Below the pieces are notes generated by a model, which worked only from the letters and a program-made list of their open reading frames with translations, was not told the origin of the DNA and searched no databases. Made by a program: the position numbers and the translations under genes. 64,000 bases of DNA from Blautia sp. Marseille-P3087 (GTDB lineage: Bacteria; Bacillota; Clostridia; Lachnospirales; Lachnospiraceae), in assembly GCF_900120195.1 (NCBI RefSeq), contig NZ_LT635539.1, forward strand, positions 2,451,441 through 2,515,440, read 5' to 3'. Position 1 is the stretch's first letter; the number at the start of each line of letters is the position of its first letter. This document shows, piece after piece, positions 1-64,000 of this stretch.

Positions 1-1
1 A

Positions 2-826
2 AAGACCAATGATATTTACGGACACAAGGCAGGTGACCGGGCGCTGAAACTTTTCGGTTCACTGCTTATGGAGCATGCGCAGCATTCAGTAGTCTGCCGA
101 TTGGGTGGTGACGAGTTCCTGATGTTTGTGTCGGAGGTTTCGAAGGAAGAAATTATCGATATTGTGACAAGGATCCAGAAGAAATTCGAGCAGTGCAAAG
201 AGGAAGATATGGAGATTCGTTTTGCAGATATTTCAGCCGGAATCTGTGAAGTAAACAAAGGTGATCCGTTTGAGGAATGTTACTCAAAAGCAGATAAGGC
301 GCTGTATTATGTGAAGCAGAATGGAAAGGGAAGTTATTTCTTCTATCAGCAGATGGAAAATGAAGAGTCTGGCAGTGCCGGAACCGGAAAAGACCTGAAA
401 ATGATTGCGAAAGCATTGCATGACAGTGGAAAATATTCCGGTGTATTCAATCTCGATTATCGTGGTTTTGCCCGGGTATTCGAATATATGAATCATCTGA
501 GTGCACGGTATAAATACGAATACCATCTTGTAATGGTAACAATGGAAACTCAGCCGGATTCTGCACCGCATATTGAAAGCATCGAAGAGGCATTGGAATG
601 TATGGAACATGTAATCTGCAAAAAGATCCGGAGTGTGGATGTATGCACCCGTTACAGTTCCATGCAGTATCTGATCATTCTTTTTGAAACAGAAGAAAGT
701 AAAATTAAAGATATTATGGAGCGCATTTTTACACAGTATCGTAAAGAGTACAAAGGAACATCGCTGCTTCCGAAATATGAATATATTTCAATGATGAAAG
801 AAGAGAAAAAAGAAACTCAGGTGTAG
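2..826 (+). CDS. GGDEF-domain protein, C-terminal part (cut by window edge)
   Basis: The reading frame is open from the first bases, so the N-terminus lies outside the window. A canonical RLGGDEF motif (GGDEF active site of diguanylate cyclases, which make cyclic di-GMP from two GTP) is encoded near base 105, followed by the usual 'FADISAGIC' strand and the 'KADKALYYVKQNGKG' helix. No RxxD inhibitory site is seen five residues before the motif. The remaining ~130 residues resemble a second, degenerate GGDEF fold in which the motif position reads RYSSMQY, so only the first copy is likely to be catalytic. Sensor and membrane parts cannot be judged. It ends before a bidirectional terminator shared with glgD. 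Confidence 0.85.
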   Translation, partial: KTNDIYGHKAGDRALKLFGSLLMEHAQHSVVCRLGGDEFLMFVSEVSKEEIIDIVTRIQKKFEQCKEEDMEIRFADISAGICEVNKGDPFEECYSKADKALYYVKQNGKGSYFFYQQMENEESGSAGTGKDLKMIAKALHDSGKYSGVFNLDYRGFARVFEYMNHLSARYKYEYHLVMVTMETQPDSAPHIESIEEALECMEHVICKKIRSVDVCTRYSSMQYLIILFETEESKIKDIMERIFTQYRKEYKGTSLLPKYEYISMMKEEKKETQV

Positions 827-845
827 TATATAACAGAAAGATATC

Positions 846-883
846 AAGAGGGCTGTTCACATAATCACTGTGGCAGCCCTCTT
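846..883. terminator. Bidirectional intrinsic terminator between the GGDEF gene and glgD
   Basis: Perfect 10-bp inverted repeat AAGAGGGCTG / CAGCCCTCTT with an 18-nt loop, located between the convergent GGDEF gene (+) and glgD (-). Confidence 0.75.
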
Positions 884-920
884 GAAGGTTAGAGAATATT
901 TTTAATAAATGATTCGGTCA

Positions 921-2036
921 TTAGAGAATGTCGTCTCTGCGAATATATCCCGGATGTCCTTCCTCTGCAATGATCTCATTGCCGTGAATGACTTTGGCCC
1001 ATTTGTCCATTACCTGATTTTCAATATGAGCATTCTCACCAACAACAGTATGAGATAATACAACACTGTTTTTAACGACAGCACCAGGTTTGATCTGGCA
1101 GCCACGGCCGATAACAGAGTTCTCTACCGTTCCCTCAATCACGCAGCCGTTGGAAATAACAGAATTTTTGACATCTGCACCCTCCAGATACTGTGTCGGG
1201 CAGGAGTCGTTGGTTTTGGTATAAATCGGCCAGTCCGGATTGAAGAGTCCTTCGGCAGTCTTGATATCAATCAGAGAGATATTTGCATTATAGTAACTGT
1301 TAAAGTCAGTAACAGATGCAAAATAGCCTCTGTGTGCAACACCACGAACATCCAGCTCACCAAGAGAAGCGGCTACGATCTGTGGAAGGGTGTACATGGA
1401 TGAAATTTTCTTGCCCTTTTTGATCAGTTCGATGAAGAGTTCTTTCTTCATGATGTAAGTATCCATAAAGATGTTACGTTTCTGGGCGCTTCCACGGTTC
1501 TTTTCGATGGATTCGACACCCTTCTGTTTGTTTAGATTCAGAATATCGCAGTTAAGGAAAGCTTCTCTTGCGTTATCAACGGAATGATACAGAAGAGTGA
1601 TATCAGCATCGGAATCAATATGTGCCTGAAGAAGTTCACTGTAGTTTGCTGCATATACCATATAGGATGGAGCAATGATTACATATGGTTCACGCATACG
1701 TTCGATGAATTCAATGTTTTCTGCGAAAGCGGAAATATCGGTATTATATACATCATTCTCAGAACTGTTCTGAGAGAACATCAGCTGGAGCTTGCCGCGC
1801 TTGGAGTTGATGTTGTAATGGCGCCCGGTACCCAGATGCTCTACCAGTGAACGTGGTTTGCGCTTTACGTATACCTGAATACGGTCAATACCGCTGTTGC
1901 TCATATTTGAAATAGGAAAGTCAATGACACGATATCTTCCAAGGAAAGAAAAAGCACCGATCGGACGATACTGCTGAAGTCCTTCTACTTTGATATGGGT
2001 TCCGGAAGATGTGACAATTCCAAATGCTCTTGCCAT
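921..2036 (-). CDS. glgD: Glucose-1-phosphate adenylyltransferase, GlgD subunit
   Basis: 371 residues with the nucleotidyltransferase N-terminal layout ('YRPIGAFSFLGRYRVIDFPISN') followed by a C-terminal left-handed beta-helix of hexapeptides ('VIGRGCQIKPGAVVKNSVV'). This is the second, regulatory-type subunit found next to GlgC in Firmicutes. It lacks the canonical N-terminal GGRGSRL nucleotide loop that its neighbour has, as is usual for GlgD, which is thought to tune GlgC in making ADP-glucose for glycogen. It starts one base after the glgC stop, so the two are co-transcribed and probably translationally coupled. Confidence 0.93.
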   Translation of the reverse strand: MARAFGIVTSSGTHIKVEGLQQYRPIGAFSFLGRYRVIDFPISNMSNSGIDRIQVYVKRKPRSLVEHLGTGRHYNINSKRGKLQLMFSQNSSENDVYNTDISAFAENIEFIERMREPYVIIAPSYMVYAANYSELLQAHIDSDADITLLYHSVDNAREAFLNCDILNLNKQKGVESIEKNRGSAQKRNIFMDTYIMKKELFIELIKKGKKISSMYTLPQIVAASLGELDVRGVAHRGYFASVTDFNSYYNANISLIDIKTAEGLFNPDWPIYTKTNDSCPTQYLEGADVKNSVISNGCVIEGTVENSVIGRGCQIKPGAVVKNSVVLSHTVVGENAHIENQVMDKWAKVIHGNEIIAEEGHPGYIRRDDIL

Positions 2037-2037
2037 A

Positions 2038-3177
2038 TTATTCTACCCCCTTTACACGTTTGGACACGAGTTCGATGTTTTCGCTGTCTGCACTGCCGAC
2101 AACAGCTTCCGGACCGATCTTAATGTTATCGGCAACAAGAGCTCGCTGCACAACGGCACCTGCAGCCACTTCTACACCCGGCATAAGTACACTGTCAATG
2201 ATCTTTGCACCTTCGCCGACCTTACATCCGGTGAACAGTACAGAGTGCTTTACTTCACCTTCTACGACGCAGCCCTGAGTGATGAATGCTTTGTCGATTT
2301 TTGCGTTTGGTCCTATGTACTGCGGAAGAGTAGGCGTGTCTTCTGTGTAGATTCTCCATGAGGCATCATTCAGATTCAGTTCGTTTCTTGAATCAAGCAG
2401 ATCCATGTTTGCTTCCCAGAGAGAATCGATGGTTCCGACATCTTTCCAGTAGCCTTTGAATTTGTAGGCAGCAAGTGTCTTGTTGTCATTCAGAAGCTGT
2501 GGAATGATATCCTTACCGAAATCGTGGTGAGAATCAGGATCTTTTATATCTGCAAGGAGCATCTTACGGAGAAGCTTCCAGTTAAAGATATAAATACCCA
2601 TAGAAGCAAGGTTGCTCTTTGGATGTTCAGGTTTTTCTTCGAATTCAACGATGCGTCCAGCCCCGTCCGTATTCATGATACCGAAGCGGCTGGCTTCCTT
2701 CATCGGTACTTCAATGACTGCAATGGTAGCATCTGCATTCATTTCTTTGTGGTAATCCAGCATTTTATCATAATCCATTTTATAAATATGGTCACCGGAG
2801 AGAACTAACAGATATTCCGGTGAATATTTGTCGATAAAATCGATATTCTGGGAGATCGCATCAGCAGTACCTCTGTACACATCCAGATCGGCATCTGCTT
2901 TTTCACGTGGTGGAAGAACGAAAACTCCGCTTTCTCTTGCGTCAAGTCCCCAACGTCCGCCAGCTGCTACGTAACTGTTCAAAAGAACGGATTCGTACTG
3001 AGTAAGTACACCGACAATGTCCACACCGCTGTTAGCGCAGTTACTCAATGGGAAATCAACGATGCGGTATTTTCCGCCATATGAAACGGCAGGTTTGGCA
3101 ACTCTGTTGGTCAGTTCATGAAGACGGCTGCCACGTCCGCCGGCCAGAATCATCGCTAACATGTTGTTTTGTTTCAT
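2038..3177 (-). CDS. glgC: Glucose-1-phosphate adenylyltransferase, catalytic subunit
   Basis: 379 residues, the normal GlgC length. Makes ADP-glucose from ATP and glucose-1-phosphate, the committed step of glycogen synthesis in the cytosol. Visible motifs: the N-terminal nucleotide loop '[14 protein letters not shown]', '[16 protein letters not shown]', the '[15 protein letters not shown]' metal/catalytic strand, 'FEEKP' and 'GYWKDVGT'. The C-terminus is a hexapeptide beta-helix. First gene of the glgC-glgD pair. The start ATG follows GTGAGGG a few bases upstream, and a TATAAT lies about 40 bp before the start. Confidence 0.96.
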
Positions 3178-3216
3178 AGTGAACCCTCACTTTCCTTTTA
3201 TATTGCTTATAAAGCT

Positions 3217-3222
3217 ATTATA
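3217..3222 (-). promoter_or_regulatory. Candidate -10 box for glgCD
   Basis: On the minus strand the sequence reads TATAAT about 40 bp before the glgC start, in an AT-rich stretch. No convincing -35 hexamer is found at 16-18 bp, so this is only a candidate. The rest of 3223-3492 is A/T-rich with no gene visible; a TATAAT on the plus strand at about 3433 may serve the sugar-transferase gene. Confidence 0.35.
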
Positions 3223-3492
3223 CATTTTTAACAAAAACATTTCTACCTTTTTGAACAAAAAAAGTGTGATTTGTTGATAGAAAAAAAAAGCGATTGTTAA
3301 GTCTGTATTAAATAAAAGAAAAAAGTACGAGAAAAACAGGAAAAAGTGACAAAAAAACGAAAAGTTTCGAGAAAAGATTAGAATATACTGGAAAACAGGG
3401 GCATTTGGCTGGACGGAACAGAAGTTTTAGGATATAATAATAAGGTTAATAAGGAAATCGAAAATAACAATTTGACATATGAGAGGATTACA

Positions 3493-4893
3493 GTGAATAA
3501 ACGGGAAGATTTTAAAAGGTTTATAGTATTTTGTCTTGCAAGTATTGTTGTTATTGCACAGACGGCTGTATTTGCTTATATCTGGTATGATTACTACAGA
3601 GAGTTAATCTTTGAACCATTCTGGCGGAAAGGAAACTGGGTCCTGATCGCAATTTATGCATTGATCAATGTCTTGTTTTCAAGACTTTATGGTGGATTAA
3701 AGGTTGGCTATCTGAAGCGTATAGATGTGTTCTATTCTATGACGCTGGCAACGCTCTGTACAAATATTGTGACTTATTTCCAGATTACACTGATCAACAG
3801 ATGGTTCCTTCGGCCATGGCCGATGGTGGAGATGACGATTGTACAGTTTGTGATCATTCTTCTGTGGATCTGGGGTTCACGATATATATATTCCAAATTG
3901 TACCGGGCAAGGAAACTTCTGGTGATTTACGGAGACCGGGATCCGGGTGATCTGATACAGAAGATGAATTCCAGAAGAGACAAATACGATATCAGTGGAA
4001 AGATTCATATCAGTGTCGGCGAAAGAGAAATTTACCGTCGGATGAAAGAATATGACGGAGTGATCATATGGGATCTTCCATCGGGAATCCGAAACCAGTA
4101 TCTGAAACACTGCTTTGCACATTCTATACGATGCTACTTGAGTCCGAAGATCTCGGATGTTATCCTGATGGGAAGTGAAAGAATCCATCTGTTTGATACA
4201 CCATTGCTGGTAGCCAAAAATATGGGGCTGTCGGTAGAACAGAGAATCATGAAACGCCTGTTGGATATTGTTGTTTCGGGATTGGGAATTATCGTTGCAT
4301 CACCACTGATGCTGATTATTGCGGCGTGTGTAAAATTGTATGACGGAGGTCCGGTATTCTATTTGCAGGAAAGGCTTACAGAAGGCGGAAAGCCATTTAA
4401 AATCTGCAAGTTCCGAAGCATGTGTGTGGATTCAGAGAAAAATGGAGCACGTCTTGCATCAAAGCATGACAGCAGGATCACTCCGGTAGGAAAAGTACTT
4501 CGTAATCTCCATCTGGATGAGTTGCCGCAGCTTTTTAATGTATTTAAAGGCGAGATGTCCCTGGTCGGACCGAGACCGGAGAGACAGACGCTGGTACATG
4601 AATACTGCAGAGAGATTCCGGAATTTTATTATCGACTGAAAGTAAAGGCGGGTCTTACCGGATACGCACAGGTATACGGCAAGTACAATACAACACCATA
4701 TGATAAACTGAAGCTGGATTTGTTTTATATCGAAAATTATTCGTTCTTCTTAGATCTGAAACTGCTTCTTATGACAGTGAAGATCTTCTTTCAGAAAGAA
4801 GTATCGGAAGGTGTCAATGACAATCAGACAAATGCACTGAAAGATTCAGCAGAAAGTATAGATGTGACAGAAGATAAGTCAATAGAAAAATAA
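3493..4893 (+). CDS. Undecaprenyl-phosphate sugar (glycosyl-1-phosphate) transferase
   Basis: 466 residues from the GTG at 3493, chosen because AGAGG lies 6 bp upstream; an in-frame TTG at 3472 has no well-placed ribosome site. The N-terminal ~130 residues carry about four membrane segments, followed by a Rossmann-like region. The C-terminal ~200 residues are the bacterial sugar-transferase domain: 'MKRLLDIVVSGLG' membrane helix, 'FKICKFRSM', 'LDELPQLFNVFKGEMSLVGPRPERQ'. Enzymes of this family move a sugar-1-phosphate from a nucleotide sugar to undecaprenyl phosphate at the cytoplasmic membrane, starting a repeat unit. It faces the ABC export block convergently, which suggests a role in the same polysaccharide. 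The sugar cannot be read from sequence. Confidence 0.88.
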   Translation: MNKREDFKRFIVFCLASIVVIAQTAVFAYIWYDYYRELIFEPFWRKGNWVLIAIYALINVLFSRLYGGLKVGYLKRIDVFYSMTLATLCTNIVTYFQITLINRWFLRPWPMVEMTIVQFVIILLWIWGSRYIYSKLYRARKLLVIYGDRDPGDLIQKMNSRRDKYDISGKIHISVGEREIYRRMKEYDGVIIWDLPSGIRNQYLKHCFAHSIRCYLSPKISDVILMGSERIHLFDTPLLVAKNMGLSVEQRIMKRLLDIVVSGLGIIVASPLMLIIAACVKLYDGGPVFYLQERLTEGGKPFKICKFRSMCVDSEKNGARLASKHDSRITPVGKVLRNLHLDELPQLFNVFKGEMSLVGPRPERQTLVHEYCREIPEFYYRLKVKAGLTGYAQVYGKYNTTPYDKLKLDLFYIENYSFFLDLKLLLMTVKIFFQKEVSEGVNDNQTNALKDSAESIDVTEDKSIEK

Positions 4894-4896
4894 GAT

Positions 4897-4929
4897 AAAA
4901 GCCCTGCATCGTATTGATGCGGGGCTTTT
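4897..4929. terminator. Bidirectional intrinsic terminator
   Basis: AAAAGCCCTGCATC / GATGCGGGGCTTTT hairpin (one G-U pair, 5-nt loop) with T tracts on both strands, between the convergent sugar transferase (+) and ABC ATPase (-). Confidence 0.85.
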
Positions 4930-4954
4930 GATATACATAAATAAATTTGAAAAA

Positions 4955-5692
4955 TCAGTTCTTTTCCATGAAATCCACATACTCTTCAAGAACAGGTTTC
5001 GGTTCGCCGATTCTCCGGATCAGACCATCATGCATCCACATTACGGTATCGCAGAGCTCTTCGAGAGTCTCCAGGCTGTGTGATACAATAATAACTGTAC
5101 GGTCTTTGTTGGAAATCAGACTCTTCATTTTTGCATAACTTTTTTTCTTGAATTTCTGGTCGCCGACACTTAAGACTTCATCGATCAGCATAATATCAGT
5201 CTCCAGGATAGCGGTGATGGAGAATGCCAGTTTGGAGTACATACCACTGGAATAAGTACGTACAGGCATATCGATAAAATCACCGAGTTCTGCAAATTCA
5301 ACAATTTCTGCTTCTTTTTCTTTTACCTGTTCTTCAGAGAAGCCAAGCAGCATACCGGAAAGAATGATATTTTCACGTCCGGTCATCTCACGCTGAAAGC
5401 CAACACCGATAGACAGAAGAGAAATACTGTGTCCATGAAGATCGATTGTACCGCTGTCCGGAGAAAAGATTCCGGCAAGGGCATTTAAGGTAGTGGATTT
5501 ACCACATCCGTTTTTTCCAATGATTCCGAGGATTTCACCCTCGCGTACATAAAATGAAATGCCTTTTACTGCAACAAAACGATCAGCCTTCTGGCGGTTG
5601 AAATGCAGCAGATTTTTTTTGATAGAAGTTTTTTTGAGGTTCTGGTAGCTGATGACCAGGTCTGTAACTTCAATTGCATGTTTTTCTTCCAT
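4955..5692 (-). CDS. Polysaccharide/teichoic-acid ABC exporter, ATP-binding subunit
   Basis: 245 residues with Walker A 'GIIGKNGCGKST', the signature 'YSSGMYSKLAFSI', Walker B 'DIMLIDEVLSVGD' and the H-loop 'IIVSHSLETLEELC'. The 'EVLSVGD' form and the 'ISLLSIGVGFQREMTGRENI' stretch are typical of the Wzt/TagH/RfbE type that powers export of lipid-linked polysaccharide. It lacks the C-terminal carbohydrate-binding extension that some Wzt proteins have. The gene begins one base after the permease stop and is the last gene of the minus-strand export operon. Confidence 0.92.
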   Translation of the reverse strand: MEEKHAIEVTDLVISYQNLKKTSIKKNLLHFNRQKADRFVAVKGISFYVREGEILGIIGKNGCGKSTTLNALAGIFSPDSGTIDLHGHSISLLSIGVGFQREMTGRENIILSGMLLGFSEEQVKEKEAEIVEFAELGDFIDMPVRTYSSGMYSKLAFSITAILETDIMLIDEVLSVGDQKFKKKSYAKMKSLISNKDRTVIIVSHSLETLEELCDTVMWMHDGLIRRIGEPKPVLEEYVDFMEKN

Positions 5693-5693
5693 A

Positions 5694-6479
5694 TTAAATC
5701 ACCTTTACATAACTGTTTTCGTTCTTGTAAATTTTGCGGACACCCAGAGCACTGATAATAAGCCCGATGACAAACCACAGAAGCAAAAGCTTGCGGTGTG
5801 GAGTACTGCCATAGATTACACAGTCACGCGCAGATGTCAACAAGAATGCAATCGGGTTGCATCGACCGATGTAGTAATTGTATGGTGACGGAAGACGATC
5901 CATAATGTTCCAGAAAATACCGGTCAGATAGAACAGGAAACGCAATACAATGTTTAATACATTGGAAAGATCCTCTACAAATACACCATAGTGAAGAAGA
6001 AAACAACAGCATCCAAAAACCAAAACAACTAATGTCATTAAGATTGGAATAATGTAGATCACATTGTATGTCATTGGCACACGCCATACAATGAGCATGG
6101 CAACGATGATCAACAGTGAAATAAGCATTTTGAAGCCGTTTACACCCATCTTAACAAGGATGAGGATAAACTTCGGAATATAAACCTTTGATACAATTGG
6201 CTTATTGGCTTTGATTACCTTAACACTCTGAATAAGACTCTTGTTGAAAAAGTCCCAGAGGGTAATACCAATAAAGACGAAAATTGCAAAATACTGTTGT
6301 TTAGATTTGAATACGTATCCGAACATGAATACATAGATCAGCATGAAGCAAAGAGGATCAAGTATCCACCACAGCCAGTTCAGATAGGAATTGGCAATTT
6401 CGGATTTCAATTGGGCTTTAGAAGAATAAATGGCATATTTCCAGTACTTCTTCATGTCATCCCTGAACCGTTTAAACAT
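5694..6479 (-). CDS. Polysaccharide/teichoic-acid ABC exporter, permease subunit (ABC-2 type)
   Basis: 261 residues with six hydrophobic segments and the Wzm/TagG pattern: an amphipathic N-terminus, 'NSYLNWLWWILDPLCFMLIYVFMFGYVF', and a C-terminal 'YNYYIGRCNPIAFLLTSARD' motif. It should form the membrane channel for a lipid-linked glycan, paired with the ATPase immediately downstream. The ribosome site GGAGCGGA lies just upstream of the ATG. It has its own candidate promoter and leader hairpin. Confidence 0.9.
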   Translation of the reverse strand: MFKRFRDDMKKYWKYAIYSSKAQLKSEIANSYLNWLWWILDPLCFMLIYVFMFGYVFKSKQQYFAIFVFIGITLWDFFNKSLIQSVKVIKANKPIVSKVYIPKFILILVKMGVNGFKMLISLLIIVAMLIVWRVPMTYNVIYIIPILMTLVVLVFGCCCFLLHYGVFVEDLSNVLNIVLRFLFYLTGIFWNIMDRLPSPYNYYIGRCNPIAFLLTSARDCVIYGSTPHRKLLLLWFVIGLIISALGVRKIYKNENSYVKVI

Positions 6480-6524
6480 AAAATCCGCTCCTATATTATT
6501 TTAATCTTTTTGTAATTTATAGAA

Positions 6525-6542
6525 CCCTCAACAGAGTGAGGG
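6525..6542 (-). other. Leader hairpin upstream of the ABC permease gene
   Basis: CCCTCA / TGAGGG inverted repeat with a 6-nt loop in the 5' leader of the export operon. It is not followed by a T run, so it is not a clear terminator. Confidence 0.45.
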
Positions 6543-6556
6543 CTTATATCTTCCTT

Positions 6557-6585
6557 ATAATACACTAGGAAATATGGATTTACAA
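6557..6585 (-). promoter_or_regulatory. Promoter of the ABC export pair
   Basis: Minus strand TTGTAA, 17-bp spacer, TATTAT. The -35 overlaps the end of the upstream membrane-protein gene, so the ABC pair can be transcribed separately from the glycosyltransferase pair. Confidence 0.6.
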
Positions 6586-8016
6586 GAGGAAAGTTGTATA
6601 AAAAAGTTCCGGGGAGATCATCCCCAGAACCCAAAGTGTCCATATAATATAATGAAGCAGAGCATAGCGGTCATTCGGCGGTGCACCGTCGCCGATAGAA
6701 AACCAGAGCGCAATGATCACGCAGAGGAGAAAACCTGGTGCAAGCAGACGGGAAATTCCTGCCGTATGTTTTTTCATGTTTTGAGGTTTGCGTCTGACGA
6801 AACGTACAATGCCTGTGAGTATGCTCATCAAAAACAGGAACATGAAAGTGTACAGGTAATAATTGTAATAAATTGTACTGAATGTCTGGCTGTTCTGGGA
6901 TACACAGTGAAGATTCCAGTCATCAGAAGTATTTACCAGACCATAAATGCTGAGAAAAGCGCTGACTGGGGTAAAGATCACACAGGTGATATCTTCCAGA
7001 ATATCGAAGATTACTTTACCCGGCTGATTTTTAAAGACAGTGGATGCCATTTCTTTATAGAGTTCTTCTGCCCTGTCTTCGCCGGCTTTTTCACGGAGAA
7101 GAGGAGCCATCTGGTACATGACATTGTTATTATGTCGGTCAAATTCCCGGGCATCATCCTCTGTTATCAGAGATTTGATCTCATCAGAGAAATCGTTGTA
7201 ATTTTGAGTCATATTGGGCCATACTACCCGGTCCAGAAGGACAAAACCGAATGTGGTCGGGATTCGGTTATAAATTCCAGGGTGCTGGGTGGCTTTGTTG
7301 ACAGCAGTAGCAGCACCGGTAGAAATAATTACTGTAGCAAGGACAAGAGGGATACCTCTGCGGAAAAAAGCTGAGTGACGATTTTTTACAAGCAGTACGA
7401 TAAAGCTGATCACAAGGAACAGCGTACAGGTGTAAAGTCTGTCTGCTCGAATGGTATATTCTACCAGCATGGATAAAGTGACAAGCAGATAGCTTTTCCA
7501 GTCAGCCGCATCTACATTTAAAATATGAATCAGTGCACCGATCATAAGCATCAGCATAGAAGTTGCGATAGAATCAGTAAGAATAGAAAAATTCATAAAA
7601 GTGATCATTGGGATGCAGGTAATGTACAGGCCCGTGAATACACTTCCCAGATAAAACAGCTTACTGTTTTGTTTTTTTAAATTTGGAAATAAGAGACAGC
7701 CAATCTGTACAGACAGGAAAATCGCAGAAAGTATGCAGAGAAGCGTCTGTCCGATATAGGCAAGTGTCTGGTAGGCAAGCGGGAGATGATTTGCCACTTT
7801 TACAGCGAACCGGATGAGTAATGGATACAAAAGCGGACGATACTCATCGACCATGAGGGTCTGGCTGAGGTTAAAATATTCCGTACTGTCTCCGAAGATC
7901 GGGATATTTGCCAGGTTTACCACCATCCATGCGGAGCCAAAACAGATTTGAATGGCCATCAGCAGACCCAGAAGGGTCAGAAACAGACGGCAAATGTTTG
8001 AGTTTTTCTTTTTCAT
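6580..8016 (-). CDS. Multipass membrane protein, GT-C glycosyltransferase-like
   Basis: 478 residues, about ten to twelve hydrophobic helices. After the first helix comes 'IFGDSTEYFNLSQTL', an acidic motif in the first outer loop like those of lipid-linked-sugar GT-C transferases (PMT/ArnT-like), and the C-terminal third holds a large outer loop. No name can be given with confidence. It overlaps the GT2-GtrA gene by 4 bp (ATGA). A plausible job is transferring a polyprenyl-phosphate-linked sugar made by its neighbour onto a surface glycan, in the manner of Gtr modules. Confidence 0.65.
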   Translation of the reverse strand: MKKKNSNICRLFLTLLGLLMAIQICFGSAWMVVNLANIPIFGDSTEYFNLSQTLMVDEYRPLLYPLLIRFAVKVANHLPLAYQTLAYIGQTLLCILSAIFLSVQIGCLLFPNLKKQNSKLFYLGSVFTGLYITCIPMITFMNFSILTDSIATSMLMLMIGALIHILNVDAADWKSYLLVTLSMLVEYTIRADRLYTCTLFLVISFIVLLVKNRHSAFFRRGIPLVLATVIISTGAATAVNKATQHPGIYNRIPTTFGFVLLDRVVWPNMTQNYNDFSDEIKSLITEDDAREFDRHNNNVMYQMAPLLREKAGEDRAEELYKEMASTVFKNQPGKVIFDILEDITCVIFTPVSAFLSIYGLVNTSDDWNLHCVSQNSQTFSTIYYNYYLYTFMFLFLMSILTGIVRFVRRKPQNMKKHTAGISRLLAPGFLLCVIIALWFSIGDGAPPNDRYALLHYIIWTLWVLGMISPELFYTTFLL

Positions 8017-9080
8017 AGAGTCTCCTTGTTTTTGAAAATATAATTTTTCTGAATTTTATAATTTACAAAGAAAAGACAGGTGTCGACGACTGCCTTAACC
8101 GGAACTTCATCCAATGGAAGCAGGTAACAGATGGCGGTTACCAGACCTGCGGAAACGGCACACTGGATGATGCAAAGCATCAGATAAGAGAAGCCGGATG
8201 ATACGACAGAACGGTCGCTTTTAAAAACAATTTTTCGATTCATTGCGTAATTATAAGCCCCGGAAATAATTCTGGCAAAAGCTGTAGAGAGCGGAATCCG
8301 CACAGATAAAGCAGGGAAGAGCAGTTTGGTTCCGAGCGCAAACAGCAGAATATCCACAACAAAGGAACTTAAGGATACAAAAATATAGCGGAAAAAGGTA
8401 CCGAGTAACAGGTTAAAGATCTGGATGGAATCTTTGACCGGGTTAAAATGTGTTCCTTTGTTTTCGTCATAATAAACAGTCTGTATTTTGATTTCTTCGA
8501 AACCGGATACTTTTCCAGTCTCGATCAGGACCGCAGTTTCATATTGGAAACGGTCTCCTGGTATGGAAAGACTGAGATCGATCAGGGGATTGGGAATCCC
8601 GCGCAGACCGGTCTGAGTGTCTGAAACGGAGAGCCCGATCAATACACGGAACCCGAGACTGGTCAGTTTGTTTCCGATGCGGCTTTTGGAAGGAACGTTG
8701 CTCTGATCGAAGTCGCGGACACCGAGAATCATCTTGTCTTCTCTTTTTGCAAGGCTTTTGCTTATTTTCAATACATCGTCGACAAGATGCTGCCCGTCGG
8801 AATCTGCAGTGATGACACCACAGTATTCATCGTAAGAATAATGATCTTTATAATAGGCAAGACCTGTGCGGAGTGCACGTCCTTTCCCGTAGTTCTCGGG
8901 ATGGGTGAGGACTGTTACCTGCGGAAGAGAGCCTATTTTTTCAAAAATCTTTTTTTGATGGCTGCCATCATCAACAACCAGAATATCTTTGAAGCCGACC
9001 TGGATCAATTCATCAATATAGGACAGAAATATCTCAGGAGGATCCAGAGCCGGAATAAGAATTACACAGTTATTATTCAT
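8013..9080 (-). CDS. GT2 glycosyltransferase fused to a GtrA-like membrane domain
   Basis: 355 residues from the ATG at 9080, chosen because GGAG lies 8 bp upstream and because the promoter at 9118-9146 would put a start at 9167 upstream of the transcript. Residues ~1-220 are a GT-A fold family 2 transferase: 'CVILIPALDPPE', 'ILVVDDGS', 'ENYGKGRALRTGL', 'ITADSDGQH' (DxD-like), 'TGLRGIP'. Residues ~230-350 hold four hydrophobic helices with the GtrA pattern, ending 'VNYKIQKNYIFK'. Such fusions resemble dolichyl/polyprenyl-phosphate sugar synthases plus flippase. Together with the next gene it looks like a glycan side-chain module. Confidence 0.85.
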   Translation of the reverse strand: MNNNCVILIPALDPPEIFLSYIDELIQVGFKDILVVDDGSHQKKIFEKIGSLPQVTVLTHPENYGKGRALRTGLAYYKDHYSYDEYCGVITADSDGQHLVDDVLKISKSLAKREDKMILGVRDFDQSNVPSKSRIGNKLTSLGFRVLIGLSVSDTQTGLRGIPNPLIDLSLSIPGDRFQYETAVLIETGKVSGFEEIKIQTVYYDENKGTHFNPVKDSIQIFNLLLGTFFRYIFVSLSSFVVDILLFALGTKLLFPALSVRIPLSTAFARIISGAYNYAMNRKIVFKSDRSVVSSGFSYLMLCIIQCAVSAGLVTAICYLLPLDEVPVKAVVDTCLFFVNYKIQKNYIFKNKETL

Positions 9081-9117
9081 AATAAATCTCCACAATAGTA
9101 ATAATTTTCTCTGATTG

Positions 9118-9146
9118 ATTATATCGTAATTATCTGGCTGATTCAA
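9118..9146 (-). promoter_or_regulatory. Promoter of the GT2-GtrA / GT-C pair
   Basis: Minus strand TTGAAT, 17-bp spacer, TATAAT, about 40 bp before the start codon at 9080. It fixes the translation start. Confidence 0.7.
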
Positions 9147-9298
9147 GTATGACAGACAAACAATCATTACCTTATTATAATAGCTTGTATAGACGCAGAA
9201 TAAGAAGGATATGCACAGAGAGTTGTCTGAACAGGAAAAGCATGGTTGCTGAACAGTAACAAAGCATGAAAATCTGCTGAATTTCTAAGGGAAAATGC

Positions 9299-9326
9299 TT
9301 GACTTATATAGAGGGTATGTGATAAA
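9299..9326 (+). promoter_or_regulatory. Candidate promoter of the rpmG-secE-nusG-rplK-rplA operon
   Basis: TTGACT, 16-bp spacer, GATAAA, about 90 bp before rpmG. A short T-rich stretch at 9351-9361 follows in the leader. Confidence 0.55.
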
Positions 9327-9415
9327 CTAGACAAGCGACATGGAAGTTAGGTCTTTTTTTTATGCCCGAAAAGCAGAAAAGACCCACGCAAATGAAAACA
9401 CTGGAGGTGGAAGTT

Positions 9416-9565
9416 GTGCGCGTTAAGATTACATTAGCATGTACGGAGTGCAAGCAGCGTAACTACAATATGACCAAGGAGAAGAAAAATCATCCTGAGC
9501 GTCTTGAAACAAAGAAATATTGTAAGTTCTGCCGTACCCATACTCTGCACAAGGAAACGAAGTAA
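9416..9565 (+). CDS. rpmG: 50S ribosomal protein L33
   Basis: 49 residues from a GTG start, set 5 bp behind GGAGGTGG; the product begins [18 protein letters not shown], matching L33 exactly at its N-terminus. Two CxxC pairs (CTEC and CKFC) mark the zinc-binding form, so there may be a Cys-less paralog elsewhere. It belongs to the 50S subunit near the E site. The classic Firmicutes order rpmG-secE-nusG is kept. Confidence 0.95.
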
Positions 9566-9587
9566 TCACGAAATGTGAGGTTAGACT

Positions 9588-9797
9588 ATGCAAGAGAAAG
9601 AAAAATCTGCTGGCAAAGGTCAGAAGAGAAATTGGTTTCAGGGACTTCAATCGGAATTCAAAAAGATTGTCTGGGTTGATAATGCTACACTTGTTAAGCA
9701 GACCATAGCAGTTACGATCATTACGGTTGTACTTGCAGTGATCATCAGTGTATTTGACTCAGCTATTCTGGAAGGAATAAATCTTTTAGTGAAGTAA
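9588..9797 (+). CDS. secE: Preprotein translocase subunit SecE
   Basis: 69 residues, the short Gram-positive form with a single C-terminal membrane helix ('IAVTIITVVLAVIISVFDSAILEGINLLV') after a basic amphipathic stretch 'NWFQGLQSEFKKIVWVD'. It clamps SecY in the SecYEG channel. It lies 22 bp after rpmG and 16 bp before nusG in one operon. Confidence 0.95.
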   Translation: MQEKEKSAGKGQKRNWFQGLQSEFKKIVWVDNATLVKQTIAVTIITVVLAVIISVFDSAILEGINLLVK

Positions 9798-9813
9798 GGA
9801 TAACGGTGATTGT

Positions 9814-10329
9814 ATGTCAGAAGCAAAATGGTATGTTGTTCATACCTATTCAGGGTATGAAAACAAAGTAAAAGCCAACATTGAAAAAACAATCGAAAAC
9901 AGACACCTGGAAGACCAGATTCTGGAAGTTCGTGTTCCGCTGCAGGAAGTAGTAGAGATGCGAAACGGAGCTGCCAAGCAGGTCCAGAAAAAGATGTTTC
10001 CGGGTTATGTGCTTCTCAACATGGTCATGAACGATGATACCTGGTATGTTGTCCGTAACACCAGAGGCGTAACCGGATTCGTAGGACCGGGATCTAAACC
10101 GGTACCGTTGACCGAAGAAGAAATGCTTCCATTGGGAATTAAGGCTGAGGACATTCAGGTAGATTTTGCAGAGGGCGACATGGTTGTCGTTACAGGCGGA
10201 GCTTGGAAAGACACCGCAGGCGTTATTACTGCGATCAGTACCCAGAAGCAGACGGTTACTATCAATGTTGAATTGTTTGGCCGCGAAACGCCGGTAGAAA
10301 TAAGTTTCGCAGAAATTAAGAAGGCGTAA
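9814..10329 (+). CDS. nusG: Transcription termination/antitermination factor NusG
   Basis: 171 residues. N-terminal NGN domain '[22 protein letters not shown]', the RNA-polymerase contact '[17 protein letters not shown]', '[15 protein letters not shown]', then a C-terminal KOW domain '[18 protein letters not shown]'. It binds RNA polymerase to control pausing and couples to ribosomal S10. Co-transcribed with secE and the L11-L1 genes. Confidence 0.97.
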
Positions 10330-10338
10330 CACATTCAA

Positions 10339-10368
10339 GTGGGAGGGAAGAACCCCCGCCAATACCAC
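10339..10368 (+). promoter_or_regulatory. L1 operator (rRNA-mimic hairpin) before rplK
   Basis: GTGGGAGGGAAG on the left and CGCCAATACCAC on the right, with GTGG pairing to CCAC and GGG to CCC around an asymmetric internal loop. The two conserved halves match the L1-binding stalk base of 23S rRNA (GTGGGAGG ... AATACCAC). Ribosomal protein L1 is known to repress the L11-L1 operon by binding such a mimic in the mRNA. The hairpin ends a few bases before the AGGAGG of rplK, so L1 binding would block translation. A second copy is at 10828-10855. Confidence 0.8.
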
Positions 10369-10385
10369 ATAGGAGGTGCCGAAAA

Positions 10386-10811
10386 ATGGCAAAAAAAGTA
10401 ACAGGCTATATTAAATTACAGATTCCTGCTGGTAAAGCAACTCCAGCACCACCGGTTGGTCCGGCTCTTGGACAGCACGGTGTAAATATTGTACAGTTCA
10501 CAAAAGAGTTTAATGCAAGAACAGCAGATCAGGGAGATCTTATTATCCCGGTTGTCATCACTGTTTATGCAGACAGAAGTTTCAGCTTCATAACCAAAAC
10601 TCCGCCGGCAGCAGTTCTTCTTAAGAAGGCCGCTAACATCAAATCAGGTTCCGGCGTACCGAACAAAACAAAGGTTGCAAAAGTAACAAAAGCTCAGATT
10701 CAGGAAATCGCTGAACTGAAAATGAAAGACCTGAATGCAGCATCCCTTGAAGCAGCTATGAGCATGATCGCTGGTACTGCAAGAAGCATGGGAATCGAAG
10801 TCGTAGACTGA
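10386..10811 (+). CDS. rplK: 50S ribosomal protein L11
   Basis: 141 residues, full length. N-terminal domain '[29 protein letters not shown]' and C-terminal rRNA-binding domain with '[20 protein letters not shown]' and '[12 protein letters not shown]'. It sits at the GTPase centre of the 50S subunit and is needed for stringent-factor activation. Translated from AGGAGG right after the L1 operator. Confidence 0.98.
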
Positions 10812-10827
10812 GAAAAAATCAAATGAA

Positions 10828-10855
10828 GTGGGAGGGAAGTTCCCGCAATTACCAC
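10828..10855 (+). promoter_or_regulatory. Second L1 operator (rRNA-mimic hairpin) before rplA
   Basis: GTGGGAGGGAAG, a 2-nt turn, then CCCGCAATTACCAC, directly abutting the AGGAGG of rplA. It shares the left half exactly with the operator before rplK and keeps the right-half ACCAC and the pairing, while loop and flanks differ. This would let L1 repress its own cistron independently of rplK. Confidence 0.78.
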
Positions 10856-10870
10856 AGGAGGTTATAGGAA

Positions 10871-11563
10871 ATGAAACGAGGAAAGAAATACGTGGAAGCT
10901 GCAAAAGCAGTAGACCGCGCAACATTATATGATACCGCTGAGGCTATCAGCCTTGTAAAGAAATCCGCAGTTGCTAAATTTGACGAAACTATCGAAGTTC
11001 ACATCCGTACAGGCTGCGATGGACGTCACGCAGATCAGCAGATCCGTGGTGCAGTAGTTCTGCCTCATGGAACTGGTAAAAAGGTTCGCGTTCTTGTATT
11101 CGCAAAAGATGCAAAAGCAGAAGAAGCAAAAGCAGCTGGCGCTGACTATGTAGGAGCTGAAGACCTCATTCCGAGAATCCAGAATGAAGGATGGCTTGAT
11201 TTCGACGTTGTTGTTGCTACACCGGATATGATGGGTGTTGTTGGACGTCTTGGTCGTGTACTTGGACCAAAAGGTCTCATGCCAAACCCGAAAGCTGGTA
11301 CTGTAACTATGGACGTTACAAAAGCGGTTAACGATATCAAAGCAGGTAAGATTGAATACCGTCTTGATAAAACCAATATCATTCATGTTCCGATCGGTAA
11401 AGCTTCCTTTACTGAGGAACAGTTAAGCGACAACTTCCAGACGCTGATTGAGGCTATCGTTAAAGCAAGACCGAGTACTCTGAAAGGACAGTACTTAAGA
11501 AGTGTTGTTCTGACTCCTACTATGGGACCTGGAGTAAAGGTTAATCCGGCTAAGTTAGCCTAA
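10871..11563 (+). CDS. rplA: 50S ribosomal protein L1
   Basis: 230 residues, full length. Conserved '[35 protein letters not shown]' (N- and C-terminal halves of domain I), '[14 protein letters not shown]' and the end '[16 protein letters not shown]'. It forms the mobile L1 stalk of the 50S subunit and is the likely repressor acting on the two upstream operators. The operon ends here at a strong terminator; rplJ-rplL, which often follow in other genomes, are not present. Confidence 0.98.
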
Positions 11564-11573
11564 ATAAATGTAG

Positions 11574-11603
11574 AAAAGACATCCTTTTAAGGGTGTCTTT
11601 TTT
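11574..11603 (+). terminator. Intrinsic terminator of the L33-SecE-NusG-L11-L1 operon
   Basis: AGACATCC / GGGTGTCT hairpin (one G-U pair), loop TTTTAA, followed by six T residues. Confidence 0.9.
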
Positions 11604-11748
11604 GTCGTCCACGCAAAAGAAATCATATGTTTAAAAATTAATATAAAATATACTACAGGATTAAGTTTTTATGTGTTAGAATAGGACCAGAAACTTAAGG
11701 CAGAAGTCTAGCTGAATCAAATGGAAGAGCTGAATGGAGGTCCATAAA

Positions 11749-12585
11749 ATGAAAGGGAAAGTAAAGGGGAGACTGAACAGGATATTTATTATACTGATGT
11801 GTGCAATGCTCGCGGTATGTCCTGTAATGACTGAAACAGTAAGTGCAGCTAATACCTCAAAATCTAACACCACAGCTAAAAAAAGACTGTCAGGATGGGT
11901 TACGGTACAGCGTGGACAGGTCAGATACTATAGAGCCGGAACGTATTATAAAGGCTGTAAGAGAATAGGAAATTATTATTACTATTTTGATTCCAGGGGA
12001 ATTTTACTCAAAAAAGATACTACCGTTCGTGGAGTCACATATTATATAGAAAGTAATGGACGTGTTCTGGGGCGCAAAAAAGGATCTCAATATTATGCTC
12101 CAAATGGTAAAAGGCTCAACAGAAATCAGGCAACCGAACTCCGGGCATATCAGAACGCACGAAAAATTGTAAATAAGATTACAAACAGCAAAATGAGCCA
12201 GTCACAAAAATTAAAAAAATGTTTTATGTGGATGGTGCGGAACGGATATGGAGAGCGAGGACGGCTTGACTATGGTGGAGACTGCTGGTATGCAGCGAAT
12301 GCCAATGAAATTTTTGAGCGCAGAAGAGGCAATTGTGTTCCGTACGCGTGTGCACTGGCCTACATGGCGAAGGTTATAGGTTACAGGAATGTTTATGTGT
12401 GTTCAAGAGGAACGAAAGCGGAAAACCTGCATACATGGACAGAAATAAATGGAATTGTATATGATTCCTATTTTGCAAAAAGACGAAACGTAAATAAATA
12501 TTACGGTATAAGATATAATAAATTTGATTATCAATGTGCCCTCAGACAAAAACTTCCGGAAAAATATTCCTGGTCATCGAACTAA
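11749..12585 (+). CDS. Secreted transglutaminase-like protein, paralog 1
   Basis: 278 residues from ATG 11749, preceded by GGAGG at 8 bp. Signal peptide 1-~33 ('IFIILMCAMLAVCPVMTETVSAA'). Residues ~45-115 hold aromatic-rich beta repeats of the cell-wall/choline-binding type ('GWVTVQRGQVRYYRAG', 'YYYYFDSRGILLKK', 'YYIESNGRVLG'). The C-terminal half is a transglutaminase-like fold: Cys in 'RRGNCVPYACALAYM', His in 'NLHTWTEINGIVYD' and the following Asp. Such proteins may be peptidases or cross-linkers at the cell surface. It starts a cluster of three paralogs around a D,D-carboxypeptidase. Confidence 0.82.
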   Translation: MKGKVKGRLNRIFIILMCAMLAVCPVMTETVSAANTSKSNTTAKKRLSGWVTVQRGQVRYYRAGTYYKGCKRIGNYYYYFDSRGILLKKDTTVRGVTYYIESNGRVLGRKKGSQYYAPNGKRLNRNQATELRAYQNARKIVNKITNSKMSQSQKLKKCFMWMVRNGYGERGRLDYGGDCWYAANANEIFERRRGNCVPYACALAYMAKVIGYRNVYVCSRGTKAENLHTWTEINGIVYDSYFAKRRNVNKYYGIRYNKFDYQCALRQKLPEKYSWSSN

Positions 12586-12630
12586 AATAAAGAAAACGTC
12601 TGATATATTTTGCGAAAAAGAAGGAACATC

Positions 12631-13665
12631 ATGACGGATAGAAAAAGAAGGCGGACTTCCGACAGAGGTAACAGACGGCGGTCTGCGAAGGTGAAGTCAC
12701 GAAAACAGAGAAAACAAAATAAAGGCAGAATGATTTTCTGTATTGCGATGGAAATGATCGTGGTACTTATACTTGTATTGGTCGTCGGATGGAATTATGG
12801 TATGGGGACGCAGCTGGTTGAATGGATTGAGCAGATGCGTAAGCCGGTTGTTAAAGAACTCGATATCAGTGGTATCAACAGTCCGTATGCGGTACTGATG
12901 CAGGTTCGCGGAGGCAGGGTGATCGGAGAAATCAACGGAGATCAGCAGATGTATCCGGCATCCATGACAAAGATCATGACAACAATTGTTGCAATCGAAA
13001 ACCTCAAAGATCTGGATCAGGAGATTACACTGACAAATGAGATGTTTGAGGGGCTGTATGAGCAGGATGCAACACAGGCCGGATTTCAGCCGGGCGAGAC
13101 TGTCCGTGCAATAGATCTGCTTTATGGAGTGATGCTTCCTTCCGGTGCAGAATGTTGTATTGCACTTGCAGATACAATTTCAGGATCTGAAGCAGATTTT
13201 GTGGCATTAATGAATGAAAAAGCTGCCAAACTTGGTATGAGTGGAACGAATTTCTGCGATACGACCGGACTCCATGATGCAAATCATTACAGTACAGCGA
13301 AAGATATTGCAGTACTTTTAAAATATGCACTGAGAAATGATACATTCCGGAAAATCATAGAAAGTCCGTATCATTCCACACCGGCAACCAATATTCATCC
13401 GGACGGAATTACATTCTACAGCACAATGTTCAAGAACCTGTCTGATACAGTTGTGACAGATGGACAGATTATGGGCGGCAAAACAGGATATACCGGAGAA
13501 GCGGGGCACTGTCTTGCAAGCTTTGCTGAAATTGACGGTACAGAATATATTCTGGTTACGGGTGGAGCCTCCGGAACAGGAATTCCACATATCAACGATG
13601 CGCTTACAGTATATAACAGACTTGGTGCAGCAGCACAGGCATTAAATGAGGGGGAAATAAAATGA
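12631..13665 (+). CDS. D-alanyl-D-alanine carboxypeptidase (PBP5/DacA-like)
   Basis: 344 residues from ATG 12631 (AAGGA 6 bp upstream; an in-frame TTG at 12610 is less likely). A very basic N-terminus is followed by one membrane helix (~40-62), then the S11 peptidase domain: catalytic 'YPASMTKIM' (SxxK), 'LPSGAECC' where the usual SxN reads SGA, and 'GGKTGYTGEAGHC' (KTG). It trims the terminal D-Ala from peptidoglycan stem peptides. No C-terminal membrane anchor is seen; anchoring is N-terminal. It overlaps the next transglutaminase-like gene by 4 bp, so the two are coupled. Confidence 0.9.
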   Translation: MTDRKRRRTSDRGNRRRSAKVKSRKQRKQNKGRMIFCIAMEMIVVLILVLVVGWNYGMGTQLVEWIEQMRKPVVKELDISGINSPYAVLMQVRGGRVIGEINGDQQMYPASMTKIMTTIVAIENLKDLDQEITLTNEMFEGLYEQDATQAGFQPGETVRAIDLLYGVMLPSGAECCIALADTISGSEADFVALMNEKAAKLGMSGTNFCDTTGLHDANHYSTAKDIAVLLKYALRNDTFRKIIESPYHSTPATNIHPDGITFYSTMFKNLSDTVVTDGQIMGGKTGYTGEAGHCLASFAEIDGTEYILVTGGASGTGIPHINDALTVYNRLGAAAQALNEGEIK

Positions 13666-14489
13666 AAAGAAAATTAGCAGTCTTACTGGCCTGCGCAATG
13701 CTTATAACGGCAGCCGCGCCAGCAGAAAGTGCTTTGGCAGCTTCCGGGACAACTTCCACTGTGAAGCAGCAAGCCCGGACAACAGTGAATAAAACAGTAA
13801 AAACGCCTCAAAGAGGATGGTATACTTTAAAAAACGGGCAGAAAAGATATTTTCGCAATGGTAAGTGTCTTAAAGGATTGCAAAAAATAGCAAATCGCAG
13901 GTACTTTTTTGATGTCAAAACAGGTGTCATGAAAACGAATAATGTGACATACAGAAGAGTACTTTATTACATAAATGAAAAGGGAATTGTAGAGGGCTGG
14001 AAAAGAGGAAGAAATTATTATAACTCTAATGGAAGACGCTTAAGCGGTGACAGGGAACAGCAATTTACGGCATATCAGAATGCAAGAAAAGTTGTATCGA
14101 GAATTACCAACAAAAAAATGACGCAGGAGCAGAAACTGAGAGCATGTTTTCGCTGGGTAATGCCATTTCCGCGCGCCGACTGGAGACTCTTTGCACAGGG
14201 CGGGAAATCCTGGTATGCAACGTTTGCCAATGATATTTTTGAAAGAAAATCAGGAAACTGTTTATCAAGTGCAGGTGCTTTTGCTTACCTTGCGAAGGCC
14301 TGTGGAGTCAGAAATGTTTATATCTGCACAAATGGACCGAGACAATGGGAAGGCTCCCATGGATGGGTGGAAATCAATGGACTTGTATATGATACATACT
14401 GGGCGCAGCGAAGAGGCTTCAGAAGATTTTATGCAACTTCATATAAAAAATATTATCATGAGGTTTATATGCGGATAAGGCTTTCCTAA
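13662..14489 (+). CDS. Secreted transglutaminase-like protein, paralog 2
   Basis: 275 residues. Signal peptide ~1-26 ('LAVLLACAMLITAAAPAESALAA'), two to three aromatic wall-binding-type repeats ('GWYTLKNGQKRYFRNGKCL', 'RRYFFDVKTGVMK', 'YYINEKGIVEGWKRG'), then the transglutaminase-like domain with Cys in 'SGNCLSSAGAFAYLA', His in 'GSHGWVEINGLVYD' and Asp. It is the most divergent of the three: the segment after 'CFRWVMPFPRAD' differs and the ending is Arg/Tyr-rich. It starts within the carboxypeptidase stop (ATGA). Confidence 0.8.
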   Translation: MKRKLAVLLACAMLITAAAPAESALAASGTTSTVKQQARTTVNKTVKTPQRGWYTLKNGQKRYFRNGKCLKGLQKIANRRYFFDVKTGVMKTNNVTYRRVLYYINEKGIVEGWKRGRNYYNSNGRRLSGDREQQFTAYQNARKVVSRITNKKMTQEQKLRACFRWVMPFPRADWRLFAQGGKSWYATFANDIFERKSGNCLSSAGAFAYLAKACGVRNVYICTNGPRQWEGSHGWVEINGLVYDTYWAQRRGFRRFYATSYKKYYHEVYMRIRLS

Positions 14490-14510
14490 TCTGGCTAAAG
14501 ATGGTATAAT
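14482..14510 (+). promoter_or_regulatory. Candidate promoter of transglutaminase-like paralog 3
   Basis: TTTCCT, 17-bp spacer, TATAAT, overlapping the stop of paralog 2. The -35 is poor and the -10 is perfect. From here to 14663 the frame of the next gene stays open and reads like protein (see findings). Confidence 0.4.
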
Positions 14511-14663
14511 GAGTCCGATATTGAAATATGGATTCCGCTGGAATATGACCTGCAGATGACCTATGGAGATGATAATGTTGCATTTTCTGAGTACCTTACT
14601 AAATTGCAGGATGAAGTACGTAATGACAGTAAACATAAGAAGCTCAAAAAGGAGAGAAATAAA

Positions 14664-15500
14664 ATGAAAAGTAAAGTAACAGGAAGGCTAAAGAAAATAT
14701 TTATTATACTGATGTGTATGACACTGGCGGTATGTCCAGTAATGACTGAAACAGTAAGTGCAGCCAATGTGAAAACATCAAACACTACAGTTAAGAAGAA
14801 ACTGTCAGGCTGGGTTAAGGTACAGCGTGGACAGGTCAGATACTATAGATCCGGAAGGTATTTCAAAGGCTGCAGGAGAATCGGAAGAAATTATTATTAT
14901 TTTAATGCAAACGGAATCCTGATGAAAAAAGATACAACTGTTCGTGGAGTCAGATATTATATAGAAGATAATGGCCGTGTTTTGGGACTCAAAAAAGGAT
15001 CCCAGTATTATGCTCCAAATGGAAAAAGATTAGGTAAGGATCAGGCGACCGAGCTTCGTGCATATCAGAATGCGCGGAAAATTGTAGCGCAGATTACCAA
15101 CAACAAAATGACTCAGGAACAAAAGTTAAAAACCTGCTTTTTGTGGGTACGCAGAAATTCATATGGAACCCGCGGAAGCCTTGGCTATGGCGGAGATGTC
15201 TGGTATGCAGCAAATGCCAATCAGATTTTTGAACGCAAAATCGGAAACTGTGTTCCATTTGCGTGTGCGATGGCCTACATGGCAAAGGTTATAGGATACA
15301 GAAATGTTTATTTATGTTCTGCAGGGACAAGAGAAGATGATTATCACACATGGACAGAAATAAACGGGCGTGTTTATGATGTCTTTGGTGCAAAAAGATG
15401 GGGAGTAAATGAATATTATGGTGTAAACTATAACAGATTCAAATTTACCCGTGTTTATAAACAGAAACTTCCGGAAAAAGGCTCCTGGTTGTTAAAGTAA
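14664..15500 (+). CDS. Secreted transglutaminase-like protein, paralog 3
   Basis: 278 residues from ATG 14664 (GGAGAG 8 bp upstream, followed at once by a signal peptide nearly identical to that of paralog 1: 'VCPVMTETVSAA'). Same order as paralog 1: signal, aromatic repeats, transglutaminase-like domain with Cys in 'KIGNCVPFACAMAYM', His in 'DYHTWTEINGRVYD'. Close similarity to paralog 1 along its whole length points to a recent duplication that jumped over the carboxypeptidase/paralog 2 pair. An in-frame upstream extension exists but is unlikely to be translated as part of this protein. Confidence 0.82.
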   Translation: MKSKVTGRLKKIFIILMCMTLAVCPVMTETVSAANVKTSNTTVKKKLSGWVKVQRGQVRYYRSGRYFKGCRRIGRNYYYFNANGILMKKDTTVRGVRYYIEDNGRVLGLKKGSQYYAPNGKRLGKDQATELRAYQNARKIVAQITNNKMTQEQKLKTCFLWVRRNSYGTRGSLGYGGDVWYAANANQIFERKIGNCVPFACAMAYMAKVIGYRNVYLCSAGTREDDYHTWTEINGRVYDVFGAKRWGVNEYYGVNYNRFKFTRVYKQKLPEKGSWLLK

Positions 15501-15510
15501 TATAACAGAT

Positions 15511-15550
15511 AAAAGCGATGGTATCATATCAGAAACCATCGCTTTTATTT
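15511..15550. terminator. Bidirectional intrinsic terminator
   Basis: AAAAGCGATGGT / ACCATCGCTTTT hairpin with a 12-nt loop and T-rich tails on both strands, between paralog 3 (+) and the XRE gene (-). Confidence 0.85.
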
Positions 15551-15557
15551 TTGCCTG

Positions 15558-15983
15558 TCAGAACAGGGTCTCTTCATTTTCATCAAAAAGCTTGTCATTG
15601 ATCTCAAACAGGTTGAGTCCGTGCAGCAATCCATAATATATAATGGCATCTCGCTTTAATTTCGGATAAAGCTGAGCCATTCCGCAGAGTTTCAACAGTT
15701 CCTGTGTTTCTTCAACACTTGCTTCCAGCCCATAACACAAACACAGAAGACGATTTCTGGAAGGATTTCGGCGGCCGGCAAAAATCTGGTGCAGGTAGAT
15801 CTCGCTCATACCGGATTGTTTGGCGAGAGCGGCTTTGGAAATATACTTTTTTTCAAACAGATGATTTAATAATTCAGATACACTTTTATTTACAAATTGT
15901 TCCTGATTTTGTGACAGGAACTGCTCTAAGTCCGGTGAATCCATAAGTTCTTGTTGTAAACCATCTGTGTTTTTTTTCTCCAT
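15558..15983 (-). CDS. XRE-family helix-turn-helix regulator
   Basis: 141 residues. A Cro/CI-type helix-turn-helix lies at ~45-90 ('KYISKAALAKQSGMSEIYLHQIFAGRRNPSRNRLLCLC'). The N-terminal ~40 residues are acidic and the C-terminal ~45 residues ('LCGMAQLYPKLKRDAIIYYGLLHGLNLFEINDKLFDEN') form a helical extension. It is divergent from the kinase gene; the shared upstream region holds a 9-bp inverted repeat that could be its operator. Target and signal are unknown. Confidence 0.8.
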   Translation of the reverse strand: MEKKNTDGLQQELMDSPDLEQFLSQNQEQFVNKSVSELLNHLFEKKYISKAALAKQSGMSEIYLHQIFAGRRNPSRNRLLCLCYGLEASVEETQELLKLCGMAQLYPKLKRDAIIYYGLLHGLNLFEINDKLFDENEETLF

Positions 15984-16021
15984 ATTTCGCGCCTTTACAA
16001 TAATTATTTTAATATATTTCT

Positions 16022-16049
16022 GTATTTTGAAAAATACATGTCAAAATAC
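16022..16049. promoter_or_regulatory. Inverted repeat, candidate operator between XRE and kinase genes
   Basis: GTATTTTGA, 10-nt spacer, TCAAAATAC: a perfect 9-bp inverted repeat about 40 bp before the XRE start and about 17 bp from the -35 of the kinase promoter. It is well placed to control both directions. Confidence 0.5.
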
Positions 16050-16065
16050 GTTGTAGTATATATAG

Positions 16066-16094
16066 TTGCTGAATAATTGTTAATAAGTTATAAT
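16066..16094 (+). promoter_or_regulatory. Promoter of the kinase operon
   Basis: TTGCTG, 17-bp spacer, TATAAT, about 85 bp before the kinase start. Confidence 0.6.
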
Positions 16095-16180
16095 ATTCTA
16101 AATAGTGCATTCAAATAAAAATATACTATAAATGGGTCTGAAAAACAATATGCAGGTCGCATAGTGATAGGGATGAGGAT

Positions 16181-16885
16181 ATGGATATTTATGACAGTCT
16201 TTTAGATGCAGTTCGTAGTGAATATGATACGATCACGCTGATCAAAAAAAGCGAACGGGGCGAAGTCTTGCTTGTACGACACAGAGACAGCGGCACCCGT
16301 TATATTTTCAGGCATTTTTATGGAAGCAGCGAAGTTTACCGGAAGCTTCTTTCCGTTTCGTGTCCGAATCTGCCAAAGATCATGGAAGTCGGGGAAAAAG
16401 ATGGCAGGACAGTGCTTCTGGAAGAGCATGTGCAGGGAGATACGCTCAGTGAAATTTTGCAGGGAGGACTTGTGTCAACTGCGCAGGCAAAAAAGATGTG
16501 TCGTCAGTTGTGTTCAGCATTATGGGTGCTTCATTCTATGGGGGTGGTGCACCGGGATGTAAAACCGGATAATGTTATGATACGTGGCAAAGAAGCTGTG
16601 CTGATTGATTTTGACGCATCCAGAATATACAAAAATGCTAATCAGGAAGATACGCAGATTCTGGGGACGACCGGATTTGCGGCACCGGAGCAGTATGGGC
16701 TTTCGCAGTCAGACGGACGTGCGGATATTTATGCGCTTGGTGTCTTACTGAATATTATGCTGACCGGAGAACATCCATCGAGGAAACTGGCGAGTGGACG
16801 GATGGGCAGGATCGTACAGCGCTGTACAATGGTGAATCCGGAAAAAAGATACAAAAATATTCTTCATTTAATGGAGGCACTATAA
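16181..16885 (+). CDS. Soluble Hanks-type Ser/Thr protein kinase
   Basis: 234 residues: a bare kinase domain without PASTA repeats or membrane helix. Catalytic loop 'VVHRDVKPDNVMI', metal site 'LIDFDAS' (DFD in place of DFG), activation-segment end 'GTTGFAAPEQYG' and 'GRADIYALGVLL' are present. The usual ATP-anchoring Lys of strand 3 appears replaced: the position reads 'TRYIFRHFYG' with Arg at ~44, and the Gly loop is weak ('KKSERGEVLLV'). The domain ends shortly after 'CTMVNPEKRYKNILHLMEAL'. It is followed after 17 bp by a zinc-ribbon membrane protein, a likely partner or substrate. Confidence 0.85.
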   Translation: MDIYDSLLDAVRSEYDTITLIKKSERGEVLLVRHRDSGTRYIFRHFYGSSEVYRKLLSVSCPNLPKIMEVGEKDGRTVLLEEHVQGDTLSEILQGGLVSTAQAKKMCRQLCSALWVLHSMGVVHRDVKPDNVMIRGKEAVLIDFDASRIYKNANQEDTQILGTTGFAAPEQYGLSQSDGRADIYALGVLLNIMLTGEHPSRKLASGRMGRIVQRCTMVNPEKRYKNILHLMEAL

Positions 16886-16902
16886 ACGATAAGGGGGAAA
16901 TA

Positions 16903-18150
16903 ATGAGCAAAAAATGTATAAAATGTGGACATGCGCTTCCGGATGATGCGTCATTCTGTCCGCACTGTACTGCAGTTCAGACGGAAAAACAGGAGATAAA
17001 AACTCCAAGACGATGGAAGCGGGCAACCCTGACAGTTCTGGGAATATTGATTTTCATAGGAATCATCGGGGTGGCGGTATCAATGTACCACAGACCGAAG
17101 GTATATGAAGGTGGCGCACAGATTGATTATGTGGACAAGGATAAAACTTATAAAGTCCTGCTGACCTTTTCGGAGGGTGACGGTGTGACGGGGCATGCAC
17201 AGGGAGAACGTACAGATACACTGGCGGAAGGTCAGGACAGTGCTCTGCCGTGTCAGCTGTATGTTCTCAATCAGGATACGGGAAAACTGGCATGGGAAGA
17301 GTTTTCGAAAGAAGTGGAATCCTGCAGAGTAGATACAAAGCCGGCTGACGGCTCACGGAAAATGGAATATATAGAGCCGATGTATAATGAAAGTTTTCCG
17401 GATGCAGCATACACCTCAGATATTTATTTTACATCTGAAAGTGGTACAAATGACATTGTATGGACGGTGAAAATGAAAAATGGTGATACAATTTCTTTAA
17501 GCACGCGTCTTACTATTGAAAAACTGCCTGCAGTAACTTATCATGCAGAGGACACACCGATGGAAACTACAGAGGAGCTTCAGGAACTTCTGGATTCTAT
17601 TGATAAAGAAGTATCTTCTGATACACCGGTATATCTGTACCTTCCGGCGGTGACATATGATGGAGATATTACTTTTGGTGATCACACCTGGGGAATTCAT
17701 GGATGCACCAACGGAGATGCGGAGACCACCTTTACCGGAACAGTCAGTCTGAAAGGGCTCAACGGAAATTATGCCGATATATCAGGAATCCGTTTTGAAG
17801 GAAGTTCCGGAACCGGACTGGATGCATACTGCTTTGCAAGTGCTTCAGAGTGTAGTTTTGAAGGCTGGGATATAGCAGTTTACTCACATAGTGGAGGCTG
17901 GGTTAATACGACGGACAGCACTTTCACAGATAACAAAATCGGCCTGAAGTTCGATACCACTATGTCGTACGGTAGTTCGCCGAATTATCTGAATAATACA
18001 TTTACCGGAAATGGAACGGCTGTCTGCATTGACAATCTGCCGGGTAATGAAGTGATTGATTTTGCCGGAAGTACATTTTACGGAAATGATACAGACATTG
18101 AAAACAAAGCAGGTCATACGATTGATACGGCAAAGGCGACATTTGAATAA
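16903..18150 (+). CDS. Zinc-ribbon, single-pass membrane protein with outer beta-helix
   Basis: 415 residues. N-terminal zinc ribbon with two CxxC pairs ('KKCIKCGHALPDDASFCPHC'), a basic linker, one membrane helix at ~43-62 ('LTVLGILIFIGIIGVAVSMY'), then an outer region. Residues ~230-410 read as a right-handed parallel beta-helix: repeated short strands such as 'GIRFEGSSGTGL', 'ASECSFEGWDIAVYS', 'TTDSTFTDNKIGLKF', 'YLNNTFTGNGTAV'. This is the fold of carbohydrate-binding or lyase domains, but no active site is recognised. It forms a two-gene unit with the kinase. Confidence 0.75.
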   Translation: MSKKCIKCGHALPDDASFCPHCTAVQTEKQEIKTPRRWKRATLTVLGILIFIGIIGVAVSMYHRPKVYEGGAQIDYVDKDKTYKVLLTFSEGDGVTGHAQGERTDTLAEGQDSALPCQLYVLNQDTGKLAWEEFSKEVESCRVDTKPADGSRKMEYIEPMYNESFPDAAYTSDIYFTSESGTNDIVWTVKMKNGDTISLSTRLTIEKLPAVTYHAEDTPMETTEELQELLDSIDKEVSSDTPVYLYLPAVTYDGDITFGDHTWGIHGCTNGDAETTFTGTVSLKGLNGNYADISGIRFEGSSGTGLDAYCFASASECSFEGWDIAVYSHSGGWVNTTDSTFTDNKIGLKFDTTMSYGSSPNYLNNTFTGNGTAVCIDNLPGNEVIDFAGSTFYGNDTDIENKAGHTIDTAKATFE

Positions 18151-18165
18151 ACTAAGAAAGAGCTT

Positions 18166-18200
18166 AAGGCTTCTGCAATATATTTTGCAGGAGTCTTTTT
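18166..18200 (+). terminator. Intrinsic terminator of the kinase operon
   Basis: GGCTTCTGCAA / TTGCAGGAGTC hairpin (G-U pairs) followed by TTTTT. Confidence 0.8.
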
Positions 18201-18369
18201 GCGTTACAGAAAATTGCTTCGTTTTGTGCCGGATAAATATGCGTGAAAGTGCTGAAAAAGATATCCAAAATCATATGCTGTGAGATAATGGGTTTTCATT
18301 GGAACTTATGCTACACTCAATCTATATGTCTTATATGGAATGTATAGGAAAAAGAAACGGGGGATTTAC

Positions 18370-21096
18370 ATGAGAAAAAAGAAGATTGCAATGTTTCTGG
18401 CTATGGCGCTTACTCTTACGCAGAGTGTGGGAATGACTGTGCCGGTGGCAGCAGAAGAACTGGAAATTGATGCCGGTCAGGAGGAAGTATTTCAGGATGA
18501 CAGTGATGCAGAGACAACAGTAGATGAAGAAACTGCTTCCGGGGAAGAAGTAAGCATTCAGGAAGAAGCAGACGAGACACAGGATGAGACTGTGCCGGTA
18601 ACAGAGGAAGAGATTTCAGAGTACACAGATGGTATAGAAGTATTTGGCGATTCTTCGGAAGGACTGAGTACATTCAGTGCTGATGCAGCAGAAAAACAAT
18701 ATGTGATTGGCACAATGTTTCAGGGTGATGGTGGAACCCAATCCGTGCTTCCAAATGGTACAATCAGAATCCATATATATCTTTCTGAATCTGTAGATGG
18801 TGAGAACTGGGAGGAGACCTCGGATGATTACACGCTGGAACTCCCGCCGGTGGATACAGAGTATAAGGATATGGCAGACTATGAAATAGACGGAAAAGAG
18901 ATCATAGTGAATGCTCATAATAAGACAGGACCGGTTGATTTTCCTGTAAATGTTTTGATAGATGGAAAAGTGGTATGCACAGAAAGGCTTCACTTTGATA
19001 TTAACAGGTATGTTATTTTTCCGGAAAATGTTCCGGAAGAAATCAGTAATCTTGCAGAAGGACAGCAGTTGGATATTGCCAAAGATCTGAAACCATCACT
19101 TGTCTATTATGATGAGAATGATAAGCAGGAAACAGTACAGGACTGCAAAATCGTGCTTGATGGGTATGATGAAGAAGGTGGATGGAGCTGTGAGGATGAA
19201 GAAGCGGAGCTTCCTGTTCTGACCAGAACAACCGGAGATTCTACATGGATCAGGCTGGTTGCCAGGATAAAAGATGACACTGGTGAATGGAAGGAAGTCG
19301 CTGGCCGCAACTATTCTTTTGAGGAGCTGCCAGGCAATAACGGCGACGGTGATGATGGCGACAACGGTGGTGATGGCGATCATAATGATGACAGTGAATC
19401 AAGAAGTCCGTACGAGTTGAGTATCCATTATGTGGACACAACAGGCAATGGTGCAATGTTGCCAAACAGTAAGCTGACAATCGAAACGAATCTGCGGGAT
19501 AAGACCGGTGGTCTGAATCCTGTGACAGATTACAGACTGGAAATTGTGGAACAGCCAGAAGTGGCGAAGGTTACTGTTGCAGCAGATGGCAAAACTCTTC
19601 TGGCAGAGTCTGGCGATGCTACAGGAGACGCCTACTGTTATGTTTCTGTACAGGTACCGGATCAGAATGGAGATTATAAAGAAGCATTCCGCAAAGATAT
19701 ATGGTTTGAAGTCAGTGAGTTTGTACTGACGCCGTCAATCCTGGATGATGGATCTGGGAATATGATCAATCCGGCGGTTGGTGAGACAGTTAATGTTGCC
19801 AGATTTGGGGTAAAACTTGTCCGGTATATCAATGGACAGGGAGAACCAGTTGATGTAGACAGTGATGATATCAGAATTGTAGTTGCTTCATGGTGGGATG
19901 ATGAAACTGGTGAAGAACGTGATTATGACAGCTGGACATGGGATCTGAAAGATGTTGAAGGACAGGAACTCCCGTTTATGACCAGAAAGACAGGGGATTC
20001 TACCTGGATTGCCCTGACTGCTCTGTGGAGAAATGAAGATGGTGACTGGGAGCAGATCGCCAGAAAGAATTATTATATTGATCCAACTGACAGGCAGCAC
20101 AGCCATACATGGAATGCAGGAATTGTTCTGGAAGAGGCTACATGTAAAACCGCAGGAAGTAAGTTTTATAAATGTACCGGATGCGATGCCACAAAAACAG
20201 AAAAGATTCCGGCGAAATCTCATACAATAGTAAAAGATAATGCAATCAAAGCGACTGTATTTAAAGCAGGAAAAACGGAGGGAAAACACTGTAAAGTCTG
20301 TGGTACTGTGATTACGAAACAGAAAACTATAGCAAAACTGACTCCAAAGATTTCTCTGACTGCTTCTTCACTGAAAATGCAGACAGGTCAGTCTGCAACT
20401 GCGTTCAGAGCAGGTGGGTTTGCGGCCGGAGATTATGTGACAAAAGTGACTTCCACTAACACAAACATTGTGAAAGTATCATCTGTAAAGCGCAATGGAA
20501 CCTTCAAACTGACGGCAGGCAGGAGAACAGGAAATGCTACCGTGACAGTTATTCTTGCAAGCAAAAAGAAAGCTGCTTTCAGAGTGACTGTACAGAGAGA
20601 AACAGTAAGAACTGAGAGAGTGGCGGTAACGGTCAGAAATCTGACAATGACTAAAGCAACACCAGTGAAACTGTCACCTTCAGTTGTCGTTACTCCGGTA
20701 ACCAGCAGAGAAAGAGTTACATATTCATCTTCAAACAGAAATATTGTTAAAGTCAGCTCGCAGGGTGTGGTCAGAGCAATCAGACCGGGAACAGCAAGGA
20801 TCACTGTAAGATCCGGAAGTAAACGGGCAGTTGTGACAGTGAAAGTTAATGCAATAAGAACAACGAAACTTTCAGGAATACCGGCATCGAAGACGGTTTC
20901 CCGAGGAAAGACTTTCCAGATCAGAGCCGTGGCAGCACCAAAGAATACTGATGAAAGAATTATTTACGCATCATCCAACGGAAAAATTGCAACAGTAACA
21001 TCCGGCGGTGTGGTAAAGGGACTGCGTAAAGGAACAGCAACGATCACTGTCAAGAGTGGTTCAAAGAAAATGACCTGCAAGGTAACTGTGAAGTAA
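18370..21096 (+). CDS. Large secreted protein with Ig-like (Big_2) repeats
   Basis: 908 residues from ATG 18370 (GGGGG 7 bp upstream). Signal peptide ~1-28, then an acidic Glu/Asp/Thr-rich segment to ~100. Two homologous beta-sandwich modules follow; each ends in a repeat with 'TGDSTWIRLVARIKDDTGEW' or 'TGDSTWIALTALWRNEDGDW', and they are separated by a Gly/Asp linker. Residues ~580-660 hold a four-Cys segment ('ATCKTAGSKFYKCTGC' and 'GKHCKVCG') of the kind seen in Clostridia surface proteins. The C-terminal ~250 residues are Big_2-like Ig repeats ('VTYSSSNRNIVKVSSQGVVRAI', 'IIYASSNGKIATVTSGGVVKGL'). There is no LPxTG motif. Role unknown; probably adhesion or a wall-bound scaffold. Confidence 0.8.
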   Translation: MRKKKIAMFLAMALTLTQSVGMTVPVAAEELEIDAGQEEVFQDDSDAETTVDEETASGEEVSIQEEADETQDETVPVTEEEISEYTDGIEVFGDSSEGLSTFSADAAEKQYVIGTMFQGDGGTQSVLPNGTIRIHIYLSESVDGENWEETSDDYTLELPPVDTEYKDMADYEIDGKEIIVNAHNKTGPVDFPVNVLIDGKVVCTERLHFDINRYVIFPENVPEEISNLAEGQQLDIAKDLKPSLVYYDENDKQETVQDCKIVLDGYDEEGGWSCEDEEAELPVLTRTTGDSTWIRLVARIKDDTGEWKEVAGRNYSFEELPGNNGDGDDGDNGGDGDHNDDSESRSPYELSIHYVDTTGNGAMLPNSKLTIETNLRDKTGGLNPVTDYRLEIVEQPEVAKVTVAADGKTLLAESGDATGDAYCYVSVQVPDQNGDYKEAFRKDIWFEVSEFVLTPSILDDGSGNMINPAVGETVNVARFGVKLVRYINGQGEPVDVDSDDIRIVVASWWDDETGEERDYDSWTWDLKDVEGQELPFMTRKTGDSTWIALTALWRNEDGDWEQIARKNYYIDPTDRQHSHTWNAGIVLEEATCKTAGSKFYKCTGCDATKTEKIPAKSHTIVKDNAIKATVFKAGKTEGKHCKVCGTVITKQKTIAKLTPKISLTASSLKMQTGQSATAFRAGGFAAGDYVTKVTSTNTNIVKVSSVKRNGTFKLTAGRRTGNATVTVILASKKKAAFRVTVQRETVRTERVAVTVRNLTMTKATPVKLSPSVVVTPVTSRERVTYSSSNRNIVKVSSQGVVRAIRPGTARITVRSGSKRAVVTVKVNAIRTTKLSGIPASKTVSRGKTFQIRAVAAPKNTDERIIYASSNGKIATVTSGGVVKGLRKGTATITVKSGSKKMTCKVTVK

Positions 21097-21148
21097 AATG
21101 ACTAAAATCTAAATAACATGAAATAGAAACAGAAAGGAGATAAATAAA

Positions 21149-21397
21149 ATGGAAAGCTGGCTTTGGGGATGGTTTATAGGAATTATTGTGGCGCTGATTA
21201 TTCAGTATTTTATTGCCAGAGAATTTCAGAGGATTGCAGAATTGAAAGGCCATTATGAGAAAAGATATTTTTGGATAACATTCTTCTTATGGATTGTAGG
21301 AATGCTTCTGGTAATTGCACTGCCGGATCTGAAGAATCGCGAGCTGCTTCAGACAGGACACAGTGGAAGTAGCGATGATTCGCTCCCGGAAATCTGA
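21149..21397 (+). CDS. Small two-helix membrane protein
   Basis: 82 residues with a strong ribosome site (AAAGGAG) 10 bp upstream. Two membrane helices ('WGWFIGIIVALIIQYFIA' ~7-24 and 'YFWITFFLWIVGMLLVIAL' ~41-59) flank a short charged loop 'REFQRIAELKGHYEKR', and a Ser/Asp tail follows. No family recognised. It lies between two large surface-related genes and 75 bp before the zinc-ribbon/TPR-like gene. Confidence 0.65.
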   Translation: MESWLWGWFIGIIVALIIQYFIAREFQRIAELKGHYEKRYFWITFFLWIVGMLLVIALPDLKNRELLQTGHSGSSDDSLPEI

Positions 21398-21471
21398 TAC
21401 GATGACAAAGTATCGATAAGAACGCAAAAAATATGAGATTATTCAATTATCATGAAACATGAGGTGGAAAA

Positions 21472-23679
21472 ATGGGAGAGACATACGCAAGATTATATTC
21501 TCTGCCGGAAAGATTGTATACTATGGGAGCTCCTGTTGTAGTTGCAGCCGGAGCTTTACTTAAAGACAATCGAAATGGCAATATAATCGTACAGTTGAAG
21601 ATTCAGAATATCTGCAGTAAAACAATAAAGGCAGTAACTGTTAAGATTACATCTATAGATACGGTAGGAAGAACTCTGGGCGAAGAAACAGAATATCAGT
21701 ATCTGGATCTGAATGTAAAAAGAAATGAATTTTTGGGTCAGCAGGTTCCGATAATTGTTCCAAATGAACAGACTCGTTCATATTCTGTTAAAGTGACGGA
21801 GGCTGCATTTGATGATAATACTGTATGGGCGGGAAATGAAATATGGGAGCCACTGGAAAAACCGGATCCGATAGAGAAAAAAATCGCAAATGGAGAGCTG
21901 GCCAGGCAGTACAGGATAAAGTATGGGAAAAACAGTAAGTACCTGTTGAAACAGGATAGGGATTTATGGTTCTGTACCTGTGGAGCGATCAATCATGAGA
22001 GTGAACTCAGTTGCTGTAGCTGTCATATAGATCGCAAAAAACTTGAAGAACTTGATGTGGATGCTCTGAAGAAGGAATGCGATGCGCGACTGGAAGATGA
22101 GCGAAAAGAGAGAGAACGTAAACAGGCAGAAGCAGCGGTTGAAGCGAAAAAGAAACAGAAGAAGATAAAGATGATCGTGGTCGGTGTGGCAGCAGCAGTA
22201 GCTGTGGCAGCAGTGGGAGTGGTCATTAAGGATAATCTGAATAAGAAGAAGCTTTATAATCAGGGGCTGGCTCTTTTGGAAGATGAAAAATACGATGATT
22301 CTATTGCACTTCTTGAGAGCCTGAACGGATACAAAGACAGTAAAGAACAGATTATCTATGCGGAATATCAGAAAGCTGTCAAATATGAAAAATCAGGCGA
22401 ATATGAAGAAGCACTTGCCTTATATGAAGAACTGGGAGATTATGAGGATAGTAAAGAAAAATATAAGGAAGTGCAATATAAGTTACATCCGGCTAAAAAG
22501 CTTTGTGAGTATGTTCGGGAAAATGGAACTTCAAGTGATTTTGAGATGAGAGGAAATAGTCATAAATACACAGGCGTGTCCATGGATATACTGGTAGATC
22601 AGTCTGGTTCGGATCTGTCTGCTGATGACAAAATATACATCACAGATTCAGATGATGACCAGTTCTGGGTTGAGAGCGTTCTGACAAAAGAAGGATTGTA
22701 TATAGATATCATTCTTCATTTTGTATATAATGCAAATGGAGAAGGGACAATGGAATATACATACTATTTTGAACAGTATAATATCTGGAAGACCGCTGAT
22801 GAACAGTATGATGGAAGGGGAACGATATCAGGCCAGACATCAATCGCATCTTACCAGAAAGATGCGATGCTGACAGTCGATAATGAAAAAATGGAAGTAC
22901 TCAGTGATCCCGAAAATGAAATATGGCAGACGGTTACTTTAACTGAGGGAAGCAGTGCGGAAAGTATAACATCAACTGTGGCAGCAACTTTTAATTCTTT
23001 TCAGTATTATCTGGAAAATAATACTGATATTACGATGAAAGATCTGGGATTTAATCTGAAGGAAGAAGATCAGAGAGAAGAAGATCAGGATACAGATACA
23101 GTCCAGGAAGAGGCAGTACAGAAAGATGCGGCGCAGGAAGATACATCGCAGGAAGAGGGCACAATAAAATCCAAAGATGATTTTATTGCGGCATATGTTG
23201 ATCATACAGATGCGGATAATGATTATAAAAGTGGATATGACTACTGCATGAAGCATATGGACGAATTTAAGGATCTGACGGAAGAGGAACTGTCTGCTGT
23301 TTTTCCCTGCAGATTTCGATATTATAAGGTGAATCTGGCAGTGGGTGGAACAACTGGTGCCGGTGATCTCTATGAATATGACGCAGAAGGTAACACCAGA
23401 CATCTTGGAAGATACGCGGCAGATGACAGTTATCGCACACGTGAAGATATAAATCCAAACTGGCCGGAGATTGATGGAACCTGGAGAATTGAAGATGGGA
23501 AACTGATCAGAACAATTACATCCGGGAATCAGGAAAAAATATATACTGTTAAATCTCTGGAGCGTGATGGGTACTATTTATTATGCTTTGAAAATAAATC
23601 AGGGGATGTAAGACCGGTCATGATGATTGTTTTATATGATGAGAACGATATGCCATTATATGATTTTAAAGAAAACTAG
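21472..23679 (+). CDS. Zinc-ribbon membrane protein with TPR-like repeats
   Basis: 735 residues. Residues ~1-140 form a beta domain ('GNIIVQLKIQNICSKTIKAVTVKI'), followed by a zinc ribbon with four Cys ('WFCTCGAINHESELSCCSCH', ~166-185). An Arg/Lys/Glu coiled coil precedes a membrane helix at ~236-253 ('MIVVGVAAAVAVAAVGVVI'). Next come two to three tetratricopeptide/SEL-like units with the 'YKDSKE' signature ('LALLEDEKYDDSIALLESL', 'YEEALALYEELGDYEDSKE'). The outer C-terminal half has no recognised family and an acidic Gln/Glu-rich linker near 540-565. Domain order parallels the zinc-ribbon protein at 16903, hinting at a shared signalling theme. Confidence 0.7.
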   Translation: MGETYARLYSLPERLYTMGAPVVVAAGALLKDNRNGNIIVQLKIQNICSKTIKAVTVKITSIDTVGRTLGEETEYQYLDLNVKRNEFLGQQVPIIVPNEQTRSYSVKVTEAAFDDNTVWAGNEIWEPLEKPDPIEKKIANGELARQYRIKYGKNSKYLLKQDRDLWFCTCGAINHESELSCCSCHIDRKKLEELDVDALKKECDARLEDERKERERKQAEAAVEAKKKQKKIKMIVVGVAAAVAVAAVGVVIKDNLNKKKLYNQGLALLEDEKYDDSIALLESLNGYKDSKEQIIYAEYQKAVKYEKSGEYEEALALYEELGDYEDSKEKYKEVQYKLHPAKKLCEYVRENGTSSDFEMRGNSHKYTGVSMDILVDQSGSDLSADDKIYITDSDDDQFWVESVLTKEGLYIDIILHFVYNANGEGTMEYTYYFEQYNIWKTADEQYDGRGTISGQTSIASYQKDAMLTVDNEKMEVLSDPENEIWQTVTLTEGSSAESITSTVAATFNSFQYYLENNTDITMKDLGFNLKEEDQREEDQDTDTVQEEAVQKDAAQEDTSQEEGTIKSKDDFIAAYVDHTDADNDYKSGYDYCMKHMDEFKDLTEEELSAVFPCRFRYYKVNLAVGGTTGAGDLYEYDAEGNTRHLGRYAADDSYRTREDINPNWPEIDGTWRIEDGKLIRTITSGNQEKIYTVKSLERDGYYLLCFENKSGDVRPVMMIVLYDENDMPLYDFKEN

Positions 23680-23711
23680 TACATTGTTGAGAGTATGAAA
23701 CGATGTACTAG
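23676..23711. other. Inverted repeat at the end of the zinc-ribbon/TPR gene
   Basis: Perfect 9-bp CTAGTACAT / ATGTACTAG starting at the stop codon, 18-nt loop, no T run. Possibly an mRNA 3' end or decay block. The rest of 23712-23838 shows nothing clear. Confidence 0.35.
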
Positions 23712-23838
23712 ATTACAGGAAAATAAACAAGAGTTTGCTATGGACTTGTTTTAGGATTGATTATGTTCAGGTCATCCGTTTTTTAGCGTCTGAATGACTA
23801 CAGTTGCACTTACTTTGAGATAAGTCATCTAATTTAGG

Positions 23839-23882
23839 AAAGGCTCCACCGAGTTCAAGTATGCGAACCCGGGGAGCCTTAT
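23839..23882 (-). terminator. Terminator of the rbr-perR-rbr operon
   Basis: Long hairpin on the minus strand: AAGGCTCC / GGAGCCTT outer stem and CCGGGTTC / GAACTCGG inner stem (one G-U), followed by TTTCC. Confidence 0.8.
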
Positions 23883-23904
23883 TATATTCTGTGTACTTTG
23901 TAGA

Positions 23905-24447
23905 TTAGCCGAAGTATCTCTTAAGCAGACCAGCGAATGCTTTTCCGTGTCTTGCTTCATCTTTTGCCATTTCATGAACAGTGTCATGGATTGCATCAAG
24001 GTCAGCTGCTTTTGCACGTTTTGCAAGGTCGAATTTACCTGCAGTAGCACCGTTCTCAGCTTCTACACGCATTTCAAGGTTTTTCTTTGTGCTGTCAGTA
24101 ACAACTTCGCCGAGAAGTTCAGCAAATTTTGCAGCATGTTCAGCTTCTTCATAAGCAGCTTTCTCATAGTAAAGACCGATTTCCGGATAGCCTTCTCTGT
24201 GAGCAACTCTTGCCATAGCGAGGTACATACCAACTTCGGAGCATTCACCCTGGAAGTTTGCTCTGAGGTCTGCAACGATGTCTTCGCTGACACCCTGAGC
24301 AACACCGACAACGTGCTCAGCAGCCCATGTCATTTCAGCATCCTGTTTTGTAAATTTGGAAGCAGGAGCTTTACATACCGGACAAACTTCCGGAGCAGCG
24401 TCACCTTCGTAAACATAACCACATACATTACATACCCATTTAGCCAT
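23905..24447 (-). CDS. rbr: Reverse rubrerythrin (rubredoxin domain first), copy 2
   Basis: 180 residues from the ATG at 24447 (GGAG upstream; an earlier in-frame ATG at 24471 adds eight residues and is unlikely). An N-terminal rubredoxin domain with two CxxC pairs ('CNVCGYVY', 'CPVCKAP') precedes the di-iron four-helix domain ('[24 protein letters not shown]', '[16 protein letters not shown]', '[16 protein letters not shown]'). This is the domain order of clostridial reverse rubrerythrins, NAD(P)H-linked peroxidases protecting anaerobes from H2O2 and O2. Only three residues differ from the copy at 24964-25506. Last gene of the perR operon. Confidence 0.95.
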
Positions 24448-24492
24448 AATCTTAATCTCCTTTATTTTCAATAAATTCTATTATTTCCTTTA

Positions 24493-24888
24493 TTATACTT
24501 CTGTATTCTTCAGACAGTCTTCGCAGAGCCCGAAAAAACGTATATCACATGAGGCAATCTTACCACCGAAGTTCTTAACAGCCTTTGGTGCAAGTTCGTT
24601 CATATCCTCTGTTTCCAGATCCAGAACCCGCTTGCATTCGGTACACATGAAATGACAATGCGGGATGACACAGCCGTCAAAATGATCGGCGCCGCCAAAA
24701 CTGGATAATTTCTGGATTTCTCCAAGATCGGATAACAGGGAAAGGTTGCGATATACGGTTCCCAGACTGATGTTGGGGTATATTTTTTTTACATTTTCAT
24801 ATACCACATCTGCAGTGGGGTGATCCTTACGTGTCATGAGAAACTCCTTAATGGATTCTCGCTGGCGACTGTATTTCAATGTAGCCAT
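24493..24888 (-). CDS. perR: PerR-type Fur-family peroxide regulator
   Basis: 131 residues. Winged helix ('TADVVYENVKKIYPNISLGTVYRNLSLLSDLGEI') and C-terminal dimer/metal domain. Metal-site residues fit PerR: His23 in 'DHPTAD' and the paired His of 'IPHCHF'. The structural zinc site is CTEC plus CEDC. It is expected to sense H2O2 through metal-catalysed His oxidation and to derepress the flanking rubrerythrins. It lies between two nearly identical rbr genes in one minus-strand operon. Assignment as PerR rather than Fur rests on the context and these His residues. Confidence 0.88.
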   Translation of the reverse strand: MATLKYSRQRESIKEFLMTRKDHPTADVVYENVKKIYPNISLGTVYRNLSLLSDLGEIQKLSSFGGADHFDGCVIPHCHFMCTECKRVLDLETEDMNELAPKAVKNFGGKIASCDIRFFGLCEDCLKNTEV

Positions 24889-24963
24889 ATATCGTTTCCT
24901 TTCTATGATTTAATATTTTACATAAGCCATGTATCATTCGGAATTCGCTGCGTGGCTTGTAGC

Positions 24964-25506
24964 TTAACCAAAGTATCTTTTAAGCAGACCGGCGAATGCT
25001 TTGCCGTGTCTTGCTTCGTCTTTAGCCATCTCATGTACAGTGTCATGGATTGCATCAAGGTCAGCAGCTTTTGCACGTTTTGCAAGGTCGAATTTACCAG
25101 CAGTAGCACCGTTCTCAGCTTCTACACGCATCTCAAGATTTTTCCTGGTGCTGTCAGTAACAACTTCACCGAGAAGTTCAGCGAATTTTGCAGCATGCTC
25201 AGCTTCTTCATAAGCAGCTTTCTCATAGTAGAGACCGATTTCCGGATAGCCTTCTCTGTGAGCAACTCTTGCCATTGCAAGGTACATACCAACTTCGGAG
25301 CATTCACCCTGGAAGTTTGCTCTGAGGTCTTCGATAATGTCTTCGCTGACACCCTGAGCAACACCAACAACGTGCTCAGCAGCCCATGTCATCTCAGCGT
25401 CCTGTTTTGTAAATTTGGAAGCAGGAGCTTTACATACCGGACAGACTTCCGGAGCAGCGTCACCTTCGTAAACATAACCACATACATTACATACCCATTT
25501 AGCCAT
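24964..25506 (-). CDS. rbr: Reverse rubrerythrin (rubredoxin domain first), copy 1
   Basis: 180 residues, same architecture as the downstream copy: rubredoxin CxxC pairs, then the di-iron helices with 'EYxxH'-type ligands ('[16 protein letters not shown]', 'DEARHGKAF'). Differences from copy 2 are confined to the '[10 protein letters not shown]' stretch (two residues) and one Lys/Arg change. First gene of the operon, preceded by GGAG and by a promoter with a PerR-box-like palindrome. A weak hairpin (AAGCCA / TGGCTT, 24923-24960) separates it from perR and might reduce read-through. Confidence 0.95.
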
Positions 25507-25549
25507 AATCTTGATCTCCTTTTCTTTTTAAGTTAGTCTTATTTAATAA

Positions 25550-25564
25550 TAGTAATTGTTACTA
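25550..25564. promoter_or_regulatory. PerR-box-like palindrome
   Basis: TAGTAATTGTTACTA: perfect 6-bp arms around TTG, 15 bp overall, close in size and AT pattern to the Fur/PerR 7-1-7 box. It lies just downstream of the -10 of the rbr-perR-rbr promoter, where a bound repressor would block transcription. Confidence 0.6.
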
Positions 25565-25582
25565 ATTTCTTGCTGTGACTAT

Positions 25583-25611
25583 AATTTAGCATAATGAGAT
25601 TGTTTTGTCAA
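25583..25611 (-). promoter_or_regulatory. Promoter of the rbr-perR-rbr operon
   Basis: Minus strand TTGACA (perfect), 17-bp spacer, TAAATT, about 75 bp before the first rbr start. Confidence 0.7.
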
Positions 25612-25775
25612 TAAGAATTTTAACAAATGTTTTTCTTTTTTTCAGATATAAATAAAGGTCGTTTTCTGATACAATGGATAAGGTTGAAAAGATAAGAGAA
25701 TCTTAAGATTTTACCCCATAGATATTAATTCTTGACAGCTATAGTAAGACCATAACAAACAGGAGGCAGGGGACA

Positions 25776-26468
25776 ATGGCAGAGATACTGGTATGTGATG
25801 ATGATAAGGACATCGTTGAGGCAATAGAAATTTATCTGACACAGGAGGGACATCATATTCTGAAGGCATATGACGGTGAGCAGGCAATCCGGGTGCTTAA
25901 GAACAATCCGGTAGATCTTCTGATCATCGATGTAATGATGCCGAAGCTGGATGGTATTCGGGCGACATTGAAGATTCGCGAAAAAAATGCGCTTCCGATC
26001 ATTATTTTATCGGCAAAATCAGAGGATGCGGACAAAATCCTCGGGTTAAATGTAGGAGCAGATGATTATGTGACGAAACCGTTTAATCCGCTGGAACTGG
26101 TGGCACGAGTGAAATCCCAGCTTCGCAGATACACCCAGCTTGGGGCAGCAGCAGAAAAAAGAGGCAACATTTATGAGACCGGCGGGCTGATGATCGATGA
26201 TGACCGAAAAGAGGTCACAGTTGATGGAGAAATCGTAAAGCTGACACCGATCGAATACCGAATACTTCTTTTGCTGGTAAAAAATCAGAGACGCGTTTTT
26301 TCTACTAATCAGATTTATGAAAGCATCTGGGAGGAAGAAGCAATTGCAGCGGATAACACAGTTGCGGTTCACATCCGTCATATCAGAGAAAAAATTGAAA
26401 TCAATCCGAAGGAGCCGCGCTATCTGAAAGTAGTGTGGGGACTTGGGTATAAAGTGGAAAAGATCTGA
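25776..26468 (+). CDS. OmpR/PhoB-family response regulator
   Basis: 230 residues. Receiver domain 1-~120: acidic pocket 'LVCDDDKD', phospho-acceptor Asp in 'LLIIDVMMPKLDG', Thr/Ser at 'IILSAKSE', Lys in 'DDYVTKPFNPLEL'. C-terminal winged helix ~135-230 ('TPIEYRILLLLVKNQRRVFS', 'VAVHIRHIREKIEINPKEPRYLKVVWGLGYKVEKI'). GGAGG lies 8-9 bp before the ATG. It is paired with the histidine kinase 88 bp downstream. Similar to VanR-type regulators; the regulon is unknown. Confidence 0.93.
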   Translation: MAEILVCDDDKDIVEAIEIYLTQEGHHILKAYDGEQAIRVLKNNPVDLLIIDVMMPKLDGIRATLKIREKNALPIIILSAKSEDADKILGLNVGADDYVTKPFNPLELVARVKSQLRRYTQLGAAAEKRGNIYETGGLMIDDDRKEVTVDGEIVKLTPIEYRILLLLVKNQRRVFSTNQIYESIWEEEAIAADNTVAVHIRHIREKIEINPKEPRYLKVVWGLGYKVEKI

Positions 26469-26556
26469 AATTCGTCCTTTCGTTGTGGAAAATATCCTGC
26501 ATAACTTCTCTACCTGTTACCAAGACTGTTTTATTATAGAAAGGAATGGGGTATAA

Positions 26557-29133
26557 ATGAAAAAAAGATGGTATAAAAAGAGTGGCATAAAGGGACTTCT
26601 TGTGCTGCTGACGATATTTTTTGTGACGGTTTCCTGCGTGGGAGCCGGAGCATTCGTAGTGATCATGAATAAAGGGGTCCGGCCTCTGGACAGCAAAAGC
26701 TACGTGGATTCGCAGAGTTTCAGAGACAGTGTTTATAATCTTTCGCATACGATTGTCAATGCGATCAGTAACAGATATATTCTGGATCAGGTATCGGATG
26801 ATGAGCTGGTCGATCTTGCTGAACTGAACCAGGGGACGGAGCTGACACACAAAAATACGTCCGGGCTTGCATACAGAGCGAAGGATTTGTATGACTGGGC
26901 AAAAAAATCATCCTGGGATCAAAGTGCAAATGTTCTGATCTGCCGTCAGCCGGACGGTAATGATTACTACATGTATTATAATGACTTTGCAGACAAGATC
27001 ATCACAGGGGAACTGAAGTTTGTCTTTGGAAGCGAGGAAGGACAGGAAGAATATACAAAAGATATATTGTCCATGCTTTCGGGTAAGGAATATATCTATT
27101 ATGGATACACTGATAACAGTATAGGAATCCGTAATGACGGAGTGGAATACGTTGCAGATGCAGAGGGCAATGTTGTTTACACAGACATATATAATTATGA
27201 GTCCAGCGGAAATAATGATGCTCCATTGAAGGAAGAATATAAGCCGGATGGAGCGGACGGCATTCTTGATGTTGTAAATAACAGTAAAGAATGGAAAGGG
27301 AACATCAGCAGAGCATATCAGTATTTATATGAGGCACTGGTAGAATACAGTGACGCATCATATGGTGAGAAAATCCTGAAAACATATACGCAGGGTGCGA
27401 CAAATATCAACTATATGTATGTAGATACAAAGTCCGATAAAGTGTACAGTAATATAAATGGGGTCACTTCGGCAAATTATGAAAAAATGCTGGATAAGCT
27501 GACATCTGGTGCTGATCCTTTCATGCTCATTTCACCGGAGATGCAGGACTGTATACTTGGTTTTACTAATGTTTCGGATTGGACAGTATCTTACTGGCAG
27601 AGTATGGTTGAGAATACAGGACTTGCCGGAGAAAATTATCTTTACTTTGTTTCTGTAGATAAAGATTTTCCTGTGCTGGACAGAATCAAGCAGGAAAAAC
27701 TGGCTTATGAGAAGTTTGAACCATGGCTGGTGCCGATCATGGTTGTTTCTGTGGCTGCATTTATTTTGGCACTCGTAGGAATTGTGATTCTGACAGTTGC
27801 AGCAGGACGAAATAACGAAGATGAAAAAGTACATCTGAATTTCTTTGACCGATGGTATACAGAGATTGCGGCAGGCATGATCGTTGCAATCTGGTTAATG
27901 GGAATTTCCGTGCTGGTTCAGGCAATGGATTCTGAAGAAGTGCGGATGATCTGGAAAACCATTGATTTTGGAATGATCGGCATTTGGACAGGAGGCTGGT
28001 TCCTGACGGGCTGGCTCAGTCTGGTGCGCAGAATCAAAGCGAGATCACTGTGGAGAGATTCACTTCTCAGACATGTGTTGCGGATGATTAAAAAAATTTT
28101 CAAAGCTATCGGAAATCTGGTGGTTTTTATGAGTAAAAATACCATCAGCAGAATAAAGATAGCTGCCGGGTTTGGATGTTTTGTATTTGCACAGATGCTG
28201 CTTGTTATGCTGGGATTTGGAGCTGGTGCCATGCTTCCCCTGTTGCTTTTGCTTGTATTGGATGTGGCAGTACTTTACTGGCTGCTGAAAAAGGCATGGG
28301 GGCGAGAACAGATCATTGGTGGTTTGAAAAAAATCATTGATGGGGATCTTCAATACAAAATTCCGACAGATAAGCTTTCCGGTGAGCAGGAAATGGTGGC
28401 GGATTATATTAACCATATCGGGGAGGGACTGGATGCAGCCGTAGAAAACAGCCTCAAGAACGAGCGGATGAAGACAGAATTGATCACGAATGTTTCACAT
28501 GATATCAAGACACCGTTGACATCGATCATCAACTATATAGATCTTCTCAAGAGAGAAAAGCCGGAAGATCCCAAGATCAGGGGGTATCTGGAAGTTCTGG
28601 AAAATAAGGCACAGAGACTGAAGGTTCTTACAGAAGATGTCGTAGAGGCATCCAAGGCAAGTACCGGAAATATCACACTGGAAATGACAGAACTGAATTT
28701 TGTGGAGCTGGTCAATCAGGTGATCGGAGAATTTGAAGAGAAATTTGAAGAAAGAAAGCTTCAGATGATAGTTCATTTTGATGAGGAAGAGGCAATCATC
28801 TGTGCGGATGGACGCAGACTCTGGAGGGTTCTGGAAAATGTTTTCGGAAATGTATCTAAATATGCGATGGAAAACACAAGAGTCTATGTAGACGTGAATA
28901 TGAACCGTCCGAATGTACAGCTCGCTCTCAAGAATATTTCCGCACAGCCGCTGAATATCACAGCGGACGAACTGACGGAGCGTTTTATCCGCGGGGATGT
29001 TTCCAGAAATACTGAAGGAAGCGGTCTGGGATTGTCCATCGCGAAAGACCTTGTGCAGCTGCAGGGTGGGACATTTAATCTGTATCTCGACGGGGATCTG
29101 TTTAAAGTAACGATAGAATTTAAGATGAAATAA
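26557..29133 (+). CDS. Large membrane sensor histidine kinase
   Basis: 858 residues. First membrane helix ~10-33, outer sensor region ~34-388 without recognised family, then about six more helices (~389-410, 438-455, 470-488, 533-555, 560-580) in a membrane block. After a HAMP-like linker comes the HisKA box 'ELITNVSHDIKTPLTSIINYID' with the phospho-His, and an HATPase domain with an N box 'RVLENVFGNVSKYA' and G box 'GSGLGLSIAKDLVQLQGG'. The multi-helix block between sensor and kinase is unusual for a VanS-type partner and suggests membrane or lipid sensing. It ends before a strong terminator. Confidence 0.9.
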   Translation: MKKRWYKKSGIKGLLVLLTIFFVTVSCVGAGAFVVIMNKGVRPLDSKSYVDSQSFRDSVYNLSHTIVNAISNRYILDQVSDDELVDLAELNQGTELTHKNTSGLAYRAKDLYDWAKKSSWDQSANVLICRQPDGNDYYMYYNDFADKIITGELKFVFGSEEGQEEYTKDILSMLSGKEYIYYGYTDNSIGIRNDGVEYVADAEGNVVYTDIYNYESSGNNDAPLKEEYKPDGADGILDVVNNSKEWKGNISRAYQYLYEALVEYSDASYGEKILKTYTQGATNINYMYVDTKSDKVYSNINGVTSANYEKMLDKLTSGADPFMLISPEMQDCILGFTNVSDWTVSYWQSMVENTGLAGENYLYFVSVDKDFPVLDRIKQEKLAYEKFEPWLVPIMVVSVAAFILALVGIVILTVAAGRNNEDEKVHLNFFDRWYTEIAAGMIVAIWLMGISVLVQAMDSEEVRMIWKTIDFGMIGIWTGGWFLTGWLSLVRRIKARSLWRDSLLRHVLRMIKKIFKAIGNLVVFMSKNTISRIKIAAGFGCFVFAQMLLVMLGFGAGAMLPLLLLLVLDVAVLYWLLKKAWGREQIIGGLKKIIDGDLQYKIPTDKLSGEQEMVADYINHIGEGLDAAVENSLKNERMKTELITNVSHDIKTPLTSIINYIDLLKREKPEDPKIRGYLEVLENKAQRLKVLTEDVVEASKASTGNITLEMTELNFVELVNQVIGEFEEKFEERKLQMIVHFDEEEAIICADGRRLWRVLENVFGNVSKYAMENTRVYVDVNMNRPNVQLALKNISAQPLNITADELTERFIRGDVSRNTEGSGLGLSIAKDLVQLQGGTFNLYLDGDLFKVTIEFKMK

Positions 29134-29139
29134 GGGAAT

Positions 29140-29181
29140 AAAACTGCCGATTGTATAGAAATATATGATTGGCAGTTTTTT
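29140..29181 (+). terminator. Intrinsic terminator of the two-component operon
   Basis: AAACTGCC / GGCAGTTTTTT with additional short pairs inside (TATA/TATA) and a T run. Confidence 0.8.
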
Positions 29182-29200
29182 ATATTATAATATATTATAT

Positions 29201-29404
29201 GTCTGTGATATGTGAAATAACCATTCAGACAGGCTTCGTCGTCCGGAAGTACTAAAGATATTCCTGACTGTTAAAAACGCTTATAAAAATCGCAAACTCG
29301 TTTCACTCAAACAGTACGATTTTTATTCGCAACACAGTCAGATCATATCTAAGTACTTCTCAGACTTCTGCAGAAAGTCTGGATGGTTATTTCAATATAC
29401 AGAC
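29201..29404 (+). repeat. Giant foldback element A (conserved-loop hairpin family)
   Basis: About 204 nt that fold end to end into one imperfect hairpin. Outer arms: GTCTGT..ATAT..TGAAATAACCAT against ATGGTTATTTCA..ATAT..ACAGAC. Middle: GAAGTACTaaAGATAT and CTGACTGT against ACAGTCAG and ATATCTAAGTACTTC. Inner: ATAAAAATCG against CGATTTTTAT. Apical loop: AAACTCGTTTCACTCAAACAG. No gene inside. It follows the kinase terminator in a convergent gap. Elements B and C share the loop and several internal motifs but have unrelated arm sequences. The 205-nt length and multiple paired arms exclude chance. Confidence 0.8.
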
Positions 29405-29456
29405 ATTTTTATTTTCTTATATCGGAGATGCAAAAGATAGATATAGTATATTTTTT

Positions 29457-29519
29457 ATACTTCACGATGATTTTATTTCACGGGGCAGGTGATAGCCCTG
29501 TTTCATATCAGAGAAGTAT
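29457..29519. repeat. Smaller imperfect hairpin between foldback elements A and B
   Basis: ATACTTC / GAAGTAT outer arms and GGGGC / GCCCT inner arms, roughly 63 nt with internal mismatches. It does not carry the conserved loop of its neighbours. Confidence 0.45.
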
Positions 29520-29547
29520 GAGACTTTCTATTCATAATGATTCAAAA

Positions 29548-29820
29548 CGGGGAGAATTGTAAAAAATTTCTGTACATGAAAAACAGCCGGTGAGATATAG
29601 CCGCAACAACTCTCTACAGGATTCGAGCAAGTTCTTAATGTTTGATCAATGCGTTACGAATAAAAATTATGCTGTCTGAGCGTCAGCGAGTTCATAATTT
29701 TTATTTGTGTATTTAGCAGTGATTAAACATTTTAGAACTTACCGAATCCGAAGCCTGTTGTTGCGGCTATATCTTCATCCGGCTGTGTATCTTACACAGA
29801 ACTTTTTACGATTATCCCTG
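29548..29820 (-). repeat. Giant foldback element B (conserved-loop hairpin family, opposite orientation)
   Basis: About 273 nt folding end to end. Outer arms GGGGAgAATtGTAAAAA against its near complement at 29804-29820; next ACAGCCGG..GA.ATATAGCCGCAACAAC against its complement; then AAGTTCT..AATGTTT.ATCA; inner AATAAAAATTAT against ATAATTTTTATT. The apical loop on the minus strand reads GAACTCGCTGACGCTCAGAC, so the element points opposite to A. Motifs TAAGTTCT, TAAATACAC and CGTAACGC occupy the same places as TAAGTACT, TAAAAACGC and CGCAACAC in A and C. Confidence 0.8.
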
Positions 29821-29833
29821 TATCCTCATTCCC

Positions 29834-30046
29834 CTACACCTGAATCCGGTCCGCTACTTCATTCCCAACCGCCAGCCGCCGGTCATTCCGCCCGATGATC
29901 AGCCAATCCTGGCACTTCTGAATAACCTGAATCGTGCTGCCTTCTTTAATATCCATGTTTCTCATCGTTTCCAGAATCTCCGGAACACCAAACATCCATT
30001 TGATCGTACAGGTATCGCCTGCATTTGTCTGTGATAAAGCCTGCAT
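29834..30046 (-). CDS. FeoA-like small protein
   Basis: 70 residues with the SH3-like FeoA pattern: 'AGDTCTIKWMFG', 'MRNMDIKEGSTIQVIQKC', 'DRRLAVGNEVADRIQV'. GGAGG 8 bp before the ATG. FeoA proteins are cytosolic partners of the ferrous iron transporter FeoB, but no feoB is adjacent, so it may be a stand-alone FeoA-domain protein. The upstream gap (30047-30322) holds only the promoter of the next gene. Confidence 0.75.
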   Translation of the reverse strand: MQALSQTNAGDTCTIKWMFGVPEILETMRNMDIKEGSTIQVIQKCQDWLIIGRNDRRLAVGNEVADRIQV

Positions 30047-30248
30047 AAAAGTCCCTCCTTTAGGAAAGATAGAAAAGAGTTAACGTCAGATAATTTACAC
30101 TTTAATTATTGAATTAATCATACAACTCGGAATATATGTTCGTCAATTGGAACATTAGCTAGTCAAATCTCATATTGGATAGCATCCGCTGACAGTAGAT
30201 AGTGTGCACTAAGAGACCGATTGTATACATAATGAAGCGATAATGCAA

Positions 30249-30277
30249 TTGACAGAATTTATAAGAAATGTTATTCT
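30249..30277 (+). promoter_or_regulatory. Promoter of the PEPS-repeat secreted protein
   Basis: TTGACA (perfect), 17-bp spacer, TATTCT, about 45 bp before the GTG start. Confidence 0.65.
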
Positions 30278-30322
30278 TTAACAAGGTTTTGAACAACTAA
30301 CTAAAGTAAGAGGGGGAGAACC

Positions 30323-33211
30323 GTGAAGAGACATATTGCATTTTGGGTTTCAGCAATGATGACTGTGAATTTATTTACAGCGGTGCCGGCTTTTGCGACA
30401 GATGATTTTTCTGATGTAGAAGTGGCAGTTCAGGAAGACAGCAATGAAGATGCTGAAGAAATGGAAATTCAGGATTCAACAGAGGAAGATTTTGAGGATG
30501 AAGATGCAGTAACGGAAGATAGAGCTGCATCGGACAGCGAAGTAGACAGTGTGACAGATGTGGATCTGTTTTCAGACGGAGATTCTGAAGATGCAGTTGC
30601 AGAATCCCAACAGTTAAAAGATGCACCGACCGCAGAAGCAAAACTGGAGTCAGGCTTTGGGAGCGATTATCAGAAACTTCTTTTTTCTGACGGTGCATAT
30701 GCAGGAGGAATCAGCCAGATCCTTGTAAATGGAAATGTATGGGAAAAAGTATCTTCAAAATACAGTTTGTTTAGAAGAAATGCATATTATATGGATAGTT
30801 CAGATGCTTCGGCAGTCTTTGACGGCAGTGGAGACGGCATGCTGACTATCGGAGATATCATTACGATAAAAAATCCGTCATACCAGGATCTGCTTCTTTG
30901 TGTGAAGGGAAGTGGAAGTGATTTCGCAGTGGAGCCTTATGATCCAAACAGTGGAAATGATAAAGAAGGTCCATCTGATGGACAGAACACATTATATGTG
31001 AGATTAAACGGATATTTTGAGAGTGCACTTACCGGTCAGCAGAAATATGATGCAATCAGTGGAGCATCTACTTCGGTTTCTACGAATAAAAACAGTAATG
31101 TTATTGTTGAAGCGGCAGTGGTTCCGGACGGAACAACGCCGGAAAAAAATGACTGGAAACCTTTACATGAAGCAGTAACGGTAAATACAAAAAAGACAAG
31201 CGTAAATATTGACACGGAATCCTGTGGAATGTCAGGTGTATACTCGATTTATGACAGCTCCCTGTCACTGAGCGGTGTTCCTGATCAACCGGGTTCTTAT
31301 CCGGTAAGTGTAACAGTAACAGATCAGAATGGCAGAACCGCAACCAGTAATGAGCTTGTATTTAAGGTTTATTCACGTACAGAAAAACTGAGTGACTGTC
31401 TGAAACTTGACAATGCACAGCAGACTGCAGATGGCAAATACATGTATGATATGGAACCATGGGCAATTGCAAATTTTGGCGGTACAAATGAGACAGTGAC
31501 AGTACCGGCACAGATCAAAGCATGGTATGGCTCCCATACAAGTGGGATATATGGCGAGCTGGGATATTCTGTATCCGAATCAGAAAGCCCGACACAGACA
31601 TTGATTGTTCCGTCAGGCTGTGATCTGACACTTGTAAATATGAAAATTTTCAGCAGTGTACGAATTATTGTACAGAAAGGCGGAAGACTTTGCCTGCGTG
31701 ATTCTTCTGTCCACGGACTGATCGAAGCAATGGATGGAGGAAGAATCTCTGTAAATTATGACAACTACGGTGGAAGCTTTTTGACAGGTGCTTCTGTTAA
31801 TGGACAGTTGATCCTGAATGGCGGGGCAATTCTGGAGAACTCGCTGATTTATTCCAATACAAATTTTCTGGCGAATGGATCAGAGGTGCGTCATAATACA
31901 GCGCCTGTAGTGCTTGTTAAGGGAAATGTGGCTTTGGAGGGTGAGGTTTACATCAGAGGCGATGAGGCCGCTACCGGCAAAGACCCGAACACCCAGAAAA
32001 GTTATAGTGGACAGCCTGCAATGAAAATATCCGGAGGTACACTCACAATCTCGGACAATGGTGTCCTTGGTGTATTTGGCGGGGGAAGAAATGCCACGAC
32101 ATCCGTAGGTGGTGCAGCACTGATTCTGGATCAGGGAACAGTTAAGGGTAATGGAAAGCTGATCGCAGTTGGTGGAAATGGTTCTTTTGACGATGGCGGC
32201 AATGGTGTCAGCGGAACCGGATCAATCGAAACATCCAGTGCATGGCTGGAAGGCGGCTCTGCAATCATGTCGAAAGAAGATTCCGTTGCCGGAAAGGCAT
32301 ATGTTTCTTCTGTTAATATAGCTGATCGCACGATAGTGAAATCGGTTGATGGAAGAAAAATTTCCGATAATTTTGAAGATGCAACGGAAAGACAGTGGAA
32401 AGATATTACAAAAAAACCGAACCTGACATTATATGAAATAACAGATCCAGATAAGAAACCAGAGCCGAGTGTAAAACCGGAACCAAGCGAGAAACCGGAA
32501 CCAAGCGAGAAACCGGAACCAAGCGAGAAACCGGAGCCAAGTGAGAAACCAGAACCGAGTGAGAAACCGGAGCCAAGTGAGAAACCGGAACCAAGCGAGA
32601 AACCGAAGCCAAGTGTAAAACCAGAATCGGGCAAAAAGCCTGAAACGATAAAGATACCTGCAAAAGTAAATAGTGCGAAGGCTACGTCTGCCGGATATAA
32701 CCAGATCAGAATTACATGGAAGAAAGCTGCAAATGCAAGTGGATATATCATTGAAAGAAAAAAAGGATCAAAATGGCAGATAATCGCGAATGTAAAAGCG
32801 TCTGCAGTTTCTTACACACAGCGCAATTCCAAGAAGTATCCAATTCAGACAGGATGTGGATATGCATATCGAATCAGAGCGTATCGAGTGGTTAACGGGA
32901 AATATGTTTACGGAGAATATTCCGGAGCATTCAGTGGCAAAGCATTACCGGCAGCGCCGACGTTAAGAGTAGCAAGAAAATCTTCCGGTATTCAGTTAAG
33001 CTGGAGAAAAGTTCCGGGTGCATCCGGATATGTAGTATACCGCTACATCGGAGGAAAATGGAGCAGAATTGCCTCTACAGACAAAATAACGCTCATAGAC
33101 AGAAAAGTATCAAAAGGCCGCAGCTATAGTTATCTTGTACGAGCATATCGTATAGTAAATGGAAAAAGGGTATACGGAAGCTGGTCTGGACTGAAAAGAA
33201 TAAAAAGATAA
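30323..33211 (+). CDS. Large secreted protein with PEPS repeats and fibronectin type III-like domains
   Basis: 962 residues from a GTG start behind GGGGGAG. Signal peptide ~1-26 ('VNLFTAVPAFA'), acidic Asp/Glu stretch to ~100, then beta-rich domains including an Ig-like 'YSIYDSSLSLSGVPDQPGSYPVSVTVTD' around 300-345. A right-handed beta-helix-like region spans ~375-690 ('GGRLCLRDSSVHGLIEAMDGG', 'GGTLTISDNGVLGVFGGG'). A Pro/Glu hexapeptide linker (KPEPSE, seven units) lies at ~712-770. Two fibronectin type III-like domains follow ('RITWKKAANASGYIIERKKGSKW', 'QLSWRKVPGASGYVVYRYIGGKW'). No sortase motif. Likely a wall-associated adhesin or glycan-binding protein. Confidence 0.82.
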   Translation: MKRHIAFWVSAMMTVNLFTAVPAFATDDFSDVEVAVQEDSNEDAEEMEIQDSTEEDFEDEDAVTEDRAASDSEVDSVTDVDLFSDGDSEDAVAESQQLKDAPTAEAKLESGFGSDYQKLLFSDGAYAGGISQILVNGNVWEKVSSKYSLFRRNAYYMDSSDASAVFDGSGDGMLTIGDIITIKNPSYQDLLLCVKGSGSDFAVEPYDPNSGNDKEGPSDGQNTLYVRLNGYFESALTGQQKYDAISGASTSVSTNKNSNVIVEAAVVPDGTTPEKNDWKPLHEAVTVNTKKTSVNIDTESCGMSGVYSIYDSSLSLSGVPDQPGSYPVSVTVTDQNGRTATSNELVFKVYSRTEKLSDCLKLDNAQQTADGKYMYDMEPWAIANFGGTNETVTVPAQIKAWYGSHTSGIYGELGYSVSESESPTQTLIVPSGCDLTLVNMKIFSSVRIIVQKGGRLCLRDSSVHGLIEAMDGGRISVNYDNYGGSFLTGASVNGQLILNGGAILENSLIYSNTNFLANGSEVRHNTAPVVLVKGNVALEGEVYIRGDEAATGKDPNTQKSYSGQPAMKISGGTLTISDNGVLGVFGGGRNATTSVGGAALILDQGTVKGNGKLIAVGGNGSFDDGGNGVSGTGSIETSSAWLEGGSAIMSKEDSVAGKAYVSSVNIADRTIVKSVDGRKISDNFEDATERQWKDITKKPNLTLYEITDPDKKPEPSVKPEPSEKPEPSEKPEPSEKPEPSEKPEPSEKPEPSEKPEPSEKPKPSVKPESGKKPETIKIPAKVNSAKATSAGYNQIRITWKKAANASGYIIERKKGSKWQIIANVKASAVSYTQRNSKKYPIQTGCGYAYRIRAYRVVNGKYVYGEYSGAFSGKALPAAPTLRVARKSSGIQLSWRKVPGASGYVVYRYIGGKWSRIASTDKITLIDRKVSKGRSYSYLVRAYRIVNGKRVYGSWSGLKRIKR
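32456..32617 (+). repeat. 18-bp tandem repeat encoding KPEPS(E/V)
   Basis: Nine 18-bp units in frame (one KPEPSV, seven KPEPSE, one KPKPSV), several identical at the DNA level and others differing at third positions. A Pro-rich spacer that can change length by slippage. Confidence 0.9.
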
Positions 33212-33238
33212 AAGCGGAAAGAATATATTCTGCTGATG

Positions 33239-33278
33239 AAAGCTCTCTTTATCGAAAATCCGATAGAGAGGGCTTTTT
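33239..33278 (+). terminator. Intrinsic terminator after the PEPS-repeat gene
   Basis: GCTCTCTTTATCG / CGATAGAGAGGGC hairpin followed by TTTTT. Confidence 0.9.
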
Positions 33279-33290
33279 CCAAATTCCAGG

Positions 33291-33319
33291 TTTACAAATA
33301 TTTGCAAATATGCTACTAT
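33291..33319 (+). promoter_or_regulatory. Promoter of metG
   Basis: TTTACA, 17-bp spacer, TACTAT with a TG extension, 13 bp after the preceding terminator. It implies a leader of about 500 nt before metG. Confidence 0.6.
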
Positions 33320-33325
33320 TTTTAA

Positions 33326-33742
33326 AGAGCGGAAATATGATATATTCCGTAGAATATAAGCAAACTCACAGAACAAGAGAGTACATTTGCTGACCACATT
33401 ACAGAGAATTCCCCGATGGAAGAATTGCTATGCTATGAGCAGAAGAATAGCGCAGAATGAAAAAGAATCGTTCCATTCCGGTGGCTGAGAGGGAAGTGCA
33501 GGTGCAGATGGAAGATGGCTTGGGAGAGGTGCAGTCGAGATGAGATTTACATTCAGACTGCAACAGGACCGCCTGTTATAGCGGAAGGGTATCAGGACAG
33601 TGACAGAACGATCGGATTGGATCGGGAAGTCAGGATGGAATCGTACCCGATAAGGTTTCTGACTGCGAGGCAGGAACGAACAGAAGTGGTAACACGGGCA
33701 GGACTCGTCTTCTCAATATGAAGGGAAGATGGTCTTTTTTTT
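33326..33742 (+). ncRNA. T-box riboswitch, methionine-specific candidate, upstream of metG
   Basis: The leader carries the T-box antiterminator signature AGAAGTGGTAACACGGGC at 33683-33700, which pairs with the tRNA 3' end. A terminator follows: GAC..TCTTC against GAAGATGGTC, then a long T run at 33734-33742. Upstream lies a long Stem I-like hairpin region (33481-33565) with GGAAGATGG-type apical sequence and an ATG at 33540-33542 in a GAGATGAGA context, the candidate specifier for tRNA-Met. T-boxes let uncharged tRNA turn on its synthetase gene; the downstream gene being metG agrees. The 5' boundary is inferred from the promoter. Confidence 0.82.
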
Positions 33743-33831
33743 ACGTTATAGGAAATTACTTCGTAATGTTCCAATAATGTAAAAACGTTTCGCGAGGATA
33801 TTTAAGAATATTAATCAGGAGGAATTATAAA

Positions 33832-35790
33832 ATGGACAAGCAGAAGTATTATATTACAACAGCGATTGCTTATACATCCGGTAAGCCGCACATTGGTAAC
33901 ACCTACGAGATCGTACTGGCAGACGCAATTGCACGTTACAAGAGACAGGAAGGATATGACGTATTTTTCCAGACAGGAACTGACGAGCATGGTCAGAAGA
34001 TCGAGCTCAAAGCAGAAGAAGCAGGGATCACACCAAAGGAATTTGTAGATAATGTATCCGGTGAGATCAAGAGAATCTGGGATCTGATGAACACTTCCTA
34101 TGACAAATTCATCCGTACCACAGATGCTGATCACGAAAAACAGGTTCAGAAAATTTTCAAGAAAATGTACGCAAAAGGAGATATCTACAAAGGACATTAC
34201 GAAGGAATGTACTGTACACCATGTGAATCTTTCTTTACAGAATCACAGCTTGTAGATGGCAAATGTCCGGACTGCGGACGTCCGTGTGTGCCTGCAAAAG
34301 AAGAAGCATACTTCTTCAAAATGAGCAAATATGCAGATCGTCTGATCGACTATATCAACACACATCCGGATTTCATTCAGCCGGAATCACGTAAAAACGA
34401 GATGATGAACAACTTCCTTCTTCCGGGACTTCAGGATCTCTGTGTATCCAGAACATCCTTCAAATGGGGAATTCCGGTAGACTTCGATCCGAAACATGTT
34501 GTTTATGTATGGCTGGATGCTCTGACAAACTATATTACAGGAATCGGATATGACTGCGACGGCGAAAGCTCCGAACAGTTCAACAAACTGTGGCCGGCAG
34601 ACCTTCATCTGATCGGTAAAGACATTATTCGTTTCCATACTATTTACTGGCCGATCTTCCTGATGTCACTTGACCTGCCGCTTCCGAAACAGGTATTCGG
34701 ACATCCGTGGCTGCTTCAGGGCGATGGTAAGATGAGTAAATCAAAAGGAAATGTTATCTATGCAGATGAACTCGTAGATTTCTTCGGGGTAGATGCTGTA
34801 CGTTATTTCGTACTTCATGAAATGCCATTCGAAAACGATGGTGTTATCACATGGGAACTGATGGTAGAAAGACTGAATTCCGAACTTGCAAATACACTCG
34901 GAAATCTTGTAAACCGTACCATCTCCATGTCCAACAAATACTTTGGCGGTGTTGTTGAAAACAAAGGTGTTGTGGAGCCGGTTGACGAAGATCTCAAAGC
35001 ATTTGCACTGGCAGTTCCGGGCAAAGTTGCAGAAAAAATGGACAAACTGCGTGTTGCAGATGCTATGACAGAAGTCTTCACGCTGTTCAAACGTCTCAAC
35101 AAATATATCGATGAGACTATGCCATGGGCTCTTGCAAAAGACGAAGCAAAGAAAGACCGTCTTGCAACTGTTCTTTACAATCTGGTTGAAGGAATTACAA
35201 TGGGTGCAACTCTTCTGGAATCTTTCATGCCGGAGACAACAGAGCGTATCCTTGCTCAGTTAAATGCAGACAAACGTACACTTGAAGACCTTAAGACATT
35301 TGGACTGTATCCGTCAGGAAACAAAGTTACAGAAAAACCGGAAATCCTGTTTGCACGTCTTGACCTCAAAGAAGTACTTGCAAAAGTAGAAGAACTTCAT
35401 CCGAAAAAAGAAGAACCGGTTGAAGAAGCAAAAGAAGAAAACGTGATTGATATTGAAGCAAAACCGGAGATCACATTTGATGATTTTGGCAAACTCCAGT
35501 TCCAGGTGGGTGAGATCATTGCCTGTGAAGAAGTCAAAAAATCCCGTAAACTTCTCTGCTCTCAGGTGAAGATCGGCAGTCAGGTACGTCAGATTGTATC
35601 TGGCATCAAAGCTCACTACAGTGCAGAAGAAATGGTCGGTAAGAAAGTTATGGTTGTTACAAACCTGAAACCTGCCAAACTTGCAGGAATCCTCAGTGAG
35701 GGAATGATCCTCTGTGCCGAAGATGCGGATGGAAACCTGTCCCTGATGGTACCAGAAAAAGAAATGCCGGCAGGTGCTGAAATCTGCTAA
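33832..35790 (+). CDS. metG: Methionyl-tRNA synthetase
   Basis: 652 residues, the long bacterial form. Class I motifs 'GKPHIGNTYE' (HIGH) and 'KMSKSKGN' (KMSKS), a four-Cys zinc knuckle ('CTPCES' and 'CPDCGRPC'), and a C-terminal tRNA-binding (EMAP/Trbp111-like) domain from ~545 ('DFGKLQFQVGEIIACEEVKKSRKLL'). It charges tRNA-Met and initiator tRNA. AGGAGG 9 bp upstream. Controlled by the upstream T-box and closed by a terminator at 35831-35870. Confidence 0.97.
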   Translation: MDKQKYYITTAIAYTSGKPHIGNTYEIVLADAIARYKRQEGYDVFFQTGTDEHGQKIELKAEEAGITPKEFVDNVSGEIKRIWDLMNTSYDKFIRTTDADHEKQVQKIFKKMYAKGDIYKGHYEGMYCTPCESFFTESQLVDGKCPDCGRPCVPAKEEAYFFKMSKYADRLIDYINTHPDFIQPESRKNEMMNNFLLPGLQDLCVSRTSFKWGIPVDFDPKHVVYVWLDALTNYITGIGYDCDGESSEQFNKLWPADLHLIGKDIIRFHTIYWPIFLMSLDLPLPKQVFGHPWLLQGDGKMSKSKGNVIYADELVDFFGVDAVRYFVLHEMPFENDGVITWELMVERLNSELANTLGNLVNRTISMSNKYFGGVVENKGVVEPVDEDLKAFALAVPGKVAEKMDKLRVADAMTEVFTLFKRLNKYIDETMPWALAKDEAKKDRLATVLYNLVEGITMGATLLESFMPETTERILAQLNADKRTLEDLKTFGLYPSGNKVTEKPEILFARLDLKEVLAKVEELHPKKEEPVEEAKEENVIDIEAKPEITFDDFGKLQFQVGEIIACEEVKKSRKLLCSQVKIGSQVRQIVSGIKAHYSAEEMVGKKVMVVTNLKPAKLAGILSEGMILCAEDADGNLSLMVPEKEMPAGAEIC

Positions 35791-35830
35791 ATGTATGATA
35801 GAGTTTGACATTTACTGCAAATGAAACTGC

Positions 35831-35870
35831 AATCCCCTGTGTATCGTGACAGCGAGCATGGGGGATTTTT
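35831..35870 (+). terminator. Intrinsic terminator of metG
   Basis: AATCCCC / GGGGATT with further partial pairing inside, followed by TTTTT. Confidence 0.75.
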
Positions 35871-35895
35871 GTAACCAAAAGCTTTTGCATTGTAC

Positions 35896-35925
35896 TTGCA
35901 GAGACATATGTTTTACGGGTATACT
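35896..35925 (+). promoter_or_regulatory. Promoter of the moa operon
   Basis: TTGCAG, 18-bp spacer, TATACT, about 90 bp before moaC. No structured molybdenum-cofactor riboswitch is recognisable in the short leader. Confidence 0.6.
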
Positions 35926-36012
35926 GTATGTGATTGATATGATAAATGACAGTCAGACACAGGATACGACTGTGGTGAAAATAATCAGCAGATATTTCAG
36001 GAGGGAAAAGCC

Positions 36013-36501
36013 ATGGCGAACGGACTTACACATTTTGATAAAGAAGGAAATGCAGTGATGGTGGATGTTTCCGGTAAAAGTATCACTTATCGGACAGCAT
36101 TGGCTACAGGTTATATTTCTGTAGGCCCCGAGATCATGACATGCGTTACAGAAGGAAATGTCAAAAAAGGTGACGTTCTCGGTGTGGCACGGGTGGCAGG
36201 CATCATGGGTGTCAAAAAAACCTCCGAACTGATTCCGATGTGTCATCCTCTTCCGATACAGAAATGTTCGATTGATTATGAACTGGATCATGAAAAGAAC
36301 CGCATTCATGTATTCTGTACCGTTAAGACAGAGGGAAAAACCGGTGTGGAAATGGAGGCTCTGACAGGAGTTCAGGTGACACTTCTGACTATCTATGACA
36401 TGTGTAAAGCAATTGATAAGCATATGGTAATGTCAGAAATACATCTGGTAGAAAAAACAGGAGGAAAAAGCGGAGATTTTCGTTTTGAAGATGAAACATG
36501 A
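36013..36501 (+). CDS. moaC: Cyclic pyranopterin monophosphate synthase MoaC
   Basis: 162 residues. Conserved '[16 protein letters not shown]', '[30 protein letters not shown]' with the catalytic-site region, '[25 protein letters not shown]'. With MoaA it converts GTP to cyclic pyranopterin monophosphate, the first step of molybdenum cofactor synthesis. GGAGGG upstream. Overlaps moaA by 4 bp. Confidence 0.96.
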
Positions 36502-37478
36502 TAGACCGTTGTGGAAGAAATATTGACTATCTGAGGATTTCCGTGACAGACCGCTGTAACTTACGCTGCATTTATTGTATGCCGGAGGAAGGCATACGGC
36601 TGACCGGGCGCGAAAATATTCTGCAGGAACCGGAAATCATTCGAGTATGTCGGGTGATGGCAGAGCTTGGAATCAAAAAGATCAAAATCACCGGTGGAGA
36701 ACCACTGGTACGGACCCGGATGCCGGGCCTGATCCATCAGATAAAAGCAATTCCGGGTATCGAAAAAGTGACACTGACTACGAATGGAATCCTTTTGAAA
36801 AAACAGATGAAGGAACTGGCAGAGGCAGGACTTGACAGTCTGAACATCAGTCTGGATACACTTGACAGGGATGGTTTCCAGAAAATCACACGCAGAGATT
36901 TTCTTGATGATACTCTTGCCGGTATTAAAGAAGCAATGAAATATCCGAACGTGCAGTTAAAGATCAACTGTGTGCCTTTGGGAATAGAGGAGCAGAATCT
37001 GTGTGAGATTGCGGAATTTGCCTGCAAATATCCCGTACATGTCCGTTTTATAGAGATGATGCCGATTGGCTATGGAAGTTCTTTTACAGGAATGTCACAG
37101 GAAAAGATCGTGTCACTTCTGGAAGAAAGATTTGGCAGATTAGTTCCGTATGAGGGAGAACCTCTTGGAAATGGACCGTGTAAGTATTATATTGTGAAAG
37201 GATTTCAGGGAAAAATCGGTTTTATCAGCGCGATCAGCCACAAATTTTGCAGTGAGTGTAACCGTATCCGCTTGACTTCACAGGGATATCTGAAAACATG
37301 TCTGCAATATACAGCGGGGCGTGATTTGAGAGAAGTGTTGAGAAATGGCGGAACAGATGAAGAATTAAAAGAAATCATAAAAGAGGCATTGTCCGAAAAA
37401 CCGGACGGACACCATTTCAGAGAAAAAGCAAAAGAAGATGATACAGAGAGTTTGTGTATGGCACAGATAGGAGGATAA
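36498..37478 (+). CDS. moaA: GTP 3',8-cyclase MoaA (radical SAM)
   Basis: 326 residues. N-terminal radical-SAM cluster '[14 protein letters not shown]', SAM site '[10 protein letters not shown]', C-terminal second cluster '[20 protein letters not shown]', and a terminal Gly-Gly ('CMAQIGG') that is needed for activity in this family. It performs the GTP cyclisation completed by MoaC. Start ATG sits inside the moaC stop. Confidence 0.97.
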
Positions 37479-37480
37479 TG

Positions 37481-37972
37481 ATGAAACGCGCAGCAATTAT
37501 AACAGCAAGTGATTCTGGATACAGAGGTGAGCGGGAAGATTTAAGCGGTCCTGCAATCAAAGAAATTCTGGAAAGAGAAGGATATGAAGTGATTTCTATG
37601 GATATCCTTCCGGACGATCAGGTAATGCTTGCAGGAAAATTGCAGGAAATAGCAGATTCAGAAAAAGCGGAGCTGATCCTGACGACAGGCGGAACCGGAT
37701 TTTCTGAGAGAGATGTCACACCGGAGGCAACGGAAGAAGTAATCGAACGTAAGGTTCCGGGAATACCGGAGGCGATCCGCGCATACAGCATGACGATTAC
37801 AAAACGTGCGATGCTGAGCCGTGCGACAGCAGGAATCCGTGGAAAGACACTGATTGTGAATCTTCCGGGCAGCCCGAAGGCAGTACGGGAAAGTCTGGAA
37901 TATATCATAGATGCACTGGCGCACGGGCTTGAAATCCTGAGTGGTGAAGCACGTGACTGTGCACGCAAGTAG
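37481..37972 (+). CDS. Molybdopterin adenylyltransferase, MogA/MoaB family
   Basis: 163 residues from ATG 37481 (GGAGG 6 bp upstream; the adjacent ATG at 37478 overlaps the moaA stop). Motifs 'SDSGYRGEREDLSGP', 'LILTTGGTGFSERDVTPEAT', 'LPGSPKAVRESL'. Enzymes of this family adenylate molybdopterin before metal insertion. Whether it is functionally Mog or MoaB cannot be told from sequence alone. Confidence 0.92.
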   Translation: MKRAAIITASDSGYRGEREDLSGPAIKEILEREGYEVISMDILPDDQVMLAGKLQEIADSEKAELILTTGGTGFSERDVTPEATEEVIERKVPGIPEAIRAYSMTITKRAMLSRATAGIRGKTLIVNLPGSPKAVRESLEYIIDALAHGLEILSGEARDCARK

Positions 37973-38090
37973 AAATATGAATAGCCTTCGGCAGGATCCG
38001 GTAATGTGAGGAGAAGTACTCCATATCAGGTATGCTGCGTATTTACAGTGGAAATTGCCGGGGCATTTCTGAAGCAAGGAGAATTGGACT

Positions 38091-38531
38091 ATGGGTAAAG
38101 TAATCGCAGTCTGCATCAGTGAAAAAAAGGGAACACAGAAACATCCGGTGCAGGAAGCAGAATTTATAGAAGACTGGGGTATCAAAGATGATGCACATGC
38201 CGGCAAATGGCACCGTCAGGTCAGCCTTTTGGCTTATGACAAGATTGAGGCATTCCGTGCACGTGGTGCAGAGGTAGAGGATGGAGCATTCGGAGAAAAT
38301 CTTGTCGTGCAGGGATTTGATTTTTCTTCACTTCCGATCGGAACAAGATTTCGATGCAACGATGTTGTGCTGGAAATGACACAGATTGGGAAAGAATGCC
38401 ATCATGGATGTGCGATTTTCCAGAAAATGGGTGATTGCATTATGCCGCGGGAAGGCGTTTTTACAAAAGTACTTCACGGAGGAATCATCCGTGAGGGCGA
38501 TGAATTTGTGATCGAGGAGTGTAAAGACTGA
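38091..38531 (+). CDS. MOSC-domain protein
   Basis: 146 residues, a stand-alone MOSC domain with 'DAHAGKWHRQVSLLA', 'GAFGENLVVQGFDFSSLPIGTRF' and the Cys-containing 'GKECHHGCAIFQKMGDC'. MOSC proteins bind molybdenum cofactor or handle sulfur. Placement after moaC-moaA-mog supports a role in cofactor sulfuration or delivery. The 118-bp gap before it holds no clear terminator. It shares one base with the tatD start. Confidence 0.9.
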   Translation: MGKVIAVCISEKKGTQKHPVQEAEFIEDWGIKDDAHAGKWHRQVSLLAYDKIEAFRARGAEVEDGAFGENLVVQGFDFSSLPIGTRFRCNDVVLEMTQIGKECHHGCAIFQKMGDCIMPREGVFTKVLHGGIIREGDEFVIEECKD

Positions 38532-39319
38532 TGGAAACACCTGTGATTTTTGAGACACATGCACATTATGATGATGAGGCTTTTGCACAAGACAGAGAGA
38601 ATTTGCTTGCATCGATGCAGGAACATGGAATTGGGTATATTGTGAATGCATGTGCGTCGATCGAGAGCCTGAAAGATACAGAAGAATTAATGGAACAGTA
38701 TCCGTTTGTTTATGGCGCGTTCGGTATTCATCCGGATGATGCGGAAAAAATGACGGAGGAAACTCTGGAAGAAATACGTCAGCTGTCCCGTCTGCCAAAA
38801 GCTGTGGCAATCGGAGAGATTGGGCTGGATTATTACTGGCATAAAGAAGAACATGAACATGAAATCCAGAAGAAAATGTTTCTGGCACAGATGGAGATTG
38901 CGCGCGAAGAAAAGCTTCCATTTATGGTCCACAGCAGAGATGCGGCAAAAGATACACTGGATTTGGTGAAGGATTGCATGAAAGGCGGTATGTACGGCGG
39001 CATTATCCATTGTTTTTCTTATGGAAAAGAAATGGCAAGAGAATATCTGGACATGGGACTGTATCTGGGAATCGGTGGTGTTGTCACATTTAAAAATGCG
39101 AAGAAACTGAAAGAAGTGGTTGCGTATGCACCGCTTGAACAGCTTGTACTTGAGACAGACAGTCCATATCTGAGCCCGGAACCAAACCGCGGAAAGCGTA
39201 ACAGCTCACTGAATCTGCCGTATGTGGCAGAGGCAATTGCACAGATTAAAGGGTGCAGCGAGGAAGAAGTGATTGCAGTAACCGAAGAGAATGCAAAGAA
39301 ATTGTTATTACGGAAATAA
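38531..39319 (+). CDS. tatD: TatD-family metal-dependent DNase
   Basis: 262 residues. Metal ligands 'ETHAHYDDEAF', Glu in 'AIGEIGLDYYW', His in 'VHSRDA' and 'IIHCFSYG', Asp in 'ETDSPYL'. This is the cytosolic TatD/YcfH fold (3'-5' exonuclease/deoxyribonuclease activity). It starts at the last base of the MOSC stop, so it is coupled to the operon though not obviously part of cofactor synthesis. Confidence 0.93.
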   Translation: METPVIFETHAHYDDEAFAQDRENLLASMQEHGIGYIVNACASIESLKDTEELMEQYPFVYGAFGIHPDDAEKMTEETLEEIRQLSRLPKAVAIGEIGLDYYWHKEEHEHEIQKKMFLAQMEIAREEKLPFMVHSRDAAKDTLDLVKDCMKGGMYGGIIHCFSYGKEMAREYLDMGLYLGIGGVVTFKNAKKLKEVVAYAPLEQLVLETDSPYLSPEPNRGKRNSSLNLPYVAEAIAQIKGCSEEEVIAVTEENAKKLLLRK

Positions 39320-39329
39320 CATTCACAGT

Positions 39330-39570
39330 ATCAATTACAGTTATATTAAAACTCCGTCCATATATCCGGTCACGGACAAATCAGGAATTCAGAAGTACTA
39401 ACAAGAAAAAATCCTACTAAAAACGCCCCGAAGAATGATGAACTCGCTTCGCTCAGACAGCATCATTTTTCGGGGCAACGTATTATTTTTTCTTTAAGTA
39501 CTTCTACAAATTCCTTCAAGCGTCCGAGACCGGATATATGGACGGAGTTTTTTATAAGCTGTAGGTTGAT
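39330..39570 (+). repeat. Giant foldback element C (conserved-loop hairpin family)
   Basis: About 240 nt folding end to end between convergent tatD (+) and capA (-). Outer arms ACTCCGTCCATATATCCGGT against ACCGGATATATGGACGGAGT, the longest perfect arm in the family. Middle arms AGAAGTACT and AAGAAAAAAT against ATTTTTTCTTTAAGTACTTCT. Inner arms GCCCCGAAgAATGATG against CATCATTTTTCGGGGC. Apical loop AACTCGCTTCGCTCAGACAG. The outer arm on the plus strand is followed by TTTTTT, so it can terminate tatD transcripts. A and C share motifs in the same order; arms differ. Confidence 0.85.
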
Positions 39571-39630
39571 GACTGTGGATGGTAGGTTTCGCGCCGTGAG
39601 GGGTGGAAAGCGACTGGTGTAGTACGGACG

Positions 39631-41163
39631 TTATTCCTCGGATGAGTCATCGTAATAATCTGAGTCATCGTAATAATCTGAGTCATCGTAATAATCAGAG
39701 CTGTCGTCATAGTCCGAACTGTCATCAGAGTAATCTGACTCATCACTGTAGTCCGACTCATCAGAGCTGTCTGAGCTTTCATCAGAACCTCCGTCAGAGC
39801 TGTCACTCTGCGCATCTGATGCGCTGACAGACCAGATATCATCTACATACTCACCATTGGAATTGACCATATCACCGTCTGAATTAAAAGTAACATCAAG
39901 AAGATCTGTGTTGGTGGATGGTTTTACATTCAGGGACATGATCTCTTTGAAACGCGCCTGCAGGTTTGCAAGGGTAAAGGAATCGTCTCCGAGAACTGTA
40001 CGCATTTCATGCTGTGCGGCAAGCTCTTCTGTGTAATCAGACAGCATATATGGGCTGAATACACCGGCATCTTTGTTGTAATGCATAACCATCGGCCTGA
40101 CTTCTGGATCGGTGATTTCAATTGTCGTATTGCCGTCCTGTACCGTCTTCTGGATTGTAAAGCAGCCCATTCCCTCGAGGAGTGAATCAAAAGACTCCTG
40201 CGTGGAAACAAAGTTTCCGAGAGAATAGAAGATCAGCATACTGTGCCCTTCTTTGTCTGACATACGTCCATAAGGTTGGAGTATATGTGGGTGGCCGCCG
40301 ATTACGACATCTACACCCTGCTGCATAAGGAAAGTTGCCCATTCCTTTTCATATTCGGTAGGCATGGTTTCCATTTCTTTGCCCCAGTGAGCAACAAAAA
40401 TCAGTACATCACTGTCTGCCTTTGCCTTTTCAATCATGGATGCAACTTTGTCTTTTTCGAAAATATCGATCATGTAATCTCTTCCGTCTCCGGCACCGGA
40501 ATTGTTCGTTCCGTATGTATAATCCAGAAACGCAACTTTAATGCCATTTACTTCGAGGGTTTTGACTGTATTGGCATCTTCTTCGGAATCATGGATACCA
40601 AGAACCGGAACATCCGGGTAACTGGTCTTCCAGAAATTCAGTGTCTGTGCCATGTAATCATAGCCATAATCATCAATGTGGTTGGTGGCAGATTCGATGA
40701 CATCAAATCCGGCATTGATCAGTGCGTCGCCGACTTCCGTAGGTGTTGCGAAGGATGGATAACCACTGACTGCATCATGCTCTGTGGTGAGAACAGTTTC
40801 CTGATCGACCATGGCAATATCTGCCGCCTGAATTTCGCTCTTGACATTTTCATAGATTGCGTCATAGTTCCATGTGCCGGAATCAGATTCACCTGACTGA
40901 ATCAGACTGTCATGATACAGATTGTCACCGACAGCGATTACAGTGGCTGTGGAAATCTCCGGTGCTCTGGCAGCTTTTTCCGCTTCAAGTTTCTTCTGCT
41001 CGGCTTCTTTGGCAGCCTGATCTGCCGGCTTCTGGATGATCTGATAATCAAGTTGATGGAAAACAAAGACCAGAAGAATCATTACAACGATGGAACAGAT
41101 CAGACCGATACGAGAGTTGATCTGCTCTTTCAGATTAAGTGGGATGTTTTTGTTTTTTTTCAT
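39631..41163 (-). CDS. CapA-family (poly-gamma-glutamate/cyclase-like) surface phosphoesterase-like protein
   Basis: 510 residues from ATG 41163 (AAGGA 8 bp upstream; an upstream in-frame ATG at 41238 lacks one). One N-terminal membrane helix ~17-38, a Lys/Ala/Glu linker, then a CapA-type metallophosphatase-like domain: 'AVGDNLYHDSLIQSG', 'DQETVLTTEHDAVSGYPSFATP', 'ESATNHIDDYGYD', 'FVAHWGKEME', 'VVIGGHPHILQPYG', 'YSLGNFVSTQ'. Homologs are involved in poly-gamma-glutamate capsule synthesis, but capB/capC are absent here, so the substrate is open. The last ~60 residues are an Asp/Ser/Tyr repeat tail. Confidence 0.85.
   Translation of the reverse strand: MKKNKNIPLNLKEQINSRIGLICSIVVMILLVFVFHQLDYQIIQKPADQAAKEAEQKKLEAEKAARAPEISTATVIAVGDNLYHDSLIQSGESDSGTWNYDAIYENVKSEIQAADIAMVDQETVLTTEHDAVSGYPSFATPTEVGDALINAGFDVIESATNHIDDYGYDYMAQTLNFWKTSYPDVPVLGIHDSEEDANTVKTLEVNGIKVAFLDYTYGTNNSGAGDGRDYMIDIFEKDKVASMIEKAKADSDVLIFVAHWGKEMETMPTEYEKEWATFLMQQGVDVVIGGHPHILQPYGRMSDKEGHSMLIFYSLGNFVSTQESFDSLLEGMGCFTIQKTVQDGNTTIEITDPEVRPMVMHYNKDAGVFSPYMLSDYTEELAAQHEMRTVLGDDSFTLANLQARFKEIMSLNVKPSTNTDLLDVTFNSDGDMVNSNGEYVDDIWSVSASDAQSDSSDGGSDESSDSSDESDYSDESDYSDDSSDYDDSSDYYDDSDYYDDSDYYDDSSEE
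39644..39697 (-). repeat. 18-bp tandem repeat in the capA tail
   Basis: Three consecutive 18-bp copies (two identical, one with a single change) encoding the DYYDDS units at the C-terminus. Shorter related units lie just upstream in the gene. Confidence 0.85.
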
Positions 41164-41305
41164 AATAAATTCCTTTGTGTATTTGCGAAGACCGTCTATA
41201 TATGATTTTATATACGAAAAGGTCTGTGTTGTGTTCAATTTATTATTATAGCAAATAGATTCCGCTAAAGAAAGAATTAAGTTAAAAAAATAAACTGAAA
41301 AATGT

Positions 41306-41335
41306 TTTGTGATTCAAACAAACATCGGGTATAAT
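41306..41335 (+). promoter_or_regulatory. Promoter and FabT-like palindrome upstream of marR
   Basis: TTGTGA, 17-bp spacer, perfect TATAAT. The palindrome TTTGtgattCAAA (41306-41318) covers the -35, like the TTTGAnnnTCAAA sites bound by FabT-type MarR regulators; it may serve autoregulation. Confidence 0.55.
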
Positions 41336-41379
41336 AAAAAATATGAGCAGGCGAGGGGCAGGAAGCGGAGGAAAGAAAG

Positions 41380-41832
41380 ATGAATTCGTATGAAACAGTA
41401 AATAATATTCTGGTAAAAATGTTCAGGGATATTCTGGATATTGAAGAGCGTGCGCTGATCACATCAGAATACAAAGATATATCCGTAAATGATATGCATA
41501 TTATGGAAGCAATCGGCATTCAGGAGTCAAAAAACATGTCTGCCGTTGCGAAAGCGGTTTCTGTTACGACAGGGACGTTGACGATTGCAATCAACCATCT
41601 GGTCAAGAAGGGATATGTAGAGCGAACGAGAAGTGAAGAGGATCGGCGTGTCGTGTTGGTTTCTCTGTCAGAGAAAGGAGAGAAGGCATTTCTTCATCAC
41701 AAGATTTTTCATGAAAAAATGGTGATGGCAGTTCTGGATGATCTCAATCCGAAGGAGACAAAGGAGCTTACTAGAGCATTGCTGAAACTGCAGAACTTTT
41801 TTGACAGTTATAGCGACAAAGAAAAAGATTAA
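41380..41832 (+). CDS. MarR-family regulator, FabT-like
   Basis: 150 residues. Winged helix ~35-100 with 'MSAVAKAVSVTTGTLTIAINHLVKKGYVERTRSEEDRRVVLVSLSEKG', the MarR wing motif, flanked by dimer helices. The 'TTGTLTIAINHLVKKGYVER' recognition helix resembles FabT, the fatty-acid-synthesis repressor of Firmicutes. No fab genes are adjacent, so it would act in trans. Its last bases overlap the stop of the convergent DUF885 gene. Confidence 0.8.
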   Translation: MNSYETVNNILVKMFRDILDIEERALITSEYKDISVNDMHIMEAIGIQESKNMSAVAKAVSVTTGTLTIAINHLVKKGYVERTRSEEDRRVVLVSLSEKGEKAFLHHKIFHEKMVMAVLDDLNPKETKELTRALLKLQNFFDSYSDKEKD

Positions 41833-43664
41833 AAAATATTACAGACAGTCATAAAATGGGAGGTGCGCACAGGCACCTCCTTATATTTCTTTTGTAGCCG
41901 TTCATTCATATATTTCTGAAGCACCGGGAATTGAACCGGTCCGATCTCAAGCAGATTCTGGTGAAAAGCTTTCAGATTAAAATCATCACCCAGAGTATCT
42001 TTCCATTCTTTTTTCAGATCAAGGAAATTAAGACATCCCCAGCAATATTTCTGGTAATTAGCAGGAGTTTCTACGATGTACTGAAAAATTTCAGATACAA
42101 CGTGGGCATCTGTGATCCCGAAAAACTGAAGGAGACGGGCTGCCTGTGTTTCGTCCCATCCATAATAATGTATGCCGATATCAAGAAGTGAATAGAGGCA
42201 CAGATTGATTCGGCGGTTCAGCGCAATCAGCCTTGTATAATCGGTGGCAGCAGGATCATCGAGATCACGGGCAGCATACTGATAACCGTAAGATTCAATA
42301 TAGGTGGCCCACCCTTCCACATAACCGGAAGAGGTGATCAGCGTCCGGATATCAGCAGGAGAGGTCTTGAGGAAATAGATGGTCTGATAAAGGTGTCCCG
42401 GAAATCCTTCATGCGAAAGCGTGGCAAAAAGTTCCAGATTTGAAGTCTGATCAGCAGGATTTATGTAAATGATATTTGGTGATCCGGTGTCAAGCGGCGG
42501 TGTCAGATAGAAGGCCGGACTCAAATAATTTTCCATGGATTTGTGTACGTAGCGTGTTTCAAATTCTGTCTCCGGCAGCTCGGGAAAATCATCGGCTATC
42601 CGTTTATGCAGAACTTCCAGCATCTGTGCAGGTTTGCTTTCCGGAAGATCCAGAGAACTTTTCATTTTTCGAAGGAGAGAAGGCTGTTCTTTCAGCATTT
42701 GCTGAACCAGTTTCATATCCGCACTGATCTGTTCGGTGAGTCGGTTCTGCATATCTTTGACGGCCGTCCAGGAGCCCACCTGACTGCGGAGCAGATACAG
42801 ATAATACTCTTTTCCTTTCTGCATATGTGCAAGTCCCTGGCTGGGACGACCGGAACCTCGCTGGGTGAGAAGCCCCTGGATCAGCTTCTGGTAAGCCGGG
42901 ATTACTGTATTCAGAAGGATTTCTTTGTGTCGGGAATTTAAAGTTTTCTGTTCCGCCTCGGAAATTGTACCAAACGCTTTTAATTTGTCGGCAAAAACTT
43001 CCAGCATGTAGTTGGAATCCGGTTCTTTTATAAAAGCCTGACACTGATTGACGATGCGCTTTAGTGTTGCATCACTCATAAAATAACCGGCATCTGCTTT
43101 TTGACGCTCAAAATCCAGAATACTCTCAAAATAAGCGGGTACGGAAGTGAGGAGATTGAGGTAATCTGCAATGTCCTGTTCCTGATAAAATGTATATTCT
43201 GCAAGCAGGACAGGAAGCTGTGCCTGTATGCCAAGACTGGGGCTTAAGTATTCTTCCAGAAGATAAAAGCCGGTGGAACGTTGCTGAGTTTTATAATACA
43301 AAAGGAGCATATCAAGAGTGATCTGATTTGCCTCAGAGAGCTTAGATGGATCAAATGCCTGGAGCTTTTTTATAATTTCCTCATACCGGGCAATACTATT
43401 GTCATCTGGAGCGGAAACTGTGCCAAGCGTTGGAGCGGGCCGTGTGATCTGCTGTTTTTCCGGATAGGCAATGGAATAGTGGAGATTCAGCATATTTCCG
43501 GAGACTTCTTCACGAAACAGACGATCCGTGTAAGCCTGAAAGGAGCGGTCAGCAGAGCTTCCGCCGGCATTGAGATGACCGAAAACTGATCCAATGAGAA
43601 AAACCACACACAAAGCACAGATGATCAGAATGCTGGAAGGATTTTTGCGAAAAGATATATGCAT
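41829..43664 (-). CDS. DUF885-family membrane-anchored metallopeptidase-like protein
   Basis: 611 residues. N-terminal signal/anchor helix ~12-32 ('SILIICALCVVFLIGSVFGHL'). The core shows the DUF885 zinc pattern 'LSHEGFPGHLYQTIYF' (HExxxxH), 'SGYVEGWATYIESYGY' with a likely third ligand Glu, and 'YTRLIALNRRINLCLYSLLDIGIHYYGWDETQAARLL'. The family is distantly related to thermolysin-like/M32-type peptidases; substrate unknown. The final ~10 codons run through the terminator hairpin of the opposite marR gene. Confidence 0.85.
   Translation of the reverse strand: MHISFRKNPSSILIICALCVVFLIGSVFGHLNAGGSSADRSFQAYTDRLFREEVSGNMLNLHYSIAYPEKQQITRPAPTLGTVSAPDDNSIARYEEIIKKLQAFDPSKLSEANQITLDMLLLYYKTQQRSTGFYLLEEYLSPSLGIQAQLPVLLAEYTFYQEQDIADYLNLLTSVPAYFESILDFERQKADAGYFMSDATLKRIVNQCQAFIKEPDSNYMLEVFADKLKAFGTISEAEQKTLNSRHKEILLNTVIPAYQKLIQGLLTQRGSGRPSQGLAHMQKGKEYYLYLLRSQVGSWTAVKDMQNRLTEQISADMKLVQQMLKEQPSLLRKMKSSLDLPESKPAQMLEVLHKRIADDFPELPETEFETRYVHKSMENYLSPAFYLTPPLDTGSPNIIYINPADQTSNLELFATLSHEGFPGHLYQTIYFLKTSPADIRTLITSSGYVEGWATYIESYGYQYAARDLDDPAATDYTRLIALNRRINLCLYSLLDIGIHYYGWDETQAARLLQFFGITDAHVVSEIFQYIVETPANYQKYCWGCLNFLDLKKEWKDTLGDDFNLKAFHQNLLEIGPVQFPVLQKYMNERLQKKYKEVPVRTSHFMTVCNIF
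41859..41887 (+). terminator. Terminator of marR, embedded in the DUF885 coding end
   Basis: GGAGGTGC / GCACCTCC, 6-nt loop, followed by TTATATTT. It lies inside the last codons of the opposite-strand DUF885 gene. Confidence 0.6.
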
Positions 43665-43699
43665 AAAAACCTCGGTGAGAGATGCTTTTTACTATTTTA

Positions 43700-43728
43700 T
43701 TGGAAAAAAAGGGATTGTATGCTAAACT
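43700..43728 (+). promoter_or_regulatory. Promoter of the thioredoxin reductase gene
   Basis: TTGGAA, 17-bp spacer, TAAACT with a TG extension. Its position rules out the in-frame ATG at 43732 as a normal start. Confidence 0.55.
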
Positions 43729-43764
43729 TAAATGGCAGCAACAGAGAAAGAGAGGCAGAATATC

Positions 43765-44685
43765 ATGGAAAATATATATGATCTGGCGATTCTGGGAGCA
43801 GGTCCGGCAGGGATCTGCGCAGCTATTTATGCGACAAGAGCAAAACTGAATACAATCTGGCTGGATAAGAAATTTGTGCAGGGCGGTCAGATTGTGGACA
43901 CATATGAAGTAGATAATTATCCGGGACTGCCGGGAATCACCGGTCTGGATCTCGGGGAAGCAATGGCAGGTCATGCAGAAAAACTGGGCATGAAACCGCA
44001 GCGGGAGACAGTTCGTTCTATCGAGGCAGAGCAGGGAATCAAAGTCATCCGAACGAAAAAAAATGAATACCGTGCCAGAGCAGTGATCATTGCCTGTGGG
44101 GCAACACACCGCCACCTTGGAATCCCGGGTGAAGAAGAACTGAGTGGCATGGGTGTTTCTTATTGTGCGACCTGTGATGCAGCATTTTTTCAGGACAGGA
44201 CGGTTGTCGTGGTCGGTGGCGGAAACGTGGCGGTGGAGGATGCAATTCTTCTTTCACGTACCTGTAAAAAGGTCTATCTGGTACACAGAAGAGATGAGCT
44301 TCGTGCGGAGAAAATCCTTCAGGAGAGTTTCTTTGCATGCAAAAATGTGGAGATCATCTGGGACAGCATTCCATTATCCATTGAGGGAACAGATAAAGTG
44401 GAAGCATTGAAGATCCAGAACAAAAAAACACAGGAAGAAAGTTTCATTGAAACAGATGGTGTGTTTATTGCAGTCGGAATCGTTCCGGGAACAGAGAAAT
44501 TCAAAGATCTGGTGAAATTGGACGAAGCGGGATATATTGTGGCAGGAGAGGATGGAATCACCAGTGAACCGGGAATCTTTGCAGCAGGTGATATACGTAC
44601 CAAAAATCTCCGCCAGGTCGTAACTGCAGTCGCAGACGGGGCGAACGCGGTGGCTTCGGTACAAAGATACCTTCTCGATAAATAG
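43765..44685 (+). CDS. trxB: Thioredoxin reductase-like NAD(P)H:disulfide oxidoreductase
   Basis: 306 residues from ATG 43765 (GAGAGG upstream). FAD site 'LAILGAGPAGICAAIYA', redox pair in 'YCATCDAAFF' (CATC), NAD(P) site 'VVVVGGGNVAVEDAIL', 'HRRDELRA', and C-terminal FAD motif 'GIFAAGDIRTKNLRQVVTAVADGA'. Full-length low-molecular-weight thioredoxin reductase. No trx gene adjacent, so the partner (thioredoxin or another redoxin) is not shown. Confidence 0.92.
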   Translation: MENIYDLAILGAGPAGICAAIYATRAKLNTIWLDKKFVQGGQIVDTYEVDNYPGLPGITGLDLGEAMAGHAEKLGMKPQRETVRSIEAEQGIKVIRTKKNEYRARAVIIACGATHRHLGIPGEEELSGMGVSYCATCDAAFFQDRTVVVVGGGNVAVEDAILLSRTCKKVYLVHRRDELRAEKILQESFFACKNVEIIWDSIPLSIEGTDKVEALKIQNKKTQEESFIETDGVFIAVGIVPGTEKFKDLVKLDEAGYIVAGEDGITSEPGIFAAGDIRTKNLRQVVTAVADGANAVASVQRYLLDK

Positions 44686-44703
44686 TTTGAGTAGTCAGGC
44701 AGT

Positions 44704-44748
44704 AAAGAGCTATAGTTTCTGCAATTTAACGGAACTGTAGCTCTTTTG
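44704..44748 (+). terminator. Intrinsic terminator of trxB
   Basis: AAAGAGCTATAGTTTC / GAACTGTAGCTCTTTT, 12-nt loop, T run. Confidence 0.85.
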
Positions 44749-44820
44749 TTTTGAAAAAAATGTCGAATAAAAACGAACAAATAGCAAATTGCACAAAGCT
44801 TGTCGAATAATGGGGGAAAA

Positions 44821-44921
44821 TGTGGATAACGCGAAAAATGGTGTAAAAGTTATCCACATCCTAAAAAGGTTGAAGAATCGTTATATTTGAGTTATGCACA
44901 AAGTTATCCACATTATCCACA
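44821..44921. promoter_or_regulatory. Cluster of DnaA boxes
   Basis: Within 101 bp: four perfect TTATCCACA boxes (44821-44829 reversed, 44850-44858, 44904-44912, 44913-44921) and one TTATGCACA (44892-44900, fits TTATNCACA). A related TGTGGAATAA follows at 44931-44940, and TGTCGAATAA occurs at 44761 and 44801. It lies in the convergent gap between trxB and the V-ATPase operon, with no gene inside. No dnaA, dnaN or rpmH is visible. Confidence 0.85.
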
Positions 44922-44940
44922 AAGAATCAATGTGGAATAA

Positions 44941-45120
44941 GTGATTTACATAAATAAATAAAAAACAAATGTTTTGGTTAATAATGATGAAATTAACAAA
45001 TTCGAAAAAAAGATAGAAAAATCTATTGACTTTTTCATAGTGAAAATATTATTAAATTTTGCTTTCAAAAGAAAAATTTTAAACTTTCAAACTTTAATTA
45101 TCAGATAATAATAGCAATTA
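44941..45120. other. AT-rich tract beside the DnaA-box cluster
   Basis: 180 bp that is overwhelmingly A/T with runs such as AAATTTT and TTTAAACTTT, directly adjoining the DnaA boxes as a DNA-unwinding element would. No ORF, promoter pair or terminator is evident before the V-ATPase terminator. Confidence 0.55.
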
Positions 45121-45154
45121 AAAAGTCCATCCGCGTAATTGCAGATGGACTTTT
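45120..45154 (-). terminator. Terminator of the V-type ATPase operon
   Basis: Minus strand AAAAGTCCATC / GATGGACTTTTT hairpin with a T run, 10 bp after the subunit D stop. Confidence 0.85.
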
Positions 45155-45163
45155 GTAAGTTGC

Positions 45164-45787
45164 TTAAGAAGTCTGTTTCATTCGTTTAATAACTTTCAGA
45201 CGTGTGAATTCTTCTCGCTCTTTTTCCTCAAGAGCATTCTGGATATCCTTTGTCAGTGCCTCGTATTTCGGAATCGTAATGTTCTTTAATGCGTTGGCAC
45301 GTTTCTGGGTCTTCTTGATGTTGGCTGCAAGACGGATCGCTGCGTTTTCGATGCCTGCGAGCTGGATGGAAAGCTCTTTTACCTTTTCGAAGGCGGCTTT
45401 TGCTTCATCCAGAGAAGCTTTTGTGCTGTAGTAGGCATAAGTCGGGGTGTTGGTAAGCTGCTTTTCATATTCGACGAGTGGAATTTCCGTACCCATAACG
45501 CTTCGTGTCTTGATCCGAATGGAATCCTCAAGAGGAACGGTGTAGGAAACCTGCTGTACAAAGGCAATACCCATTTCCATGTTGGCTTTCTGAAGGGCTG
45601 CATAGGCGGCACGGAAAGTCACATCGATCTGTGACTGGATATCCTTCGCCTGATCGATCAGCTCCATCATTTCGCGGATCAGGATATTTCTTTTTTTATC
45701 CATCAGCTCAAATCCCTGACGGGAGAGTGCGAGGGAATTCTTGGCAAGAATTAAATTTCCCTTGGTGGGGAAGGTATTTGGATCCAT
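45164..45787 (-). CDS. ntpD: V-type ATP synthase subunit D
   Basis: 207 residues, the long coiled-coil central stalk subunit: 'PTKGNLILAKNSLALSRQGFELMDKKRNILIREMMELI' at the N-terminus and 'RLAANIKKTQKRANALKNITIPKYEALTKDIQNALEEKEREEFTRLKVIKRMK' at the C-terminus. It turns inside the A3B3 head. Last gene of the nine-gene operon, 14 bp after ntpB. Confidence 0.95.
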   Translation of the reverse strand: MDPNTFPTKGNLILAKNSLALSRQGFELMDKKRNILIREMMELIDQAKDIQSQIDVTFRAAYAALQKANMEMGIAFVQQVSYTVPLEDSIRIKTRSVMGTEIPLVEYEKQLTNTPTYAYYSTKASLDEAKAAFEKVKELSIQLAGIENAAIRLAANIKKTQKRANALKNITIPKYEALTKDIQNALEEKEREEFTRLKVIKRMKQTS

Positions 45788-45801
45788 AAAGCCACCTCCC
45801 C

Positions 45802-47184
45802 TTAACGTACGGTTTCTTTATAGTACTTGTTCAGGATCTTTGTATCAATTCGGTCAAGTTCATCCTTCGGAAGAAGTCCGAGGAGTTCCCAGCCTTTGTC
45901 AAGTGTTTCTGTGATGCTGCGGTTTTCGGTTTCGGACTGTCCGACAAACTCTGCCTCGAAAGCTTTACCAAAAACAAGATAACGCTTGTCAATCGGGGAA
46001 AGTTCATCTTCACCGATAACGGAAGCAAGTGCTCTTGCATCGCCTACTTTTGCGTAGCAGGAGAAGAGCTGGTTTGCGACATCCTGATGGTCTTCACGTG
46101 TGAAGCCTTCACCGATACCATCCTTCATCAGTCGTGACAGAGAAGGAAGAACATTGATCGGTGGGTAGATTGCCTGTCCGTGAAGCTGACGGTCAAGAAC
46201 GATCTGGCCTTCAGTGATGTAACCGGTAAGGTCAGGAATCGGATGTGTGATGTCATCATTTGGCATGGTCAGAATCGGAATCTGTGTAACAGATCCGGTA
46301 CCTCCCTGTACGATTCCGGCACGCTCATACAGTGTTGCAAGTTCGCTGTAGAGATAACCCGGATAACCTTTACGGGAAGGAATCTCACCTTTCGAGGAGG
46401 AAACTTCACGCATCGCCTCGCAGAAGGAGGTGATATCGGTCAGGATAACAAGGATGTGCATGCCTTTTTCGAATGCCAGATATTCAGCTGCGGTAAGTGC
46501 AATCTTCGGAGTCAGAAGTCGTTCAACGACCGGGTCGTTTGCCAGATTCAAAAACATAACAACGTGGTCGGAAGCACCACTTTCTTCAAATGTACGGCGA
46601 AAAAATTCTGCGACATCGTATTTGACACCCATGGCAGCAAATACGATCGCGAAGTTTTCATCGGAGTCACTGCCGAGAGAAGCCTGCTGTACGATCTGTG
46701 CAGCCAGTTTGTCGTGCGGAAGACCGTTTCCTGAGAAGATAGGAAGCTTCTGTCCACGGATCAGGGTGGTCAGACCGTCGATTGCAGAAATACCTGTATT
46801 GATATAGTTTCGCGGATATTCACGTTTGACCGGATTCAGCGGAAGGCCATTGATATTGAGGCTTACTTCCGGGGTGATCTCGCCCAGTCCGTCGATCGGC
46901 TGGCCGATACCGTTGAAGGTTCGTCCGAGGATTTCCGGAGAGAGTCCGATCTCCATAGGATGACCGGTCAGACGTGTGTGGGTATTGCCGAGGGACATAT
47001 TATCTGTTCCCTCGAATACCTGAATAACTGCTTTGTCTTCATAAATTTCAATGATACGACCGATCTTCTGGGTTCCGTCGTCCATGCGGAATTCTACGAT
47101 TTCTTCGTAGGAAGCATTTTTGACACCTTCCAGAACTACGAGAGGGCCGTTTATTTCACTTAATCCTAAATATTCGATTGCCAT
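45802..47184 (-). CDS. ntpB: V-type ATP synthase subunit B
   Basis: 460 residues, full length. The non-catalytic nucleotide subunit: the P-loop position reads '[17 protein letters not shown]' without GKT, followed by '[16 protein letters not shown]', '[34 protein letters not shown]', '[18 protein letters not shown]'. It alternates with subunit A in the peripheral head. It follows ntpA after 17 bp. Confidence 0.97.
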
Positions 47185-47201
47185 AAATCTCGTTCCCCCT
47201 G

Positions 47202-48971
47202 TCAGCCGTTTTTCTCTAATACGTTGTTATAAAATTCATCGATGTCTTTCTGATACTGATCAAATCGGTCAAGCTGATCATTCGGAACATCATATTTGAT
47301 GGAAATGATACGTTCGAAGATGTTGTCTTCTTTCAGTACGGAAACCGGCATGCCGCGGTTGATGAGGGCTTTTGATTTCTCATACAGATACAGGATGATC
47401 TCCATCATCTTGAATTGTTTTTCCATTGGGACACAGGTGTCTTCCTGATGGAAGGCATTCTGCTGAAGGAATCCGAGTCGGATGACACGGGCAATCTCCA
47501 GCGTCAGTTTCTGATCATCCGGAAGAACGTCACTTCCGATCAGTTTTACGATCTCCATCAGAGAGCTTTCCTGATTGAGGATCGCCATGATCTGATTTCG
47601 GTCTGCTACAAATTTCGGTGATACGTGATCGCGGTACCATGGGGTCAGATCTTCGAGGTATTCACTGTAACTGGTCAGCCAGTGGATAGCCGGGAAGTGT
47701 CTTGCATAGGCAAGAGATTTATCAAGTCCCCAGAAGCAGCGGACAAAACGTTTGGTGTTCTGAGTAACTGGTTCGGAGAAGTCACCACCCTGTGGGGAAA
47801 CGGCACCGATGATAGATACGGAACCTTCTGTACCATTGAGGTTCTGCATCATGCCGGCACGCTCATAAAATGCGGAAAGCTTCGATGCAAGGTAAGCCGG
47901 GAAACCTTCCTCGGCAGGCATTTCTTCCAGACGTCCGGAGAGCTCACGGAGAGCTTCTGCCCAACGGGAGGTGGAGTCTGCCATGATCGCTACGTCATAA
48001 CCCATGTCACGGTAGTATTCTGCAAGTGTGACACCGGTATAAATGGATGCTTCACGTGCTGCAACAGGCATGTTGGATGTGTTGGCAATCAGCGTGGTAC
48101 GGTCCATCATAAGGTTACCGGATTTCGGGTCGATCAGTTTACTGAAATCTTCGAGAACCTGGGTCATTTCGTTTCCACGTTCTCCGCAGCCGATGTAAAT
48201 GATGATATCTGCATCGGACCATTTTGCAATCTGATGTTGTGTCATGGTTTTTCCTGTACCGAAACCGCCAGGAACGGCTGCTGTACCGCCCTTTGCAATC
48301 GGGAACAGGGTATCAAGGATACGCTGGCCGGTGACAAGCGGAACGCTTGCCGGATAACGTACATGAGTAGGTCTCGGAATACGGATCGGCCATTTCTGGG
48401 CGAGAGCGAGATCTCTGGTACTTCCGTCGCGGAGCTCAATGGTTACAATCGGCTCCAGAATAGTGTAATCTCCATCAGGAGCAGCTTTAATTACGGTACC
48501 TTCGGTAATATTCGGCGGTACCATGGATTTGTGGAGAATAGAAGCGGTTTCCTGTGTTTCGGCAATGACCGTGCCCGGACCTACGACATCTCCTTCTTTT
48601 ACAGTAATATGTGTGTGCCATTTTTTCTCTGTATCAAGAGAATCTACACTGACACCACGGGAAATATATTTTCCGGAAGTTTTTGCAATCTCTTCCAGAG
48701 GACGCTGGATACCATCAAAAATATTGTGGATGATACCCGGTCCGAGAAGTACGGAAATAGCATCGCCGGTACCGATAACGGTTTCGCCCGGACGAAGCCC
48801 TGTTGTTTCTTCGAATACCTGAATGGTAGTCATGCCTTTTTTCAGACCGATGACTTCGCCGACAAGATGATCTTTGCCAACATAGACCATTTCGGAAATC
48901 TTGAATCCGGAGTCACCCTTCAGATAGATAACAGGACCGTTGATGCCATAAATAATACCTGTTTTATTCAT
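47202..48971 (-). CDS. ntpA: V-type ATP synthase catalytic subunit A
   Basis: 589 residues. Walker A '[18 protein letters not shown]' , '[18 protein letters not shown]' with the catalytic Glu, Walker B '[18 protein letters not shown]', plus the ~90-residue non-homologous insertion typical of V-type A subunits. It hydrolyses or makes ATP in the cytosolic head. Its start overlaps the ntpE end by 8 bp. Confidence 0.97.
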
Positions 48972-49551
48972 GGGTCATTCCTCCGTCAAATTTGAATTCT
49001 TTGCGCATGGCATCGAGATTGGCTGCAAATGAATTGTCAATCAGGATATTTTTGTGCGGGATCTCTGCACGGATACCGCCGATGAAATCTTCTCCGGAGA
49101 CCTGAAGTGAAATGCCGGTCTTCTGAATAAGCGCATCCAGACGTTCCCTGTCAGTGCTGGAAAGAAAAATATGAATCTCATCATTTTCGGCAAAATCCTG
49201 TGCTTCTTTGATTTTCTGGCAAAGATATGTTTCATATTCGGAAGTTGACATAAAGTCTCTGATTTTGGTACTTACTTCGCCAAAAAGAGCTTCTTTCAGT
49301 TCTTCCTGCTTTTTGGACCAGTCTCTTTTGAGAGTGATCTGTTCGGCGGAAAGAGCTTTGTTGACTTCACGACGGACATGCTCTGTTTCGGCTTTTACTT
49401 CTGCTTCTGCATTCTGGCGGCTGAGCTGTCTGTGCTCTTCAAGCTTTTCGGAAAGCAGCTTTTTATGTTCCTGAATCGCCTGCGCTGCATCTTCACGGGC
49501 TTCTTCAAGGGAAACCTCATAAAAATGCTGCAGCTTTTCGTCAATTGTCAT
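48964..49551 (-). CDS. ntpE: V-type ATP synthase subunit E (peripheral stalk)
   Basis: 195 residues. N-terminal ~100 residues are a charged coiled coil ('EEAREDAAQAIQEHKKLLSEKLEEHRQLSRQNAEAEV'), and the C-terminal part is a globular head-binding domain ending 'KNILIDNSFAANLDAMRKEF'. It pairs with the G/H-type subunit to hold the head against the membrane part. Confidence 0.9.
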   Translation of the reverse strand: MTIDEKLQHFYEVSLEEAREDAAQAIQEHKKLLSEKLEEHRQLSRQNAEAEVKAETEHVRREVNKALSAEQITLKRDWSKKQEELKEALFGEVSTKIRDFMSTSEYETYLCQKIKEAQDFAENDEIHIFLSSTDRERLDALIQKTGISLQVSGEDFIGGIRAEIPHKNILIDNSFAANLDAMRKEFKFDGGMTHE

Positions 49552-49569
49552 GATAGTGTTACCTCCTGC

Positions 49570-49878
49570 CTACAATTTCAGTCCGATTGCTTCATTAACA
49601 TATGAAGTGATAAAATCCGGTTTACGGCCGGTTCCGTGTCTGTCAGGAATTTCAATGATCAGGGGCGTTTTGTGATGCAGACGGACTTCATCGATGATTT
49701 CGGGAAATTCTCTGCCGAATTTTTCGGTCAGAAGGATGATTCCGATCTCCTTATCGGAGATTGCCTGTTCGAGGGCGTTTTTCAGTTCGTTGCGTTCGTG
49801 AATGACAACACCCTCCACACCTGCCAGACGCATGCCTGTGTAGGTATCAATGTTATCACTGATCAAATACATTTTCAT
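49570..49878 (-). CDS. ntpG: V-type ATP synthase subunit F
   Basis: 102 residues with the CheY-like F-subunit fold: 'MKMYLISDNIDTYTGMRLAGVEG', 'IGIILLTEKFGREFPEIIDEVR', 'PLIIEIPDRHG'. Binds the D subunit in the rotor (called NtpG in Enterococcus, AtpF elsewhere). It lies between ntpK and ntpE. Confidence 0.93.
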   Translation of the reverse strand: MKMYLISDNIDTYTGMRLAGVEGVVIHERNELKNALEQAISDKEIGIILLTEKFGREFPEIIDEVRLHHKTPLIIEIPDRHGTGRKPDFITSYVNEAIGLKL

Positions 49879-49890
49879 AGGGAGTGCTCC

Positions 49891-50322
49891 TTAAAGCTTA
49901 CCAAGGATCATAAAGGAAATGATCAGACCATAAAGTGCGATACCTTCTGCCATAGCTACGAAGATAATGGATTTACCAAACAGTGAGCCGTCTTCGCTCA
50001 GTGCGCCAAGAGCTGCACTTGCGGAGCTTGCAACGGCGATACCGGAACCAAGACCGGAAATACCTGTAACAAGTGCTGCACCGAGATAACCAAGACCTGT
50101 AGCAAGTCCGTCAGCAGAAGAGCCGGCAGCCTGTACGCTTGCAGTACCTGCGAAGCTGACTACGGTTGCGACAAGAAGTACACCGAAGAACATAAAACAG
50201 TTGGCAATCAGAGATTTTTTGTAACGTTTTTTGCTCTTTTCACCGAGGAAAAAGTAACCAAAAGGTACGATAATGCTGAGAATCATTGCAATTGCAGTTG
50301 TAATCTGAATAATCATGTTCAT
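49891..50322 (-). CDS. ntpK: V-type ATP synthase subunit K (membrane ring)
   Basis: 143 residues with four hydrophobic helices. Only the second pair looks like a complete ion-carrying hairpin: 'GLGYLGAALVTGISGLGSGIAVASSASAALGALSEDG' and 'FVAMAEGIALYGLIISFMILG' with the conserved Glu. The first pair lacks an acidic residue and is joined by 'FLGEKSKKRYKKSL'. Thus the ring probably carries one ion site per four helices. Whether H+ or Na+ is moved cannot be settled here. Confidence 0.93.
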   Translation of the reverse strand: MNMIIQITTAIAMILSIIVPFGYFFLGEKSKKRYKKSLIANCFMFFGVLLVATVVSFAGTASVQAAGSSADGLATGLGYLGAALVTGISGLGSGIAVASSASAALGALSEDGSLFGKSIIFVAMAEGIALYGLIISFMILGKL

Positions 50323-50380
50323 GATAATATCCTCCTGATATAAAAATGTAGGTTTATTAGGTGGGCTTTGCCCGTATATT

Positions 50381-52327
50381 TTATTTCTGCACGCTTTTAC
50401 GTAACGTTTTCATAAATGGCTGGAACTCACGGCCGTTGCCTGCATAGAAACGGCTGAAGATCTCATAGTACTCCAGACGGAGGACCTGAATACCAACGAT
50501 CAGTCCTTCCATTGCACATACGAAGATGTTGCCGAGTACGACAACAATCCAGTTTGGGCTGCCTCCGTTGGTAGCACCGGCAAGCATAAGTACGACTTCC
50601 ATCATTGCTGCGTGGCTTACGGCAAATGCGCCGATACGCAGGAAAGAAAGTGTATTGGAAAGGTAGCTGAGCAGCACTTCAAATAATTCGAAGAAGCTCT
50701 GTACGAAGAACATACCTTTCTGCTCCGGGAAGATCTCGGATTTCTTTTCGACGAGGTTTGTAAGAGGCTCCTTGAGGAACATGAGCAGGAGCGGCACTCC
50801 AAACATCACGACAAGAACAGCAGTTGCCGGAAGTTTTCTGCCGGAGATAAAGAGTCCGACAGTCAGTACGATCGAACCATAGAAAACAAGTCCGGCTACG
50901 GCATTGCTGTCAAACCAGGCCTTTTCGGTATCTTTGTTTCGGATGGAATTGATGATATTGAATATCATACAGATCAGAATGATAAACATTCCGAAACCGA
51001 TGGCGATAACAAAAACTGCATTCAGTCTTCCGACAAGCGGTACGTCCATCATCTGGTTCATAGGTTTCAGCCATATGGCTTTCAGGACATCCTCGAAACC
51101 GAAGAAGCTGCCGTACATGAAACCGAAAAATACGGAAAATACACCGGCGCAGCTAATGATTCCTGCAAGATCCATATGTTTGGTTTTGTAAAGGAACAGA
51201 CCGCCGAGGAAAAGGATCAGTCCCTGGCCGACGTCACCGAACATAGCTCCGAAAATGAAGGAATATGTGATGGCAACAAACCATGTAGGATCCATTTCGT
51301 TGTAGGCAGGAAGTCCATACATTTTTACATACATTTCAAAAGGTTTGAAAAGCTTTGGATTCTTAAGCTTTGTAGGTGGCTTTTTCTTTGCGGGAGCCTG
51401 CTGGTCTTCCATGAGGCAGAAGATTTTTTCATCGTTCTGAATATCCTTCTGGAAAGCAAGTGCATCCTTTTCGGTCATCCAGCCGCACAGAATATAGAAG
51501 GTGTTGGTGTCACCATGTGTGCAGGCGGCCAGTTTACGGATATCAAAACTTCTGGAGCAGGCTTCAAGAGCGGCTTTTGCGGAAGCAATCGCAGAGCAGT
51601 TGTCCTCGAGGAATTTCCGGCAGGCTGCTTTGTTGGCATCGAGACCTGCGTGGATCTCACGATGTCTGCGGTCCAGTTTTTCGAAAGCTTCTGCGGCGGT
51701 TCCATGATATTCATCAGGAATAAAAATTCGCTCAAAATGCATGGATGAATATACGGCATGTACTTTGTGAGCCTGATGCTCCGGGACAAAATAAACACCG
51801 TAGATATATAATTCATCTTCTCCGCATTTGATAAAAAGAGTATCCAGATTGTCGTAGATGTATTTCTCGAATTTCTGGAGGTACTGCTTTTCGATACGTC
51901 CGAAACGATAGTGGATATATTTGAAGTTCAGGATCTGTGATACATCAAAATCCAGATTTCTGAATGGACGGATAATTTTCAGAGAGTCGACCATTTCAGC
52001 GTGTTCTGACTGGAGACGGGATTTCTCGGCATCCAGCTCCTGCGCTTTGTTCCGGAGATTCTGAACAGTTTTAAGGGCTGTTTCTACGGTCATATCGCTG
52101 ATGACTGCCTTTTCAGGTGTTTCCAGCTGTTCGTAGAAACTGTCGATCACATTCAGATGATCTTTATAAGGATTAATCTCCAGAAACGGCGACAGATTCG
52201 CGACTTCAGTGAGCTCTGCAAGGGCGTTTTCCAGATGAATCTCATATCTGGAAAGGTAGGTTTCCGTCATTCTGTCAATATCCGCTTTTGGCCCGGTGAT
52301 GCTTAAAAATTTCATTTTTTCAATCAT
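50381..52327 (-). CDS. ntpI: V-type ATP synthase subunit I
   Basis: 648 residues. N-terminal ~330 residues form the cytosolic arm with coiled coils; C-terminal half has seven to eight membrane helices ('FVAITYSFIFGAMFGDVGQGLILFLGGLFLY', 'TLSFLRIGAFAVSHAAMMEVVLMLAG'). It is the stator ('a') subunit giving the ion half-channels; the Arg in 'YLSNTLSFLRIGAF' is at the expected position of the essential Arg. Confidence 0.95.
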   Translation of the reverse strand: MIEKMKFLSITGPKADIDRMTETYLSRYEIHLENALAELTEVANLSPFLEINPYKDHLNVIDSFYEQLETPEKAVISDMTVETALKTVQNLRNKAQELDAEKSRLQSEHAEMVDSLKIIRPFRNLDFDVSQILNFKYIHYRFGRIEKQYLQKFEKYIYDNLDTLFIKCGEDELYIYGVYFVPEHQAHKVHAVYSSMHFERIFIPDEYHGTAAEAFEKLDRRHREIHAGLDANKAACRKFLEDNCSAIASAKAALEACSRSFDIRKLAACTHGDTNTFYILCGWMTEKDALAFQKDIQNDEKIFCLMEDQQAPAKKKPPTKLKNPKLFKPFEMYVKMYGLPAYNEMDPTWFVAITYSFIFGAMFGDVGQGLILFLGGLFLYKTKHMDLAGIISCAGVFSVFFGFMYGSFFGFEDVLKAIWLKPMNQMMDVPLVGRLNAVFVIAIGFGMFIILICMIFNIINSIRNKDTEKAWFDSNAVAGLVFYGSIVLTVGLFISGRKLPATAVLVVMFGVPLLLMFLKEPLTNLVEKKSEIFPEQKGMFFVQSFFELFEVLLSYLSNTLSFLRIGAFAVSHAAMMEVVLMLAGATNGGSPNWIVVVLGNIFVCAMEGLIVGIQVLRLEYYEIFSRFYAGNGREFQPFMKTLRKSVQK

Positions 52328-52347
52328 GATTTTATCCTCCGGGATGG

Positions 52348-53391
52348 TTAATTGTTACGAATATACTGCATTGCCTCGTCCGGTGCCACACCATAACGGA
52401 TACATTCGATGGCGATGGTCAGACGGTTTACTTCATGCTCCTTATGATACATGTAGGAATAGAGCATTGCGACAGAATAAGGATCGCGTCGGGCCTCTTT
52501 TTCCAGGGTGCTGCGGAGCATATAATTATAAAATTCTTCGAGATTGTGCGCGGAAAGATGTTCGTATTTTTTTCCGTAATAAGTTTTGCGGAAAAGCTGC
52601 TGTGATTCTTCATAGGTTGCAGCTTCAACGATCGCACGGATCTCTTCTTTTTTCAGTTTATAGTTCATCGGAATCAGCAGAGCATAAATATCTGCCGGCG
52701 CCATGCTGAAGTAGCGCTTTGAACGAAAGATAAACTGAAGGTTCAGCATATCGAATTTTTCACCGTAGGCATTTGTGATCTGTTCAAGATCTTTGCCCGA
52801 AAAAAGTTTCCTGCGGACTTTCCATATCAGTGAAAAATAATATAGATCCAGAGCCATTCCGTAATCAAAAAGGAGTGCGGTATCGTGGTTCTGTATCTGA
52901 GAGAGTGGACTGTAAAATTCGTTTCCTTTAAGGGCATTGATGAATTCGTCCATCGTTTTGCATGCTGTAAGTGCATCCAGATCGAGGTTGGAATGCCGAC
53001 GGAAGAACTCCCGGTAAGGAGAAAGGTCGACAGGGTCTGTATCGCGGTGGTCAAACAAGTTGGTCATGAGCTCTTTGAGAACACGGATTTCATATCGTCT
53101 GGAATACAGATCGAGGAATTTTCGCTGTTCGGAGCTTGCAAACTGATAGATTTTTGAAAAATCATTGAAAATAGATGCTTTCAGTAATTTTTCAATCTGA
53201 CCGCGGTGTAGGGAGTTTTCATCAAGTGATGCCCATGTTTTGGAATACTCCGGTGTCCGCTTGAGCCATGCGGCGGCATGTGATGTACTTGTAAACTGAA
53301 GCATTTCCTGAATCTGGTCTTCGGTGATCAGCTTACTTTGCATGGCGCGGATTTTTGTGGAGATTCCGCTGTAGGAAAGGAGTTTTCCCAT
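52348..53391 (-). CDS. ntpC: V-type ATP synthase subunit C
   Basis: 347 residues, mostly helical, with the V0D/AC39 pattern ('LYSRRYEIRVLKELMTNLF', 'PADIYALLIPMNYKLKKEEIRAIVEAATYEE', 'HEVNRLTIAIECIRYGVAPDEAMQYI'). It is the socket joining the rotor stalk to the K ring. Confidence 0.93.
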   Translation of the reverse strand: MGKLLSYSGISTKIRAMQSKLITEDQIQEMLQFTSTSHAAAWLKRTPEYSKTWASLDENSLHRGQIEKLLKASIFNDFSKIYQFASSEQRKFLDLYSRRYEIRVLKELMTNLFDHRDTDPVDLSPYREFFRRHSNLDLDALTACKTMDEFINALKGNEFYSPLSQIQNHDTALLFDYGMALDLYYFSLIWKVRRKLFSGKDLEQITNAYGEKFDMLNLQFIFRSKRYFSMAPADIYALLIPMNYKLKKEEIRAIVEAATYEESQQLFRKTYYGKKYEHLSAHNLEEFYNYMLRSTLEKEARRDPYSVAMLYSYMYHKEHEVNRLTIAIECIRYGVAPDEAMQYIRNN

Positions 53392-53406
53392 GTCAGATCA
53401 CTCCTT

Positions 53407-53718
53407 TCATCGTTTTAGAAGTTGTTGGAATAGGTCTTCCGAAAGCTGCTGGTGATTTTTTTTGTAATAGACATCCAGATCGGCAAGGTGTTGCTCTGTT
53501 TGCTGGCGCAGAGCGATCAGTTCCTGTTCCTTGCGAGATTCCAGACTGTCCCGAAGTGCCTGTATCTTGCGGTTTGTTTCCTGTTCCAGTTCCAAATCAA
53601 GGTCCTTACACTGCTGTTCCATTTCGGCTGAAAGGGCTGCTTTGGTTCTGTCGGCATCTTGCATGATGCGCTGCGCTGTGATTTCGATTTCAGATAACTT
53701 TTGAAGTATCTGCTCCAT
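53407..53718 (-). CDS. V-type ATP synthase G/H-type peripheral-stalk subunit
   Basis: 103 residues from the ATG at 53718 (GGAGG 7 bp upstream; a GTG six bases earlier sits on the ribosome site and is unlikely). Nearly all coiled coil, rich in Glu, Gln, Lys and Leu ('MEQQCKDLDLELEQETNRKIQALRDSLESRKEQEL'), as expected for NtpF/AtpH, the partner of subunit E. First gene of the operon. A TATTAT about 55 bp upstream on the minus strand may be the -10 box. Confidence 0.85.
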   Translation of the reverse strand: MEQILQKLSEIEITAQRIMQDADRTKAALSAEMEQQCKDLDLELEQETNRKIQALRDSLESRKEQELIALRQQTEQHLADLDVYYKKNHQQLSEDLFQQLLKR

Positions 53719-53955
53719 ATTCACCCTCCTTTTCTATGTTTTTTTGGAACTTTATCATATAATACACCTTTTGTTAAAAAAAAACCATAAAAAATTGCAC
53801 AATAAAGGGTAAAAGACTTACTGTTAAATAGTTGATTTTTGATACTGTGAAAAGAACCTACAGGTATCGCTGTATAAAAACAGGAATTATGCTTGCCCGA
53901 TATGAAGGAAACGTGTATGATAATAAACATATTCAACAGGACGGAGAAATAATTT

Positions 53956-54618
53956 ATGAGATTAAGAAATATACCAGGAGCTAAAGATGCCATCACAGAA
54001 AGCCCTTATGTAGTACAGAATCCGGCAGAATGTAAGGGAAAATGGGAGCAGGTGTTTACACAGGAGCAGCCGATTCATATTGAAGTAGGAATGGGCAAGG
54101 GCCGTTTCCTTATGGATATGGCAAAACTTCATCCGGAAATCAATTATATTGGAATCGAGATGTACGACAGCGTGCTGCTCCGCGCACTTCAGAAGAGGGA
54201 AAAGCTCGAAGAAGCGGGAGAGAAGCTTGAGAATCTGAAATTTATGTGTGTGGATGCGAGACTGCTTCCGGAAATCTTTGAAAAAGGCGAGATTCAGCGT
54301 ATTTATCTGAATTTCTCGGATCCATGGCCAAAGGCACGCCATGCAAAGAGAAGACTGACCTCACGTGAATTTCTTGCACGTTACAGCCAGATCCTTCCGG
54401 ACGGGGCAGTTGTAGAGTTCAAGACAGACAATAAGGGCTTATTTGAATTTTCACTGGAGGAAGTAAATGAGAGTGAAGGCTGGGAGCTGCTTGCGCATAC
54501 CTTTGACCTGCATCATCAGGAAGACATGATGGAAGGCAATGTCATGACGGAATATGAGGAGAAATTTTCTTCTATGGGAAACCCGATCTGTAAGCTGATC
54601 GCAGTTCTTCACGAATGA
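53956..54618 (+). CDS. trmB: tRNA (guanine-N7-)-methyltransferase TrmB
   Basis: 220 residues. SAM site 'HIEVGMGKGRFLMDMAKLHP', 'YIGIEMYDSVLLRALQK', and the family signature 'LNFSDPWPKARHAKRRLT'. It methylates G46 in the variable loop of many tRNAs. Short leader; GACGGAG upstream. Confidence 0.96.
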   Translation: MRLRNIPGAKDAITESPYVVQNPAECKGKWEQVFTQEQPIHIEVGMGKGRFLMDMAKLHPEINYIGIEMYDSVLLRALQKREKLEEAGEKLENLKFMCVDARLLPEIFEKGEIQRIYLNFSDPWPKARHAKRRLTSREFLARYSQILPDGAVVEFKTDNKGLFEFSLEEVNESEGWELLAHTFDLHHQEDMMEGNVMTEYEEKFSSMGNPICKLIAVLHE

Positions 54619-54666
54619 TCGGTTTGTTATTGGGACGTTGAAGTATATATATAACAGGAAAGCGCG

Positions 54667-54717
54667 AAACGTGTGGCGGACGGGAAGATATAGCTCCTGC
54701 CTGCTGCACGTTTTTTT
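54667..54717 (+). terminator. Terminator after trmB
   Basis: AAACGTG / CACGTTT base with an inner GC-rich imperfect stem, then seven T residues. Confidence 0.75.
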
Positions 54718-54765
54718 GAATTTAACATATAATATAGGAAGATTTGCATTTCGGGATGGATTTCT

Positions 54766-54945
54766 ATGGCACAAAAAAGATGCAACTGCCGCATACATGC
54801 TCTTATGACACAGTTCTTTTATGAACACAGGTGTCTGGATGGCTGCTTCCGCAAAGTCCGCAAAAGTGCGGATGAATTATGCAAAATACTGGATTGTATG
54901 TCGTCGCCAAAACCGAAAGATAAGGAAAAAAAGAAAGAAAAATAA
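54766..54945 (+). CDS. 59-residue Cys-rich small protein (unrecognised)
   Basis: ATG at 54766, TAA at 54943-54945; GGGATGGA sits 5-10 bp upstream and a TATAAT lies at 54728. The product has six Cys: a CNC pair near the start (Cys6, Cys8), Cys23 and Cys27 (CLDGC), Cys39 and Cys44, between short helices ('RIHALMTQFFYEHR', 'FRKVRKSADELCKILD'), and ends in a Lys/Glu tail. It could bind a metal, but no family is recognised. It lies alone between the trmB terminator and the tRNA-Lys promoter. Confidence 0.6.
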   Translation: MAQKRCNCRIHALMTQFFYEHRCLDGCFRKVRKSADELCKILDCMSSPKPKDKEKKKEK

Positions 54946-54973
54946 AAAAACATAAAAAATTATAAAATTTTTC

Positions 54974-55002
54974 TTGACTTTTTGCCGGGGCTTTCATATA
55001 AT
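54974..55002 (+). promoter_or_regulatory. Promoter of tRNA-Lys
   Basis: TTGACT, 17-bp spacer, perfect TATAAT, 45 bp before the tRNA. Confidence 0.8.
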
Positions 55003-55047
55003 AGTTTTTGCGTCAGGGAAATCCTGAACGAACAATTTCATAAACAT

Positions 55048-55120
55048 GCGCTTTTAGCTCAGTTGGTAGAGCACCTGACTCTTAATCAGGGTGTCCAGGG
55101 TTCGAACCCCTGAAGGCGCA
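55048..55120 (+). tRNA. tRNA-Lys (anticodon CTT)
   Basis: 73 nt with a complete cloverleaf: acceptor GCGCTTT / AAGGCGC, D arm AGCTCAGTTGGTAGAGC, anticodon arm CCTGA-CTCTTAA-TCAGG with CTT at 55081-55083, T arm CAGGGTTCGAACCCCTG, discriminator A. CCA is not encoded. Its 3' part from the anticodon loop on is copied at 58285 as the attachment repeat of the integrated element. Confidence 0.98.
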
Positions 55121-55173
55121 TTAAGGACACTGTTTTTGCGGACATTGCGATTGCCGCGGGGACGGTGTTTTTT
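55079..55173 (+). repeat. attL: 95-bp direct repeat overlapping tRNA-Lys
   Basis: Identical to 58285-58379 over all 95 bp. It starts in the anticodon loop (CTCTTAATC), covers the 3' half of the tRNA and continues through a terminator-like hairpin (ACACTGT / ACGGTGT, TTTTTT). Thus each integration keeps an intact tRNA plus its terminator at the left end. Confidence 0.9.
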
Positions 55174-55243
55174 CTTTATTTATGCGGGTTTCAGGGGTGT
55201 AAGGCGAACAGGCACGGAGCACCGTTTTTCATGTCTTTTCGTT

Positions 55244-56158
55244 CTACCCGCGCCCTGTTTTTTGTCCATTTCCTAGACACATATCCAAGTGTGAAATATT
55301 GTTTTCTGCTGCAATGATTTCATGGGCGAAATGCTCATATTTTTTTGTTGTCTCGATGCTTTCATGTCCCATTAAAATACTCAGGTCATATACATCCGTT
55401 TTTCCGGTTTGGCGAACATGGTCGATACAGTAGTTTGTTGCAAAGTTGTGTCTTAGCTTGTGAGAAGACAAGTCAAAGGGTAATTTGTGTTGCAAACGGT
55501 TAACAAACAGTCGCACCGCGTTGTTGGTTAAAGCCTGTCCTCTACGGGTACAGAAAACGTATGGCTTATCTTTGTAAGGACACTGTGAAAAATAGTCGTC
55601 CAGTAATGCAAGGGCAAAGTTTCCCAATGGGACAATCCTGTCTTTCGCACCTTTGCCGGTAACTTTCATAACCATCCGGGAACGGTCAAGATTGTCTGTG
55701 AGCAAGTGGCATATCTCAGACTGTCTCAGTCCTGAATCAAGCATGAGTGCAACGACAGCACGGTTACGGGCAGTAATCCATGGCTCAGAGGTATGTATCA
55801 GAGCAAAGATTTCTTTTATCTCAGTGTCGTTATAGATATGCACTATCTTTTTGGGGGATTTTGGTACTTTTATCTTCTGTGGGTCAAAAGGCAGTTCATA
55901 CTCGATATACACCCAGCGTAGGAATATACGGACATTCCGCACGTATGTAGAGACAGTAGCCCTTGAAAGTGGACGCTTGTATAAATGCATAATGTATTTA
56001 GACACTTCTGCGTATGTAACCTTTGAGAGGTCTGTATCAGTTCCCATAAAGCGAACCAACAAAGAGATAGATTCTTTGTAACTGATAACCGTTTTAGGAC
56101 TTAATCCGGCAAGTTGTTTCTGGAAAAGAAAATCATCCATTGCTTCTTGCAGTATCAT
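55244..56158 (-). CDS. int: Tyrosine recombinase/integrase of the 3.2-kb element
   Basis: 304 residues. N-terminal SAM-like core-binding domain ('AMDDFLFQKQLAGLSPKTVISYKESI'), catalytic domain with Arg in 'LDSGLRQSEICHL', 'SSHKLRHNFAT' (HxxR), 'LMGHESIETTKKYEHF' (His and Tyr nucleophile). Compact XerC-like size. It lies next to attL, and its start region overlaps the rep stop by 26 bp, so int is probably co-transcribed with rep. Confidence 0.93.
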   Translation of the reverse strand: MILQEAMDDFLFQKQLAGLSPKTVISYKESISLLVRFMGTDTDLSKVTYAEVSKYIMHLYKRPLSRATVSTYVRNVRIFLRWVYIEYELPFDPQKIKVPKSPKKIVHIYNDTEIKEIFALIHTSEPWITARNRAVVALMLDSGLRQSEICHLLTDNLDRSRMVMKVTGKGAKDRIVPLGNFALALLDDYFSQCPYKDKPYVFCTRRGQALTNNAVRLFVNRLQHKLPFDLSSHKLRHNFATNYCIDHVRQTGKTDVYDLSILMGHESIETTKKYEHFAHEIIAAENNISHLDMCLGNGQKTGRG

Positions 56159-57206
56159 GTTCAGTTCCCCCTTGCAGTGCGCTTAAGATTTCCAACTGGT
56201 TTGGAGTAAGTCGGTTAAATCCATTATCTATAAGAAATTCGATAAAGTCAAAAGAGGCATCCGCCATCACGACTTTTGCAAGAGTAGGAGCAACCTGTCT
56301 GGTGAGCCATCGTTTATTATCATCTATTGTTTTTTCAGGTTCAGAACAGTACAAAGAAACTTTTCCGATTCCATCAATAAATGCATTCCATTTTTCAGAA
56401 ACGGTGCATCTGTCTTTACGTGGAGAATCGTTATTGATAATCCGCAAGTAATTTGTAAGAATACCCATTGTCAGAAAAGAGATATCTATACCTTGTAAAA
56501 TCAGTTCCATAACCTGTTGCGCCCGTTCTCTCTTTAGTTCCAGTTCCCATCGCACCCACGTATATTCTAAAGGCGACATATCAGCGGATAAGAGTTTTTT
56601 GTTCTGTTCTGCCTGTTTATCATAAATACGAAGCATGATAGAGCTTGTACGACTTCCAAAATAAATTGTATGACCGGAATACTTTCCATATTCCCGGACT
56701 TCTTTCCAAGAACGGAAGCGAGAAACGTACAGATCAGCGGTAAACAGGTCATGTAGTTCAGGGAGAGAATAGTAATTTGTTCCAATGTCATCGACAGCAA
56801 GGTCAAGACGAGTAATATGTCCATACTCTTTAATACATTTCATAAATTCCCTTAAAACAGTAGATTCAAATGAATCCGTTTCAAATCCGACAGAACCAAA
56901 AACGGTATTAACAAGATTTGCTTCATAGAATTGAGTGAGTAAAGCATGTACAGCGGAGCCGGAAACATCAACATGCACTCCCATATTCTCATTGCCGTTA
57001 TACTGAATAGAAATAGAGTGAGAAACATGTCGGAGCTGTGAACTATAGCCATTTAAACCTTGAGGTTGCGCCTTGAAGTCATTTACGTCAAATCCCATCA
57101 TCAATATAGCATCATCGACAGACTGTGTGGTGGTAAGTGTCCATGAGAGCCAGTCTATACTTAAATGTAATCCGTTGGTTAAGTCTGCACAGTGTCCAGT
57201 GTTCAT
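56133..57206 (-). CDS. Rolling-circle replication initiator, Rep_trans family
   Basis: 357 residues. The Rep_trans pattern is visible: 'GHITRLDLAVDDIG', 'TIYFGSRTSSIMLRIYDKQAEQ' (with Tyr/Lys around 'RIYDK') and 'WVRWELELKRERAQ'. This family includes plasmid initiators and the relaxases of Tn916/ICEBs1-type elements; it nicks one strand at an origin hairpin. An origin-like hairpin lies 30-55 bp upstream of its start, not inside the gene. Reads into int. Confidence 0.88.
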   Translation of the reverse strand: MNTGHCADLTNGLHLSIDWLSWTLTTTQSVDDAILMMGFDVNDFKAQPQGLNGYSSQLRHVSHSISIQYNGNENMGVHVDVSGSAVHALLTQFYEANLVNTVFGSVGFETDSFESTVLREFMKCIKEYGHITRLDLAVDDIGTNYYSLPELHDLFTADLYVSRFRSWKEVREYGKYSGHTIYFGSRTSSIMLRIYDKQAEQNKKLLSADMSPLEYTWVRWELELKRERAQQVMELILQGIDISFLTMGILTNYLRIINNDSPRKDRCTVSEKWNAFIDGIGKVSLYCSEPEKTIDDNKRWLTRQVAPTLAKVVMADASFDFIEFLIDNGFNRLTPNQLEILSALQGGTEHDTARSNG

Positions 57207-57235
57207 CGTTTGTTTTCCCCCTTATCTGGTGTTAC

Positions 57236-57261
57236 TACCCCCGTATTACTGTCCGGGGGTA
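57236..57261 (-). other. Candidate nick-site hairpin (double-strand origin or oriT-like)
   Basis: TACCCCC / GGGGGTA inverted repeat with a 12-nt loop GTATTACTGTCC, just upstream of the Rep_trans gene. Rep_trans relaxases of ICEBs1/Tn916-type elements nick inside CCCCC-GGGGG hairpins, and the TATTAC in the loop resembles known rolling-circle nick sequences. Confidence 0.6.
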
Positions 57262-57278
57262 AACCGGTTTGTTGTTTT

Positions 57279-57491
57279 TCATGCAATCGACCGGTAAAAT
57301 CTGCGAATAATTTCTTGTACAAAATAGCCTTCCAGCAAATCCAAAAGTTCATAAAATATGCTTACGTCTGACGAATCACAAAGAGAATAAAACTTTTGTA
57401 AAGTGTCAAAGGCTTCTTTTAACTCATTATCTGACATTCCACAAAGAATCCGCGAAAACCAGCCAGAATTAACCAAAAACAAGTCATGCAT
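57279..57491 (-). CDS. Small protein of the integrated element (unknown)
   Basis: 70 residues, starts at ATG 57491 with GGAG 6 bp upstream. Mostly helical and acidic ('MSDNELKEAFDTLQKFYSLCDSSDVSIFYELLDLLEGYFVQEIIRRFY'). No family recognised. Its place just before rep, under the same promoter, suggests a copy-number or excision-control role. Confidence 0.6.
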   Translation of the reverse strand: MHDLFLVNSGWFSRILCGMSDNELKEAFDTLQKFYSLCDSSDVSIFYELLDLLEGYFVQEIIRRFYRSIA

Positions 57492-57628
57492 AAGCTGCTC
57501 CTTTCTCCAAACAGTAGCTCAAGACGGCAGGCTGTGCATGGTGATCAAGCCGATGCAACATTATTCATGCCGGAAGTCTGTGACCGCTATTCTGGTATAT
57601 TCAATGTTCTACGTTGTGATTTGTAATA

Positions 57629-57662
57629 GTCGGATAAGCCGCTCTGCGAGCGGTATACCGAC
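57629..57662 (-). other. Strong leader hairpin of the rep/int transcript
   Basis: GTCGG / CCGAC outer and CCGCTC / GAGCGG inner stems with loop TGC. It lies in the ~210-nt untranslated leader between the leftward promoter and the 70-residue gene, where Rep plasmids often carry attenuation or antisense control. Confidence 0.55.
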
Positions 57663-57691
57663 AGCTTGTTGTCTAAAAACGCATTCGTAAC

Positions 57692-57707
57692 GTCTATTAA
57701 CGTAGAC
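57692..57707. promoter_or_regulatory. Operator 1 of the integrated element
   Basis: GTCTATTAACGTAGAC, a palindrome with perfect 5-bp arms, immediately downstream of the leftward -10 box. A near copy is at 57759. Confidence 0.6.
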
Positions 57708-57708
57708 T

Positions 57709-57737
57709 ATAATACCGCTAAAGCAGGAATTTGTCAA
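57709..57737 (-). promoter_or_regulatory. Leftward promoter of the element (rep/int)
   Basis: Minus strand TTGACA, 17-bp spacer, TATTAT. Drives the 70-residue gene, rep and int. Confidence 0.75.
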
Positions 57738-57758
57738 CAACATTCTTGAACTATTATC

Positions 57759-57771
57759 CTATTAACGCAGA
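57759..57771. promoter_or_regulatory. Operator 2 of the integrated element
   Basis: CTATTAACGCAGA, differing from the operator 1 core at one position, 11 bp upstream of the rightward -35 box. Confidence 0.55.
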
Positions 57772-57782
57772 ATTTTTTCGCA

Positions 57783-57811
57783 TTGACATATACTTTTAAA
57801 TAAAATATACT
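57783..57811 (+). promoter_or_regulatory. Rightward promoter of the element (XRE gene)
   Basis: TTGACA, 17-bp spacer, TATACT. Because the -10 ends at 57811, an ATG at 57813 cannot be the start; the next in-frame ATG at 57834 has AGAGG upstream. Confidence 0.75.
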
Positions 57812-57833
57812 GATGGAAAGAGAGGTAAAAGAA

Positions 57834-58169
57834 ATGATTAAATATTACAAATTGTTTGATTTATTAAATAGACGAGAAATGAAAAAGACGGATTTACTTC
57901 AAGTTATTTCAAAAGGAACATTATCCAAACTTAGCAAAGGCGGCATCATCCAAACCGATGTAATACAAAAAATATGTGACTTTTTGAATTGTCAGCCGGG
58001 TGATATTATGGAAAATGTTTTCGATGAGACTAAACCTGACAAAGACGGAAACATATGGTATTCGAAAGAGTTACGTGATGAAAATACCGGCGAAGACATA
58101 GTAGCTACACGTAAAACTAAAAGTCCATGTCATAGGGGCGAACAAGATACCGATACCTTTACACGCTGA
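57834..58169 (+). CDS. XRE-family regulator of the 3.2-kb element
   Basis: 111 residues. A compact Cro/CI-type helix-turn-helix at ~5-70 ('FDLLNRREMKKTDLLQVISKGTLSKLSKGG' and 'DVIQKICDFLNCQPGDIMENVF'), then a charged tail. Divergent from the rep/int transcript, with two operator-like sequences between; likely the repressor keeping the element quiet. Start chosen by promoter position and ribosome site. Confidence 0.85.
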   Translation: MIKYYKLFDLLNRREMKKTDLLQVISKGTLSKLSKGGIIQTDVIQKICDFLNCQPGDIMENVFDETKPDKDGNIWYSKELRDENTGEDIVATRKTKSPCHRGEQDTDTFTR

Positions 58170-58185
58170 AATCAGGGCTATCCTT

Positions 58186-58276
58186 ATGTACGCAGATCGA
58201 GCGTCCGGGCACTACTCGGCGGGGTCCCCCGTACCCCCATCCTGCGTGGTGTCCGGGCGTTCTTTTTTGCGTACAT
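58186..58276 (+). other. 91-nt hairpin: terminator and possible single-strand origin
   Basis: Outer ATGTACGC / GCGTACAT (8 bp perfect), inner 14-bp stem GAGCGTCCGGGCAC / GTGTCCGGGCGTTC (three G-U pairs), and a GC-rich loop. TTTTTT follows the inner stem, so it can end the XRE transcript. Its size and position between the last gene and attR also fit a single-strand origin of a rolling-circle plasmid. Confidence 0.6.
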
Positions 58277-58284
58277 GTGTTTGG

Positions 58285-58379
58285 CTCTTAATCAGGGTGT
58301 CCAGGGTTCGAACCCCTGAAGGCGCATTAAGGACACTGTTTTTGCGGACATTGCGATTGCCGCGGGGACGGTGTTTTTT
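58285..58379 (+). repeat. attR: 95-bp direct repeat
   Basis: Exact copy of 55079-55173: the 3' half of tRNA-Lys from the anticodon loop plus the downstream terminator. It lacks the 5' half, so it is not a second tRNA gene. Confidence 0.9.
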
Positions 58380-58417
58380 TGTTCTTGAAAAACTCAGTGT
58401 TTATGCGGGTTTGCGGG

Positions 58418-58427
58418 CTCTTAATCA
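58418..58427 (+). repeat. Third copy of the attachment core
   Basis: CTCTTAATCA preceded by GG, as at 58283-58294, then diverging. It lies 40 bp after attR and 80 bp before the next integrase gene; TTTATGCGGGTTT just before it is also shared with the flank of attL. Probably the left att remnant of the second element. Confidence 0.5.
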
Positions 58428-58491
58428 TTTTGTTATATGCCTCAAAAAACTTTCTAACATCTTTTTTACATCTTCTAAAGCAAATCTTAAT

Positions 58492-58510
58492 TTGAATACA
58501 ATGTATTCAA
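58492..58510. other. 19-bp perfect palindrome at the end of integrase 2
   Basis: TTGAATACAATGTATTCAA, 9-bp arms around A, overlapping the integrase stop. No T run; may be a protein site or att-related. Confidence 0.4.
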
Positions 58511-59676
58511 GATATCTTTAAAGCATTTTCCATAAGATTCATCTTTTCAAGTTCTGTATGCGTGTCAAAGCAATAGTATTTTAATGTTGTCTTTTCGTCT
58601 GAGTGACCTAACATTATTCTTGTGGTGTTGAGACTAACACCACCGTCCAAGAGAGAAGAACCATAAGTTTTTCTTACTTTATGACTGCTTCTATACAAGA
58701 TTCCGAGTTTGCTGCAATATTTTTTCAATAACGAAGTGATACATCGTTCGGTGATTGGCTCACTTGTTAATGAAAAAATATAGCCTGCTGCCTTTCCGTT
58801 CGTTTTTTCTTGACGTTCCTTTGCAATGGCTATAAGTTTTTTTGCTTCTTTCGTTAAAAAAACATATCTGTCGCCGCAGTCTGTTTTTGTATGCGGAACA
58901 ACTTCTTTAGTATCACGTCTGAGCATTCTCTGGATATGAATATAATTTTCATTCTCGATATCAGAAAATTTCACAGTACATAATTCACCAATTCTTAATC
59001 CTGTTTGAAATTGAAACATAAGAGCAAGGGGAGAAAGTTCATAGAATTTCACAGCATTTTTATAATCTTCCCATGCAAGAGGAATCATCATTTTTCTTTC
59101 ATCAACGGTGTAGACTTGTGTATCATCAGGCTTCTTTTGCTCTTTTCTGAAAATCTTTTTATCAATTTTAAGCCCCTTCATGGGGTTGCTCTCGATAATA
59201 TCCAAATCAACTGCATATTCAAGCGCTTGTCTCATAATGACTTGAACATTTACATATTTTTTTCGAGTCATATCGTAATCTTTTATAAGTTGGTGAGCCC
59301 AAACGTCCAATGTCAGTTTATTGATTTTTTTCAAAGGTATTTTTATGATAGGGGTTCCAACGTAAAAAGATTTCCAATCACTTTCAATTCTTGTGATATA
59401 AGTTGAAGCGGTTGTATGAAGCCGCTTATATTTCAACCATTCGTGATAAAAAATTTCTAAGTTCACTTTATCCAAAAGATTGTCAAGCAGCTTCTCTTTG
59501 TAGAAGTCATTTAGCCATTCATAAAGTTCTTCTTCTGTTGCTTTGACGATGAGTTTCCTTCCATATTTTTTCGTTTTATCTGGAATGTAAGTTCTCCAAC
59601 GTTGGTCTTTTCCATTACCTTTGCCGATAGAATATGGATGCTTTTTCTGTATTTCTGCTTTGATTAAATCGTTCAT
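58507..59676 (-). CDS. int: Tyrosine integrase of a second element
   Basis: 389 residues from ATG 59676 (a TTG two codons earlier is possible; no clear ribosome site). N-terminal AP2-like arm-binding region ('QRWRTYIPDKTKKYGRKLIVKATEEELYEWL'), SAM-like domain, catalytic Arg in 'QTGLRIGELCTVKF', 'SSHKVRKTYGSSLL' (HxxR), 'LGHSDEKTTLKYY' (His and Tyr). This is the longer phage/Tn916-type integrase, different from the 304-residue one. It sits just after the tRNA-Lys attachment remnants, so it probably used the same tRNA. Confidence 0.9.
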   Translation of the reverse strand: MNDLIKAEIQKKHPYSIGKGNGKDQRWRTYIPDKTKKYGRKLIVKATEEELYEWLNDFYKEKLLDNLLDKVNLEIFYHEWLKYKRLHTTASTYITRIESDWKSFYVGTPIIKIPLKKINKLTLDVWAHQLIKDYDMTRKKYVNVQVIMRQALEYAVDLDIIESNPMKGLKIDKKIFRKEQKKPDDTQVYTVDERKMMIPLAWEDYKNAVKFYELSPLALMFQFQTGLRIGELCTVKFSDIENENYIHIQRMLRRDTKEVVPHTKTDCGDRYVFLTKEAKKLIAIAKERQEKTNGKAAGYIFSLTSEPITERCITSLLKKYCSKLGILYRSSHKVRKTYGSSLLDGGVSLNTTRIMLGHSDEKTTLKYYCFDTHTELEKMNLMENALKIS

Positions 59677-59785
59677 TTTCAAGGCACATCGCTTGTCTTG
59701 ATATTAGCATTTTTTATTCATGAAATCAATAGAAAGTACCACTAAAATGACTCACTATTTATTGTACAGAGGTATACTAATATCA

Positions 59786-60373
59786 TCAAAGAGAGGAACA
59801 CAGAACCTCAGAAAAATAAAAAAACAAATACAATAAGGGTAGCGACCAGACGCTAAACGCCAAAAGGCGAAGAAAGGAAAATATCATGATGAATAAATTC
59901 ATAATGGTGTCTATAACATAATAACTTCTAATTGTATAATAATTAAAAACGTTAATTACATATCCTATAAACATCAAAAATGCCGGAACAAACCAAAGAA
60001 TTTCATTTATTGCCATTGCTTTTTTTTCTAAAGCTGGAATAGTATTACATAATAGGATAATAAACAATATTGTTTGTGCCAGAATCAGACATATTGCTAC
60101 TGCACAATCCAATGTATCATCAAAAAGAAACCAGTGCCATTGGCGAAAAGTTTGATATAACCAAATTCCCGATGGAATAAGCCACATCATATGTTTTTTC
60201 CTTAATAATAGCAGCACTGCAATCATAATATATGGGAGAACGCACAGTACCATATAATAAATACTTATAGTAGCACCATATGAAAAAGGACGCACGAAAA
60301 AATATATGCTACATATTATGGAGCATACAGCTCCAATTAGTGAATACGTCTTTATGTTTTTATCTTCATTCAT
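59786..60373 (-). CDS. Multipass membrane protein, possibly with a run-on C-terminus
   Basis: 195 residues from ATG 60373 (GGAGG 9 bp upstream). Five to six hydrophobic helices ('TYSLIGAVCSIICSIYFFV', 'MVLCVLPYIMIAVLLLL', 'CAVAICLILAQTILFIILL', 'LWFVPAFLMFIGYVINVF'). No family recognised. The last ~35 residues are read from the minus strand of a stretch (59786-59895) that on the plus strand looks like a promoter/leader with a ribosome site and an ATG ATG start, so the native end may have been lost at a junction. Probable cargo of element 2. Confidence 0.55.
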   Translation of the reverse strand: MNEDKNIKTYSLIGAVCSIICSIYFFVRPFSYGATISIYYMVLCVLPYIMIAVLLLLRKKHMMWLIPSGIWLYQTFRQWHWFLFDDTLDCAVAICLILAQTILFIILLCNTIPALEKKAMAINEILWFVPAFLMFIGYVINVFNYYTIRSYYVIDTIMNLFIMIFSFLRLLAFSVWSLPLLYLFFYFSEVLCSSL

Positions 60374-60392
60374 TGTATTTAACCTCCTGATA

Positions 60393-60866
60393 AATACTAG
60401 AAGCGGTGATAAAACGGAAATTGATATGATCATGTTGTGCAACAAAGGAATTTATGTTATAGAAAACAAAAACTATTCCGGATGGATTTTTGGAGATGAA
60501 AAGAGTAAGAATTGGTGTGAAACTTTGAAAGGGAAAAAATATTTCTTCTACAATCCGATAAAACAGAACAAAAGTCATATAAAAAATCTGGAAAAGATGC
60601 TGAAGGTTGGAGATGAGAAATATATTTCGCTTATTACATTTAATGCAAATGCTAATTTGAAAAAAGTTTCTACGGACAGTCAGAATGTGTATGTGATTGG
60701 CTATAATAAATTAAAGCAATTTATGAAAGATCAGCTGGATAAATCAGATGCATTAACGGATGAACAGATAGAAGAGATATATCAGAAACTTTTGCCGGGT
60801 ACACAACTCAGTGATGCGGAGAAGCAGGAACATATTGAACGCATAAGGAAAACATATAAAAAGTGA
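60393..60866 (+). pseudogene. NERD-domain protein, 5'-truncated
   Basis: From 60393 the frame encodes a NERD (nuclease-related) domain missing its start: 'TRSGDKTEIDMIMLCNKGIYVIENKNYSGWIFGDEKS' matches the middle of NERD, where TEID and the ENKNYSGW strand are the conserved nuclease-like core. It then continues to a natural-looking end at 60866. The in-frame codons before 60393 are antisense to the membrane protein and do not look like NERD. Most likely a host gene whose 5' end was removed by insertion of element 2. A GCCGGGC / GCCCGGC hairpin (60883-60903) follows. Confidence 0.65.
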
Positions 60867-61081
60867 TACAAAAAGAAGGAGGGCCGGGCTTGTCGTGCCC
60901 GGCGAGTATGAAAAAGAAAAATCTATGTAAAAAAGCATTCGCTTTATTTGCTTATTACTATACCGGGAATCTGTGATGAATTTGTGATGAGAGATTGAAG
61001 AAAACGTGATAGATTTCTAAAGAACTTCTAAAGTAAAAATAACGTATTTCGAAAAATCTGTCCGGCGGAGGAAATTTGCCG

Positions 61082-61110
61082 TTGTAAAAGTTCTGTTACT
61101 CATTTATAAT
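61082..61110 (+). promoter_or_regulatory. Promoter of guaA
   Basis: TTGTAA, 17-bp spacer, perfect TATAAT, 85 bp before the start. 60904-61081 holds no clear gene. Confidence 0.75.
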
Positions 61111-61127
61111 GAAAAGAAGATTCCAGG

Positions 61128-61152
61128 TTACCGCGACCAGAGTGCGCGGTAA
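61128..61152 (+). other. Leader hairpin of guaA
   Basis: TTACCGCG / CGCGGTAA, perfect 8 bp with a 9-nt loop, flanked by GATTC on both sides. No T run; not a recognisable purine riboswitch. Confidence 0.5.
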
Positions 61153-61195
61153 TGATTCTAAAGAGATTTTATAGGTAAAAAACAGGAGGAAAGCC

Positions 61196-62773
61196 TTGAA
61201 AAAAGAATTAGTTATTGTCATTGATTTTGGCGGTCAGTACAATCAGCTTGTTGCAAGACGTGTCAGAGAATGCAATGTATACTGCGAAATTTATTCTTAT
61301 AAGACCGATCTTGCAAAGATCAAAGAGATGAATCCTAAGGGAATCATTCTTACCGGCGGTCCGAACAGCTGTTATGAGGCAGATTCACCGACATACCAGA
61401 AAGAATTATTCGAGCTTGGTATTCCGGTACTTGGACTTTGCTATGGCGCACAGCTTATGATGCATGTCCTTGGCGGTAAAGTTGAAAAAGCAGAGGTCAG
61501 CGAGTATGGTAAGACAGAACTTCTCGTTGATAAGACAGATTCCAAAATTTTCGAAAATGTATCCGATAAGACAATCGTATGGATGAGCCATACAGACTAC
61601 ATTTCCAAACCGGCACCGGGATTCGAGATTGCTGCACATACAGCAGACTGTCCGGTAGCTGTTGCTGAAAATGCAGATCAGAAACTGTATGCGATTCAGT
61701 ATCATCCGGAAGTACTTCACACAGTAGAAGGTAAGACGATGCTGTCCAACTTTGTACTTGGCGTATGTGGCTGTGCAGGTGACTGGAAAATGGACGCATT
61801 TGTTGAGAATACTATCAAAGAAATCCGTGAAAAAGTCGGTGATGGCAAGGTACTTCTTGCACTGTCTGGTGGAGTTGATTCCTCCGTTGCAGCAGGACTT
61901 CTTTCCAGAGCAATCGGTAAACAGCTTACATGTGTGTTTGTAGATCATGGCCTTCTTCGTAAAGACGAAGGTGATGAAGTAGAAGGTGTATTCGGACCAA
62001 ACGGTCAGTTTGATCTGAATTTTATCCGTGTAAATGCACAGCAGAGATATTATGACAAACTTGCCGGAGTTGCAGAGCCGGAAGCAAAACGTAAGATCAT
62101 CGGCGAAGAATTTATCCGTATTTTTGAAGAAGAAGCAAAGAAAATCGGTGCAGTAGATTTCCTTGCACAGGGAACTATTTATCCGGACGTTGTAGAGAGT
62201 GGTCTTGGCGGTGAATCCGCGGTGATCAAATCTCACCACAACGTAGGCGGGCTTCCGGATTTCGTAGATTTCAAAGAAATCATTGAGCCGTTGCGTGACC
62301 TCTTCAAAGATGAGGTTCGTAAAGCCGGACTGGAACTCGGAATTCCGGAAAGACTGGTATTCCGTCAGCCATTCCCGGGACCGGGACTTGGTATCCGTAT
62401 CATTGGAGAAGTTACCGAAGAAAAAGTAAGGATCGTGCAGGACGCAGATTACATCTACCGTGAAGAAGTCGACAAAGCAGCCGCCGATTACAAGAAAGAA
62501 TACGGAGAGGATCCATCCTGGATGCCGAATCAGTACTTCGCAGCACTTACCAATATGCGAAGCGTAGGCGTTATGGGCGATTTCAGAACATATGATTATG
62601 CAGTTGCACTCCGTGCAGTTAAGACAATCGACTTCATGACTGCAGAGTCCGCGGAGATTCCGTATGAGGTACTCAACAGAGTTATGAATCGTGTGATCAA
62701 TGAGGTTAAAGGAGTTAACCGCGTATTCTACGATCTGACCAGTAAGCCACCGGGAACGATTGAGTTTGAGTAA
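61196..62773 (+). CDS. guaA: GMP synthase (glutamine-hydrolysing)
   Basis: 525 residues, full length, from a TTG start with AGGAGG 8 bp upstream. Glutaminase half: '[11 protein letters not shown]', catalytic Cys in '[10 protein letters not shown]', His in '[10 protein letters not shown]'. ATP-pyrophosphatase half: '[17 protein letters not shown]'. C-terminal dimer domain 'RPPGTIEFE'-type ending ('[10 protein letters not shown]'). Converts XMP to GMP. The 3' end of guaA is a known integration site for genomic islands in Firmicutes, in line with the element that follows. Confidence 0.98.
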
Positions 62774-62785
62774 TTAAAAATTTCT

Positions 62786-62812
62786 GGAAAGCCTTATAAA
62801 CAGGGCGTTTCC
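62786..62812 (+). terminator. Possible guaA terminator
   Basis: GGAAAGCC / GGCGTTTCC hairpin 12 bp after the guaA stop, without a long T run. Confidence 0.4.
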
Positions 62813-62909
62813 GAGCAGATAAAGTTCTATTTGATAACAAAATGATAACACTGGATATTTTGATATTATTTATTAGGTATCCTGTGGTTATCGAGTAATA
62901 TGTGTGAAA

Positions 62910-62969
62910 CCGACAAAAAAGGTCTTACTGAATTGAGTGAAATCAATTTGGTAAGGCCTTTTTCGTCGG
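62910..62969. terminator. Long bidirectional terminator between guaA and the XRE gene
   Basis: CCGACaAAAAAGG.CTTAC..AATTG paired with CAATT..GTAAG.CCTTTTTcGTCGG: a 26-bp imperfect stem with T runs on both strands. Confidence 0.8.
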
Positions 62970-62972
62970 CTT

Positions 62973-63422
62973 TTATTTTGCGTTTTTTGGATAGTTGTAA
63001 CGCCACTGGTCATATTCTTCCTGAGTAATCTCGCCGGATTTGAGTTTTTCTGCCTGTTCCTGCCATGCATGGAACATATCAAACATAGAAAGGTAGGTGG
63101 TTCCCTTGGACTTGTCCAGCCGGAGGCAGAGTTCTCCGTCAATCTCATCAATGTGAAGTCCGTAAAGGTCTTCTAAGGTAAATAAGGTATGCATCAGTCC
63201 AACGTAACTGTCAATATCCGGGATAGCCAGAGCATGAGGGGATACTTCAAAAATATCAGCCAATGCGTTCAGGTATTTTTCCTTTGGACTGCGTGCCCCT
63301 TTTTCATACTGTGCAATGCGGACATCAGCCTGTGAATCACTGAATCCCAGCTGTTGCCCCAAATATTTCTGCGTGAAACCACGCAGAAGTCTGAAATGGT
63401 GGATTCTTTCGCCTATTGCCAT
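62973..63422 (-). CDS. XRE-family repressor of the guaA element
   Basis: 149 residues. Cro/CI helix-turn-helix at ~5-65 ('IHHFRLLRGFTQKYLGQQLGFSDSQADVRIAQYEKGARSPKEKYLNALADIF'). The C-terminal ~80 residues are an acidic, aromatic-rich domain ending with 'LKSGEITQEEYDQWRYNYPK'. Strong ribosome site GGAG. It is divergent from the HTH/excisionase-like gene, with three CCATAC..GTATrG operators between: the usual repressor layout. Confidence 0.88.
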   Translation of the reverse strand: MAIGERIHHFRLLRGFTQKYLGQQLGFSDSQADVRIAQYEKGARSPKEKYLNALADIFEVSPHALAIPDIDSYVGLMHTLFTLEDLYGLHIDEIDGELCLRLDKSKGTTYLSMFDMFHAWQEQAEKLKSGEITQEEYDQWRYNYPKNAK

Positions 63423-63456
63423 ATGCTATATCTCCTGTCTTCTTCTTGATAGGTTG

Positions 63457-63485
63457 AGTATAGCATATCCAAATTGTAGAGACAA
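63457..63485 (-). promoter_or_regulatory. Promoter of the XRE repressor
   Basis: Minus strand TTGTCT, 17-bp spacer, TATACT; operator O1 starts 6 bp upstream of the -35. Confidence 0.7.
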
Positions 63486-63491
63486 GAAAAT

Positions 63492-63509
63492 CCATACAAA
63501 AAAGTATGG
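63492..63509. promoter_or_regulatory. Operator O1
   Basis: CCATAC AAAAAA GTATGG, perfect 6-bp arms, next to the repressor promoter. Confidence 0.75.
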
Positions 63510-63528
63510 GTAAATGTATTGAAAGTAC

Positions 63529-63557
63529 TTGACCCATACAGAATAGTATAGTATAAT
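63529..63557 (+). promoter_or_regulatory. Promoter of the HTH/excisionase-integrase genes
   Basis: TTGACC, 17-bp spacer, perfect TATAAT. Operator O2 fills the spacer. Confidence 0.8.
63534..63551. promoter_or_regulatory. Operator O2
   Basis: CCATAC AGAATA GTATAG, lying between the -35 and -10 of the rightward promoter. Confidence 0.75.
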
Positions 63558-63562
63558 TCAAC

Positions 63563-63580
63563 CCATACAAAATAGTATAG
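63563..63580. promoter_or_regulatory. Operator O3
   Basis: CCATAC AAAATA GTATAG, over the expected transcription start. Confidence 0.75.
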
Positions 63581-63603
63581 TAAAGAGAAAGGAGAAATTT
63601 TCT

Positions 63604-63798
63604 ATGAGTAAAATGTTTATGAATGTGAAAGAGGTCATGGAAGTCCTGGAAGTATCAGAATCCTACGCATACAAGCTGATGAAAAGGCTAAACAGGGAGT
63701 TACAGGCGATGGGATGTCAGACCATTGCAGGAAAGGTTGACCGGAAATATTTCTATGAGCAGTTCTATGGAACAAGATCGAATGATGGGAGGAATTAA
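63604..63798 (+). CDS. Small HTH (excisionase/MerR-like) protein
   Basis: 64 residues: 'MNVKEVMEVLEVSESYAYKLMKRLNRELQAMG' is a helix-turn-helix of the excisionase/phage-regulator type, followed by a short wing 'AGKVDRKYFYEQFYG'. AAAGGAG upstream. It ends 2 bp before the integrase start, so the two are coupled; likely the recombination directionality factor. Confidence 0.82.
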   Translation: MSKMFMNVKEVMEVLEVSESYAYKLMKRLNRELQAMGCQTIAGKVDRKYFYEQFYGTRSNDGRN

Positions 63799-63800
63799 GA

Positions 63801-64000
63801 ATGGCAATTTATAAGAATGACAATGGCACCTGGTATGTGATGATCCGGTATCAGGACTGGACAGGTGCAAGAAAACAGAAATGCAAACGAGGATTTTCTA
63901 CAAGAAAAGAAGCTGCGGACTGGGAATTACAATTCAAATTACAGAAGAAAGCAAGCGTGGATATGACAATGGAAAGCTTTTGCACTATGTATGAAGAAGA
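63801..64000 (+). CDS. int: Tyrosine integrase, N-terminal part (cut by window edge)
   Basis: ATG 63801 with GGGAGG upstream; the frame is open to the window end (66 residues). 'AIYKNDNGTWYVMIRYQDWTG' and 'KCKRGFSTRKEAADWELQFK' form the AP2-like arm-type DNA-binding domain of ICE/phage integrases. The catalytic domain lies beyond the window. Confidence 0.82.
   Translation, partial: MAIYKNDNGTWYVMIRYQDWTGARKQKCKRGFSTRKEAADWELQFKLQKKASVDMTMESFCTMYEE

Follow-up and report, generated by a model that had tools for sequence, protein, structure and literature searches.

The window, i.e., the whole stretch of 64,000 nucleotides that we analyzed, corresponds to positions 2,451,441-2,515,440 of a 3,297,096-bp contig of Blautia sp. 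Marseille-P3087, and the positions 44xxx and 45xxx used below follow its numbering. As the sequence-only reading had described, two genes converge there on a short non-coding region: trxB, on the + strand, which ends at 44685, and ntpD, encoding the V-ATPase subunit D on the − strand, which ends at 45164 (both identities were checked with Pfam). A strong terminator-like hairpin lies behind each gene (Table 1), and the element thus sits between two terminators. It carries boxes for DnaA, which initiates copying of the chromosome. Four perfect TTATCCACA boxes and one TTATGCACA box are found inside 101 bp, two of them abutting, exactly as first reported. The 64-kb window contains no other perfect TTATCCACA box and, from the 70 perfect boxes present genome-wide, only ~3e-6 occurrences per genome of at least four such boxes in a given 101 bp would be expected. 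These 70 boxes compare with 9 for the backward pattern, and boxes seem to be enriched even outside clusters. The 180 bp that follow the boxes had been called nearly pure A/T; this was overstated, the stretch being clearly AT-rich at 82.8% A+T. Sequences resembling the Spo0A-box consensus, TGTCGAA (PMC5295017), are also present; they are common in Blautia copies and not family-wide, and we rejected them as a core part.

Table 1. Features of the element and of its borders (window numbering).
Feature	Position	Strand	Basis and remarks
Terminator-like hairpin behind trxB (left border)	44704-44750	+	fold -22 kcal/mol, z -4.7
U motif TTGCACAAA	44789-44797	+	GCACAAA starts 60 bp before base 2 of first core box
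Spo0A-box-like TTGTCGAA	44800-44807	+	likeness to Spo0A-box consensus; further TGTCGAA at 44761-44767
Extra inverted DnaA box TTATCCACA	44821-44829	−	sequence; in part of Blautia, not family core
Core DnaA box 4 TTATCCACA	44850-44858	+	sequence; TTTTCCACA in many Blautia
Spacer of fixed length (33 bp)	44859-44891	+	only first A/T tract clear in window copy
Core DnaA box 3 TTATGCACA	44892-44900	+	sequence
Core DnaA box 2 TTATCCACA	44904-44912	+	sequence
Core DnaA box 1 TTATCCACA	44913-44921	+	sequence; abuts box 2
Conserved GATTTACATAA (family form GTTTACATA)	44943-44953	+	sequence
D motif, LexA-operator-like AAAAACAAATGTTTTG	44961-44976	+	GTTTTG starts 49 bp after box pair
T motif TTGAC	45026-45030	+	55 bp after GTTTTG; no conserved -10 behind
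C palindrome, CodY-box-like AATTATCAGATAATA	45096-45110	+	motif likeness
Terminator-like hairpin behind ntpD (right border)	45121-45154	−	fold -21.4 kcal/mol, z -8.5

We looked for the cluster in related genomes, as the sequence-only reading had proposed, by gathering relatives through the V-ATPase gene ntpD, without reference to the boxes. It is present in nearly all ntpD-bearing Blautia relatives. Indeed, among the congeners whose sequence extends beyond ntpD, nearly all have, 3' of this gene, the common array TTWTCCACA-33 bp-TTATNCACA-3 bp-TTATCCACA-TTATCCACA, all boxes head to tail and starting at x, x+9, x+21, and x+63; departures are limited to single mismatches and one divergent copy. 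The neighbor on the far side varies among these genomes, trxB being often absent there, and the box spacings are kept. At six ntpD loci from outside the family, no boxes were found at the corresponding place.

The spaced box pattern occurs in 57 of 397 Lachnospiraceae genomes and the same pattern read backwards, which served as a geometry control, in none of the 397. Scanned exactly, 84,980 species yielded 110 stretches, nearly all from Lachnospiraceae. As these 110 loci were chosen by box geometry, their box spacing does not constitute independent evidence, which comes instead from the ntpD-selected Blautia set and from the motifs outside the original search pattern, i.e., the spacer tracts and the U, D, T, and C motifs. 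A model of the sequence alone, built from 41 of the 110 stretches with the window left out, gives the window a score of 71.6 bits. It finds matches in 349 of the 397 Lachnospiraceae genomes at E<=1e-3 and in ~263 at E<1e-10, the E-values being rough and the latter figure a hand count; the tested oriC regions reach up to 30.6 bits under this model, so that the weaker matches may be oriC. When the class was sampled, other families gave weaker and mostly partial matches, and no dnaA lay nearby in the loci examined. Several loci from other Clostridia families (L271-L283) show similar arrays with altered spacing, none with dnaA within 1.5 kb; the TTTGTGC motif is reversed in L271 and L272, and L279 has a D-like CAAAACACATGTTTTGTGG at the D position. 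The four-box geometry also occurs, without the D motif, in the Thermoactinomycetaceae Lihuaxuella, Paenactinomyces, and Thermoactinomyces (L165, L175, L229), where it perhaps represents an independent type of DnaA cluster. Thermoactinomycetaceae, other Bacilli, and a few others were removed by hand from the motif statistics given below.

The AT-rich tract is not a conserved unwinding element and contains separate conserved motifs, and the region between the boxes and the D motif holds GTTTACATA. Family-wide, A/T tracts occupy positions 5-8, 15-18, and 25-28 of the spacer between boxes 4 and 3, forming a 10-bp repeat whose periodicity reaches a power of 32 against a maximum of 1.4 in shuffled sequences; such phased tracts are predicted to bend the DNA intrinsically. 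Upstream, TGCACAAA stands at 50-52, 60-63, 70-74, or 80-83 bp from the boxes (classes 50/61/72/82) and at no distance in between. Downstream, TTGAC follows GTTTTG by 54-56 bp in most family copies. In some genomes, TGTCAA is found directly before the LexA-like site instead of TTGAC downstream; a TTGAC-N9-GTC palindrome was also considered and dropped, being present in only 11 of 50 copies. Several module distances shift by steps of one helical turn, and such whole-turn changes suggest that proteins assemble as a complex on a single DNA face. The element looks like a scaffold for such a complex. The nominal p-values of this phasing are too small because related sequences share ancestry, but the gaps between the distance classes can be seen directly in the raw counts.

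In most copies, the D motif (family form GAACnnnYGTTTTG) is found 49-52 bp past the box pair; isolated copies have it at 20, 28-29, 39-40, and 62 bp. It matches, family-wide, the operators of lexA's own promoter, the window copy being weaker. These distances were obtained by searching for GTTTTG; free of that bias is a LexA position weight matrix built solely from the lexA promoters of 31 genomes; in 55 of 74 elements, its best match within 600 bp is the D site (3.6% expected). In the window, the D motif is the top match of this matrix in 1.25 kb. With AAAC for GAAC, it is a middling LexA site, ranking 233rd of all positions; 24 non-coding sites, itself among them, score at least as high in the 2.15 of 3.30 Mb read. 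The presence of lexA does not discriminate between genomes with and without the element, 33 of 34 element-poor genomes carrying it, and we set this comparison aside as uninformative since lexA is nearly ubiquitous.

The C motif, AATTnTCWGAnAATT, is a palindrome found on both sides of the boxes, at about -106 to -194 and +173 to +280. We call it CodY-like by comparison with the CodY-box consensus, AATTTTCWGAAAATT. Over 71 elements, almost no C site exists within ~900 bp besides these two flanking places (8 sites elsewhere in ~1.9 kb), and the distances from the upstream C site to the boxes fit best a period of 10.6 bp. The window has one C palindrome only, which is one of 11 genome sites scoring at least 12/13 in the 2.15 of 3.30 Mb read. 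The genome contains codY (Pfam), and another of these 11 CodY-like sites lies ~110 bp upstream of it.

We then considered whether the element serves a neighboring gene. The neighbors vary, and we rejected a tie to any single one. The downstream gene is hpf, on the same strand, in ~27 of 110 loci, and it faces the element when it encodes a cell-wall-binding repeat protein (19/110) or is ntpD (12/110); trxB lies inside the fetched locus in 30 of 110. Of these neighbors, trxB and ntpD were confirmed by Pfam, as were the helicase-loader proteins mentioned below; hpf and the cell-wall-binding repeat protein are presumed names, given from similarity between loci and recognition of the sequences. The frequent same-strand hpf, the TTGAC motif kept across copies, and the nature of the three proteins, each a transcription factor, would speak for a promoter region controlled by DnaA, LexA, and CodY that serves either a neighboring gene (in many genomes hpf) or a short RNA. 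Among the 77 loci in which orientation was scored (both neighbors of at least 150 aa), both genes run in the direction of the element in 33, with hpf often downstream, and a promoter role is possible at those loci. However, both converge in 26 and the downstream gene faces the element in 33, so that a gene-specific promoter is unlikely as the common function. Moreover, no conserved -10 box follows TTGAC (-10 matches of 3.08 vs. 3.19 in shuffled sequences, i.e., no better), which led us to reject a Sigma-A promoter there; in some Blautia, the sequence past TTGAC leads directly into the end of ntpD; and an Rfam search of the element, e.g., for a raiA-type RNA, found no RNA. Overall, we regard the promoter or short RNA explanation as unlikely.

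In the genome of the window, box arrays lie upstream of dnaA, itself at 2,177.5 kb. The GC skew, which the sequence-only reading had suggested following, goes from negative to positive across dnaA, with a fine change at ~2,179-2,180 kb; a second, broad switch falls at ~0.35-0.46 Mb, and the sign does not change at the cluster, at 2.496 Mb. The cluster, on the right arm, is 318 kb from dnaA, where the skew flips, and hence is not the origin. Two observations had been named beforehand as together refuting the sequence-only reading: a skew flip at dnaA elsewhere, which is what we find, and absence of the cluster from relatives, which proved false. Across 17 assemblies, closed or nearly so, the distance between the element and dnaA ranges from 40 to 1078 kb (median 12% of a replichore, range 3-61%), and the element points away from oriC in 16 of them, a polarity that may be inherited through symmetric inversions and not selected.

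Recurrence across the Lachnospiraceae, away from the real origin, indicates that the element is probably a control site tuning the start of chromosome copying. With moderate confidence, we propose a datA-like sink or inactivation site for DnaA, conserved and non-coding, which would regulate initiation at oriC in trans, much as E. coli datA or the B. subtilis DnaA-box clusters do though with a different construction, and with possible inputs from LexA (SOS) and CodY (nutrients). DnaA would occupy the head-to-tail boxes 3-2-1 and box 4, and the predicted bend of the spacer would let box 4 and the TGCACAAA further upstream join the same DnaA complex, which is what IHF achieves at datA. This complex would hold or inactivate DnaA soon after the fork has duplicated the usually oriC-proximal locus, blocking early re-initiation. 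Through the LexA-like operator, which lies downstream in helical register, DNA damage could alter the complex, and through the flanking CodY-like palindromes, the nutrient state could do so as well. Against this proposal stand the window copy itself, with its weak A-tract spacer, single C palindrome, and middling D site, and a distance to oriC that is looser than that of datA in E. coli. A more far-reaching version, possible but rather doubtful, makes the element a family-wide integrator in which DnaA, LexA, and CodY would assemble in helical register, initiation at the distant oriC thereby responding directly to damage and nutrients. If true, Firmicutes would thereby have their first datA/DARS-type locus of defined architecture.

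The comparison with known systems favors datA. In E. coli, datA is a non-coding DnaA-box locus outside but near oriC, in which spacing matters, the essential boxes point in one direction, and an IHF site bends the DNA between separated boxes (PMC5742627, PMC4585315). Likewise, the core boxes 4-3-2-1 of the element are head to tail, invariantly so in the family loci compared, and the element is near oriC by its median distance. Unlike datA, it has phased A/T tracts, with a predicted bend, in the place of the IHF site, carries LexA-like and CodY-like motifs, and belongs to a different phylum, with no evident sequence relation between the two. DARS1 and DARS2 of E. coli also have a conserved box core and regulator sites outside oriC. 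A DARS-like reactivation site, where the complex would free ADP from DnaA and promote the next initiation, would agree with the fixed three-box core and the flanking protein sites of a conserved non-coding locus (PMC5742627, PMC4585315). However, the hallmark of DARS is a head-to-head box I/II pair, with Fis and IHF sites in DARS2, whereas the conserved core is here head to tail and the sole inverted box, at 44821, is not family-wide; reactivation therefore appears quite improbable. Because of the head-to-tail core and the predicted intrinsic bend, the element would work more like datA than like DARS. The suggestion of the sequence-only reading that the cluster might be a datA/DARS-like or regulatory DnaA site agrees with these data and is much strengthened by conservation, and its other option, an origin or part of one, fails.

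In Firmicutes, box clusters outside oriC are known in B. subtilis, where they are described as titration sites or sinks (PMC5295017) and where removing six of them causes early initiation (PMC5295017, PMC13220808). Plain titration of DnaA by box number alone would suit the rarity of such sites, only oriC, the window cluster, and one cluster at 2.625 Mb standing out in the 2.15 Mb read, and the finding that the loss of all six B. subtilis clusters is needed for a strong effect (PMC5295017). Yet titration needs neither fixed spacing, helical steps, and phased tracts nor LexA-like and CodY-like motifs, and the geometry and partner motifs of the element, unlike those clusters, are conserved family-wide; we hold this account to be very unlikely. 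The oriC of B. subtilis also mixes DnaA boxes with regulator sites, mainly Spo0A boxes (PMC5295017, PMC7561715); the element differs in lying away from oriC and in having LexA-like and CodY-like motifs. A study of DnaA binding in B. subtilis does not mention hpf/yvyD or trxB (PMC4447404). According to a 2026 review, B. subtilis has no IHF, datA and DARS loci are absent from it, and any regulator balancing its DnaA-ADP and DnaA-ATP is unknown (PMC13220808). In the open-access literature searched, we found no description of the element and nothing relevant either on Lachnospiraceae DnaA boxes or on clostridial DnaA boxes combined with LexA. For the DnaA-ATP/ADP question, such a conserved and structured DnaA locus, lying outside oriC in a large gut Firmicute family, offers a concrete target of 300-400 bp that can be deleted, and its motifs resembling LexA and CodY sites suggest that DNA damage and nutrition could act directly on replication control.

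Finally, a second or auxiliary origin, or a displaced copy of oriC, which the boxes next to AT-rich DNA had called to mind, deserves almost no credence and was discarded: the two sign changes of the skew are at dnaA and near 0.4 Mb, no DnaA-trio was found beside the window boxes, the box arrays upstream of dnaA are laid out differently, the oriC regions tested lack the U/D arrangement and score <=30.6 bits vs. 71.6 for the window, and the position of the element drifts along the chromosome arms.

Two further observations concern other DnaA-box regions of this genome. The GTTTACATAA of the element (window 44943-44953) reappears reversed, as TTATGTAAAC, upstream of dnaA (L034, ~7382-7391); could it be a common site for some factor at the element and in the oriC region? 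The cluster at 2.625 Mb (2625157-2625680; L035:15158-15681) contains five perfect boxes, with two abutting pairs and a reversed pair-3-TTATACACA order. It lies directly upstream of an operon for a DnaB_2-domain/DnaI-like helicase loader, and weak model matches near the same operon in other genomes suggest that this second cluster is conserved too.
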